DNA of 64,000 nt from Mactra quadrangularis (lineage: Eukaryota; Mollusca; Bivalvia; Venerida; Mactridae), in assembly GCA_025267735.1 (NCBI GenBank), contig CM046294.1, forward strand, positions 41,663,570 through 41,727,569, read 5' to 3'. Below the pieces are notes generated by a model. That model ran no database searches, was not told the DNA's origin, and was given only the letters and a program-made list of their open reading frames with translations. Below are positions 1-64,000 of the stretch, in pieces (the stretch's first letter is position 1; each line of letters opens with the position of its first letter). Made by a program: the position numbers and the translations under genes.

Positions 1-153
1 TATTTGCTTAAGAAATTGTATCATACCATAAAGATAAATACACGAAAAGAAAGTGATCAATTTCAATACAAGAACTATTTTTACTTAATAAATGAACATT
101 CATAGTAATAAGTGTATGCAATATCAAATCATATTTGTCATATTTTGTTGCAG

Positions 154-498
154 ATGAAGACCAGTGTAAATGTAATTCAACAATTATATGTGATATTAAA
201 GAGATAACAGAAGGAGATAATGTAACATTAATATGTAGAATGTCATCTGATGTGTCACATGTAAACTGGAATATGTTAGGATCAACCGCAGCTGCTATGA
301 GTGGTCAGAATGGGGAATGTATCACACAAGGGGAAACATTTCTAGACGATACAAGTAAATATATCTACTCATGTAACAGTACTGTATATCAAGTTACAAT
401 ATTAAATGTAAACAGAAGTGAACATAATGACATTTATATGTGTACACCACCTACAATAGAAGAAGGAACTGGATCAAATTGGATGATTAAAGTAAAAG
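154..498 (+). CDS. Gene A exon, Ig domain type b
   Basis: Acceptor cag at 151-153, donor gt at 499-500, phase 1-1. Canonical Cys in LICRM and MYM/IYMC contexts, core Trp in VNWN, plus an extra Cys pair (GEC and YSC) between them. The end, GSNWMIKVK, is shared with gene B type b and with relics at 36.1 kb and 57.7 kb. Confidence 0.85.
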
Positions 499-3400
499 GT
501 AATATTAAGTTATTATGTTCGATGCTCGAAATATTACACTATATTTGGAACAAGTATTTTCAAAACTAAAACTTTCAAAGTAATATAAATAACGTACACA
601 TTCCCGGAGCACATTTTAAACTTAAGTAAAATATGTATTGTCTTTTTAAAACAATGTGACAAAAATGAAAGGGATGAATATTTTATATCCATCTGGCTAA
701 CAACATCATTTATAGCTTTTTTACATGCATATAGTTTTATAATATCACACTCCTATATAAAGGCCTACACTGTTTATAAACAGTGCATACACATATTTAT
801 CTATGCAATACAATAGACTTATCTTAAATGACATTTAAACTAAATGAAGTTTTAACTTAGATAACTGTCAAATATAACTGAAAACTGAAATTATAATTTG
901 GTTGTCGATACAAACTATGTTTAAAAAGAAGAATTATAATAGATATTAAAACTAAATAAACTCTGAAACGATTGCGGATCATATATATTCTATATTAGCA
1001 AACACGACTTCATTAAGCTTTTGTGAAAGTGCTCGTCTTTTTAAGAAAGGGACACAATGCCAAACTTAAACTTAGAAAGCAAAATTGCTGTATGTATGTA
1101 TTGTGTGTCTTACACATAGCATGTGGGCATTGTCTTGAGGTTTCTTGTTTTCTATTATTTAACAACTCTTCATATATGTGCCTTTACACACCGTGCCATA
1201 GGACAATTACAAGGCATCTACATATCACTTTAAATAGAAATCAGTAAATCATATTTTAGCTTATTATCGGTATTTTTAGCTCGGGTAACAGCAGTAACAA
1301 GGACACCAGCTAACTCCGTGATTAATGTCAATAAAACGCAGCAGTACACTGTACATGTATTACATCAACAATAAGATCTGCAGTATTTGTGTATAGACAT
1401 AAATAGAACCAGTACGAATATACCTTAGCTGTTTACTGACTTTTAATTTCTAGAAATACAGTAAGCAAATTTTATGTTACAGCAGCTTTCGTATCGATGC
1501 TCCTGTTTTGAGTTTATTATTTTTTTTATTTAAGCCCCGGTGACATCAGTTAAATTGACACCTCCGTACTCTCCAATTGATGTCAAAGACACCACAGAAT
1601 TAGAAGTAACATGTACAACATCAACAGCAAGACCTGCTGCCTCTGTATATTGGTATATATATGGAAACAATTATGGAAAGACTCAAATAACTGACAACAT
1701 AACCACAACAACTGATTTCAATGATCTAAGTGTGACAACCAGTACGCTTCAGTTTGTGCCAACACGATATCATAACGATACAAATATATATTGCACAGCA
1801 AATAACACAATCAATACAAGTCCAGTGAAGTCTAAGGATATATTACTGAACGTCCTGTGTAAGTAAAAAAGCAAGTTTTAATTCATTGATATATGCAATC
1901 AAAAATAGCAACAGCATTATATGTATGTCAATGTTTGAACACTTTACTTGTTTTGCAACTATTGTAATAGCCGCCCATCTAGCTCAGTTGGTAACACATA
2001 AGTCTACGGATCGAGGGGTCGTGGGTTCATTTCTCGGGCAGGGCATACTTTTATAGAGCTTGGTCATGAAATAATTTGTACGGTTATTCTTCTACCTACC
2101 AATGAGTTTTAATTATGTTGGTCAGTTGTCAGTCACTGACGAAAATATGCGCTTAATAGTTGGTTAACAGATAAATCCAGAAATATAGCTTTTCAAGGAG
2201 GAGTGAGTAGGTTCACTGACCGCCGTTATATGACCTATATAATGTGTTGCTACGGCGTTAAACACAACAAACAATCAAACAAACCAACGATTGATTACAG
2301 GTTGCATTGTTTAAAACATCAGTACAAAAAGAAGTACATTACATTAAACCAAGAGTTATGTCTTAATATTTATTTATTTATTGGAGTTAACGCCGTATCA
2401 ACACAATTTAGGTCATTTCACGGCGTCCAGCGCACCTAACCTAGCTTTCCTGGACCATTGTCTATAACCAGTACTCACCTACCCTTCCACAAGGCCGGAA
2501 ACTTCTCCATATTATCTAATCAATGGAGGAAAATCGACATTATTGTCAAATTTTCATGGAAGGGTATAACCTCCCCGGGTGGGATTCGAACCCGCACCCC
2601 CTCGGGCACGAGTATCCAAATCCCGGCGCGCTACCAACTGCGCTATCGACCCGAAGTCTTAATAGGAAAAGGAGTAAATTTAGTGTGTACAACAGGTAAT
2701 TCGTTCTTATCATTCTGGATTTTATTTCGCAGCATAAACACAATGTAAAGCACAAAAAAGTCATTGCTATTTTCAGACAAGGCAGAAGATCCGTATGTAG
2801 TCCAAGGTAAAGAATATCGTGTGATAGAAGATACTCCAGGAACGTTATCTTGTACTGTAAGAGGTGGAAATCCTACACCAACATTATCTTGGAGTTGTAA
2901 TAATTTTGCACCAACAAATCAATCAACCATCAACTCTAATGGCAACACCACAACAACATTATCATGGAATGTATCAAGTACAAATGAAGGAACATGTACA
3001 TGTACAACTCAACAGACAGGTTTTACGGATCAAACAGTAATTGTTTCTCTGGTTATATTATGTGAGTATTCAAGTCGTAACATGAAGCTAATGTCGTTTT
3101 CTTTCCATAGGTTTATGTAGAAGATTGAATTTATCAAAATGTGTGGCCTCGTTAAATTAAGTCTTTATTATTGTTATTATTATATATAACATTGACTTTC
3201 TTACGTCCTAATGCTTAAAATATGATATAGATAAGTAAAGATTTGGAATATTTTGACCAAGCCTTTTCTGTAGCCATCATCAAAAATGTACTGATAATGT
3301 ATTGTATGCTTCCGTTATAGTACCACCATCAAAACCGTTGTTTAGAGTCAATGGATTCATTATCAACGGGGATGTTTCATTTATAGAAGGCACAACAGGA

Positions 3401-6400
3401 AGTATAGACTGCACATCTGATAGTGAACCATCACCGGATAAATATACATGGACAGGACCTTCAATTGTTAATTCTTTAAATAATTCAACACTCACGTTGA
3501 ATAGTATAGAAAAGAAAGAAACTGGAAAATATAAATGTGTTGTACAGAACACAATGACTATAACAAGTATAGGTTCTGTTACGGGTATTAGCAGTAACAC
3601 TGTTAATATAGTAGTACTACGTAAGTGTTTTGTAGCTTTTCTTTGACGTACATGTATTTGACATCTTTAAAATGTTCTTATGCATATGTGAACATGTAAT
3701 CAATTTATGCATGCCGGTAATGTCAATGTGCTTTGACAAATATTACCGTTGTATAATATTCAGTCATTTGGTATTCCAAAAAAGTAGCACTTATGAAGTT
3801 ATTGAATGATGCAACTTGCAAATATTGAACTTTTGAAATACTGTTTTGTGTGTATTGGCAAGTACATTTCAGGACATTGCAAAGAAACATCTGTTTTAAT
3901 GATGTGTAAGAATGCATTTTGATATTGTTGAATACTCCATAACATACACTTTTGGCAGCATATTTCTTCAATTAACAACTAAAATGTAGACATGAAGTTA
4001 ATCTAAAAAGTTTAACGCTTTCTTTTGAATTAAATTGAATATTCATCTGCCCTGTAACAAGCATACTTCAACGAATGAAAAAGAAAGTTAGATAATGTGT
4101 CAAATTTGGAACTATAAAAATAAAATTATAAGAGCTCTCGTTTTATAATGTCTGAAACATTATGTGTATCAAAGACCGGTGCTACAGACCTCCCTCGAGG
4201 TTTTGGCGGCGACATATTGTATGTCAATCTGATGACTCATACTTAACCATGTCTTAGACTATAGATACAAAACACCTTATCATAACAACGATTTAATGAC
4301 AGTTGTCAATTATTTTCTTCTGTTACTCTTAGTTATATAAATCTAAACCAATTTGATGATTTCAGGAGTTTCATATTTGTGCTTTCTTTATGATTGAATT
4401 GAATGAATGTGCCATCAAACATTATTTAACGATAAAAATAAGTAAACCATAAGTTTTAATTGAACTTTTCACTCATAAAAATAGTCCTTGTTCGTTTTGT
4501 TCTTTATTTTATGTGCAATAACGCCCTTTATATAATTTCCTAATTTTGCAGACTCTCCATATTTAGCGCCTATCAATAATATGTCGATACAAAAAGGGGA
4601 AGAAATAAATCTAATGTGTCCATATACAGCTGGAATGCCTACTGAAACATCAATCATATGGACCAGGAATATAGATGACAAGCAATGGAATGGTGAAGAG
4701 TTGTATATACTATCTGTTGAGAAGAGTGATGCTGCGAACTACTCATGTAATGTTTCTAATGTCATGAAGCCAAGTGGAGAGAGTATTTCTTATATAGGCC
4801 AAGACACTCAAAGTTTCTATCTAGATGTATTATGTATGTATACTTATATTCAATATGCGAATATAACCACGCATGTTTATGATTTTGTTTAAGCAGACAC
4901 GTGCTAATGAAGGAGTTGAAAGTAACTCATTTGAATTATGTCCACAATAGCATTTGGATCTGAAATTTTTCTTTTCTAAGTTTCACTTACAAACCGAAAT
5001 TGTTGTTTATTATAAACATAGTTTGAGTATTGCGCAATACACGTGTAAATATTTGTATTATTTTATACAGATGAAGCCAGTGTTAAGTCTTTTACAATCG
5101 AAGGAATTGCTAGCAGGACTGTAACAAAAAATGAAAGTGATCTAGTTCATTTTATTTGCAATGCTGATAGTAATCCAATAGCTGTGATGACATTGAGTCG
5201 TGAAAGTAAAACACTGAAGACTGAAACATCAAATATCATTAAACACAACATACCTGAAGCTAGCTGTTTAGATGCAGGGACATACATATGTTCTGCGAAA
5301 AACATATATAACAGAATGATTAATGATAGCAATGAGGTGCACTTATTTGTAAATTGTGAGTACAGAAACGTTTTTTGTAGTTCAAAAGCTTTAGAATTTT
5401 CTATAAAAAAAAACAAAGGGAGAATTATGTAATTAACCTTCAATGTACGATGTTATTGATAAATGAATATAATAAATGTTTATAGTTAATGTATGAATTA
5501 GTTTAATTTGATTCAATTTCTTACATTTCTAGTGATAATTGTTATTTTAACATACATTTTACCCTTTTCAATACTATATAATCTCTAGGTGGTATCCTAT
5601 TGCTGTTTTTTGTTTATTTGTTTGGTTTATTGCCAGAGCAACACATTGTACAGGTCATTAAATAGCGGTCAGTCAACAGGGAAAGACTTAATCTCTTGAT
5701 TTAGCTGATGACCAACTACTAGGCACATACTTTCGTCTGTGATTGACATCTGCCCTGCATAATTCATTATCATTGATAGTAGAGAGAATGGCCGTAGAAA
5801 TAATTTCATGACCAAGCTCCACGAAAGTATGTCCCACCGGTAATCGAACACGAAATACTTCGATCAGTAGACTTTCGTGCCACCAAATGAGCTAGTCGGA
5901 CGGCTATCCTATTACCATTTCATATTTTTATTTATACAAATAAATATACAATTAATCATTCCACGTATTTGCATTTTAATTTTACTCAAAATAAAAATGA
6001 GTTATAAGTCGTCCAAAAATATACATTTGTTTTTTTAAACAGGTTATCCCAGAACTGCAAATGTAATAGGTAGTAACATCACAAGCGAAAGGAACGCTAA
6101 AATAACAATAACACTGAATGTGATAGCATATCCACCACCAACATTTATCTGGTATAAACTAGTTAATGAGGAATGGACGTTACTACAAGACGATGACAAC
6201 TATTCACTTAGCTCAACGGCTGTGCAGTCTAATCTTACAATACGAAGTGTTGGAGCAAACGACTTCACACGTTACAAAGTTCATACTAAAAATGATTTTG
6301 GTGAAATGGATCAACTATTTTATATTTCACTATATGGTAAGTAACAATAACTATATTTCATATTCTGACGATGTTTATTATCAAACTATATAACGCAGTA

Positions 6401-9400
6401 AAGGTATGAATACAATTTACAATGATTTATTCACATACTTGCTATAGTCCAATTCTATTAATCTGTCACAAAGAAATATATTTTATTGATGTGAACACGC
6501 TTCATCTAGTTAACTGACTATAAATATAGTGTTTATTTTAAAGTATGTACATACCATAAAATCATGTATGAATGACAGGTGAATAAAATACGACTACCCG
6601 TATGTTTAATCTAAGATCAACTAGGTCTAAGCTTAAATTCTTCAGTCTAAACTATGTATGAACAGTTAGAATTAAACAAACATAAAGTACTCTATGGGAA
6701 CCAACAAAAGTCTGACTGTTCTCTGTATTAACAAAGAATTTAGGCATCGTTGCATAAATGGAGTGCACCACGAAATATGGAATATCATTTGTTGTTAAAA
6801 GTTACGCCATTGTTAAATTTGCTGTATTAACATGTTATTTCTCTCTAATAAAAGCGTTTTGCAATTAATATGTACATCATGATAATGTCATGCATGAAAT
6901 AGTGACATCCACATGAAAATATCTTAAGAAATTCAGACATTGCGGTAAGACATCTTATATATATTATAATTGGGTATATTTTTCCTCAAATGTTTTAATC
7001 AGATAAGCCAGACCCTCCACGCAACTTCACACATATTGACAGTCTTACGACAACAACATCAATACATCTTGTATGGACCCCAGGATATGATAATGGACCA
7101 CCGCAGACATTTAACATCAAATATAAGAAGATATCAGACACTGAGTGGAAGTATCTCAGTGTTTCTGATAATTGCGAATCTACCATGGACATTCAGTTGA
7201 CTGGTTTAACGGAGAACACACAATATGTATTTGTCATATTTGCATCGAATGAAAAGGGTAATTCACCTGAGACAAGCATAACTGCTACTACACTAAAAGG
7301 TAACTTCCAGTCCGCAGTATTCCATGTATGTTATAAGAAGTAATGATTTACTGGTAATCCTATATAAAAATATGAAACTGAAACAGCTTAGACTTAACTG
7401 TTTTGTCTTGGCCAATTGGTCTACAACATACAGTCATTAATGGGTCTATATTAATATCTTACGGTGACTAACGTTTGATGGGCAATATTATATTTCTTAT
7501 AATTGAGAAAACCTTTTCGTTTATGGCAGTTTACGTACATTTGCTAAAACATTTCAAGTTTATCATTGTTCGTGATATAAAACAGAGCAAATACCTTACC
7601 ACAAACAGTTATATTCATACATTCTGCTGGCAATATCAATTTCAATTACACTTATATCGTTTATCATTTTTCAGTCATTGAGAAAAACACACCCCAAAGT
7701 TCTGCACCATTGATAGGTGGTATTGCAGGTGGTGTTATTGGTTGTAGTATACTTGTCATAGTCATAGTATTCATTATCGGAAGATATCCATATTGTAAAG
7801 GTATGTAATTGATTTACCACTTTTAGCATAATTGAATATTTTGTATTCTTTTTTTATAAGCTTGGTGTTAATAAGACTGACGTTTTATTTTAAGTGATTG
7901 TTGAAAAGTTCTTTGGTAGCCTTAAGTCCACGATTTTCATCAATTTATAACCATTTAAAATATGGTATATAATCATAAAATTTAAACAAATATATCGATT
8001 AGTAGATGCTATTTTACTCACGTAATTATTGTAACTATATATTTCAGTATGCTCTGGGAAACTTGCACGTGGAAAGAGGTACGTTTGACGAAACATTGTT
8101 GGTTGTCTTGTTTGTTTAACTTTCTAAGAAAAGTTCGTATTGAATAATTTTATATATAAAAACAGAAATATTTCATTTTGAAAATGGTTTACATCATGTG
8201 TGTTTTTATTTGCTGTACAAAATAAGCTTGATGGCATCAGATACATTGTTCTTGATAAAAGTCCATCGCTCTTAAAATGTTTTGTAATGTATTATAGCAT
8301 AAACCTTGTTTACATTGTAGAATTATCAGATCAGATTAGTTCCAACACAAACTATTTTGTTAATTATTCAGAATAATTGATGTGTGTAAACCAAACAATG
8401 TCAAATAAGGTTTTAGTTTCAATATAACCCTAATAAGAATAACAACGTAATTGTGCTTTTAAAAATTTACCTTGTGTCCCGTATGTAAGAAGAATCCGAT
8501 TGCCTGAATCATGCTGTGTAATTTTGACTTGATTTTGTCAAAACCTTAATGAAATATTTTTATATCTATGGTAGTGACAAAAACGACGATACAACAGACG
8601 AACATGATTACTATAATACTGGAAGGTAGGTATAGTATTCACAATATTACAATGTCCTTCATATTCATAAGTGCTAGCACTGGATACACAAAAATGTGTT
8701 TTACTTGACGCAAATGAAGTTTGAACGATCAGATAAACATTGTTATGACTGCGAGACAATACATTATCAATAAGTGCATTAAGTTTTAGCATGTGGTAAA
8801 ATGACTATATAAGCGTAATATTCAATCGTACTCAATGTTTGCTTAATGATTCCATTCAATCGAATCAATGTTAAGGGAGACGATTAAACTTCGCGTCATA
8901 GATATGCGTGTTGTACCGTTAGAGTGTCGCATTCATACAAATTGTTTGTTTCGAAAGGTTATTCTGTAAATATGTACTTGAGTTATTGTAAGTTGATAAT
9001 CCTTTAATTTTTATCTTCATTATTGTTTTCCTATTAATGTCTGGTTATAAAATGGTTATACAAATTTTATTCTAAAGATCAGAAGAAATAACAAACCAAG
9101 ACAATAATTATAAAATATACAACGCAATTGAAAGGTATGTACATTATGTTATCCATTTTAATTTACAAACAAACTACTATACATATGGAAGAAAATAAAT
9201 GTATAAACAATTTCCGTTTCACATGAACATGTTTATCTACCAATTTGTTTTTAGCAGTGATTTGACAACTTCAACATTGAATGGAATCGTTAAATATTTT
9301 TTAGCATCTTTAAGTAGATGCCTCTTATTGTATTTTAGTGATGCAAACAGAAACAACAAGTCGGTTGAATATTTTGCTTACTTCAATGTTGCCAAGTAAG

Positions 9401-11193
9401 CTCAATTTATTTTTATCATAAACAGTTTGATGCATTCTTAAACAACTCGTTGCATCGTTGCATCAAATTCAAATACTTCTTTGGCGTTTATTCATATAGT
9501 AAATGCATTTACTTCAAGTGCAAAAACTGTCATACGATTTGAAAGAAATAGTTCATATTTCAAAAGCATGGACGTTTTTAGTTACTAATAGTTCGGTTAT
9601 AATGTATTGCTTTGTCACATTCTCCTAAATGATTTCTAATCCAACACTTCTAAAATTTGTAACATTTTATTTCAGTGTTTCTGAATACGAAACGATAAAT
9701 CGAAACAACGTGGAACCAACCCTGTACTCAACTCTAGATCAAACAGTACTAGGCACAAGATCTGGTATTATGTTTTCTATTTTAAAGGATGATAGTGCAT
9801 TGTCATCTCTTAATTTCACGTCAATACATTTAGTCGATAACGATTTTGATAATTTGTGTGGAAAACATAAGTATTTGATAATATACTTACATGTTTAAAT
9901 AAACATCATAAAACTACCATAATCCTTTTAACCCTTAACCGCTCAATCCCGCATTTTTACGTGTCTAGACCCCCCCCCTCAAAATTGCCGCCACAGCCTT
10001 GAAAATGGTGTTTTTTAACTGGATTAAGCGAGTTTCACTAAAGGATAGTTGTCCCAAAAAAATGAGCTCTTTTTCGCGCGCCGCCCCCATCAATTGATGT
10101 CTCAGGGGGGTTCCGAAGGGGGGATGTGCCCCCCTTTGTTGCTGGGGTTTGAAAGGGGCGCAGCGCCCCTCATCGCCAGAAAAAACATCGGGGTCATTGA
10201 GTGCAGAGAAATGGCGCCAAATGCTGATAAGGAAACATGTTTTCAGTATCTGAAAAGACCTGGCACTTTAGACCTTAATTTCGGAAAATATTACTGTTTA
10301 AAGTGCAAACGTGGGGCGGAAAAAGAGCGAAAATTGCATTTTTTGCCGTTTTTGCTCCGCCCCAGCGTTGCCATGGTAACGGGGATCGGGGCTCAACTTG
10401 GTTTTTCTGAAAGACATTTACCCAGGGAATAACTTGGCCAAGTTGCATAACTGTATGATAATTAGTAATGAAATTAAAGCATCTTGAAATAGCTCTAGCG
10501 CGTAATGGTGAAAAAATGCATACTTTTCACACATGTCGCAACCAGTAAAGGGTTAATCCTTTTGAAAGATTTACACACAAGCATAACATGTCATGCACTT
10601 AGAGTAATGTTAAGGTACAAAGCCATATTTCACCTAATAATTTCGATAAAAAACTCGTGTAATCGGTGTAACTATTCACTAAAACAGTTAAAGAAGCCAG
10701 ATCTAAGATTAGTCGTAAATAGTTTAAGCTAGAAATTTTGAAGTTTTTTAAGAAAAAAAATCGAACAGAAATATTTCGATGAATTATTAGGAGTAGTGGT
10801 ACATTGAAGAATGCAAGCTTAGAGATCTAGGTGTCCTTGGTTCGAATCCCACTTAGGACACTGCTAAATTCCTAGAGCATGAAATTTATTTACAATTGTT
10901 CAACTCCATCTTGGTATTTATGAATTAGAGGGATCACCTGTCATGAGTAGATTTCAAGGATCAATACTTATTGTATATAATTGTAAAATCGGCTAAATAT
11001 GTATATATAAGCAGATTTATAACCTTATGAATCAGCATGTTTAGATATATATACATAAGTTTCCAACTGCTCTCTATGTTTAATTTATATACATGTATTT
11101 ATCGCTTCCATTGTTGTTATTATTCTATTTTTAGATGCCACCAAAGATGATAAGAAGGCAGTATACGAAAACATGAAATTACATGTGTTTTAG
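154..11193 (+). CDS. Gene A: IgSF/FnIII transmembrane receptor with ITAM-like tail, 5' end outside window
   Basis: A type I membrane receptor whose signal peptide and first exon(s) lie before base 1. Exons: 154-498, 1535-1858, 2777-3061, 3321-3620, 4552-4833, 5071-5355, 6043-6336 (seven Ig domains, types b-h), 7003-7299 (FnIII), 7675-7800 (TM), then tail exons 8048-8078, 8575-8625, 9078-9134, 9339-9395, 9676-9764 and 11135-11193 (stop TAG). Every junction has an AG acceptor and GT donor and the phases agree throughout, with 1-1 for all ectodomain exons. Ig domains show the W core and D-x-A/G-x-Y-x-C type F strand; N-x-S/T sites are frequent. The tail has several Yxx(I/L/V/M) motifs. The family (IgSF receptors with FnIII) is clear; ligand and function are unknown. 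Immune recognition is inferred from the tail motifs and from the neighbouring paralogues B, C and D. Confidence 0.85.
1535..1858 (+). CDS. Gene A exon, Ig domain type c
   Basis: Acceptor taag before 1535, donor gtaagt at 1859. Contains VTCTTSTARPAASVYWY and a Tyr-Cys F strand (IYCTAN). Paralogous to B 21621-21953, D 45330-45662 and two relics in locus C. Confidence 0.85.
1971..2286 (+). repeat. tRNA-derived SINE in gene A intron
   Basis: The head has a pol III A box (TAGCTCAGTTGGTAAC) and a B box (GTGGGTTCATTTC). The 3' end reads CTACGGCGTTAAACAC followed by an AAC-rich tail. Confidence 0.75.
2368..2656 (-). repeat. tRNA-derived SINE, minus orientation
   Basis: Read on the minus strand, the head TAGCGCAGTTGGTAGCGCG plus GGTTCGAATCCC forms A and B boxes. 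The tail is TAAATAAATA at the left end. Nearly identical to the copy at 33441-33730, so recently active. Confidence 0.8.
2777..3061 (+). CDS. Gene A exon, Ig domain type d (extra Cys pair)
   Basis: Acceptor tttcag, donor gtgagt, phase 1-1. The core is LSCTVRGG, LSWSC and TCTC. The usual Tyr two residues before the second Cys is itself Cys, and another Cys follows the core Trp, so a second disulfide is likely. The same pattern is present in B and D. Confidence 0.85.
3321..3620 (+). CDS. Gene A exon, Ig domain type e
   Basis: Acceptor tatag, donor gtaagt. I-set-like: SIDCTSDSEP, YTWTGP, GKYKCVVQN. Paralogue is B 19470-19769; the type is absent from gene D. Confidence 0.85.
4552..4833 (+). CDS. 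Gene A exon, Ig domain type f
   Basis: Acceptor ttgcag, donor gtatgt. INLMCPYTAG, IIWTRN and ANYSCNVSN mark strands B, C and F. This is the only complete type f copy here; B and C carry decayed versions ending shortly after the CAATGG codon pair. Confidence 0.85.
5071..5355 (+). CDS. Gene A exon, Ig domain type g
   Basis: Acceptor atacag, donor gtgagt. FICNADSNP and DAGTYICSAKN give the canonical Cys pair. The C-strand Trp is replaced by a hydrophobic stretch (AVMTLSRE), as in B and D. Confidence 0.85.
5606..5911 (-). repeat. tRNA-derived SINE, minus orientation
   Basis: Minus-strand head GACTAGCTCATTTGGTGGCA and B box GTGTTCGATTACC, with an A-rich tail at 5606-5640. Lies in the intron between type g and h exons. 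Confidence 0.75.
6043..6336 (+). CDS. Gene A exon, Ig domain type h, lacks canonical cysteines
   Basis: Acceptor aaacag, donor gtaagt. Membrane-proximal Ig fold: LNVIAYPPPTFIWYKL, DFTRYKVHTKNDFG. Val stands at both positions that normally hold the disulfide Cys, with Trp and the Tyr corner kept. The same substitutions occur in B and D. Confidence 0.85.
7003..7299 (+). CDS. Gene A exon, fibronectin type III domain
   Basis: Frame g|AT AAG CCA GAC CCT CCA opens the domain. Typical FnIII residues: D-PP, HLVWTPGYDNGPP, FNIKYKK, LTGLTENTQYVFVIFASNEKG. Acceptor at 7001-7002, donor gtaact at 7300. The single juxtamembrane FnIII is conserved in B and D. Confidence 0.85.
7675..7800 (+). CDS. Gene A exon, transmembrane segment
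   Basis: Forty-two codons: a polar stalk (EKNTPQSS), then GGIAGGVIGCSILVIVIVFII and a basic stop-transfer GRY. The small-xxx-small glycine pattern at the helix start recurs in B and D and could support helix packing. Confidence 0.85.
8048..8625 (+). CDS. Gene A cytoplasmic exons 1-2
   Basis: Exons 8048-8078 (31 bases, phase 1 to 2; VCSGKLARGK, basic juxtamembrane) and 8575-8625 (51 bases, phase 2-2; acidic, with DYYNTG). The phases match the TM exon and the following exon. Confidence 0.7.
9078..9395 (+). CDS. Gene A cytoplasmic exons 3-4
   Basis: Exon 9078-9134 uses acceptor ctaaag; the nearby cag at 9080-9082 would give a stop. It encodes NNYKIYNAIE with YNAI at 9118-9129. Exon 9339-9395 encodes VEYFAYFNVA, containing YFNV. 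Both are 57 bases, phase 2-2. An alternative acceptor before 9255 keeps the frame open and would add 28 mostly hydrophobic residues. Confidence 0.65.
9676..9764 (+). CDS. Gene A cytoplasmic exon 5, ITAM-like pair
   Basis: Acceptor ttcag, donor gtatta; phase 2 to 1. Encodes SEYETI (9680-9697) and TLYSTL (9719-9736): Yxx(I)-x9-Yxx(L), within the usual ITAM spacing. SEYETI also fits the ITIM consensus (S/I/V/L)xYxx(I/V/L). The donor was chosen because it is the only one in phase with the last exon. Confidence 0.7.
9932..10552. mobile_element. piggyBac-like non-autonomous element (MITE)
   Basis: A 621-base GC-rich island in AT-rich intron, flanked by TTAA on both sides (9928-9931 and 10553-10556). 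It starts CCCTTAACC and ends GTAAAGGG, so its ends are the CCC...GGG type. TTAA duplication with CCC...GGG ends is the piggyBac signature. A 127-codon open frame inside resembles no transposase I know and is probably spurious. Confidence 0.75.
10785..10990 (+). repeat. Degenerate SINE-like repeat
   Basis: Contains a B-box-like TTGGTTCGAATCCCAC at about 10840 with a diverged A-box region before it, then AT-rich body. Old copy; ends uncertain. Confidence 0.4.
11135..11193 (+). CDS. Gene A last coding exon, YENM motif
   Basis: Acceptor tttttag, phase 1; nineteen codons to TAG at 11191. Contains AVYENM (YENM at 11164-11175), which matches both the PI3K SH2 motif YxxM and the Grb2 SH2 motif YxN. 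The preceding TKDDKK resembles the SKDDK microexons of gene B. Confidence 0.7.
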
Positions 11194-11699
11194 ATCAGTG
11201 CTTGAAGTGTATAGATGAGTGAAACATATAATATAGACATACATGAATATCAATATGACAATTGACTATTTTTTGCAATAAGTTACTTTGCTTGCATCTG
11301 CATTATATAATATTTTATTCCTCTGTCTATTCACACAGGTTACTATATCGTTCAGTTATTTTCTATATGTAAGAATACTTAGGTGTCTATGGTAACATAT
11401 GTACTATTTTTTTCTTACCTTGCCTATTAACAAACACATACATATTCAATGTGTGTCATTTAGGAAACTTGCTTGTAGTGCGGTTTTTTCAATAACTAGA
11501 AAATGTCGCCATTATATTCGCAGCTTACAAACTTTTTTGCATCATTCTCAATTCCAATAATTGTCATTTTCATTTTTATAATTTTAAAGGATAGGTTGCT
11601 ATCTTTGTGTATATGCAATTTTTACAATAATATATTCTTATATCATATTTTAGTCATTATTTTGTATGACTTCATTCCTTCAGACAAATGAATCATAAC

Positions 11700-11946
11700 A
11701 GGTCGGTCAATCAACATACTCACCGTTTAATATTAAATCTATGAATGTATATGATTACCAGCTACTAGGCACATACTTTCTTTAGACTTCCTGATAGACA
11801 ACAATTCGAAATGATTTAGAAACAGTAGTAAGACAGCAGACATTTTTCATGGCTCGCAGTCAGTATGTTCCGCCTAGGAATCGACTGCTCGAATTCAGTA
11901 GATCAGTAGACTTGTTGACTATCAAATGAGCTTACCAGCCGGCTGT
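11700..11946 (-). repeat. SINE-like repeat, minus orientation
   Basis: Diverged relative of the 5606-5911 SINE: shares CTACTAGGCACATACTTTC and the reversed tRNA-like head ending near GAGCTTACCAGCCGGC. Confidence 0.6.
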
Positions 11947-13292
11947 CGTTAGTTTGACAAATATTGTGAATTAGACTACATGTATTTGGTGTTTGCGTCA
12001 TAGGTACGTATTCAATACTATAAGCAATGACATCGACACTATTACCTGCAAAACTATGTTACGTTTTGAAGTTTGTTTCTACAATGACGAACACAAAAAA
12101 AATAAACGACTATTACGATTATACAGATGAAAACAAAAATAAAATATGTACAATGGATTATGTTTTCTAATGAATATTGTGTATTATTTTCATCTTGAAT
12201 ATAAAAATAAAAACAAAACATATCAGTAATGAATACATGAAACACATAAATGCAACATAGAATATATTATATTAGGGAACATAACAAAAAGTGAAATATA
12301 GTTCACACAAAAACTCACATATGTTAAGTGAAACATAATAAATATCTATAAAAAAAACACTCTAGAAAAAAATATCTGATAATTGAAAAACGTTCCATCT
12401 ATAAAGGCAAATTTTATACACGTGATGGAAATTATATGGTAAATGACATTTAATTTTCTGAAAACACTAGGTTTGTTATACCACACTTCAAATTATTCGT
12501 TCAACTCTTATACAAGCATACTTCGATCTATGTTTTTAAGATTGACTGTTTACATTGAAATAATATACACACTGATTATAGCCCGTAAAATATATACAGT
12601 TTAATTGCCACCGGTAATAAATATAACTTACTCATTTCTAAATGTTCCCATCTTTTCTAGGAGTTGTTTAGTTTTGTTTACGTAATGTCACAAGGTCAGA
12701 TGGTGTAGGATTCAGAATACATGAACAAATACAAATTCTGATTACAAGTAACATGTTTGAGTTCATCATAACCATCGATATCATATCTACTTTTCATCTT
12801 CCTTATCACTTTAATGAACATGTTAAGCTTTCTTAGTAAAGCTAACTTGACTTTACTATGTAGAACCATCACTTTTTATATCGCCGTGTCATCAGGTTGA
12901 TTGTCAAACGTTTATGCTCGAGAATCATGATTACCCTCGCCAGAACTGCGATCGATCTTTATCTGTAAAATGATTTATTTTGAATTTATAAAGTAGCATA
13001 AACATTAATGTTCTAGTTTGACACAATATTTCCTAACATGTTTATATACTGGGTTTGACAAATCTAACCTTATATTAGGAACGTTTACACTTTATTTAAT
13101 GCTGGTTGTCTTTCACAACTTAACATCAGCTATACGTGAGAAAATTCATAATTAAAATTCATTAAAGAGTATAACCTTCCGAATACCCAAACTATGACTT
13201 CGAATTTGATATACTAAACTCTCTTTACGGCACCGGTATGATACATATTAATGATCTTTTGTAAAGTATTATCGTTTGAATAAGACAACTTT

Positions 13293-13372
13293 AGGCCACA
13301 ACACGTTGATCATATGTTCTTTGAAGTCTTTGGAAAGTCCGAAGAAGACATCATCAACTTGTTGTGGCCAAA
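13293..13372. repeat. Short inverted repeat (hairpin)
   Basis: GGCCACAACACGTTGAT at the left and ATCAACTTGTTGTGGCC at the right are near-perfect inverted arms around a ~45-base spacer. A similar TTGTTGTGGCC arm occurs at 53931-53942, so this may be a small MITE family. Confidence 0.6.
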
Positions 13373-13373
13373 T

Positions 13374-13612
13374 TTAACTAACTTGCACATCAAATGATAA
13401 ACACACGACTATTGAATTATGAGGAAAATAAATTATCAAGAAGGTAATTATGCACGTGATTACCTTCAGTATTTCGAGATCGATGTCAACTTCATCTATA
13501 GAAAAACAACATTGTTTCTTTCCAGCTTTATCGTCATTTTTAGTTGTGTTCTGCTTTGCGCAGCCGCAACTTAATGCAACAGTACATGCATTCATTAGAC
13601 ATTCAAAAATAC
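13374..13612 (-). CDS. Gene B putative last exon, Cys-rich tail
   Basis: Acceptor ttacag at 13613-13615, phase 1. Encodes IFECLMNACTVALSCGCAK, then a Lys/Asp stretch and QCCFSIDEVDIDLEILK. Read through, it ends at TAA (13374-13376) after a second hydrophobic run (VITCIITFLIIYF). Alternatively a donor gtaatc at 13463-13458 could splice onward. Seven cysteines in about 40 residues suggest palmitoylation sites or metal binding; unproven. Confidence 0.4.
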
Positions 13613-16600
13613 CTGTAAATACCAGTTATAGTAAATAACAGAGTTCATAAAAATGCATTTTACATAGACAAATCGTCATATGATTGTAATGTCAAGTTCA
13701 GATTTCAATTCAAAATGCATCAAAATAAGACATGATGCAAACACGTATAATTTAAACAAATTAATAATTTATCCAAATTACTTTTTCATTTTTAAAGAAC
13801 AATATGTCAACATGCGCGCAAAAGACTTATCATTAGACAGGAAAATCTGCTAAAATGTGTACAATTGTAAAAGAGCTTACCGTCGTCATCTTTAGATACT
13901 AAAATACAAAACAAAAATAAAAAGAAAATGGATTTGTAAAAAGCATTGTGTTATGATCTTAATTATGTTACAAAGTACATTCATTGGCGGTTCCAGCGGT
14001 GGGGGTCAGGGGTTCCGGACTCCCCGCCTTAGAACTTGGAAAATGTACCTGTCCTATATTGTATTTAATGCCTGTAAGTCATTTTTTGTAGCATAAAGCC
14101 ATTTTCTCGGTGCATAACATATTATATTTAATGGTAATGTAGTTTTTATTATCAATATGTTGCATTTTTTTATGCAAAATGTGTATAATGTAGTTGTGCT
14201 TCGTGGTTCGGATCCCCCAAGAAAAGTTCGGACATCCCCTTAGAAATGATTGAACCCTCCCTTCTAGAAAAAAAATCATCGATCCGCTTCTGACATTGTT
14301 TTAAGATGATTAAAAACTATTTACAAAGAATTTAGCTAGTCAACATTTGCCGCAAGTACCATATCAGTAGACAGGAAAATCTACTAAAAATAATTATTTG
14401 TATAATTATAACATAACTCACCTTTGTCATCTTTAGATACTGAAATAAAATACAAAAATAAAAAGAAAATAAATTTGTATAAAGTATTTTGTTATGATCT
14501 TAATTATGTTACAAAGTGCATTCATAGGCGGTTCCAGCGGTGAGGGTCAGTGTGGTCCGGACCCCCGCGTTCGAATTAGGAAAATGTACCTGTCCTATAG
14601 TGTATTTATTACCTGTAAGTCATTTACCATAAAACCTTTTTTTCTTGATATATAGCAGTTTTTATCATATTGTAGTTTTTATCATCAATGGGTTGCATTT
14701 TATCTGCAACATTAGTATAATGTAGTTGTGGTTCGTGGTTCGGATCCCTCTAGAAAAGTTCGGACACCCCCTCCCCTAGAAAAGTTCGGACCCTCCTAGA
14801 AAAAAATCCTCGATCCGCTTCTGACATTATTTTAAGATGATAAAACTTTTTGAACAGAATCTAGCTTGTCAACAATCGCCACAAGTACCATATCAGTAGA
14901 CAGGAAACTCTGCTAAAAATAATTATGTGTATAATTATAACATAACTTACTGTTGCCATTCCCAGAATCTAAAATATAAAACAGAAATAAAAAGTAAACG
15001 GATTTGTATTAAGCATTGTGTTTCATTTATGATACAAAGTACATTATTTTAAGATGATAAAACTATTTGAAAAGAATCTAGCTTGATCCTGTACAGTCAG
15101 GACTCATTACAACGACACTGTTGGTTCCCAAAACTTATGTCAGTATATTGAATTTGTCAGTATATTGAATTTTATTATCTATTATGTAATGATATGCGTA
15201 GTCATGGGTATGTGAACATTATGTATTTGGATCTACAATAAATATCTATAATGAAAGATTTTTGTGTTTATGTGTTCACTTTATTATACATATTATACAT
15301 CATACACATAATAAAACAACTTTATTAAAATAATTACAACTAAAATAGTTAAAGATTGGTAAGAAAATGATAACACTTTATAAAATAAAAAGCACAAACA
15401 ATGATAGGCCTTTCAAAGTAAAACCTTTAAAAAATGGATTGCACTAAGTTTGATGTATTTGTCATCTAGCGAAAAAAGTCATTGATAACAACAATACGTT
15501 GATATTGTAATAAGGTGTAACAATCAACTGTTCAAACTACAATATACATGTACTCCTAATACCTGTGTTAACACCCTGCGGCTTTTGTTCGCGGCTCAAT
15601 TATACGCTTGACTGACCAAGTGTCAGTGTCAGTTTAACGGGTATCGATTGTATAGAAAATAACATGTTTGGTTTCCAGTTTTATAGTGTCGGAGTCGGAA
15701 TACGAATTTTCCGTTATAAAGGATTATAATAACGTTGAAAAAAATTGGTTCCCACTTACTCACTGTCGTTATTTGAATTTATCAGTATAACGGATTCCGA
15801 TGTATTGAGTCCTGACTGTATTAACAACACTGTCTGCTGTTGAGTACATTTGTGAGCGATAAATATTGTGTATACCTTATTTCTTTACTATATCATACAT
15901 ATTAGTACATTTATATATTATCTATAAGGAGGCTAACTACACGATGTATTTGTAGGCGTTCTATTAAATACAAGTTCCAACCTACGAATATGATAATCAT
16001 TATAACAATTACAAACATTTTTAATTTGTATATAACACTTCTCTGTCCAAGAAATCTTGTTTTGCAAATGGTAAAGTAAAAAGTAAAAAATGCAAGCTAA
16101 TTATGAACAAAAAAGTATTGCTGACACATTTCGCAAAACCCACAATTTCACAAGTACAACAGAGGGGTTATCCAGATAATAAAGCTTTAGAGTTCGGAAT
16201 AAATCGTTTAAACTTATCATTTCGTTAAGAATTCATTTCAACATTATCGATGACTAATATGCAGAAGTACATGAAAATATTAATGAAAAAACATTGTTGA
16301 TTTATCTACTTACTTCTGCTATGTTCAACAATCTTCACAATTATTACAATCATTATGATTCCTCCAACACTTCCACCTATTATACTACCGACCAATGCTC
16401 CAACATTTCTTGACGAGTTCTCCGTGGCTAAATCAAATGATTAATAAGACAGCCGTCTTAAAAGTCGATTGGTGCTTACATATGATTTTCTGTTTTTAAA
16501 TACATTTACAAACTTGTATCACGTACGTAAAAGCGTATATCCCTACTACAAGCGTGTGTTTCATTAACAATTTAAGGAAATAAAATTGCATGGGAATATG

Positions 16601-19600
16601 CCTATAACATAATAACGAAATATACTGTGAGTTTTTGCAATTGACTTTTGTCTGAACGAAGACAGTAATGAGCAACATTCAAACTTTGAGTTTTTAAACG
16701 GAAATTAGAATAGATATTAACATTATAAGAAAATTGTGGAAATATACCTAATGTAGTTGCGTTAACGTTTAACTCGGATGAGTTCCCATTTACATTTGAT
16801 GCTATTATGACCATCATATATTGTGTGTTTTCAGATAAACCAGTTAATTCAAGTTCCATGCTTGGTTCATCATTATCCGTGACATTGAGGTAAGTCCATA
16901 TTGTGTCTGAATTCTTTTTATATTTGATGTAAAATATCTGCGGTTGTCCATAATCAAATCCTGGAGTCCATACAAGATGGATTGACGATGTCGTCGTACG
17001 GCTTTCAACATATGTGAAGTTAAGTGGAGGATCTGGATAATCTAATTAAAATTCATTGAAGAAATAATAAAAATTAGTATGTATAAGATGCTCTTCAGGA
17101 ACATTGACCATGTGCAGGTCAACAAATTATATTTCCCGGCTTTCTTATTTATTACTATGTTTGTGATGCTATTGTAGATATGCGTTGCAATGTTCATAAT
17201 TTTCGAACAACGTGCCTTTTTATAATTTCAATACAAATATTTTGAAATGAATTTCAAGGTGCATGATACTAATGCAACAATTCACGATATTATGGCAGAA
17301 GTTGTTAGGGAGATTCCTTTTCATTTTATTTAGGACATGTCCGTGTTATCATCTAACGAGGTGTAATTTAGCAATCAACGCATGATGAAAGTCTAGATAA
17401 TAACATACAATAGGGTCCAACTGTTTCTATACACATGTTTGGTGTCATATTTCTTTTATTTCTATTGAAACTTTATTGCAGACTCACTATGTTTATACAT
17501 TTTAATGTATAATTCTTAAAGAGCATGAATTATGATTCGTGTTATACTGTTTACTACTTGTCAAAGTTTTAACTACGTGTAAAATATATCAATGTATATT
17601 TCAAGACATCATAATTTAGTAACTAAACAGAGAAACTTTCTGGACCTAAGAGTACATAACATGTCGAAGTAGGTACACACTTACTTCCTCAGTCAACATA
17701 AAATACATATCATATTTTAACGGATAAGTTTATATATTTAACTTACCATCTGGGAAAAGATAATAAAACTGTTCCATTTGCCCAAAATCATTTTCCACAT
17801 ACACTTTATAACTTGTGAAATCCTCTTTACCAACACTTTGTATGGTAAGAGTAGTCTGTAAATCCGAGGAGGTTACAACAAAATGTTCGTTGTCGATTAT
17901 TTTTGTCCACTCTCCGTTCCAAAATTGATACCAGGAATAAGAAGGAGGAGGATGGGCGATGACATCAAATACAAGTTCTTTTGATACATTCTTTCGACTT
18001 GTAATATTCATATGTACTTCTTCAGCAGCTCTAGGGTAACCTAAATATTGTCTTTATAGTATTAGTATATATCAATTGCTTGTCAACTTAACCAAGTACT
18101 TTACACAAAACATTGATATCAAGGTACGTACAGGTAAATACAGACATACATTTCAAACAACTAGTGCATAGTAAAACAACGCTTGATGTAAGTCTTTTTA
18201 AACGAAATCTTAAGTAATTTGATCTGCTATAAAACAGCGAAAAAATACAATTGAACACAAGGCCTTTTAACTATTCGCTTTCGTAAAAATGGCACTGATC
18301 ATTATGGATAAACCTGTTGTATCCAAACAGGGCCAATATAGAAAAAGTTATTGAATATAAGACGTGTTTAAATTGTGTAAATGATACAATGTCATTATAC
18401 TCACAATTTACATATAGTTCCCTAGTTTTTATGGAACCATTTGCATCATTAAATTCATTTCTTGCAGAACATGAGTAAATTCCTGCATCTGAACATTTAG
18501 CTTCAGCAATTTGGTATTCCAAGCTCGCCTCAGTAATATTCTTCAAAGTTTGAGACTTATAACTCAAGGTGATTGAAGCTATTGGATTACTATCGGCGTA
18601 ACATTTAATGGGAAATATTTCGTTTTCATTCACCGTCACAGCTTGATTATCAAGTTCAGCGATAGTAAATGATGTGATTGTTGCTTCAACTTTTAAATAG
18701 AAACAATATATACATTGTTATAAAGTATTCTAGTACTGTAAGAATATAAATAAAGTTGTAATAGTCATATCAAATTCAAATGTAGGCAAATGTTAATAAT
18801 TTCGTGATACGAGCATTTATATAAGAATAATGTAATTGAAATTCTAATTTATACTATTTTTGTAGCATGTAATAATACATCAAACTGTAACTAAACTTAT
18901 TCCATTGAGTGTCGTCTACATTTCTTGTCCATTGAATTGATGCTTCTATAGGCAAACCAGTTGTATAAGGACAGCTGATGTTTAAATCGCTTCCTTCAAG
19001 TTGCGAAATGTTTCTCATTTCTGCTACCGTAGGACCATCTGCAAAACCATATACTATTACAATGCAAAGTTTCAGGCTGTGCAGGTGAAAATATCCACAA
19101 CATTGAATATTCAAAAAATAAGTTGTATAAAATACGACACTTTAGTGTACTTAAACTATTAAACACACAGTAGCATCCATAACATTGACGCATTAATAAG
19201 ATTGCAGACCTAAAATATCTAAGAATTAAATCCTACAATAAAAAATACCCAGATAAGCCATCAAAAGCCAATCCTTCATTATTGATAATGGTTGAACAGT
19301 CTTAGGAAGAATATTTGAAGAAAATACTGCGGTTATTTATTGAATGCATATATATGTAGTGTGCTATTTGTGATATAACTTAAGTTTCATACGATAGGTG
19401 AAAAATATCTTATACTGCGATTTCTACCACAGGCTAACAAGTTATACAGAACCGTGCAAAAAAACTTACATAATACAACCACATTTACAACCCTTCTGTT
19501 TTCCCCAGTAACTTGTTCTTCGTCTGATGAATTCATTGTGTTCTGCAAAATACACATATATTCGCCAGCGTCTTCCTTCGCTATGCTATTTAAAGTAAGC

Positions 19601-22600
19601 GTTGAACTCTTTGTAGAATCGATAGCAGAAGGTCCTGACCATGTATATCTATCTGGTGTTGGTTTGCTTTCAGCCGTACATGTTATACTTCTTGTTGTGC
19701 CTTCTATAAATGAAATATTTCCGATAACAGTTTGTCCGTTCACCTCAAGTTTAGGTTCCTCAGGAGGATCTGTAAATTGAAAACGTGATAAAAATATATT
19801 ATCACCAGTCAAACAAAATAAAGGTTACACATTCATAGAATTTTTACCAGAAATATACAAAAATATTATCAGATTAGGACTACAGAAACTGAAATAATAA
19901 AAGGGTGGCGTGATTGTTTACTGATCAGTCATTCATAATTTGTCGAATAGTGTTCGATCTCCATAAATGAAAATAAGGAAATAGTTTTACTTTACTTTAA
20001 TTGTTTTACTTTACAGATTACTCTAGAATTTTAAACCTTACGTGATGTGTGTACTATATAGCCTGATGTGACATTGCTACCCGGATAAAAGTTTTAAGCC
20101 ATTTAATTTGCGTAACCTCACTTGTTTAGACGCTTGCTTTTTACAAAACAACATACTTAACAGGGTACAATCACTTCAAGTCAGAAGCAAATAAAACATA
20201 TAGAATTGAATGGTTTGTGTCTGAAGGATCTGATACTTATATAATGATACTCTTTTGACATATCCTATCAGCCCGCTTAACAAACAACAGAAATTTATGA
20301 ATGTATAGTTGAAGATTGAATCAAAATGTGATAAGGAAACAGCACGGTTTCTCTACTCACAAAATACAACCAATTTCACATCTATTGTCTCAGTTGTAAA
20401 ATTGGTTTGTGTAGAAGTACATGTACATATTCCTTCATTCTTTCTGGATACATTCAATGTTAATGTTGTAGTAACATTTCCATCGAAGTTGATAGTTGAT
20501 TGTTGTGCTAGTGAAAAATAATTACAACTCCAAGATAATGTTGGTGAAGGATTTCCATCTTTTACAGTACAAGATAACGTCCCTTGAGTATTTTCTATCA
20601 CACGATATTCATTACCTTGAGAAATTTAGGGAGCTTCTGCCTTGTCTGAAAATACACAAGTGTCGAATGCAAATGCGATGCCGATTAACTTAAAATCAAA
20701 TTGTTTCCATATAGTACCACACATTTACTTACTCAAACCTTTTAAACTCAGTACAAGAACACTAATATATAGCTTAAGGTTCTTATCTCACGTCTGTTAC
20801 GTTGTAGAAATCCAATTTCGCTGACACTTCATATTTATTTAAAACTATTAAATATTCTGATGTTTAAGGATTATATATATCATATAAGATACAACATAAT
20901 TTACCGATATGGCACTACTTATGTAGCTTGAAAATTTTGTATAAGATATCTTAAGTGCTCTCGATATGACAGAGAATAGTTTTATAACAATAATAAATTC
21001 AATGAGTTATTCCCGTGAGCAGGTACTTAAGGTTAAAGATAGATAGATAGATACTTTATTCAGTAAAAATAAGGCATGACGCCCAACAGTTTACAAATTA
21101 TGCAAATATTAGAACATTAATACAATACATAAGTAAATAATAAATGCGGTATAAATACGTTCAATTGTATAAATCGGTAATGGCGTATAAGTATAAATAC
21201 AAATACAGTTATGATGAGGAAAGTGCGAAACATAATTTAACTATGATCAAGTAGAGAAGATTATTGAGAAATATTTAAACATATATCTACCACAATGTCT
21301 CGTAATTTAAAACTTTGTAAATATAAACAGCTAAATTTTGAATAGTATTAGAATCGGTTGATGTAAACAGTTGTATGAATTTTGATATATTTGGACGTTT
21401 CCAGAAGTAACAATCTATATATTTCTTAAACTTAAATTCAATGAACATTCTCATATACAATGAAATTCGTCCTCTAAATTTCCACAAAATTTACATTTAC
21501 GTTCTTCTCGAGGTACTTTATTCCAGCGTCCTACTTCTTCTTCTAATCTATGGCTTGACAAAAATAATAATATACATGTTAAATATATTGGAAAAATCGC
21601 TTACTATATATTTTACTTACACAAAACGTTTAACGGTATCTCTGCGCTTGATTTCACTGGACCTGTATTGACAGAGTTACTTGCTTCACAAAATATCTTC
21701 ATAGTATTATGGTGACGTGTAGGTACAAATTGTAGCGTGCTGGTAATTACACTTAATTCATCGTAGTCAGTTGTCGTTGTTATAGTTTCTGTTATCTGAG
21801 TTTTCGTGTCATTGTTATCATTCAGATAGCTGAACCAATATACAGAGGCAGCAGGTTTGGCCGTTGATGTTGTGCATGTAAACTCTAAGGTATTGTTTTC
21901 TCCGACAAAATTTGGGGATAAAGCTGGTTCCAAAGTAACTGATGTCACTGGGACTAAATGATATAACATAAGACATGTTTATTAATAAAATGACTTTAAC
22001 TTTTTAGTGCTTGATTTATTACAAAGATTTTATAAAATGTATGGTTTTCATATAAACAGATTATCTGAAAATGATCTTATAGTGTAAGGACTCAAATTTC
22101 GCTGGTTGAATATTCATTTTAAGCATTGAAAAAAATAGAATTATATATTTCTGCGACTATATTTCTAATGTTAAGTCTTGAAATACGATCTAAGGGCTGA
22201 TAACACAATTTCTTATAATATCAATACTTGTGTAATTTTGCAAGTCATATTTAAGGTGAATGTTAAATGTTATCGATGTAAACGTGATAGATAATCTATA
22301 TTAAGAACTTGTACGTTAGTTTGTAGGCAATAAAAACGTGTCTAAGAATTATGTACCTTGTACTTTTATGATCCAGTTTGACCAAGTTCCTTCCGCCTGT
22401 CCAGACGGTGAACACATATACATGTCGTTATTGTCTGTTATTGATACATTTAATCGTGTAACTTGGTAACTTGTCTTGTTACAGGTGTACATATATTCAC
22501 TTTTGTTGTCCAGAAAGGTTGTACTGCCTTGAGTAGTACATAATCCATTGTCTATACCCATAGCAGCTGTATTTGTTCCCATGTTCTTGTTCCAGTTGAC

Positions 22601-23876
22601 AAATAGTACATCGGATTGCACCGTACATGTAAATGTGACATCGTGCCCTAACGTCACATCTGATGCATCAAATGTAATAGGCGGTTCGCTATTGCTAACG
22701 TTGCCGGCTTGGGAAACTGGAATTTAAGATTGTTATTCAATGTAGTGTTCAAAAAATTAACATGTATGAAACATACGGACACTAAGTACTACGTCGATTT
22801 ATTTAACCTATAAGCATATGCTGCAGTAGATTATTTCAAATAAACATTTTGGTATGGGCACTTACACAATTCGATATCATTCTGAACAAAAACACTGGTA
22901 GGAATAAAACCAAATCATGTGTAATGGACAACATTTTTGAAAAAGACAATCTATTGTGTAGATATTTTTTATGAACACAAATGATATCATTCAATTTATA
23001 TTATACTATTGAAATTAAATGTACAACTGGCTGGTGACAGTACAAACATTATTAGAAGTTTTTCTTAGTTTACATAAACCATAATCCTGATATAGACAGT
23101 TAATTCATAATAACAAGTACACACAATATTATTCATAATTTCAACAAAACGATTAAGATATTTTTACGCAAGTCAATTGTCTATGTTTAGTTATGAGTTA
23201 AGAGAAACTTACCATCGATAACTCTGGATATAAACCAAGATGTTCCATATTCCTCTGGCCGAAGTGTGTCTCTACAGTTCAGAGTACTTTTTATATCCCC
23301 GCCTACAACATTAATCAACGTTATCTGATATTCTGTATTGTGACACCCATAAGAATATCTATCACGTGCAAAAGTCTCTGAAGGTGAGGCTGTACATGAT
23401 TCATTATGATATGTTAACGTAACTGAAGCTGTATGTTTATTTAAGTATGTCCACGTGGTTATATTCGTAGCCAATGGCACACGACATGTAAATGTGTAAT
23501 TACCGTTGTTAACTAGAGTAACATTATATATTTCCATTGGTGCAGATTGACATTTGGTTAGCATTACTGAAAAAATAGTAAAGTTGTGTTTATCTTTGAA
23601 TTAACAAAAAAACTGTTGACAACAAAATTAGTTAAACATGAAAGGATTAAAACTTGAGTGTCATGGTTTACAATAATACCATTGAAGACAAGAGTATCAA
23701 ACATATTTAGTTGTTCTTATATTTCAGACGGAATTGTTAATAGACAATTTTTCGTATTAAAAAAAGTAGAACATTACAAATCAAACGGACACAGCAGAAG
23801 TATTTATGGTACTGACTTATTCATTTTGATAGTTACCTGTTACAAACATCACACATAGCCATAAATCACATTCCAT
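13374..23876 (-). CDS. Gene B: IgSF/FnIII receptor paralogue with disrupted Ig exons (possible pseudogene)
   Basis: Exons in transcript order: signal peptide 23837-23876; Ig a 23213-23566; b 22357-22716; c 21621-21953; d 20361-20645; e 19470-19769; f about 18899-19038 (truncated); g 18405-18689; h 17747-18040; FnIII 16748-17041; TM 16314-16427; microexons 14951-14968, 14422-14439, 13881-13898; last exon from 13612. Junctions are conventional and phase 1. Two lesions: TAA at 20626-20628 in exon d where A and D have Tyr, and loss of the F-strand half of exon f. Both affected exons are phase-symmetric, so a protein skipping them is possible. The tail lacks the tyrosine motifs of A and D. Either a pseudogene, a null allele, or a gene using exon skipping. 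Confidence 0.7.
13881..13898 (-). CDS. Gene B 18-base microexon 3
   Basis: Acceptor tag (13899-13901), donor gtaagc (13875-13880); phase 1-1, encoding x-SKDDD. First tandem unit in window coordinates. Confidence 0.55.
13982..14292. mobile_element. MITE, TIR type CA..GGCGG
   Basis: 311 bases with imperfect TIRs (CATTGGCGGTTCC; reverse end CAGAAGCGGATCG) and ACATT on both sides as a likely 5-base target duplication. Related copies are at 14523-14823, 54981-55221 and 56695-56845. Confidence 0.65.
14422..14439 (-). CDS. Gene B 18-base microexon 2
   Basis: Acceptor cag (14440-14442), donor gtgagt (14416-14421); phase 1-1, encoding x-SKDDK. Second tandem unit. Confidence 0.55.
14523..14823. mobile_element. 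MITE, second copy in tandem unit 2
   Basis: Same insertion point and ends as the copy in unit 1, with GCATT/ACATT flanks. It was duplicated together with its host unit. Confidence 0.65.
14951..14968 (-). CDS. Gene B 18-base microexon 1
   Basis: AG acceptor (14969-14971) and gtaagt donor (14945-14950); phase 1-1, encoding D/N-SGNGN plus one base. Sits in the third, shortened tandem unit. Confidence 0.55.
15094..15818. mobile_element. pogo/Tigger-like non-autonomous DNA transposon
   Basis: TIRs CAGTCAGGACTCATTACAACG and, reversed, CAGTCAGGACTCAATACATCG, flanked by TA on both sides. Internal TTGGTTCCCA and TCAGTATA(T/A)TGAAT motifs recur near both ends. CAGT ends with TA duplication suit the Tc1/mariner-pogo group; there is no transposase frame. 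Confidence 0.75.
16314..16427 (-). CDS. Gene B exon, transmembrane segment
   Basis: Acceptor atttag, donor gtaagt; 114 bases, phase 1-1. ENSSRNVGALVGSIIGG then GVGGIIMIVIIV-type helix and KIVEHSR on the inner side. Confidence 0.75.
16748..17041 (-). CDS. Gene B exon, fibronectin type III domain
   Basis: Acceptor aattag, donor gtatat; 294 bases. DPPLNFTYV, IHLVWTPGFDYGQP, FYIKYKK, LTGLSENTQYMMVIIASN. Open throughout. Confidence 0.8.
17747..18040 (-). CDS. Gene B exon, Ig domain type h, lacks canonical cysteines
   Basis: Acceptor atttag, donor gtaagt. FDVIAHPPPSYSWYQF and DFTSYKVYVENDFGQME, with Val at both disulfide positions as in A and D. Confidence 0.8.
18405..18689 (-). CDS. Gene B exon, Ig domain type g
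   Basis: Acceptor taaaag, donor gtgagt. PIKCYADSNP and DAGIYSCSARN; same length as the A and D copies (285 bases). Confidence 0.8.
18899..19038 (-). pseudogene. Gene B exon, Ig domain type f, 3' half missing
   Basis: Acceptor ttgcag. Reads LNISCPYTTG and IQWTRNVDDTQWN, then similarity to A stops at about 18899 and no donor in phase follows. The E and F strands with the second Cys, present in A, are not found in the next 200 bases. Confidence 0.75.
19470..19769 (-). CDS. Gene B exon, Ig domain type e
   Basis: Acceptor ttacag, donor gtaagt. SITCTAESKPTPDRYTWSGP and GEYMCILQN; open throughout, close to A 3321-3620. Confidence 0.8.
20361..20645 (-). pseudogene. Gene B exon, Ig domain type d, with in-frame stop
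   Basis: Acceptor tttcag, donor gtgagt. In frame from the acceptor it reads D/Y-K-A-E-A-P then TAA (20626-20628), at the codon that is Tyr in A and D. The rest of the domain is intact (LSCTVKDG, LSWSC, CTCTSTQ). Confidence 0.8.
21035..21560 (-). mobile_element. 3' end of a LINE (non-LTR retrotransposon)
   Basis: On the minus strand, 21450-21545 reads GRWNKVPREERKCKFCG then EDEFHC, the Cys/His C-terminus common in LINE ORF2, interrupted by a stop. It continues to a tail of TATC repeats at 21041-21053. Lies in the intron between Ig c and Ig d exons of gene B. Confidence 0.7.
21621..21953 (-). CDS. Gene B exon, Ig domain type c
   Basis: Acceptor atttag, donor gtaagt. LEFTCTTSTAKPAASVYWF and KIFCEASN match the type c exons of A and D. 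Confidence 0.8.
22357..22716 (-). CDS. Gene B exon, Ig domain type b
   Basis: Acceptor ttccag, donor gtacat. VTFTCTVQSD, VNWNKN, GLCTTQ, YMYTCN, MYMCSP repeat the four-Cys pattern of A 154-498; ends SNWIIKVQ. Confidence 0.8.
23213..23566 (-). CDS. Gene B exon, Ig domain type a
   Basis: Acceptor ttttcag, donor gtaagt, phase 1-1. YTFTCRVP, TTWTYL, YSYGCHN, TLNCRDT give four or more cysteines. The intact counterpart is C 34560-34910. Confidence 0.8.
23837..23876 (-). CDS. Gene B start and signal peptide exon
   Basis: ATG at 23876-23874, then MECDLWLCVMFVT and donor gtaact; 40 bases, phase 1, the same length as the start exon of gene D. The hydrophobic run fits the start of a signal peptide. 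Confidence 0.75.
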
Positions 23877-24700
23877 GCTTAGGATGTATACCCCTACAAT
23901 ATCAGAAAAAACATATATTTAATGAACATGCATAATGTAATCCATTAGAATAGTTTACGTCTCGACCTATCATCATCAATAGATTTTCAATAGACGCTCT
24001 AAAATGATCTCCTGATAACACAATGGGGCACGTTTATCAATGCCTTGGAAATGTCTTGTAAAAAACACCGTTTTTGATAATATCGAAATTCCATCAATTT
24101 TCTGAGTTATTATGAAATAATGTTTTACAATATCACAAATAATTCTGTATTGATTAAACTAGATAAACAATAACAAATACGATCTTAACAACAAATAAAA
24201 ACATTATTTGCATGGGTTTAGACTTTTTGGAACCATATAAACATTCATCAAACATAGCATTATTTATCATCAACTATATGAAAAAAAAACAGTATTCATT
24301 ATCATATATAAATATTGACAAAAAAAAATACATACTTAAATTATATTCTGGCCAAATCCCAGATCTAAAATGATGCCAATATATATAAACATATAAAATT
24401 CATTCTGGAAAACTGATTATACTCGTCTAAGTATTGCAAATTGTTTCCAAACTATTCATAATGTAAGCGCATATTTAAGATTAAATCTTACTAACTATCA
24501 TATCAATGATTGCATATTAGGTTCATTCAGAAAAAAACAAAAAAGCCAAATTTGAATAAACAATGTGTTGAAGGTCCCAAGTCTTGCGTAGAACTGAATA
24601 TTTCGTGTATAATTTTCACCACTAACCACTTCCTTGTCACGTGACTTATCGCTAGGCGATAAAACAATCCGTATGTTGTATACAAACCGGATAAGACACC

Positions 24701-25181
24701 GGACCGACTTGATTTGCCCGGGCGGTTTAAACCGGCGTACGTCGGGCAGCGTCGATTCGCTTTATTTGCACCGAATTTGAGCCGGGTCAATTAACCGGCG
24801 CTCGCCGAATGCGCCAGTTTCGCTTGAGCGGCTAGCAGCGAGTGTGTGACAAATTTGGCTAAAAAAGGTACAAGGGAAATCGTCATCATAAAAATTTACT
24901 CAGTACTAAGATTATTGACAAAATACAAGTTGATGTGTTCAATATAACTCCCTTACGCGTTATTTGTGTAAGAGTTATTTATAAGTACACATTTTACTCA
25001 GCAGACACGAATTAAAAATTTTAACTTCTGATTTGGATTTATTTACACACTGCTTGAAAGGCGACCGTCTGCAACATTCATTAATATGCCGGAACGCTTG
25101 ATTCATATGTCACTCCGGGGCGAGTGATCGGTGATCGGCTTTTGCCGGTTCGTAAGCGGCCCGGGCAAATCAAGTCGGTCC
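24701..25181. mobile_element. GC-rich 481-base TIR element
   Basis: Starts GGACCGACTTGATTTGCCCG and ends with its reverse complement, a TIR of at least 22 bases that is essentially perfect. The interior is CCGG/GCG-rich, unlike the surrounding DNA. No coding frame, so non-autonomous. The near-perfect TIR suggests recent insertion. Confidence 0.75.
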
Positions 25182-26669
25182 ACTCTTTCTGTCGCTTTAC
25201 TTCGTTACGCACAGAACTTATGATACATTAATTTATTTGAAGTAAATCAACTTATTCATAAATTCAGAGAACCGCGACTTAAATACGAAAAAAGAAGTTT
25301 GTAAGGTCCCATAACATGCATGCCTGGACACGCATATAGAGGCGTTTAAAATTCGACACTATTGAATCATTTTTCTCTAGAAATAACGAACTTAAATGTG
25401 GCAAAACTAAATTAATATAATATGTAACCATAAATTGCAACAAACTTAGCCCTTCGTTACCGACAATATTCCTCAATTCAAGTTCATCAATTTGATGAAG
25501 GATGTTAGCAATCTTTCAAACAACGTTGCGTTAAACAATTATGTCTTAAATTCCTTTCAACAGTTGAAAAAGGGGAAATATTTGATGAATGCCAATATAC
25601 TAATTATTTTGATGAAAATATTCAACATTATCATGCGACAGGTATAAAGAAATGAAACGTTGACGCACCTATTCATTTACAAAAAACCAACAAAAGCTAT
25701 TATTATGCGAAACAGTTGTTCTAATAGATTGCAACTTAATTTTACCGTTTCCATCAAGTACATAATTGCCAATACTCAATTGGTTTTGCTCTTTCAAATT
25801 TTTGATATGTGGATAAACTTTTTCATAATTAAAATCACATAATTAAGAATGCAAAATGAAGTACAATTTACTTTAACACTAAAATAGCCAAAGTAACTAT
25901 TTTATAGTTTAAATAGTTAATTTTGTAAGGAACTTAAAAAAGTAAAAATGAAATATCAAATATTGTTACCTTTTTTCTTAAACAGAACATAATTAATTTA
26001 AAAGCTTCCTTGATAACGAATAGCAATGCACGTTCTGAATGCTAAAATTTTGAATATCTATTTAGAATATATTAATATCAACTCATGTAAGGAAGCAAGT
26101 TACCGTCGTGGTATTTACGTTAAAAGTGTCTATGATTTTTCATTGTACTATTTCGATACAACGAGCGCATACGACTACTTACCAATGATTTACACTCTGT
26201 CATACTTCAAACAAACACGAGTATCACTCTGATCGCAAAGATAAGGGTTAAACTATATTTATGAGGAGAAATTTAAAAAGTGTAATTGAGTTAGTTTATG
26301 GGTACTATATTTAAAGTTTTTTACAATTGTCAAATGTTTAAGTACTAATAAAACAATTCATTGACAAATCCTATATATACCTCAAGAGTCTTATAAACTT
26401 AACGTTTTTGGAAGAGCTAAAATAAAATACGTGTTCTTCAGTCAAAAGCCAAAAAATCAGTGTATCAAAACCTGCTCCTGCAATTATAGGAATGTCTTTT
26501 TCAAAACGAGGACAGCTGAACCTTGCTATGTATATAAACCTGAGCTAACGCGTAACCGTAAATGCATTTGGTCAGTAATCTGACACTAGTAATGTTTTGA
26601 TCGCAGAACTCTATAGTCTTTTCAGTGAATCATTCGTAAGAGTATACAACGAAACGCCGCAGATTTTAT

Positions 26670-27262
26670 TAGTTCGGGACTTCAGTTCTGAACAAATATT
26701 TTTACCGTATTTCAGACCCTTTCTCACTTAATAAAAAAATACCGAATCTAGAAGTAGTCCCTCAATATTATATACTAAGAGCAATTTAACAAGATCTTCT
26801 GCTATGGCGGGCGCATTATTATACAAATGTACAAGTAATCCGAACTCTATCTCAATCGTAAGAATATTTTGCTGGTATGCTGTGCGTCTCAGTAGGGATG
26901 ACTACGTAATCTTATGTAATATAGTGGTATTAATGATTCAATCACGACCCGTCGTTTGTGCCGGTTGTCAGTAAAGACGTTGCATCATCTTATGTAAGAG
27001 AATGGTACTATAGGAACAGTTTAAAGATCGTAGTAAATGACTTTGAATGATGTCTTAATAGTTGACTTCATTTATTTTACATACAGATCGACTAAAATAA
27101 ATGTGTATAAATGCTAACTTTTATGCGGCAGTTATTCAATTGCTTTCAGAATGACCCCTTTGACTTGTGGTGATTGTGTGAAAATCAGTAGTGTGTTCGC
27201 CTGTCCGGTTTACTTGTTATATTTATAGGTCGATTGTATAAAGTGTTACGAACCGGAACAGT
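26670..27262 (+). repeat. Arm 1 of a ~0.6 kb dispersed inverted duplication
   Basis: Matches the reverse complement of 49168-49705 along its length, for example GACCCGTCG, CATCTTATGTAA and TATAGGTCGATTGT. Both copies are diverged by indels and substitutions. Confidence 0.75.
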
Positions 27263-27445
27263 GCTGGTCTACTTATCAAACTAATACATGTATCACTGAA
27301 CTGTTCTTGGTGAACAAATGATTCGTTGGAGCAGAAATCAAATTCCACTTTTAAAACCCGAACAAATTCAGTGTATTCAGTGCTTTGATTTATATTTGAT
27401 TTATATAATATGTTTATACACCAGATTTCGAAATAACGAAACCAG

Positions 27446-28050
27446 CCGAACTTTCACGTGAAAGTACAACATTACGTGGCGTCATTTTGGTTTTTCTTTG
27501 TCTATAAGATTAAATATTATATGTTTACGAATAGAATCAAGGGACAACTTAAAAGCTAATAAGACCTGTGTTCATCGCGCAGCTGTAAGTTACCAAGAAG
27601 GTTTTCTGTAGATTTTCAAAAAGAGTATGGATTAAAGTCATTCCAGCCGCGGTTAAACCTTCAAAAACATGTGATAATATTGACATTTGTGGTTTTAATT
27701 GAGGTAAATGGAGAAAAAGGTTGGTCTTTTAGAAGGGTAGCATTGGTAATCGCAAAGTCAAAGCAAGATTAAATGCGCTTATAACCCAAAATGAAGCGCT
27801 TAAACGTTGAAAAAAAGTATTAAACACTACAAATATGACACAGCTTGTATATAAAAAATGTATTCACTATTCAACATAGATAAGGCGTGAAACCAAATTT
27901 TTAAACCGGCAAGCCGCTATGAACTTTCATATGAAAGTACAACATTACGTGGCGTCATTTTGGTTTTTCTTTGTCTAGAAAAATACATATTATATGTTTA
28001 CGATTAGATTAGAATCAAGGCACAACTTTAAAGCTGAAAATACCGGGTTT
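27446..28050. repeat. Two ~130-base direct repeats
   Basis: GTACAACATTACGTGGCGTC with its flanks occurs at 27465 and 27938. Similarity runs from GAACTTTCA through ATCAAGG(G/C)ACAAC. Offset about 473 bases. Confidence 0.75.
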
Positions 28051-30892
28051 AACAATAAAAACTTTGCAATGTAGTATTAAAAAAGTTGCGTTTAACAAGA
28101 ATTGATTTTACGTAGAACTTGCATTGTTTCAATCTGATTTAATCCCGATCTAAAATTTTCCGCTCGCCTACTCGCAAATTTAGATATGGCCTTTTTCAAA
28201 CGACGGTCACGTTAAGGTATCCTGTTCTCATCATAATGATAATGAACTTTTGTATAACCATACGGACTGTGACGTATTTAGGAGGGTCCGTGAGATGAGC
28301 CGTAGCTACAGGTGTCAGTTTCAAAGTCAAATCGTGAACAAAGTCGTGTCCGAGTATGGATTTAACTTGCATATCTTCCAGCTGCGGCTCCGTACGGGTC
28401 TTTTGTTTCGTGCCATTTGCGTACTGTCACCTTAATACGCAAGGCTTCCCACGGCCTACGGCTGTATACACGTATGGGTCCGCAACAATTCGCGATTTTA
28501 TGGGACTGAGGCAGTACCTACCTTATTCCGATGTATTATGCTTAATAAAGTGATCAAAATTATTTCACTATAAGAATATTGCATTCAACTAAATTCATCA
28601 AAATTAGCGGGAGAGTAGCTTTCTATTACTTTTAATTGACGTTTAAATACATTAAGACAACGCTTTTATCAAGCAAGCAGAGAAAACACCTAACCGCGCC
28701 GATGATAGATGTACAACTAGTGGCCTTAGGTATCAACTAATAACATGTTGTCCGTTAGAAGCTGCATAATATAGAAAACGTTTATAAATTGATATCAGTT
28801 AATACATCAAGTAGTGTCCTTTAAGTATACATATCAACTTTTATAATGTTATCAACAAGTCAAAATAAATCTAACTATTTTATTGAAGGAAACTGTGTTT
28901 CAAGAAAATGAAAATGGCATCTTAAGTATGCATTTCAATGTGAAATGTATCTGTAAAATTAGGTATACCGGTCATGATACCGTTATACCGGTATATTGCA
29001 ATATGCAGCTGCAGCAATACGTACCGCGGTTCAAATTTAATGTACCTCTATTAAGCGATATATTATATCTATATTGAATTTTTTTTCTTCGCCAAATGAA
29101 AATAGCGAAGCGTTCTTCATGGTTCATTCGATGAAAACTGAAGTTCAAATATAATTGCGGTTCGGTTCTAGCGCATCGCAATATATCGTGATACTCTTTT
29201 GGCGTATCGGGACAGTCCTATGTAAATTGTATGTAAGATTTATTATTTTACAGAACAAATATATCGCGCTAAAGATTTATTGTCAACTGCCAATGTGTCT
29301 AGGGCACTTAAGTCAATAGTTTAATATAACTTTACAATTTATGATACTTATATAACTGATAACTATTTCAAACCTGCTTTCAGGAGTATTGTTTTCAATA
29401 GCAAAACTAATAGATTATTGAGTCGAACAAAATAGATAAAGTAAAAAGTAGATAAGATAGAACAATGACTTAAACAGATGTTAGTTTTTAAAAACAAATT
29501 CCTAATGTAAATTACAATCCCGTATTTAACTATCATCATCACAGTTAAAGGTACTCATCACAGATTTTAACTTAAATACCAGCTTTTTCTGAAACTATTA
29601 AAACTGTATGGAAATATTTTTGAAAGCAGGAAAGTAGTGTTCTGATAATGAATAGTTTAGAGCAAATTGACATGCAACTGCAAATGATGGTGTTTCATGT
29701 AGTAAATATCTACCCCGTATGTCACGGTATAGACACTGTTAATGCATTTTTTACTTTTAATGCATATTTATTGCAACTTATAGGTCTGTTTTTGTTAAAA
29801 TAATAAGAATTAATTTTTTGACACAATTACAGACACTGAATGGTGTTTTTAGAAAAGATGAACCAAATCTGCGAACTAGTACCTTTAAACATTTACGGTG
29901 ATAGTTTCCGATTTATGATTTAACATAAAATCGCACAAAAGTATAACGTAGTGAAACTTCAATTAAGTATATGAACACTTTCATATTCTCTTAAATTATT
30001 AAATTCTTTTCAATTATCTTATAATATAAACAAAGATATCGATTATCTCCACCATTCATCTCTTGAAGTGCAATTACTTACTCTGACTTAATCCTTGCAC
30101 AAATATCGGTATGATTTATTTTGTATCCGAAACATAAAGATTTAGAAGTATACAAGGTATATGATGTGAGTTGATAAGGCCTAAAAAAGATGTTTGTTTC
30201 CTGTAACCCGACCGACCCATCGACTTTATCGCCGACCCTAACTTTTTTTACCCCCAAAATCGTCACCAATCGTTTTCCTAACATTTAGAGTTCCAAGGTT
30301 CTTGAAAACGCTAAATTCCGCGTATCTTAATTGACGCGTACTTCTGACTTTTGGACGCCAAAAAATCCATGCCCGAGTCCGCGATACGCATTATATTTCC
30401 AGCCACGCGTTTATCAATAATTGACAATTTAGTGTAAAGCTAAACGTATGTTCAATAAAAAGGCGGAGCGTACGAATTTTGATATGTTTTCTTAACCAAT
30501 CAGCGTCTGCAAATAAATCGATAGTGCTACATGTCGGCTCGATAAGATTACTTACTTGTTAAATCAAACCGTTGCAATTAACAAACACGTGACAAACTGT
30601 GATGAAACATAGGTTGAAGTAAATGAAACTTGATTGATGTTTGCCGTTAAGCTGATAAAAACATCACTTTATCAGCGTGTTTGAAGCAGTTTTAATATAC
30701 TTAATTGTTTTTTAAAGACAATTAAAAGTGACTACATCGAGTTTTCAATACGCATTGTTTTAGAAAATGGACGCCATACGTCATACATTTTGCACGCAAT
30801 CATTTTCCCCTAGTAAATAAGTAAACTTTCCCTAATTGATTTAAAAAAGAATCAGATTTAGTTAACAAAAATATTTTTTTTTACTTTAACGT

Positions 30893-31085
30893 CGCATTGG
30901 TCATATACACGACGGCCAGCTCTTTCTTCTTTAGGTTTCCTGGACACTTTTTCTATCACCAGTACAAACTAACCCTACCACGAGGCCGACAACTCATGTT
31001 AGGGTATAACCTGTCACGACCGGGATTTTAACCCGCGATCTCCGGTTTGGAAGTCAGACATGCTAACCTCTACGCCACGGCCGCG
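30893..31085 (-). repeat. tRNA-derived SINE, minus orientation
   Basis: Minus-strand head GCGGCCGTGGCGTAGAGGTTAG plus a B-box-like GCGGGTTAAAATCC. The body (ACGAGGCCGACAAC, TTTCCTGGACAC) matches the SINE at 60110-60350. Confidence 0.75.
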
Positions 31086-31192
31086 GCTTCATAAAAATAT
31101 TTTGAAAATCGTGCACACTGTTCTGCAACGCTTCTTTAATCGCTACGACATTGTTGCATAGATACGCACGTTTCCGGTTTCTAGTTTCAATC

Positions 31193-33076
31193 ATGGCGGC
31201 ATGTTGCTTGGTCGCAGTCACGTTAAAATGCAGAACCCAAAACGAAAATATCAAAACGATTGCTACCGTGTCAACAAGTGAAAATATAGCAGAAATCTAC
31301 AGAAAAGTACACAAACGCACGCCTCGCAAAAAGTTCAAGGCGAAATGCTCGGTAAGTAAACAATAAAGAATCATTTAGAATGTCAATTTCACACAACAAC
31401 TTTCCCGACGTCATTGCAATCGAAGCTACATCTGACTTGAAAATTAGCCTCCTGTTAAGTTCAGTGCGAGCTTTGTTATGACGAATGTTTATATAGAAGC
31501 ATTGGTGATTAATATAATGTGCATTCACGTTTCTGTTGAGGAAACGCACATTGATTGATATTTTTTCTGTCCGAGTCGAGTCAATTCGTTCCCGGACCAG
31601 TTCGTCTCTAAGTTGCGTATACTGTTTGCTGCTATTCCCGTGGCACTTACGAAGCAGAATCGGAACTTAATTAAAAGATTTCGTTTTATAAAATATGTTA
31701 TTAATTGTTTTATATAATGGCATAATAGGGCATCACTACTTCGTAAATTTTGTTCTTAGCCATGTTGACAAACTATATTTGACCTTCACCTTTACTGATT
31801 CTATTTCCGCCGGTATTCAAATCCTATGCCATACTGTTAAAATGTTTATTTGAGTGTTTTTGGAAAAGGCAGCATGAACAGTTTTTTTTTTTTGAGAAAA
31901 TACGATAGCAAAAATTATTTGTTTAAGAAAGAAATTTGTTTTCTTCACAAATCTTTTTTAAACAAAGAAAGGTCAATATTGAGAACATAAAAACACATTA
32001 AAAATGGTATGACTGGCTTAATTTAATTACTAATTGTGTAGGCAAATACTTATATTTTTATAAAAACATATGAATTAATAAATAGCAAATACAGTTATGA
32101 TTTTTTTTTAGCTGACCATTGCCATGTTTGTTGAATTGAATATTCTACTATGCTCAATATTGAAAATAAACTGTCCAAACTTTGAATTTGGAAAGGTGTA
32201 TTATCAATTTTAGACAATTCAGCATGTCAAAGTTATAATAGTGTCTGGTCGGTTCAGTGCAGGCTGGCCTGACTCTACAAAGGTGGCCAGTGCTTTATAA
32301 TTTTACCGCTACTAAAGCACTCGAAGACTTGAATTTTTAATTCTTCTGAAACTTAAGATTATTTTTAAATATATTTTAGACTACTATCTATTCGAAGTGA
32401 AGTATCTCCTGACATGACCTTCGTCGACTTGAAAGGTGTAGCGGACAAGAAGGCCATTGCGTACATATGTGAACAAGAAGAAGACCTGCCTTCAGGCTTG
32501 GAATCTGGTGGATCAGGGAAAGCTCCGACAACTGTCCTGAATGCGTTCAATGTGTTGATGGATGGCCAAAAAGTTAAGATTCCACCGAAAAGTAACTGGT
32601 ATGCATTGCAATATTTTATATTTAACAAATAAACATAGTCTTTAGGGCAATATGCAAGTTCACAGGCTGTTTGGTCAGACTTATAATTGTTAATATCTAA
32701 TTTTCATTGTACATAAAATTTGCAAAATAATGAAGCAGTGTTTGTCAGACTGCGCAGATACACAGGCTGGCATGGCTCTACACTGGTGGAGAAGACTTTA
32801 AATACTGTGTCACTATAAGTGCTCTAAGGGTTATTATTTTGACCTTATTTTGAGAAAAAATGTATGCAATATTATAAAGAGAAGATGAGGCCATACATTC
32901 AACATATTTATATTGCAAATTGCAAAAAATATACAAATGTCAGGCAAGGTTTCAACTTCTTTTCCAGCCGCAACAGAAAAGATGAGTTGTAAAACGATGT
33001 GATTAACCTGATGTCAGATCGTGACTTAAAAATGCACAGAACAAGCATTGGTGACGAGGGTGAATATGTAACTCAG
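31193..33076 (+). CDS. Possible small multi-exon gene or gene fragment, function unknown
   Basis: Exon 31193-31351: ATGGCGGC start, 53 codons (MAACCLVAVTLKC..., basic RKVHKRTPRKKFKAK), donor gtaagt. Exon 32380-32599: acceptor atttag, contains VDLKGVADKKAIAYICEQ and SGLESGGSGKAP, donor gtatgc in phase 2. Exon 32968-33076: acceptor ttccag in phase 2, INLMSDRDLKMHR and GDEGEYVTQ, GC donor (cag|GCAAGT). Phases of exons 2 and 3 agree, but exon 3 has an in-frame TAA early on, and exon 1 (phase 0) does not match exon 2 (phase 2). I do not recognise the family. Either an exon is missing from my model or this is a decayed copy. Confidence 0.4.
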
Positions 33077-33440
33077 GCAAGTAATGTTGGCAAAATGAGT
33101 AATTGTACAATATAAGATCATACAAGCTTTTAGACCAACTACCGTACAACACAGTGTTTACTTTCGGACAATTTTATAGCCATTTATCTGCCATATTCCT
33201 TATCTAAAATCATATTTTCCCCCTAATTTCAATCCAAAATTCCCCAGTAAACTGAAAAAAAATGAAAATAGATATATGTTTGAGCTTAAAATTAAATGTC
33301 ATAGGAATATCTCTTTTTTATGATAACAAGCTACAGTAAAAATGCATCTAAACCTAGTTAAATATGTTATTGCTTTTAAATTGCTTGGCACTTATAACTA
33401 GTTTCATAAACCAAAATGCCGACAAAATTCCCAGTTGTAG

Positions 33441-33730
33441 TTTATTTATTTATTTATAGGAGTTAACGCCGTATCAACACAATTTAGGTCATTTAACGGC
33501 GTCCAGCGCACCTAACCTAGCTTTCCTGGACCATTTTTTATAACCAGTACTCACCTTCCCTTCCACAAGGCCGAAAACTTCTCCATTTATCTAATCAATG
33601 GAGGAAAATTGACATTATTGTCAAATTTTCATGTAAGGGTATAACCTCCCCAGGTGGGATTCGAACCTGCACCCCCTCAGGCACGAGTATCCAAATCCCG
33701 GCGCGCTACCAACTGCGCTATCAACCCGGG
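33441..33730 (-). repeat. tRNA-derived SINE, minus orientation
   Basis: Near copy of the SINE at 2368-2656, with the same internal AGTTAACGCCGTATCAACAC and reversed tRNA-like head. Lies just upstream of locus C. Confidence 0.8.
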
Positions 33731-33862
33731 TTGCATATATGTATAAAAATCATTCACTAAAAAAAAAAAATCTTCCTACCTACCCATCTTTTTTTGGCAT
33801 GTTTCAGGAAACAAACATCTTTTTTAGGCCTAATATTACGTTTTAGTATCGCTATGTTTCAG

Positions 33863-34155
33863 TTCCAGTAACATCAACCACGTTGACACCAACTGATAAC
33901 CCAATTGATGTCATAGAAAACACGGTAATAAAGTTTACATGTGAAACACCACCATCCAGACCTGCAGCCTCTGTTTATTGGTACAGACATCCAAATGGAA
34001 ATAGAAACGGTATAACTCCGATAACAGAAAAAATTACTATAACACCCGATTACAATATTTTTTGTGTACTCTTCCATTTGTTCCAACCCGTCAAGATATG
34101 AAAATATTTTGTACAGCTAATAACTCCAACGAGAGGATATTGCTAAATTTTTAGT
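33863..34155 (+). pseudogene. Ig type c relic, copy 1
   Basis: Good acceptor (tttcag) and intact first half (IKFTCETPPSRPAASVYWY). About 20 bases are lost at the position matching 36440-36460 and the donor is destroyed. Confidence 0.7.
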
Positions 34156-34259
34156 TAAATGTAAATATAAGTTAAATGAAGCACGTGATATCTTAGTTGT
34201 TAGTGTAAATAAAGTAGTGTTAAGTTTATTTTATCTGATTTTCAGGTTCACTTTTGAAA

Positions 34260-34296
34260 ATGTTCACGTTCTTCTTTGTAATTTTATACTTTAATA
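34260..34296 (+). CDS. Locus C signal peptide exon
   Basis: ATG, then MFTFFFVILYFN and donor gtgagt; 37 bases, phase 1. Strongly hydrophobic, as expected for a secretion signal. Confidence 0.6.
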
Positions 34297-34559
34297 GTGA
34301 GTATTCTTTAAGATATATTACTATTTTTTGCTTTTTGAAAACATAGAGTTTTAAGGGGACAAAACTTGTCAGTATTAGAAATCATATTCTGAGATCAAAA
34401 GGGGACACTATTTGTAAATGGTAAATACGTTATTACATAAAAGATTTAGGAATTAGTAAAAATTAATACATGCATTGATGTGCTTTTAAGTTAATTTAAT
34501 TCTACATACGTCCGATACTAACTTCTCCAGAACATATTCGTTTTCTATTTACATTTCAG

Positions 34560-34910
34560 TTCTGTTTGGTGCTTGCAATTCTTCGACATTAGTTATAAAT
34601 GTCGTTGAGGTTGAAAGCAATAAAGTTGTCACTTTACCCTGTAATGTATCCTATTCAACCACGTTCACAAGATGGTCTTTCTTAGCAGGACTAACAGGAA
34701 CATCAGTTATGAATTATCAGAAAGGAAAATGTACAGTTTCACCATCTGATTCTTTTCTTGGATATAAGTATACTCACACGTGTAACCTTACAACACATCA
34801 GATTACCTTACATGATACCGATGCAAACATTAATAATCGAACCATTGCATGCAGATATGCAGTACAGCTTGATGGATCGGGGTCAACATCGATGATTAAA
34901 GTTGTAGCAG
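34560..34910 (+). CDS. Locus C Ig domain type a, intact
   Basis: Acceptor tttcag, donor gtattc, phase 1-1, 351 bases, no stops. VVTLPCNV, TRWSFL, GKCTVSPSDSF, YTHTCN and RTIACRY parallel gene B 23213-23566. Confidence 0.65.
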
Positions 34911-35799
34911 GTATTCATGTTGAATTTATTCTCATAATCTGCTAAGTACTCTACACGTATTATTTACATTGTGTTCTCTTATTTTTACCAACTCATATTT
35001 CCAACAAAAAATTGATAGACTGCTACATAGGAACAAAGTAGCTAATATTTCGGCTAAAATATATTGTCAAACGTTAAAAGTTGACAATTGACGTATTCTC
35101 CTCCTTTGCTCCAATCCAATTCCTTTCATTCAAATGTTCTTTCCAAAAGCAGCACTAAGTATATCATAGATTCTTAGTTGTCAGGTTTTTTTAATTGTTC
35201 TTTCCGTTTTTTGCCACGATAAGTTATTGCACTTGCTTTTTTCTATATTCACAACACTAGTAAAAGTCACATTCTCCTGCGTATCTGTCTTACATTTTTT
35301 ACAACCCTATTAACCTTTGTCAATTGTAAAATTTGCTTGTGTTTCGATTGTATTGTCTTTAAAATATTACTCTTAAAGCATTATACAATAGTACTATACT
35401 GTAAAAGCATATTTAAGTGTAAATACCCGTAGTTCTTGAATGTTTTCTCTTTTTCAACTGTATGTTATGGATTATATATGTATAATTTCGTTGTCACGTG
35501 ATTGAATATTTTATATTATTCATTGTATGTTCACACGCGACTATTGACCTATTAATTTCAAAATAAATTATTCTTCCTCAATATAATCATTCTTCAAAAA
35601 CCTTTTGAACTCATGTCAAACAATACTTTGACATTCAATAGAGATACTACATGTAGTTGTGTGTTTTATTGTGCTTTTATAACGATAGTTATTAAATGGG
35701 TACCTTCTGAAAGTAAGTTGATGTTTACATTTTAATTATTTCAATACACGTACTCTCTGTACATATTGTAGACCATCAATTACATTTAAAGTTCAACAG

Positions 35800-36105
35800 A
35801 GGTAACAGAAGGAGATAATGTAACGTATATATGTAGAGTACTATCTAATGTACCATATAAATTGGAATATAGATATAGGAAAAAACAAAGCTGCTATTAA
35901 TATTAAGAATGGACAATGTAGTTCCTCAACTGGTATTACATTTTTAGACAATAAAAGTGAATATGCCAGCATTTGCAACAATACTGTGTCTCAAGTTACA
36001 GGATTGAATGTACAAAGAAGTAAACATATTAGCATGTATATGTTTACAACACCAACACAACAGGAAGGAACTGGATCAAACTGGATTATTAGGTACAAGG
36101 TAAGG
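35800..36105 (+). pseudogene. Ig type b relic
   Basis: Matches A 154-498 (EGDNVT, YQVT/SQVT, EGTGSNWIIR), but a one-base deletion near 35866 shifts the frame and the F-strand Cys codon is TTT. Confidence 0.7.
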
Positions 36106-36244
36106 TATGATTTGTTTCACTTTCCTGGCGTTGATGAAATATGCTTAACTTAAATAACTCCCTTATTTCGCTTTTTAAACTGTAGTTGTGGGGTTCTTTA
36201 TGTTTCGTTTAAAAAGATAATTAAGAGCTATTACAACAAATATG

Positions 36245-36554
36245 TCGATTATGGCATCAACCACGTTGACACCAACTGATAACCCAATTGATGTCATAGA
36301 AATCACGGAAATAAAGTTTACATGTGAAACACTACCATCCAGACCTGCAGCCTCTGTATATTGGTATAGACATCCACATGGAAATAGAAACGATATAACT
36401 CCGATAACAGAAAATGTTACTATAACGCCCGATTACAATGATTTTCGTGTAACAACAAGTATTCTACGACTTGTTCCAACCCGTCAAGACAATAATATGA
36501 AAATATTTTGTACAGCTAATTACTCCAACGAGAGGATATTGCTAAATATTGTGT
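36245..36554 (+). pseudogene. Ig type c relic, copy 2
   Basis: Open from TTLTPTDNPIDVIE to the donor gtaagt at 36555, with both canonical Cys. The upstream acceptor seen in copy 1 is replaced by unrelated sequence. Confidence 0.7.
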
Positions 36555-36922
36555 GTAAGTTAAATGAAGCACGTGATATCTTAGTTGTTAGTGTAAATAA
36601 AGTAGTGTTATATTCTGTTCTGTTACCAGTACAGTTTGCAACCAATTTAAGACGGAAACGAAATAAAAAAAATATTTAAGTTATCAGACAATATTCACAA
36701 TAGCTAGTGTAAGTTATAAACAGTATTTTGCGATTTTCTGTCCACAGCTTACGATATAATGTTCTTGATTTAAAAGCTTAGACAAATTTGATTATAAAAT
36801 GTCTTAAAGTATATTATTGATCATCACAATGTGACTGATAACTTTAGAAAGCGACGAAAAGCACGTTAAAGTTCAATGTAATTTTTTACATAATTATTAG
36901 TTTTTCTTATAACATTGTAGAT

Positions 36923-37075
36923 CCACCGACAGTCCCATAAATGAAGAACATATCAAAGCATACCGACGAAGAACTTAAAGTGAACTGTCTGTATACAGCT
37001 GGAGTGCCTGCTCTAACATCAGTATGATGGACTAGAGACATAGATGATACACAATGGGACAGAGAACAGTGAAAT
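36923..37075 (+). pseudogene. Ig type f relic
   Basis: Acceptor ttgtag, then VNCLYTAGVPA and WTRDIDDTQWD with stops at TAA (after TVP) and TGA before the Trp. Similarity fades just after CAATGG, as in gene B. Confidence 0.65.
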
Positions 37076-39798
37076 ACTATTTGATTAACATGTTATACAA
37101 ATTTTATATCAATAGCTTACGTATCAACCCAATTATGCCTAAATATATAGATGTATACTTAGAAAAGTTGTTTTGTGTATATTATTTATTTGTGATACAT
37201 GTATGTTTCAATGTCATATTCATGATTTTGCATTTTGACTAAAAACTACACTTACTATTTTCCTTTACTAAGCATGCACTTTATATACTGTTTTTACATG
37301 AAATTTTATTGGTGTATACTTATCATCGTACTTGTAACTTCATTGTAATGTCGTAAAATATCCAAGATAATATGTTACTCTTTTGTTTTCAAACAATATT
37401 TAACGCGAACAAATCATGTGAATATACATTTGAATATGACTTTGTTGATATATTATAGCAACTAAATCATGCAAATTAACAAATCAGTATAAAACAACTA
37501 GACGAAAGTATCATTGACAAACATAATGTACCCAATAGACCATCTATTTACCAATAAAGAAAACATGTTTTACATTGATACTACAATTGTTTTTTAGATA
37601 TTACATTGGTTTTATACAATAAAAGCAGCATTCACATAACTCTAAAACTAAATGGCAATACTAATATTCGTTATACTTTCCACTGCTGTTTATTTTAAAA
37701 CGTAGATTAATTTGATATCAAACTCAACTTCTTGTACAAATTGTGCGTTTTTTTCTTTTGAATTTATGAGTAAATTATTCAACTGTATGAATCATCAGAA
37801 GCCAAAATATGTTAAAGTTAAACACTTCCTGATGCATTGTTAAGATTGAAATCGATTTGGGTTGTTTTAAATAACGGGTTTTTAAACGCTAAATACTTGT
37901 TTTTATGTAGATTGTTTACTGATTCATGAATAGTTTATTGAGCATACAATCTCATGATTTCTTTATAATGAAACTTATAACCCCAAACATATAATGTCGA
38001 TTTATTGTATAGATAGGTCAGTTAACATTGATTTAATCATCAATGTTAAGAATTTAACAAATTATCTTACTGCGCATAATGATTGTTTTTTATTCCATTT
38101 ATTATAAATATCATTTATTTATTATTTTGATAATTTTAATTGCTCTACCTTTGGTTTGTTATTCGCGGACTGGGGAAGTTGCTTTGTAACGAACAAAATT
38201 AACATTATTGAAAATCATCCTGAAGATCAAATCAATGCATAGAAAGGTGATATATTTGTTGTTTTTTCTGTTCTGTTTATGAATGATTAGACTTGTGTAT
38301 ATAATGTTACAATTGCAGGTGCTCTTCTTATATGTTTTATCATGATTTCCACATGATTGTACAACACAAAACTCTCAAAAATAGACAAGTTTAATGTTAA
38401 TATATTGATACAAATAGGCAGAAATGTGCAGTATTAAACAAATGTTTACTTAACACTTCAAGTGATAAAAAATCGATATAAAGGTCAAATGCTTTAGCCA
38501 TGAACAAACAAAAAGGGCTATGGTACAATTTAAAATAATGGCGATAAACATATTTAAAACTGTAACTACTGTATACATGCTATTATGATAATTTATTTTT
38601 AACCTTCTCATTGTAGTCAATTAATCTTGTACTTAGTCGTTTTGTTTGATATAAGTGAGTAGATTTGTTTTTATGTCTAAGATATAATCCATGTACAGAT
38701 GTAAGTAAACACAAGTCTGTGAAAACGTATTTTCACATGCATTATTAATCCAAGTTTTCGAGAACACAATATATTATGTACTAATAACTCACTAATGCTA
38801 TTCAATTTACAACTCAAATGTTGTTTCAAGATGTTTGAGATATAGTTGTTTTTTACTGAAATCATTATTGTAATGATATCCTGAAAATAAGTATTTTAAA
38901 ATATAAATTAAGGCTAAAACAGTTACCTATTCGCCTCTCTTAATAACAGACACTAAACCTCAAATAAGTAGTTATTCCTTCATAAAATAAATGAAATTGG
39001 GGTAAAGACATTAGTACATTTGTAACTCATTATCAACAATACTTGATAATAATCATATTGTTTGTTAAGAATATTTATATATGTAGATATATGGTTATTA
39101 TAAAGCTAATTGGTATAAAATCATATTCAATGTAGCAAATTTTACAAACAAATATATCAAATAACAAGATGTCTACATACATTAATTTAAACGTCAATCA
39201 GTGAAAAATGAAACATCAATGAAGTTAAATCAATCAAAATTATTAGAAACAGAATAATGTTAAAATTTCAAATGTAAAACAACGAAAACCTTGATACTGT
39301 TACTCCATTGACTTATTCAAATGTTATTAGTTTAGCGAAATATAAATGCTACCTATATCCTCAATGATTGTCCATTCCTCGGAAACAGAAAAAAACATGT
39401 CAATATTGATAGTATTAAATAAATTCAAAACAATACTATATACATACGCATTAACCGTGAATGATTCACTAAATTTAGTATAAATAACTTACACTAGTAC
39501 AAAGTTCATAATATAGTTCAAATCAATGTATCATTTACTCTACATGCAAACTAAAGTAAAATAAACTATAGAACATTATACGTAGAGATAGTTGTACTGA
39601 TGTTATAATCAATAAAATATATCAAATGTGGCATATGTTTATATCATTTCGTCATGTGTTTATAACATCGTAGTTTTCATTAAAAGAATTGCTTTAATAA
39701 CACTATGCGTTCTCCTCTAAACAAATAATCCTTTTGAGTATACTTCTATTAAACACCCTGAATAATTACTTTCCTTCAAACTCAACATTTCCACGAGT
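37076..39798. other. AT-rich intergenic region between locus C and gene D
   Basis: No exon, tRNA-like head or TIR element that I can support. One perfect 11-base hairpin (TTAACATTGAT...ATCAATGTTAA) sits at 38022-38049. Confidence 0.5.
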
Positions 39799-40017
39799 CT
39801 ATTTATTGTCTTCTTCATCGCTATCTGGAAGTGGTTCAGCTTTCTTTGTAAAATCTACCACATCATACGGTGTAGGCTCATAAACTTCTATCTTCTTCTT
39901 CTCAACAGGTTGGCTACCATTAAATTCTAGATCAGCATAATTCAAACCGTCTTGGTTAATATTCGACCTCTGTAAAGCAGAATTGCCTTCAAAATCAAAT
40001 CGTCTATAAAGATCTGG
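39799..40017 (-). CDS. Gene D last exon with ITIM and ITSM
   Basis: Acceptor gtaag at phase 0; using the earlier ttag would give an immediate TAA. Encodes PDLYRRFDFEG, the ITIM LNYADL (39928-39945), VYEPTPYDVV with ITSM TPYDVV (39856-39873) and an acidic end PDSDEEDNK. The stop TAG is embedded in AATAAATAG, so an AATAAA overlaps the end of the gene. Confidence 0.85.
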   Translation of the reverse strand, partial: PDLYRRFDFEGNSALQRSNINQDGLNYADLEFNGSQPVEKKKIEVYEPTPYDVVDFTKKAEPLPDSDEEDNK

Positions 40018-43000
40018 CTTACTAAAGGTTTAGTTAAAGATTTAAATGTATTTAGCAAAGAATACTGGATCTATTATGTATGTTCACATTTAATCAATTA
40101 ATTTTTTCAAGTCATCAAATATTTAGACTAATCGTAGTGTGTGTTTACTGTGGGAAATATGAGTGTTTTCAATAGTTTTAATACTTTACCTTTGATTCGT
40201 TAGTCGTTGCCTTTACTTGAGGAGTTTTCTTCATATTGCCCTTCTTATTTTTATCAGTATTGACGTCAACACTCTCATATCCTTTAGCTGCAGAATCTTA
40301 AAAAGAAAATAAATCGTAAAAGTGACCTTAAAAACACAAGTATACGTTTATGTGTTCATGTGTGTATAATTCAACAAATTGAGTCAACTCTAAATCCAAT
40401 CAAGAATAGCAAGTTTTCATATTTATATACATTTATATGCTTGAATTTAGTTCAATTATAAGAGCATAAATTATGTCAATTTTTGTGTTGGTTTGTACGC
40501 CATGATAACACCATTGTATAGTATATATCACGATGGGCTGTCAAAAAAACACAAGTATACGTTTATGTGTTCATGTGTGTATACTAGTAATTCAACAAAT
40601 TGAGTCAATTTTTAATCCAATCAAGAATAGCAAGTTATCATATGTATATACATTTATATGCTTGAATTTAGTTCAATTTTATGAGCATAAATTATGTCAA
40701 TTTTTGTGTTGGTTTATACGCCATGACAACACCATTGTATAGTTTATATCACGATGGTCAGTCAATCTACTTACCGTTCTTGGTACGATTAAATCTCATG
40801 ATTAATAACTATTAAGTAATCGTCAACGACGGTCACCTGTGCTACATGAATCAGAGTAAGTAGTAGGAGGGATGATGACTTATGAATAATGTAGTTATTC
40901 AATGACCAAACTCCTCGACAGTTTGTCCCATCCAAGACTCGAACTCAGTAGTCTGGAATGCTACCCCCTGAGTTATTCAGACGGACTAAGTCAAACAATT
41001 AGCTATTCAAATTTATGATATAAATCTTCAAAATTATAAGAAAATTAAAAACTGTAACAATTGCCTTTCGTCTTTGTCTTCTGAACCTGAGCATATAAGT
41101 CATTACTACCATTTATGTCACGTTTAACTAGATCAGCTTTAACATCAGAAGATGGTGACGCTGGGCGTGCAACGGGACTTGATGATTCATACATTGCATT
41201 GTCAACTAAACCTGAAAATAACATTTAGATGCTTTATCAATTAATTATTTTTAGAAATGAACATTTTCGATTACAAACAATTCAATCGTTTTAAACTTTC
41301 TTGCGATTTAATTTCTTATGAAACTAATGAAAGGCTACGAAAATATAAAAGGGCCAAAAAGGCCAAAAGTAAAGGACATTGACTTGAATATTGAAGAAAC
41401 AGTTTACATCGTCTTTAATAAAGTATCAACTGGATAACAATATTGCTTTCAAGGTATTATTTCGCGTGAACAAATTTCGAATACCAAAACTATATTAGTG
41501 TTTTCAGCTAAATGAACATTTTACCCATAGTGGTTAACGTTTCTGTACAAAGGGCAGTACGATCGCTTGTTTAAGAAACAAGACGAACGCTGTTTTGCAT
41601 ACCACCTTCTGTTTATATCTATTTTGTCTACTTACCGTCAGAAGATTTATATCTTCTGATAATCACAATGACTACAATAACAATTATTATACAAACAGTT
41701 ACACCACCAGCAATACCACCAACCAATGGTCCAGTAGAAGACGCTAAAAAACAACAATAATACATTAATATTTGATACATCATATGCAAACGTCATAAAC
41801 TGTACCATGAAAGAATCATAATCGTTTAACTTAATGAAACCAATGTCTCAACCAAGTGAACGAGACATGAAGCCAATAAACATGACTTTTGAGTTTCAAA
41901 ATGCATTCGCCGTCAATACATTATTAATTAAGACAAAAAGAATGTCAACGCATTTCCATGCCTTTTGTATAAAGAAAATATAATTTGTTTCAAAGAATTT
42001 CGACTAAGTACTGACTTTTAGCGCAGATGGAATCGTTTAATCTTCTCAAAGATAATTAAGCAAGTGCCTAAAACGAACATTTTAGAAAGGATGTACATTA
42101 TAAGTAAAACTTATAAAGTCAATAATCCTTACTATGAGAGCAAAAAGAAATTGACTGTCCAAATTACACATATATCAGTTTTGATTTGTATTCGAAAAAT
42201 GCATTACGTTTTCATTACCTTCCGTTGAAGCAACTAACACTTGTGATTCAGAAGAGTTGCCAATTATATTTGAAGCAAAGATGACAATGTCATATTGTGT
42301 TTTCTCTACTAAACCAGTCAATGAAATGTTCATGGTTTCTTCTCCATTATCAATTACTGTGATATAAGCCCATGATGAATCTGAATTCTTTTTATACTTA
42401 ATGTAAAATGTTTGGGTAGGTCCACCATTATATCCTGGTCTCCATTCAATATGTATAGATGATGTTGTTGTTTGGCTTTGAATATGCTTCAATTCTGTTG
42501 GGGTATCGGGAATGCCTGTAAAGTACATAACATTCTAATAGGTTTTAACTTTGGTTTTTTTTATGAATGAATTATCCCTAATTTCCCGACATAAGACAAA
42601 GACGTTCAACGTTTAGGTTGAATGTCGGTCGTTGTATAAAACCCCTTTATAGCATAAATTGATTATTGTTTGCACATAAATGTTATACCTGCTCATTTTA
42701 ATGAATTTACCAAAGCCTTCATAAAACACTCCATGACTACAGTATGTAGACAGTTGAATAAGTGTTATATTATAGAAGTATTTTAATAAATTATTTAAGA
42801 AAACAGTAAATGCTACATCTACTTTATTATAACTATTTCTTACCATAAGGTGACAGAGTGAAATTGTGTTCCATTTGACCAAATTTATTTTTCACAATCA
42901 CTCGATACTTTGTAAAATCGCCCATACCAACTCTGCGTATTGTAAGATTAGACTGGACAACTGATGAGCTTATGACAAACTTGTCGTTTTTATCAAGTGA

Positions 43001-46000
43001 AGTCCACATCCTGTTCATCAATTGGCTCCAGGTAAACGTAGGAGGAGGATATGCTATGACATTGACAGTAATTCTTTTCGATGCATTCTTTGCACTTGTG
43101 GTATTCATATTCACTTCTTCAGCAGCTCGTGGTGCACCTGGTAAAAATATCATTAAGTAAGTCAAAGACAATTTTAGTTGTTTATCTATTAACGATTGTA
43201 ACATGAATAAATCAAATAGACAAAAGTATGATTACAAAATTATGTAGGTCCGTAGAACTCCATCGCCTTTGGTAATCTTGAGATTTATAACATTGGCTTG
43301 GGCGAGTTGAAATACGCATAAGAATCTTTAAATTGCAAATAGTTTCATTGAATGATAAATACGTCACAGATATATGTTTTTGTTGCGGAATAATTTTACT
43401 TTGATGTAATGTTATGTTAAAAAATGAGTGATTAATAGCGAAAATTATACTTTAGTAGAATGGTGTATATGTAAACATGTAGTATAAATTATTTATACTT
43501 ACAATTAACAACTAGTTGTACAATGTGTGTCGAGACCTTTTTACCAATGTTTTCATTTGTTGCAGAGCAGTAGTAGGTTCCCGCATCTGAACATCTTGCT
43601 TTATCAATGTTGTATTCTACATTGTTTGATGTAACAGTCTCTAATATTTTACGTTCATGTCTCAATGTCATCTCCGCTTCTGGATAACTATCAGCAGTAC
43701 AAAAAAAACTAACTCTGCCATTTTCATCTACAGTCACTTTATTAACATCTTTTCCTTCAATTGTAAATGATTTGATCGCTGCCTCATCTGAGAATATGAA
43801 AGTATTATAGAACAAGTTTATTGTCAAACATTAAATTATAAACAACATCCTGATTCTGATTACCATTCAATGATAATATCATATATCTCTTTTCCTTAAC
43901 ATTTAAAGTTAATTTAAATATAATTTATAACAAAACTTTCAAAAGCCATTGACATAGATTGGCATAACTTCTTGTAACCCTAGATATTTAGTTTAAATTG
44001 AACATACTCTTTCAATTGCATAGCTTTATCGATTACTTATCGATGCTCTCTGATACGCCTCTGTACTTTGCAAGTGAAGATGTATTTCCACAATATCAGT
44101 AACATTTAGTTAGTAAACTAAATTTATATAAACATATATAAATGTCATCAGGAAACATTCAAGGCATTTTTATCGCAAATGTGTTTATAAGCACGACTGT
44201 GATAGGAACACGTTTGCATACTTTACAGGCGATGTTTTGTCGAACTAAGGACTGATATACATACGCTCATAGAGGAATGTACTCACACAAAACAACTAAA
44301 CGGACATCTACTGTCTTTTCTGTAAACCCTGTCTGATTAGATTTACATGTGCATTTTCCGTCGTGATTCCTTGATACATTCAACGTTACTGTTGAAGTGA
44401 CATTTCCATTAGAGTTGAAAGTCGATTGGTGTGTTGGTGAGAATTTATTACAATTCCATGATAATGTTGGTGTAGGGTTTCCACCTCTTACAGTACAAGA
44501 TAACGTCCCTGGAGTATGTTCTATAACACGATATTCTCTACCTTCAACAATATATGGATCGTCTGAAGTATCTGCAAGTATGTACATGTCAAAAGTTAAT
44601 AAAAACAACGTCCATCACAAATAAATATTCATTATATCTGCTTTTAAACGAAAAATACATTTTAATACGGAACTAATCGATCATAATCTTAAACTACATA
44701 TACATGAAAAATATTAATGAAACAATTAGCTATGTTTAAATGCTTTTAAAATCCCTTAATTGTGTAATTGTCTCTAAAACATATTTAAAGTGTCCTTCAA
44801 TAACTATATGGTATGAAAGTTGCATGGCATTGTGCTACGAATCATGTCATGCGTTCGTTTGAATTGTTTATTAGCCATTTCTGATGGCATTTATGTCTTA
44901 AAGATTTTTGTAGTGTGCGTAAATATTTCAGAGGGCGTTAGAGAAAGTATCTAATATCTATTGTTAAAATAAACTTAAGAAAAAGGCAAAACAGCCACAT
45001 TGATCAAATTACCATTATTTTAGTGACTCAGAATGAAAACTGTCAGAATCTTTATATGAAGTGTTTTGAACCAACGGCTAATAGATAACAATATAATTTG
45101 TACAAGGTTCATTACATGGACTCCAGTTGAATCAAAATGTCGACCAAGTAAATGTTTCATTATTTTACATTCGTATACAGGTTAAAACTTGATACTTTAA
45201 TAAGATCGTTGTGATGATTAAGATGGAATAATCAAGTAGAAAGAAATATATATTATCAAGCTGCGTTTATAAATTTAGTTTAATGATTCAATCAACAGAA
45301 GCCATATTGTTATTGTAACTAATACTTACATGCAACATTCAGTAGTATTTTACTTTTTGATCTCACCATAGTTTTGTTTACTGCGTTGTTTGCTCTACAA
45401 AATACCTCAGTATTATTGTCTTGGCGAGTTACAAACAAACGTAGTATACTGGTTATAACACTTAAATCATTGTAATCAGTCGTTGTAGTAACGTTAGATG
45501 TTATCTGAGTTTCGGGACTACCTTCATCATTTGGATGTTTGTACCAATATACGGAGGCAGAAGGTCTTGCTGTTGATGTTGTACAAATTAACTCTACTCC
45601 TGTGTTTTCTGTGACATTAACCATATAATCAGACGGTGTAATTGTAACTGATGTTACTTGAGCTGAAAGTGCATTGAACAAATATTTCGTAATGTTAATG
45701 TCACCATAGATATTTAAAGAAGAAAACAATATACAATAAATATGCATACGCTAATTTTTCCACCTTTAATTATGAAAAACTCTCATTTTAGGAAGGCGAC
45801 TTTTAAAATTCTAAAGTATTTTCATTTAAGAGCAATGTGTTTTTACTACGACATACATTCATATTGTATAGTGAGTATTGAGATATTTTACCATAACATG
45901 CCTGTCAATAATTATTGACGATTATTTCAAGTTTAAATGGTTACAAATGTAATTCAGCTACAGTTCCTATCACTCCCTTACAATTTGTCACTTACTTATA

Positions 46001-46035
46001 GCAAGCAGGACTGTTAGGAAAGTCTCAACTTTCAT
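39799..46035 (-). CDS. Gene D: complete IgSF/FnIII receptor with ITIM-ITSM tail
   Basis: Ten exons: 45996-46035 (signal peptide), 45330-45662 (Ig c), 44287-44571 (Ig d), 43503-43787 (Ig g), 42844-43137 (Ig h), 42219-42515 (FnIII), 41636-41743 (TM), 41065-41211, 40190-40296 and 39799-40017 (tail, TAG). Lengths sum to 2115, an uninterrupted 704-residue frame. A type I membrane protein; likely an inhibitory or switch-type receptor acting through SH2 phosphatases or adaptors, inferred from LNYADL and TPYDVV. The architecture recalls Siglec/CD22-type receptors (Ig stack, TM, ITIM then ITSM-like motif), but the FnIII domain and Ig sequences show this is convergence or deep family resemblance, not orthology. 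It lacks types a, b, e and f of A and B. Confidence 0.88.
40190..40296 (-). CDS. Gene D cytoplasmic exon 2
   Basis: Acceptor ttaag, donor gtaaag; phase 1 to 0. GYESVDVN followed by a Lys-rich stretch. Confidence 0.7.
40330..40757. repeat. Two-copy tandem duplication, ~213-base unit
   Basis: Both copies begin ACACAAGTATACGTTTATG and end TATCACGATGG before (G/T)C(T/A)GTC. They are about 95 percent alike by eye, and lie in an intron of gene D. Confidence 0.85.
40758..40990 (-). repeat. SINE-like repeat, minus orientation
   Basis: Resembles the 5606-5911 and 53985-54195 family: GTAGGAGGGA, CCAAACTCCTCGACAGTTTG, then a reversed tRNA-like head (GACTCGAACTCAGTAGTC...). Lies in a gene D intron. Confidence 0.6.
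41065..41211 (-). CDS. Gene D cytoplasmic exon 1, GC donor
   Basis: Acceptor ttcag. Encodes AMYESS, a Pro/Ser-rich stretch and NDLYAQVQK. The donor is AAAG|GCAATT: only this GC site restores phase 1 for the next exon, while GTTCAG upstream would not. Confidence 0.7.
41636..41743 (-). CDS. Gene D exon, transmembrane segment
   Basis: Acceptor tttag, donor gtaagt. STGPLVGGIAGGV, then a long Ile/Val helix ending RRYKSSD. Confidence 0.85.
42219..42515 (-). CDS. Gene D exon, fibronectin type III domain
   Basis: Acceptor ttacag, donor gtaatg. PDTPTELKHI, IHIEWRPGYNGGP, FYIKYKK, LTGLVEKTQYDIVIFASN. Confidence 0.88.
42844..43137 (-). CDS. Gene D exon, Ig domain type h, lacks canonical cysteines
   Basis: Acceptor accag, donor gtaaga. 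VNVIAYPPPTFTWSQL and DFTKYRVIVKNKFGQME, Val at both Cys positions. Confidence 0.85.
43503..43787 (-). CDS. Gene D exon, Ig domain type g
   Basis: Acceptor tctcag, donor gtaagt. SFFCTADSYP and DAGTYYCSATN. Follows type d directly; the ~500 bases between them hold no e or f exon. Confidence 0.85.
44287..44571 (-). CDS. Gene D exon, Ig domain type d
   Basis: Acceptor ttgcag, donor gtgagt. LSCTVRGG, LSWNC, KCTCKSNQ with the extra Cys pair; Tyr (PYIVEG) where gene B has its stop. Confidence 0.85.
45330..45662 (-). CDS. Gene D exon, Ig domain type c
   Basis: Acceptor tttcag, donor gtaagt. VELICTTSTARPSASVYWY and EVFCRANN. Confidence 0.85.
45996..46035 (-). CDS. Gene D start and signal peptide exon
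   Basis: ATG at 46035-46033, MKVETFLTVLLAI, donor gtaagt; 40 bases, phase 1. Spliced directly to a type c Ig exon. Confidence 0.8.
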
Positions 46036-46442
46036 GTCGATTGATCTGAAAATATATACATAGAATTATCAGGCCTAAATTGAATAATAACTTTTTAAAA
46101 CTTTCCGAAACCAATTATCTTCAACATAAATTCACATACTAAATCACACACGTTTACAAGTAATGTAAAAGTTGGCCAAATTATTCATGTACAGTACAGC
46201 CAATCGATATTTTACTAAAAGATCGCAAAGATTGCATGGACCCACCCATTAACTTTTTTTATTTCTTAACATGTTTTTTTAAACTTAACATCATTTTAAA
46301 GTCAATGTAATGTAGTAATAGCATATTATGATTTACTTTTTAAAATCGGATCATTAAAACGAATTCTCAAAACGTTCATAGTTAGATGTATTTTTTTTAT
46401 ATTTTTGGGCGTTTATTATTATTTTTGTAGGAAATGAGTTAT

Positions 46443-46560
46443 GTAAGGGATATACCACGAGAGGTGTCCACTATGTTAGATATTGGATAGTTGAGGCGCG
46501 TTAGCGCCGAAGCGTATCCAATGTCTAACATATTGGGCAGCTCGAGGGGTATATCTTACT
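46443..46560. repeat. 118-base imperfect palindrome
   Basis: GTAAGGGATATACCACGAG faces CTCGAGGGGTATATCTTAC, and ATGTTAGATATTGGATA faces TATCCAATGTCTAACAT, around a GC-rich centre GAGGCGCGTTAGCGCCG. It would fold into one long hairpin. Confidence 0.75.
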
Positions 46561-48084
46561 TAAATCACAGCTTACCTACAGATTATCATTATTGGGATAC
46601 AAAATGAATTTTAGTTTACATGCACTTATCACAAATAACTCTTAAAGAGTTATACATTTCAACTTCAACAAAAAGTAATACATTTATAGAATTTAAATAG
46701 ATATAGAAAAACATAATTGTTTCCCAAATGGTACCATTTTTGTTAGACAAATTAATGAATCGTTTGTTCACGAGATTTTCGTGCATATCCATTCTCATGT
46801 AAACTAATGTGTATTTATGACAGTGGTTGTTCATATTGTTTCTGTTCTTCATTTAGTCGGGTATATTGTGTGACAAAACCTTAATAATCATTGGAATTAC
46901 AGTGTTTGTTTTCATGGATATACTATTTATCATTCGGAAATCTTTCATTTGGATATAAATACATTACAACGGTTGCAATGCATGGAAAATGTGGATTATC
47001 AAGTGATTCCAGTCAAGTCCAAGAAGCGATATCAGCCACAGCCTGACATAAGGCTGATTTCTAATAAACTTGATGAAAACCTAATATTGCAGAAACAAGT
47101 CATAAGGAAGTTTATATATAAATGAAAAATATATTATATAAATAATAGCCACTTTGAGACCTGAATCTGAGCCCTGTGTGCACCAAACAAATATTGCATC
47201 TTTCGTAAGCAACATGTCTGCCCTTCTGTTCACATATTAATCTATGTTCGATTCAAGGCTCTATGATTATTTGATCATGGAGAGAGAGACAGTTGCGCAA
47301 GACCTAATTAAGAACTCAAACTTGTACGTTTTCCGTCCGTGTGCAAGCGGTGCAAACAATTTCATAGTATTGGTAAAAAGCATCACCTAAAATATCCTAA
47401 ATATCCTAAAATGTCCCTTTTTAGTACATATATTTATATTGTGAAAGTTAGTATGTATCGTTGACAACTTGCGTCTTGTTAATGTCATTTTGGCATTGCT
47501 GAGTGCTAAAGCAATGTCTACCATGTTTATGTTGTCCAGTGCAAGAATAATTTAGTGTTCTGCTATGATATTGTCTATGCTTTTGCTCAATTAAACACTA
47601 ACTGAACGCCGAAGTCACAGCATGCCAAGCACATCGTCCATTTTATTCAAAATATTTTTTCTGAGCTGATGACGAATAATATGTTCCATTCTGCAACTAT
47701 TTCTAAAAAAAGCTTTATTTTGTTTTATCACACGTTGTTATATTGAAGGACAATACTTAATTTGTTGAACTGAGGACAAGAAACGGCTAAGAGTGTTAGA
47801 CAGAGAATGTGTTAAATGTGCTTAAAATCTAGTTTGTGTCTTAGTATAATTCCAAACTTATATATATTTTTTTTAATTTTCAGAACGACACCGCAACGTT
47901 GACATACTGTGAACAGGAATTACACCATTAATACTAATGTCTTCATTTCGAATGGAAATGAGTGCAGAATTCCAAATTTTGATTTTATTTGCAAACGTTT
48001 GTTCAATAAATGAAACAAATACTCCCCTCGTTCGTCTGCTTTTTTTCTTGAAGTACATCAAAAAGGTAATCGTTCACTATTAAG

Positions 48085-48205
48085 GTTACACGTTCATTAT
48101 CTAGTGTGTTTGGACAATATCTAGCGTGTTGTCCAATATCAGACTTACACGTTAGATATTGTCCAAACACGCCAGATAATGGACGAGTAATCTTAATATT
48201 GGACG
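48085..48205. repeat. Nested imperfect palindrome
   Basis: GTGTTTGGACAATATCTA(G/A)CGTGT appears in both orientations around TTGTCCAATATCAGACTTACAC, with CATTATCTAG facing CCAGATAATGGAC outside. Confidence 0.6.
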
Positions 48206-49167
48206 GTTACCTGTACATTATTGAATATAAGGTACTGTGAAAACAATGAAATGTCGTCACAGCTGTGGTTTAATAATAAATAAATAAATTGTTCATGAAT
48301 TGATATTCAAAAATAATATATCAATTAAAAGCTATGACCATGCCCTTTATAAAAAATGTTAAGATGCACGATATCGTTTTGTTCACTCTGTCCACCGCAA
48401 GTGATCTGTTATCTTGCATACGTGTGTAAGAACTAATGCACATGTGGGGAAATTGAACTTTTTTTAAATATCTATTAAACGAGTGAATGGACTCACCTCT
48501 AAATTTCTTAAAAATATTATTTCTTATATGAATATGCTAACGGAAATCTTAAGAGTATAAGCTTAAAACTATAAACACTTCATATCGATATTTAACCAAA
48601 AAATACGGCTAAGAGTTCATGGACTAAGAGTCCGTTACTTTTTTCAAATGAACCAACCTTTTTACGGGCTTTTTATTTAAATATCCTATGAACTCTATAT
48701 AAATTTCCTGAAATGATAAACGTGAGCGTGGAACTGATGGATTATCATAATCACCAAAAAGATACATACTTTTATATACATTTTCACTAAATGTGTTGAT
48801 AAATTTTCTAAAATCTAGGTGAAATAAAATGTTACTTATTCAGTAAGTTGTCATATCATGGAATACATATATGTGAAAAATAAAGTTAACGTAAATGTAT
48901 ATATGTGGAATCAGTTATATCAATGATGAAATCATCAGCACTAATTAATACGTTGCATATGATTTATCTAAAGGCTGCAGTACTACTGCTACTACTTTAA
49001 CTTTTATTTCTAGTAGTATAAAACAAAATAAAATATGCATGCGCTTTCAAATCAAAGCGCTGAAGGCATTGAATCGGGTTTAAACGGTAAAATGAGATTC
49101 CCGGTCCAACAACGTTTGTACACAAAGAACAATTCAGTGATATTAGTTTGATAGGTACAACGGCATT

Positions 49168-49705
49168 GTTCCGGTTCAAAACACTTCAAACAATCGACCT
49201 ATAAAAATAGCAGGTTATCGGACAGGCAAACACGCCTTTAATTTGTTTTCGCACAAACACAACAAGTGAATGGGGTCATTCTTAGAACAATGCAATAACT
49301 ATCGCTTAAAAGTTATCATAAAGAACATTAATTCTACTGCAATTGTATGTAAAATAAATAAAGTCGCTATTCAGACATCATCCAAAGTCATCAACTACGA
49401 TCTTTAAACTTTTCCTGTAGAACCATTATATTTCATAAGATGATGTAACATCTCTACTGACAACTGGCACACGACGGGTCGTAACTGAATAGATGATACA
49501 ATTCTATTACATAATACGACGTAAAGATCTCTACTGAGACGCTTAACTATAAGCTATTTTACATATGCTTTAGTATGGACCGATTGACAAGTGTATTTCA
49601 GGAATTATTGCGCCTGTCATAGCAGACGATCATTTTGAATTGCTTTATACATATATACGGTCTGAAATACGGTTTATATATTTGTTCAGAACTGAAGAAC
49701 CGAGC
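49168..49705 (-). repeat. Arm 2 of the ~0.6 kb inverted duplication
   Basis: Reverse complement of 26670-27262; see CAATCGACCTATA, GACGGGTCG and TTCAGAACTGAAG. Confidence 0.75.
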
Positions 49706-50228
49706 AAATAAAAAATTGCTAATGGAATTAGCCGTTAATCCAATCAGTCATTATTCCAATTAGCGCTTTATACGCGTGCGCATTTTATAAGCGTGTAAAT
49801 TTGTCAACGTGTGACAATAGAAAAGCGAGATAACTATTGTAGAATATATTTTATGACTAAACTCCAAAAAGTTATACATGTTGGGTTTCGAGCTAACAAT
49901 AGTACGACGCGCTACTGAGCCAACAGTATATCGTTAGCTAGTTTGTATATGTATATAGCCAGCTAGTTTGTATCACGATATTTATTACGATAGTGCATAT
50001 ATTATAATGCAAAATGGTTGGAAGGAGACAAAAGCAAACGAACTACTTTCAGAAATGGTAATATGATTGCACAGTATAAACTGCACAAGTAGGTAAAACA
50101 TTGAGGATAGATATATTCTTAATAAGAACACATTCTTTTAGAAATAACGGTTCTATTAAATAACGTTGACATGCGAAGCAAAAAGTGTATTCAGTCTTCA
50201 TTGTAGAGTGATAACCAGTTGCTATCAT

Positions 50229-50560
50229 CATGTAGCGATAGTCTGTGATACTATCACGATACTCTATCGTCATGTATCGATAGTTTGTGTTACTATCACG
50301 ATACACTATATCGTCATGTATCGATAGTTTGTGATACTATCACGATACTCTATCGTCATGTATCGATAGTTTGTGTTACTATCACGATACACTATATCGT
50401 CATTTAGCGATAGTTTGTGGTACTATCACGATACTCTATCGTCATGTAGCGATAGTTTGTGGTACTATCACGATATTCTATCGTCATGTAGCGATAGTTT
50501 GTGTTACTATCACGATAAACTATATCGTCATGGTAATGTCACGATACATCGATGTATCGA
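50229..50560. repeat. 42/44-base satellite, seven copies
   Basis: Units start CATGTAGCGATAG or CATGTATCGATAG at 50229, 50271, 50316 (approximately), 50358, 50402, 50444 and 50486. Each holds CGATAG...CTATCACG, so every unit is itself partly palindromic. Lengths alternate 42 and 44, giving an ~86-base higher-order unit. Confidence 0.85.
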
Positions 50561-51483
50561 GAATATTGCCCTTACACTAGCCAACAGGTTGGTTCACCGT
50601 TAAAATAAAACAGGAAGTTAAAACAATCTAGTTAGAATCCATTTTTGACACATTTGTGCGTTTTTTATACAAAACATTTAAGGGAAGAAAGTATATTATT
50701 TATTATTACAAGAATCATTTCTCATACGAACCTTTTCTGCATCAATCTGTCTGCGACTTAATCAGTTGTATGGTAAAAAAACACGCAAATCAACAAAACT
50801 ATACAACTAATAAGTTAAACATTTAAAAAAGTTAATACCCGAAGTGAATATTAACCTGTTTGTCTCATTAAAATCCAAAATATTTTTATTGAAACACGAT
50901 ATGGAAAACGAGACAACGGTTTTCATGGTATAAAAAGCATACTTAAAACATAGTCTTAGTAATACGAATAATAAATGTCTACATGTAATTTGATAAGTTT
51001 TTACTTAATATTCTGGTCCGGGTCTGGATCGTTGTATAACTTCTTACAACGGTAAAAACTAATTTATTACATATTGGGTTCATATAATAAGAGAATACTG
51101 TATGCTATAGTGGCTAGTTTAACACTAACTAAATGACCAGAGTACATGTTACAAATACTATACAGAAGGCGTGGCTTATCAGCACGTTTAACAGTAGTAC
51201 AAGATGATTGGTAGAATGTAAATACACAACAATTCTCCCCTATTAAATGCAATGAATAAACAATTCAATACAAATGACCTGAAACTGAGATTATAAACAA
51301 CCATTAATCTTGGAGCAATAAATAATACAACATTCCAAGCAATAAAGTTTCAGTGAAATTAATGTAGCATTTCATTAGCACATAATTGTAATTTCACCAT
51401 GAGGATTAAATACACCTCAAAGGCATTCATTTATTTTCCACGCCAATTCAAGTCAATTCATTTTGACAGACATGTACGAGTAT

Positions 51484-52412
51484 TTATTGATACTCAAGAC
51501 GTTGTGGCGGATGTCTATCTCTGAACGGGTACCTTCTTGCAGGTGTCTGAGAATTTACGACAGAGGGAGTATTACTTTCCTTTAGTAAAACAGACTGATC
51601 AATTGTCGGCACTGTGGAAGTTTTATTGGAATCAATTTGATCATAATCTATCCTAATTTCATCTGAGAGGATTTCGAGTTCAATCACTGTTTGCGAGTCA
51701 TTAAACCCTAACTTAATTTCAGATCCACGTGTCTCTCCCAGGTTATGCCGTTACCTATATCTATTTTATATAACAACAGTCCGTCATGAGGCACAATACA
51801 TCCTAAAATCCATTTTGCCTTTGAAGTCGGCCTATAATCTCTAACAAAAATGTTCTGTCCTAACTCAAATTCTCGACATTTACTATTCTTAAAGAATGAA
51901 TTTTTCATTTGCGCGTCAGTGACATGTTTCTGCATATCCGGTTTAATTAATGCTAATGTAGTACGCAAATAACGACCGAACAATAATTTTGCAGGCGTTT
52001 CTCCAGTAGTGCAATGTGGAGTGTTTCGGTATCCGAGCAAGAAAACATTCATTTGCAAATTCAAATCCATATTACTATTCATTGCACCGTTGAATCTTTC
52101 AACTGAACCATTCGTTGATGGCTTGGCCACTGCGGTCCTGATAGGACAAATTCCGTTCAAACTATTGAACCTTGACCATTCTTTACAACGGAATTGGGGA
52201 CCATTATCAGAAACAACTTGTTAATGAATGCCATAACTAGAAAATTAATTCCGTATATTATTAATTGCATTGCTAGCAGTTGTTGATTTCATTTTAATAA
52301 CTTCAGGCCACTGAGTGCACATCTACAAATACAAGAAACATAAAACTTAAAAATGGCCCAACAAAATCAACATGAATTCGTTCCCAACTAGATGTTGGCC
52401 ATTCCCATGGGT
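51484..52412 (-). pseudogene. Ty3/gypsy Pol relic: integrase core and C-terminus
   Basis: Read on the minus strand from 52412: HPWEWP, WERIHVDFVGPF (first catalytic Asp), a frameshift, QWPEVIKMKSTTASNAI, a TAA at 52221-52223, VVSDNGPQF (second Asp), then NGSVERFNG with Glu exactly 35 residues after that Asp (DD35E), YRNTPHCTTGETPAKLLFGR, an SH3-like KWILGCIV...TWERHVD module and a terminal RRYPFRDRHPPQRL. No LTRs identified. Degraded and non-functional. Confidence 0.85.
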
Positions 52413-53984
52413 GTAAGTGAATTTCTTAGACTTAGACTGCATTTGACATGATGAAAATCTTTTGATCGTATGTTTAATTTTTGAAAGTTTTTTTTTTCAA
52501 AAAAATCCTTTCTATGTCAGACACTTGAAAAAGGACAAACAACACCATCAACTCAATAGAAATCATTGAGTCAACGCGACCAAGAAATAGTGCGGCAGAA
52601 AAATATGTGTACTATCAAAAGTAGATAAGTTAAAACAAATTAAACAAATACTTAAAATTATGATATTTAATGTGTTTTACCCAGTAATCAAACATCATTC
52701 TAACTGTGCACGAAGAGAAGGTTTTTGTATTATTGCGCATTAGTATATACCACACGTTTGTATATAAATACAATTTTAACGAGCGGTTATCACAGCAGGA
52801 GTTTACTATGAGAGCGTATAGCGCTGGCCATGTATCAAAGTTAAGCAATGAAATGTAAGGTTAGTCTTTTGGATGGGTGTCTGTAGAGGTTTAATGTCAG
52901 CGCATAGTGCATTTCATAAATGTTTTTTTTTATTTTGTTAGACCACAACAAATTATTCACTATGTCTGATTTCCCGCACCTTAAAATCCAAAAATAAAAC
53001 AATTGCCTCTGCACCTTGATATTACGCATCATAAATTTCGGAAAAGTCAAAATTTTTGACATTCGGCCTTGCAGAATTAAACTGAAAATTAGTAATTTGA
53101 GTTATAAATTTAATAGCAATACAAATCAGCATACTTTCACAATTACGGTAAAGCAGTAATGTATTTTTGTTTACATACGGCATTAGAAATTACAATAACA
53201 CAATCCTTTGTTCAGAAATATGATAACTGCACTCTGCCTTAGACCGTAAACTGAACTACACTCTCTTCACAGCTTATCTTGATGTGTGACGTCATACGTG
53301 CCTTTGTAGTGTAAAAAATATGAAAAAATATGAAGATTGATCCATAGAGAGCAGGTAGGACAGAGAGAAAACTTTACATTCCTACAATTTTGATGTCCCA
53401 AATAACATATCAGACTTGATTTAATTATTGTTGTATTATTAGACATTAGCATAATTTACCAAAAAATAATTACATTGTATACACAAAAAGTGAACCAGGC
53501 TGGTCCATTATAAGTTTAGTGTGGTTCTGATAATTGGTAATCTGTGCTTCCTAGTTATCTAATATTAATAAAAGTACATTTTGTAATACCAAATACAAAT
53601 GAAGTTATCTTTCACCTATGAACTCATGAAGGTGTAAACCTCTTTTACCCTACTTCTAACTAGTTTTAATTTCAATTGAGTTGGCATCTGGAGTAATTGT
53701 TAACTTGCTTTATATATCATACAACTACGTATAAGGTGATTACACTATAGAATATAGATATATGGTTATATAAGAAAGTCCATACTTTCTATGCACTCGT
53801 ATTTAACTTATGGTAAATAAATGTCTTAGAAACCGCACAAATAAATTCTCAAAATTCAAAATATTGGAAAAATATTTTTTTTGCTCTTTAGCTTCATTTT
53901 TTGGAACAAAATTCATAGAACATGTGATCAATTTGTTGTGGCCTTTCCATGGCCACACATAGTATAGGTTACATCGTGGCCAAC
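52413..53984. other. AT-rich stretch without recognised genes
   Basis: Only short chance frames. A TTGTTGTGGCC motif with GGCCAC repeats at 53931-53985 resembles the hairpin arms at 13293-13372. Confidence 0.4.
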
Positions 53985-54195
53985 AATCCACCTATCACTG
54001 TTCCTGAAAAGACTTAATCTCTGGATTACTACTAGATGCAATTCAGTGACTGAACACTGCCCTATTAAAATGATTTAGAATCAGTAGTAGGAGGGAGAAT
54101 GACCGTAAAATTATTTTATGACATAGCTCGACGAAAGTATGCCCTGCCCGTTAATCGAACCTACTACTCCTCGATCAGTAAAATAATGTGCATGT
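53985..54195 (-). repeat. SINE-like repeat, minus orientation
   Basis: AAGACTTAATCTCTGGATTA and GTAGGAGGGAGAATGACCGT match the 5606-5911 element; a reversed B box is at CGTTAATCGAACC. Confidence 0.65.
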
Positions 54196-54599
54196 AAAAT
54201 GAAATATGAAACACATTTGATTATGGATGATAAAGAGATGTAGTTGGATATCGAAATAGTAACTTTGAACTCCTAAAATCGTTCAAAAAACCCTTCCAAC
54301 AGTACATTCAGTATTTGGATTAACTTAGAGAATTATCTCTGAAAAGTGGGACGCAAACTTATGTGTTACTTGTATATTTGTATCATAATGATTCATATAT
54401 GATAAAACATGTGAAATATCTCATGTATCAGCAGAAATAAGTGTTACCCCACCCGCTATTTTTAATAATGTGCTGTTAGATGCCATCTTGGATTTTACTG
54501 TGAGCGCTTGCAATCGTTCAATAGCCTAACAATTCGTAAAAAGGGTGCTCGCTCGAGCACTCGCATTGTTGAACTCACTTCAGATTTAAACTTTGTACG

Positions 54600-54790
54600 A
54601 AGCAAATAGCTAACAACTGTCGTATTTGATACAGGAAGATAAGCGAGAGAGTAGCCGTAGAAAAATTAAAACATTTATGATCAAACTCTATGAAATGTTA
54701 GGGTTATGGTTTATGTCCTGCCTTGAATTCGAATTCACGATTCATAGACAGACGCTCTACTGTGTCACCAGGTTGTCTCATCATTAAGAT
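54600..54790 (-). repeat. Degenerate SINE-like repeat, minus orientation
   Basis: GTAGCCGTAGAAAAATTA, ATGATCAAACTC, then a reversed tRNA-like head (GAATTCGAATTCACG...GCTCTACTGTGTCACC). Confidence 0.45.
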
Positions 54791-54980
54791 AAAAAGAGAG
54801 TCCATCTTTGATTCATGTGTATGATCTATGCATTACCCTGCAGCGTTCACGGCTAACTGTTATCAACATTGAAAACTCGATCCTGCCAAATGGATTTTTA
54901 CAAGACCTAACGAAAGTTTACCGGAATAAAAAATCTAAGTCATAAGTTAAAATATGCTGTTCATTTTAACGATTTAGAAG

Positions 54981-55221
54981 CAGGGGCGGATTCAGTATTT
55001 TTTTCTAGGGGGACCGAACTTTTTGTAGGGGGGGTCCAAACTTTTGAACTACAACCACATTATACACATATTGCAGCATAATGCCACATGTTAATAATAA
55101 AAACTACATAACCATTAAATTTATGTTAAGCACCGAAAACAACTGCTTTAAAGCACTTTAACATCAAGTAATACACTAACGAACAGGTACATTTTGGAAA
55201 TTCTAGGGGGATCCGCCTATG
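54981..55221. mobile_element. MITE, TIR type CAGGGGCGGAT
   Basis: Starts CAGGGGCGGATTC and ends GGATCCGCCTATG (reverse CATAGGCGGATCC). Internal G-runs GGGGGACCGAAC and ACATTATACACATATTGCAG match, in reverse, the MITEs in gene B. Confidence 0.65.
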
Positions 55222-55464
55222 ACAAAAATATATTCTAAGTTAAAATTAGCAACATAACGACAGATAAGAATATCCTTATCAAATAAGGATTATTGTTGTT
55301 GTAAAATGTTGGTGAACCATTGAGCCACTCACTTTCATAAGTCACTGTATCGACGGCAGTTTAGATGGATTGTCTGTGGTCCACTGGCAAAATTCGAAGT
55401 CTGAAGATTGCCCATGGATTCATCAGTTGTATGATAAATTAAGCATAAATCTACAACAATAATA

Positions 55465-55690
55465 AAAGGAGTGGGTGTGGCCGAGTGGTTACGACGTTGA
55501 ACAAGTATTCATTGGGTAGCCAGCTCCGCGATGGTTCGAATCCTATCAAAACCTAATCCCGTTATTTCCTTGAGCAATAATTTTCACCCTACTAGCTCAA
55601 TACTCGGGGACAAGGAAGCTGCCTCGAAAGTGATTAATTAAAGTTGTGAGAACTTTATTCACAATCAAGCTAAAATAAATTAGTATATAT
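55465..55690 (+). repeat. SINE with class II tRNA (Ser/Leu-like) head
   Basis: GGTGTGGCCGAGTGGTTA is a tRNA-Ser/Leu-type A box region and GATGGTTCGAATCC the B box. The body ends TTCACAATCAAGCTAAAATA. A different head from the other SINEs here. Confidence 0.7.
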
Positions 55691-56694
55691 AACAAATAAC
55701 TTACCTTTATGAAGTAATACCCGAAAATAATATAAAACAGAAACAAAATAATTGTAACAAATAATGTTAACTATCTCTTCTCATCAAAAATCCAAAATCT
55801 TTTCATTGAATCACGTTTGGTAAAGAGAAACAATGGTTTGCATACTATGAGAAAACTTTAATTTGAAGGTAGTATAAAAAAAGATACGAATTATGTCTAT
55901 ATGTAAATTGATAATTGTAAACTATATGTTTCGTGTCTGGATCGCTATACACCTTCTAACAACGGTAAACAATAGTCTAACAAACAACTTGCCGTATAGT
56001 TTTACAGACAAAAAATAGTTTACATTTCTTAAAGAAGATTTTTGTTAAATATCAACAAAAAATGTGCATTTATATAAGGAAAATAATTCTTTAAACAATT
56101 TAAAAAAAAAAATACGTTTGTATACAATTTTTCAAACTTTTCTGAATGTATCTTTTTCAACTAATTTGAATTTATTTTATGTATATGAACTCAAGTATGA
56201 TAATTATTATGTTATGTAGAGTCTTATATGATAAGTTCATTTTATCATTTGATTAAGAATCTATGTATGAATACTTTCCTTGGTTTTGATCATGTGAATA
56301 CGACGTTTATAGTAATTCGAAATGCAAATCTGCTATAAATTGATTCTAATGTAACACCAGCTCGTTGTCTACTTGAGTATAACACTTTATTCTTACAATT
56401 CAGTACACTGGAGAATAGGAGTCAAGCGTGATTAAATAAAGAACTATAGTTGGCAATCAAGCTAAATGATATAATTTACAAAAGAAAGATCTGTTCACTT
56501 CAAAAATAAAATTCAAAGTCATATTTTAATTGAGTAAATTAAAATATTACTGCTATTTTTAAGAGAACGGCCATTTAACGTTTCCAACAGTATTTCTTAA
56601 ATTACCAGCAGATTTGTATTCTTTAACATATATTTTTCTTTTTTTCTTCCTTTCTATCTTTGTTCCCCGGACTGACTTTTTATCTCAATGTTTT

Positions 56695-56845
56695 CAGGGG
56701 CGGGTCCAAGATTTTTTCTAGGGGGGGTCCGAACTTCTTTTAGGGAGGATCCGAACTTTTTCTAGGGGGTTCCAAACATTTGCACAACCACAGGATACAC
56801 ATTTTGCAGCTTGCAGAATAATGCGGCATATTTATAATACTGTAA
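56695..56845. mobile_element. Truncated MITE of the CAGGGGCGG family
   Basis: Starts CAGGGGCGGGTCCAAG, with repeated GG(G)TCCGAACTT units; similarity ends near TTATAATAC without a visible second TIR. Confidence 0.55.
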
Positions 56846-57584
56846 CAGGATTGCTACCTGTTTCCAGGTTCGATCCTCTTTTCTATCAATATTTAACTCA
56901 AAACAGAAATAACAGAAACAGATTGGCAATAATATATTGATTTTTTTATTTACATTAGGTTAAATCAGATTCATGAAATATAAACAAAATACATGTCCAT
57001 TATAAAATTTATCCAAACCAAGAATGCCTAACAATTGAAATAGTTAATGCAAATAGAGACAACGTGACTGAACTCTTAGACAATAGGTAAATGCCACCTT
57101 TCATGTCCGTGAGAAACTAAAAATAATTGTCACCACTAGCTTATATACCCTTCAGTCAGAATTTCGCATGAAATTATCATAGTGCGTGAAATCTCACGGT
57201 ACATGAAGTTAACAAGATGCATCAATTACACTAGCTATCTATACAACCAATAATTTGATTACACATGGGCTAGTCAATGAAGTTTTAGAGTGTTCAGTAT
57301 TTAACACATTAGTATCATAAAACTATACACAATACTTTATACATTGTATTACAGTTCTTTTTTTCTTAACTCTCAAAACATGAATATTTTCACGGTGAAT
57401 GCGTTTGTTAAAATTATTTCCGAATGTGTGTATTATAATCGAGTAAAGCTGCTTATGTCGTATGATATGTTTTAGTCAAGATATTTTAAATAACAATTAG
57501 GCGGCCAGTACAAAAACAATGAATTCAGTCACTGTAAAATTATTCAAGCTTTGACAGTTGAGATAAAACGGACTGTGAAACCCT

Positions 57585-57692
57585 CCGTAAAATAAATAGA
57601 GAATATAAGGTTAGTGTCAATCTGTACCTAGTTTATCCGGCAAGTTGAAGAAGAAAAAGGATCGAATTGGATCATGAAAGTTAAAGATAAAA
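57585..57692 (+). pseudogene. Isolated Ig type b exon relic
   Basis: VEEEKGSNWIMKVKD matches the end of A 154-498 (IEEGTGSNWMIKVKG), with a recognisable but stop-containing stretch before it. No other IgSF exon lies nearby; evidence that the cluster once extended, or was copied, to here. Confidence 0.6.
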
Positions 57693-58696
57693 ATCAAAAT
57701 TAAAAACATGATTTTATAAAAAATATCTCTACCAAACCTTTGATCGATATATCACATAACGGATGTGTTCCGAAGTAAAAAAGTATGCAATGAGAAATAG
57801 CTTTATCATTCAGTTTGTGTAATGTAGTTTAACTAATAAAACCTATTTTTGCAATAGTATATGATGCGCAACGCGAGAAAAGGGCCCTTAAACTATTTGA
57901 CGTCGTTTTCTGTAAACGTCGAAAACGTGATCACTATGAATTTTTTTGTCACGTTTCACGGCGGTTGAAAGCAACTGGAGAATGATAGCCGTCAATAAAC
58001 TTTGCAGACGGTTTTTTTGCGGTAATAATGTTATAAAGCTCATGAACAATGGATGAAAATATAATTGATGAAAGTATATTCAACCTGCAAATTAAAAAAA
58101 TAACATTACATTATCCATAAGCAATTATCAAGTTGACAGTGAACAACTGTCAGTGATAAGTATACTTCCGCGTTCATTGATCGCAGTTTCTAGCAGCAGA
58201 AGTAAGATTTATAGCAATCTTAATCTATTAATCCACCCAAAAAGAATAACCATATTGACTGATTATGGTGTGTATTAGGTGTTGAATCCAATTTTGAGTA
58301 AAAATAATAAGAATACACAAGATTATCGATAAATCTACGCAGCCATTCAGTCGCGCTAGTGTTGCCAAGAAGTTGTTTACATAATCACTATGGTTTAGTC
58401 ACACGGTTATGTAACATGTACTCGCCTTTTGCAAATATACGAGCCTTTCACTAGGTACGGTTTTTCATAAAAAATAGACAGCTATGCCATTTGTTAAGTA
58501 CAATGTACAATTATAATTTAGCTGGTACGTCATTGACGCTTTCATATAAAGAGATCTGATACTTAATGTAACTAATTGCTTATTAAAATCTAGCTTCATT
58601 TTACAGACAATATTATGCTTAATATGAATCTGGATTTCAATCATCATCTAACCTAAGTAACATCATATTTAAATATTTAATGTTACTAATTTTCAG

Positions 58697-61135
58697 GAAT
58701 TAAGCTTAAAAAATGAAGAATACTTTCCTCAACAGAATATATCAAACAGTTCACTTGAAACATGTACATGTATTGACAATGAATATGATATTACTACTGA
58801 TTGTGACACTGACCTAGATCTTGTTAATGTTGACGAGTTAACAAACACTACCTTCATGTAAATCTTAACAATGAACCCATATGTGACATCTACAGTGACG
58901 TAGTACACAAAGCTGGTGAACCATGTGGTTTTACAGGAAATTGCTTTTCAAATGTAGGGGTAGATGCTATTTATAATCATATAATGTCCATGCGTGAATA
59001 GACGAAAGAAGAAAAAGATATGTACATCATGGGGAAAATATATACCAAAGGCATGACTGACTCATCTGGTTCAAGTACATGTAGTTCTAAACGCAAAAGA
59101 TAGACCTTCAATTTTGATGATAGGGGAATTTGCAAACATGCCTTTATATACATACATGATATTGGAGATAAATCCTTGAAGAATTTAATAAAGCATATGA
59201 ATGTTAATGGATTAACACCCCGTATTCATGGTAATACAAATAAAAGACCAAACATGCTATCAACTTTGAAACTGTTAAATTTGTTGTACAATTTATTTTT
59301 AATTATTCTCATCATCATGGTTTACCCCAACCCACACCTATCAATAGGAATAACTCCCAATCAAAATACCAATCATATATTTGCCAGCATCTACGACAAA
59401 AAAGCATGTCTATCAGTTATATAAAAATGCATGTACTGAAATGGATATTAGTTCAATATGTTTAACCTCTTTTCAAGATATGTGGAGAGACTGTTGTAAG
59501 CATATATGTATACCTTCACCTAGAACTGATGTTTGTTTTAAATGTGAAGAGATAAAGGAAATTGTGAAAAATTCATCTACAGATGATGACAAATTATCCT
59601 CATGTACTGATCTAATTAATCATATAGCACATGCTAAGGAAGCTCATGCTGAGTACATACAGGATATAGATAATTCAAGAAAAGAATTTGATGAACAAGA
59701 AGTGGTACCTGTTGTTCCACCATGCTCTACTGAAATGTCAAATACACATTATATTTTTGACTTTGCACTGTCACTGTTTTTGCCTAATCGAGCAAGACAG
59801 CCAGGTCCAATGTTGTTTTTTTTGTACCACGAAAAGTCCAACTTTTTGGTGTTTCAATCGAAGGTGCCAGGAAGCAACTAAATTTCATAATTGATGAACA
59901 TGAAACAATTGGTTCTGATGGAAGAGAATCACATGGTCCCAACAGTGTCATCAGTATGCTACATCATGTATTTACATTTCATTGTTATGGTGAAATGGCT
60001 TGTGTGATTAACGCAGATAACTGTGCTGGTAAATATTTATGTTTATATTTATCAAATTTTTCAGAATATTGTGGAAATAATTATATGCTGATGAATACAT
60101 ATGTTACACAGCGGCGGTAGTGGTAAAATGGTTAGCATGTCTGACTTCGAATCCGGAGATAGCGGGTTCAAGCCCGGTCGAGGTAGGTCATACTCTATAC
60201 TTGAGTTGTCGGCCTCGTGGTTATGTAAGTCAGTACTTGTGATAGAAAAGTGTCCAGGAAACTAATAGTGGGACGAGCTTACCGTCGTATATACGACCTA
60301 AATATGCGTTGAATACGACGTTAAAAAAAAACAATAAGAACAAAAACATGTGTTACACGAAGTACATTTATTTTATAATAGATAATACAATCAGATTATT
60401 AAATTATCTGACACACTTTTTATCATTTTATATCATGAACTATTAGTCCTGTAAACTTTTCTCATGAAAAAAAGATTGTCTTATATTTTAAGCGTTGTAA
60501 ACACTTTTAAATGATTATGTAATTTTTCCGTACTTATTCAATTGCATTTGAACATTGAAAATCTTACCTCAAATAGTTCTGTATTTATTTTACTTTCTTT
60601 ACTACAGGTCGAAACAGGAATCGATTTACGATCGGATACTTTGCATGGAGGGTCATGGTGTAGCTGCATCGCCAAATAACCTTAAAGTTTCAAGTTTCAG
60701 GACACACGCCTTGTTTGGTGTTTGCTGAATTCAAGAAACTGTTTACCAATAAATATATATGTATGTTGAAACTTTTGATCTTATGATCTGGATTATTATA
60801 TATCTTTACCATTTACGGAAAGTTAGGGCTTTAGTTAAGTCTAAATTGGGTTCAGTATGTAAGAAACACAATACTTCACTAGATAATAAATCAACTTGTA
60901 ATTCTATAATATTCATTTTGTTAGTTTATATACAATTCTGCCTAAATAATCATTTTTAGATCTGATTGTGACACGATGGACGACATAACAGATCTTTTCA
61001 ACAGATCATCTCATTGTAATATCAGTTATATTGAGGTAAAGATGGAGAACCAAATTTTCAGTGAAGGGACTGGAAATCGTTCATTGATTCACAATTTAAA
61101 CCAGTACAAAGAATTAGTAAATTCTATACATTTCG
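58697..61135 (+). pseudogene. Broken gene of a conserved metazoan family (DUF7869-like), candidate transposase
   Basis: Segments: 58697-58860 (acidic N-terminus, acceptor tttcag); 58915-59260 (GEPCGFTGNCF, FNFDDRGICKHAFIYIHDIG, VNGLTPRIHGN, stops after MRE and KRKR); 59262-59378 in another frame (ETVKFVVQFIFNY); 59378-59820 (ASTTKKHVYQLY, PRTDVCFKCEE, HYIFDFALSLFLP, GPMLFF); a one-base shift in an eight-T run; 59826-60028 (VQLFGVSIEGARKQLNF, ESHGPNSVISMLHHVF, NADNCAG, donor gtaaat); 60608-60745 (RNRFTIGYFAWRVM, TAG, LHRQI, GHTPCLVF); 60960-61135 (acceptor tttttag). Family assignment is from remembered motifs (Cys-rich centre, DNCAGQNKN-like and GHTxF-like signatures) and should be tested. The gene is clearly dead here. 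Confidence 0.6.
60110..60350 (+). repeat. tRNA-derived SINE inserted in the pseudogene intron
   Basis: Head GCGGCGGTAGTGGTAAAATG with B box GCGGGTTCAAGCCC, tail ACGACGTTAAAAAAAAAC. TGTTACAC at 60102-60109 and 60351-60358 is an 8-base target duplication. Confidence 0.85.
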
Positions 61136-62271
61136 GTAAGTGGGAATGTATTTGGGTTTCAAAGTTATGGGTTTCAAAGTTATCTTACAATATATATAGA
61201 CTAAAATTATAAACTAAGTGTTTTGGTATTGGTTAATATAATGCTTAAAAAATATTTGACTGCTTATCAATAAAAACACAAATATGTACACATACATTCA
61301 ATTGATAACTTTATTATCATTATTGCACAGATGCTACGTATGTATTTTATGATAACCAATTTAATTGTTCTGCGGTCCTTTTTACAAAAATTCTTACGAA
61401 AAAATCTTCGTGAGTCGAAAGAAAGAAACATTAATAATTGGCTCATATTTTGGCTTATCAATTCTTAATAATTATACAAAATGTGTAGAATTGTACATAC
61501 CTTTTGAATAAGATATCATAGTTGTGCTTATTATCCGTCTTAATTTGAAGTGCTAATTAAATGAAACTGACTTACGAAAAGAAATTAAGTAAGATTTTTT
61601 GTGAAAAGCATCACAGCATATTGTTTGTCAAAACTCTCTTTTAAACCAGTAGTGATAGAAAACTCCCGACTATATTCATCTATTATTGTAATTGACTGTT
61701 TAACTCTTCTTTGGTAACTCTTACTCACCAAGTTAAAAATCACCTATATATTGTTTTGATATACTGTAGTTGACTGTTTAGTTACAGTCATGCATTGTCA
61801 TATATTTAGCATCAAAATGCTCTTATGATATACATGAAATGCATTTATTGTCAATGAGCTATGTTTTTTATATTTCGAAATGAGAACTCAATTTCGAAAT
61901 ATTTTACCTCAATCCACCTTATCATGCAGTTAAATTGCTTTTTTAAATGATGATAATTGGTAATAGAAATATAATCCATAGAGCTTTCAATATTTTGGAT
62001 GTAATTACTTAACACTAAATGACTTGAAGAGAAAAGAGTTCGTAAAAAAACCTACAGTAAAAAAAATTAAACGCGACGTTCGCCACGACGTCGTCTAATT
62101 TCCGTGATCATTTAATGAATTTGAAATAATCATAACAACGTCATGGAGTGAGATATCAAAATAAAATATATTTATTTAGAATCAGCAATGTTTCCACTTT
62201 CATTTTCTAAGAAAATCTTATTTTCAAAAAAATTGACCTTAAGGGCCCGGTTTTTGCGTTGCGCAACATAT

Positions 62272-64000
62272 GGTAATTAAATATATAATAAAATAATACT
62301 TTCATACAAAACTGTTGTTATATCTCAAATACCCTATAAATGAATGTATGGCCTTTGTCTACATACTCCAAAATTGTATGTATTTACAAAATAAAATATT
62401 ATATCTGGATTATGATTCCATGTTTGCATCAGTAATGCAAATTTGTTTGGAAGGAAATGGAGTGTTTGTATTTATTTCAATTATATGTAACAAGCATAGT
62501 GATAGACCTGATTAAATAACCCTTACTTAGATCTAAAACTTTAAAATAACATTTTTTCTATAATATAAACCTTCGTATTTTGTGTTTTAGGAGATGCTCA
62601 TAGAAAAGTGTGTGTGTGTTTTGTACAGATGATGACCCAGTGACTGGTCAAGTTCTTATATAGTATTTCAGTACATGATCATCAAGTATTATTAAAAAAA
62701 ATAATCTGACATTGGCTTACAAGACAGAGACAGAGATGATTCCTAGAAAATTCCTGTCTTCAACAATGTTTTTTTTTCTATTTGTAATCGTCATTTTATA
62801 GATAAACAATAAAAAGTACACATGTACAGTTTTCCAAATTCAATTCATCTTTCTGTTTTCATTTATCTTATACACTGGGGTCCAACACATACTGTGTCTG
62901 GGATTTACTTATTTTATGAAAGTGGTTGTATCATCAAGAAGGTATTCCTGTTAAAATGGCTAAAATCTGGTGTTTTCAGTCCTATTTGGTTTCAGTCATG
63001 CTAGCATGACTGAAACTTTCAAAAGCATAAAGTACAAGAATGTGGTTAAGTCTTCCATTCAGCACCAAGTTAAAACATTCAAGATACTGATATCTTACCA
63101 AAGTGTTTAGAGTTGAATAAGCGTCCCTATACAACATACGTCAATAAAGTAGAGCGCTAGTTGCCCATGGAAATGCGTCATTTAATGCTTATACTTAACA
63201 CGAGGGTTGATAAAAGATAAACCGGATTTTTACTCTCAAATAATAATTATTACTTAAAACAAACATTTATATACATCAATACAAATTTCAATGTATATAC
63301 AAAATATTGATCTAACATTTCTATAATAAAGCTTACATTTCTCTTCAAAATTACGTTTCCAAAAACCATGGTAACGCTGTCACGGCGCAGCAAATTTTTT
63401 AATGTTTTATTATTTGTTAAAAGAAGCTTTGTGCTGTTTACAAAAATGCAGCGTACAAAAAAATCTTGGAAATCGTCGCGTCTTCATTTATTGACATTTT
63501 TGCAAAACTTGACGTCATTTGATCAGCGCATATTATAACAATCACATTTGAATAAAAATGAATGAATGAAAAGTCGTTTCCAATTGCCACAGGCGGCTTA
63601 GAGAAGTAGATATTGACGCCATCATCAAATAAGGAAGAGGGAGAAAGAAGATAAAACAACGTAAGTAACGTCACCGGCAAACACACTGGCAAATGACAGA
63701 CGGTTGTCCATTTGGGAGTTAATGGCAAAATTGATTTGAGCTACGGTATCATACAGACTTTTCTTGCAAGGGATTCAAAATGAAAATTATTTTGCACACA
63801 TTAATTTTCTTTTACTACGCGATATATTTAAGAATGATAATGACCATGGAAAAATATAACATTTTTTTTCATAATGAGACAATTTCAGTTTATGTTAAAT
63901 TCTAATCATTCAACTAAGTATTATCAATAAATGATATTTATTTTATATTTTTATCTTATATGTTATTCATTTCAATGTTTCTAGCTCATAAAGTCAATTT
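62272..64000. other. No supported genes
   Basis: AT-rich DNA with short chance frames. The 96-codon frame at 63438-63728 (minus) has no splice context or recognisable domain. Confidence 0.4.

Follow-up and report, generated by a model that had tools for sequence, protein, structure and literature searches.

The 64-kb window analysed here (the whole stretch of 64,000 nucleotides) holds a cluster of related genes, A, B, C and D. Gene D lies on the minus strand and was rebuilt from splice signals as ten exons, running from 46035 to 39799 and encoding 704 residues: a protein start, four Ig domains, one fibronectin type III (FN3) domain, a transmembrane segment and a tail, with the Ig and FN3 domains assigned by Pfam (Table 1). 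This agrees with the full 704-residue IgSF receptor of the original prediction, as do the positions of LNYADL and TPYDVV on the minus strand, their place in the last exon and the spacing of 24 residues between their tyrosines. The gene structure also stood; the GC donor of intron 8 had gone unmentioned. The two motifs share one open stretch of 76 residues (39799-40029) and fit the ITIM pattern [ILVS]xYxx[ILV] and the ITSM pattern TxYxx[VI], respectively.

Table 1. Exons and tyrosine motifs of gene D and other features of the window
Feature	Positions	Strand	Description
Exon 1	45996..46035	-	protein start MKVETFLTVLLAI; signal peptide by eye; GT donor
Exon 2	45330..45662	-	Ig domain (splice model, Pfam)
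Exon 3	44287..44571	-	Ig domain (splice model, Pfam)
Exon 4	43503..43787	-	Ig domain (splice model, Pfam)
Exon 5	42844..43137	-	Ig (I-set) domain (splice model, Pfam)
Exon 6	42219..42515	-	fibronectin type III domain (splice model, Pfam)
Exon 7	41636..41743	-	transmembrane segment, by eye and alignment
Exon 8	41065..41211	-	first tail exon, NAMYESS and NDLYAQV; GC donor at 3' end
Exon 9	40190..40296	-	tail, GYESV (splice model)
Exon 10	39799..40017	-	ITIM-ITSM module and stop; conserved
ITIM LNYADL	39928-39945	-	gene D last exon; ITIM in 20/20 tails
ITSM TPYDVV	39856-39873	-	gene D last exon; TxYxx[VI] in 19/20 tails
Gene A, modelled tail	7675-9898	+	mini-exons in a row, every one with a tyrosine motif; differs from the gene D tail
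Short open stretch	11135-11193	+	ends in KKAVYENMKLHVF and a stop, behind a possible acceptor; tail-exon-like, downstream of gene A
Gene B	20356-20664	-	in-frame stop in a stretch homologous to gene D exon 3
Gene C, pieces	33856-37069	+	Ig gene with several in-frame stops, apparently decayed
Dispersed repeat	2440-2748 and 33521-33760	+	near-identical translation (SNQWRKIDIIVKFS.KGITSPGGIRT.TPSGTSIQIPARYQLRY)
Retroelement-like frames	51484-52220	-	open frames resembling integrase, by eye

The gene D model is free of internal stops, and we rejected the possibility that it is a pseudogene. Pfam was applied to gene D and to 7 of the 24 relatives described below: the domains that passed its cut-offs were of the Ig and FN3 types, and none of the best matches lay in a tail. 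In Siglecs and CD22 the N-terminal domain is a V-set domain bearing the arginine that binds sialic acid. The first Ig domain of gene D (residues 20-107) matches C2-set_2, and V-set scored 25.5, under its cut-off of 26, with the best position at 257-311. No juxtamembrane exon as in Mactra was seen in the three reading frames of gene D intron 7. Titin, neuronal growth regulator 1 and receptor phosphatases led the best 60 of 72 matches in a sequence search of the PDB, which was uninformative on function. A structure prediction for the relative P0001, made from six sequences, was too poor for a fold search (mean pLDDT 46.7, pTM 0.27), and this low-confidence model had no secondary structure C-terminal to the helix at 821-835.

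Eight of the nine gene D introns are GT-AG; the exception is intron 8, which opens with a GC donor (exon 8 end at 41065, aaag/gcaatt). If exon 8 is left unspliced, an in-frame stop follows a few codons past this donor, the product ending in KTKTKGNCYSF, so the later tail exons of gene D hang on the use of a single GC donor. The P0001 sequence, from Mactra antiquata, continues in alignment across the gene D exon 8 junction, and the spliced, long-tail form is therefore probably ancestral. The GC donor leaves a short-tail isoform of gene D possible. Two Mya arenaria relatives, P0023 and P0024, stop short of the ITIM-ITSM exon; P0024 bears the name isoform X2 and ends soon after its YAVV, near the place of the gene D GC donor. 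Since this is a named isoform that stops near that place, the choice between a long and a short tail may be under regulation.

Gene A, on the plus strand, starts off the left edge of the window and has Ig and FN3 exons related to those of gene D; the tyrosines of its modelled tail lie in HDYYNTG, YKIYNAIE, VEYFAYFNV, SEYETI and TLYSTL. The tail region of gene B, read by eye, consists of small pieces that resemble exons, and tyrosine motifs are not evident in it. Ectodomain dN/dS over five exons was 0.33 for D-A, 0.46 for D-B and 0.37 for A-B; because gene B, with its in-frame stop, still gives 0.46 and 0.37, the D-A value of 0.33 proves little.

Single motifs of either kind are cheap: stop-free stretches of at least 20 residues in the six frames of the window contain 367 ITIM and 39 ITSM matches. 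In stretches of at least 40 residues, the window holds one ordered pair, ITIM before ITSM, with a spacing of 22-27 residues, where 40 first-order Markov sequences averaged 0.05. Widening the spacing to 15-40 residues gives four pairs against a mean of 0.6, and three of these four lie outside the last exon of gene D, so loose pairing alone is unconvincing. When the 164-residue tail was shuffled 20,000 times, an ITIM preceded an ITSM in 0.38% of the shuffles, and did so at a spacing of 23-26 in 0.005%.

Relatives were gathered as 24 records in three protein searches, all by tail similarity. Residues 525-704 of gene D retrieved one protein, P0001 (E 4.7e-20, 44% identity over 88%). The P0001 tail retrieved, besides itself, P0002-P0010, which are Mactra and Mya arenaria proteins. 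The third search, with the tail of Mya P0006, retrieved P0011-P0024 together with three already known, Mya and Ruditapes philippinarum being among the sources. Mactra antiquata, Mya arenaria and Ruditapes philippinarum all fall within the superorder Imparidentia, in the orders Venerida and Myida. Judged by these relatives, the window itself probably comes from a bivalve close to Mactra. Proteins of oysters, mussels and scallops were not listed by this search, which requires shared five-residue words and limits length, so their absence is not implied. Some of the relatives are named nephrin-like in the source records. Gene D and P0001-P0024, 25 records in all, reduce to 20 distinct full tails once P0010, P0015 and P0018 (whose last 150 residues duplicate another record) and P0023 and P0024 (which are without the last exon) are dropped.

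Motif 1 reads LxY[A/S]D[L/I]xF, an ITIM, in all 20 tails, and motif 2 is an ITSM, TxYxx[V/I], in 19, the exception being P0007 with VPYDAV; the pattern used to locate the motifs, which all 20 tails matched, itself fixed several flanking positions. With the flanks unfixed, the ordered ITIM-ITSM pair is found in 22 of the 25 records and is missing from P0007, P0023 and P0024. The two tyrosines are 23, 24, 25 or 26 residues apart across the 20 tails. Conservation of both tyrosine motifs, a check that the original prediction itself had named, is thus borne out in relatives that may not all be strict orthologues. Position by position, motif 1 has F at pY+5 in 20/20 tails, and motif 2 has T at -2 in 19/20, V (19 tails) or I (one tail) at +3 and D at +4 in 20/20, while its -1 position takes seven different residues and its +2 position nine. 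Such a pattern of constraint in motif 2 is to be expected of an SH2 target under selection.

Mean identity between species was 60.8% for the ITIM-ITSM module, 34.1% for the remaining tail and 32.8% for a stretch in the FN3 region, and in 87 of the 88 pairs the module was more alike than the FN3 stretch; this comparison used three stretches, all outside the Ig domains, and 16 of the 20 tails, the close tail copies P0004, P0012, P0013 and P0016 being left out. Between gene D and four Mactra tails, identity was 57-64% in the FN3 stretch and 58-65% in the module, the two being about level, as with P0001 (64% and 65%) and P0002 (60% and 60%); for P0007 the values were 54% and 62%. The gap therefore arises with Mya and Ruditapes, whose ectodomains are far more diverged than the module. 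Such a gap is partly expected, since the proteins were gathered by their tails, yet the remaining tail was also in the queries. The recurrence of the motif pair in related receptors of clams makes a genuine signalling device probable. Conservation is stronger evidence against chance than the motif statistics, and on this ground a chance motif pair was rejected as very unlikely.

We then compared the module with the preferences of the two SH2 domains of SHP-2. For positions -2, +1 and +3 in turn, the in vitro preferences are (I/L/V/m), (T/V/A) and (I/V/L/f) for the N-SH2 domain and (T/V/I/y), (A/s/t/v) and (I/v/l) for the C-SH2 domain, and both domains prefer aromatic residues at +4 and +5 (PMC12151841). 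Motif 1 fits the N-SH2 preference in 19/20 tails and the C-SH2 preference in none of the 20. Motif 2 does the reverse, with 14/20 tails fitting C-SH2 (20/20 if +1 is ignored) and 0/20 fitting N-SH2. Among the 99 other tail tyrosines, none fits N-SH2 and one fits C-SH2. Gene D itself has D at pY+1 of motif 2 and misses the strict C-SH2 preference, as one of six such tails. In PD-1 and BTLA the ITIM and ITSM tyrosines are 25 residues apart, a distance proposed to permit 1:1 bivalent SHP binding (PMC8631942), and in a protostome the ITIM of Draper-II is reported to bind Corkscrew, the SHP-2 orthologue (PMC8092387). Taken together, the order, the spacing and the flanks of the two motifs suggest a module on which a phosphatase with tandem SH2 domains would dock at two sites.

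We consider it probable, on what the sequences tell, that gene D encodes a single-pass inhibitory receptor of the IgSF, one of a bivalve family, whose last exon docks a phosphatase of the SHP-2/Corkscrew type at two sites. Ligand engagement would lead a Src-type kinase to phosphorylate both tyrosines of exon 10, and the phosphatase would then bind both sites at once, GLxYADLxF being taken by the N-SH2 domain and TxYxxVD[F/L] by the C-SH2 domain. Opened and anchored at the membrane in this way, the bound phosphatase would strip phosphates off neighbouring activating receptors, and the response of the haemocyte (or other cell) would be damped; here we infer the phosphorylation and the phosphatase binding as well as the inhibitory sign, the cell type and the ligand.

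Given the adaptor-like patterns in these tails, the main rival to the inhibitory reading is signalling of a positive or mixed kind, such as that of nephrin-like adhesion receptors. Adaptor sites of this kind are pYDxV for Nck, pYxN for Grb2, pYxxP for Crk and NPxY for PTB adaptors. Gene D would then be a nephrin/Kirre-like adhesion or phagocytic receptor whose tail recruits these adaptors to act on actin, and SHP-2, if bound, would be a positive partner. The ectodomain of several Ig domains and one FN3 domain and the nephrin-like source names agree with such a role, as does motif 2 of gene D, which reads YDVV. A simple pattern search of the last 230 residues, with sites unaligned, found YEN in 17/20, YxxP in 16/20 and NPxY in 14/20 tails. 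Gene D, however, has no match to any of these three; among the four patterns considered it has only [DEN]xY[AST]xV, which is present in 19/20 tails. In addition, D at pY+1 (YDxV) is found in 5/20 tails versus T at -2 in 19/20, and since it is the threonine that is kept, Nck cannot account for the family-wide constraint. We regard an adhesion or phagocytic receptor as unlikely, although deserving of more weight than the alternatives that follow. The Grb2-, Crk- and PTB-like motifs of the family tails could nevertheless turn the net signal positive.

The tyrosines might also serve as AP-2/clathrin sorting signals of the YxxPhi type instead of phosphotyrosine sites. YADL, YAVV and YDVV all fit this rule, and the NPxY matches counted above would be in keeping with it. 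However, YxxPhi sorting is not known to need L or T at -2, F at +5 or a gap of 23-26 residues, all of which are conserved, and we judge sorting alone to be improbable. Still more so is a switch in which an SH2D1A-like adaptor of the SAP type, SAP being a vertebrate protein, acts on motif 2 to flip the receptor from inhibitory to activating. Motif 2 meets the ITSM definition TxYxx[VI] in all tails except that of P0007, and its pY-1 residue is nonpolar (P, V or M) in 12/20 tails, including P in gene D. For SAP to bind without phosphorylation, the residue at pY-1 reportedly has to be hydrophobic (PMC12151841), whereas this position is polar (E, D, Q or T) in 8/20 tails; as hydrophobicity there is not kept in the family, SAP-type switching is unsupported as a family trait. 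Finally, gene D might normally end at exon 8, the GC donor going unused and the ITIM-ITSM exon being rarely or never expressed, as the non-canonical donor, the in-frame stop just beyond it and the similar end of Mya P0024 would allow. Against this, the reading phases on the two sides of the GC-AG intron are compatible, both the frame and the family sequence are preserved in exon 10, and P0001 reads across the junction. We give this explanation very little credence. The original prediction had left the choice between an inhibitory and a switch receptor; inhibition of the SHP-2 type gains support from the spacing, the order and the N-/C-SH2 fit of the predicted sites, and the SAP switch finds none at the level of the family.

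To our knowledge, paired ITIM-ITSM tails have been studied almost wholly in vertebrate receptors. By title and abstract, the open-licence literature yielded no ITIM-ITSM pair in molluscs, which is weak evidence of novelty as most subscription papers lie outside that scope; a mollusc review mentions ITIMs in vertebrate-type Siglecs. ITIM receptors outside vertebrates are already known, namely amphioxus BbLcLRR (PMC8211107), Draper-II (PMC8092387) and CgIgIT2 of Crassostrea gigas, titled inhibitory (PMC11999971). Going further, we tentatively suggest, as an idea that is less secure than the docking of a phosphatase by gene D, that clams evolved a PD-1-like checkpoint tail independently, in one exon, with N-SH2 and C-SH2 sites at bivalent spacing, that this exon changed very little as the Ig ectodomains joined to it diversified and duplicated, and that neighbouring paralogues such as gene A, with another tyrosine tail on a similar ectodomain, make up a paired inhibitory/activating system outside vertebrates. 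Such a paired arrangement, similar outside and different inside, is possible on the one tail modelled so far; SEYETI fits the ITIM pattern, and gene A may thus not be a purely opposite partner. A conserved, position-constrained module in bivalves, with PD-1-like spacing and SH2 order, would mean that a code for docking SHP-2 at two sites had more than one origin or far predates lymphocytes. The exon 10 module gives an exact peptide for testing that code.

Several known receptors resemble gene D in part. Nephrin has eight Ig domains, one FN3 domain and YDxV Nck sites. Gene D shares with nephrin and Kirre an ectodomain of multiple Ig domains and one FN3 domain, in the order Ig then FN3, and a tyrosine-rich tail, but it has four Ig domains, and its family keeps TxYxxV. 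Draper is not known as a member of the IgSF. Its isoform Draper-II is a protostome receptor with an ITIM that binds an SHP-2 orthologue, an ITSM going unmentioned in the passages available of PMC8092387. Amphioxus BbLcLRR has ITIM-like tyrosines and inhibits T-cell signalling in Jurkat cells, but its ectodomain is made of LRRs and it associates with SHIP1, and less with SHP1/2 (PMC8211107). CgIgIT2 is a bivalve IgSF receptor with a tyrosine-based motif; it is titled an immune inhibitory IgSF receptor in the reference list of PMC11999971, while the text of that review describes five Ig domains and speaks of an ITAM, in conflict with the cited titles, and the passages available do not mention an ITSM. 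The likeness to PD-1, Siglecs and CD22 drawn in the original prediction is one of motifs; the ectodomain of gene D is multi-Ig with FN3. Members of the CD28/PD-1 family have a single IgV ectodomain, in contrast to the four Ig domains and FN3 of gene D. In PD-1 and BTLA, as here, the ITIM precedes the ITSM, at 25 residues there, 24 in gene D and 23-26 in its family. The PD-1 consensus described in PMC12151841 likewise has an aliphatic residue at -2 and F at +5 of motif 1 and T/V at -2 of motif 2; it differs in the +1 residue of the ITIM, which is G in bony vertebrates and A here (S once), and in its ITSM, (T/V)EYATI there versus TxYxx[VI] here. We claim no homology between the two tails, and consider convergence the likelier source of the likeness to PD-1.
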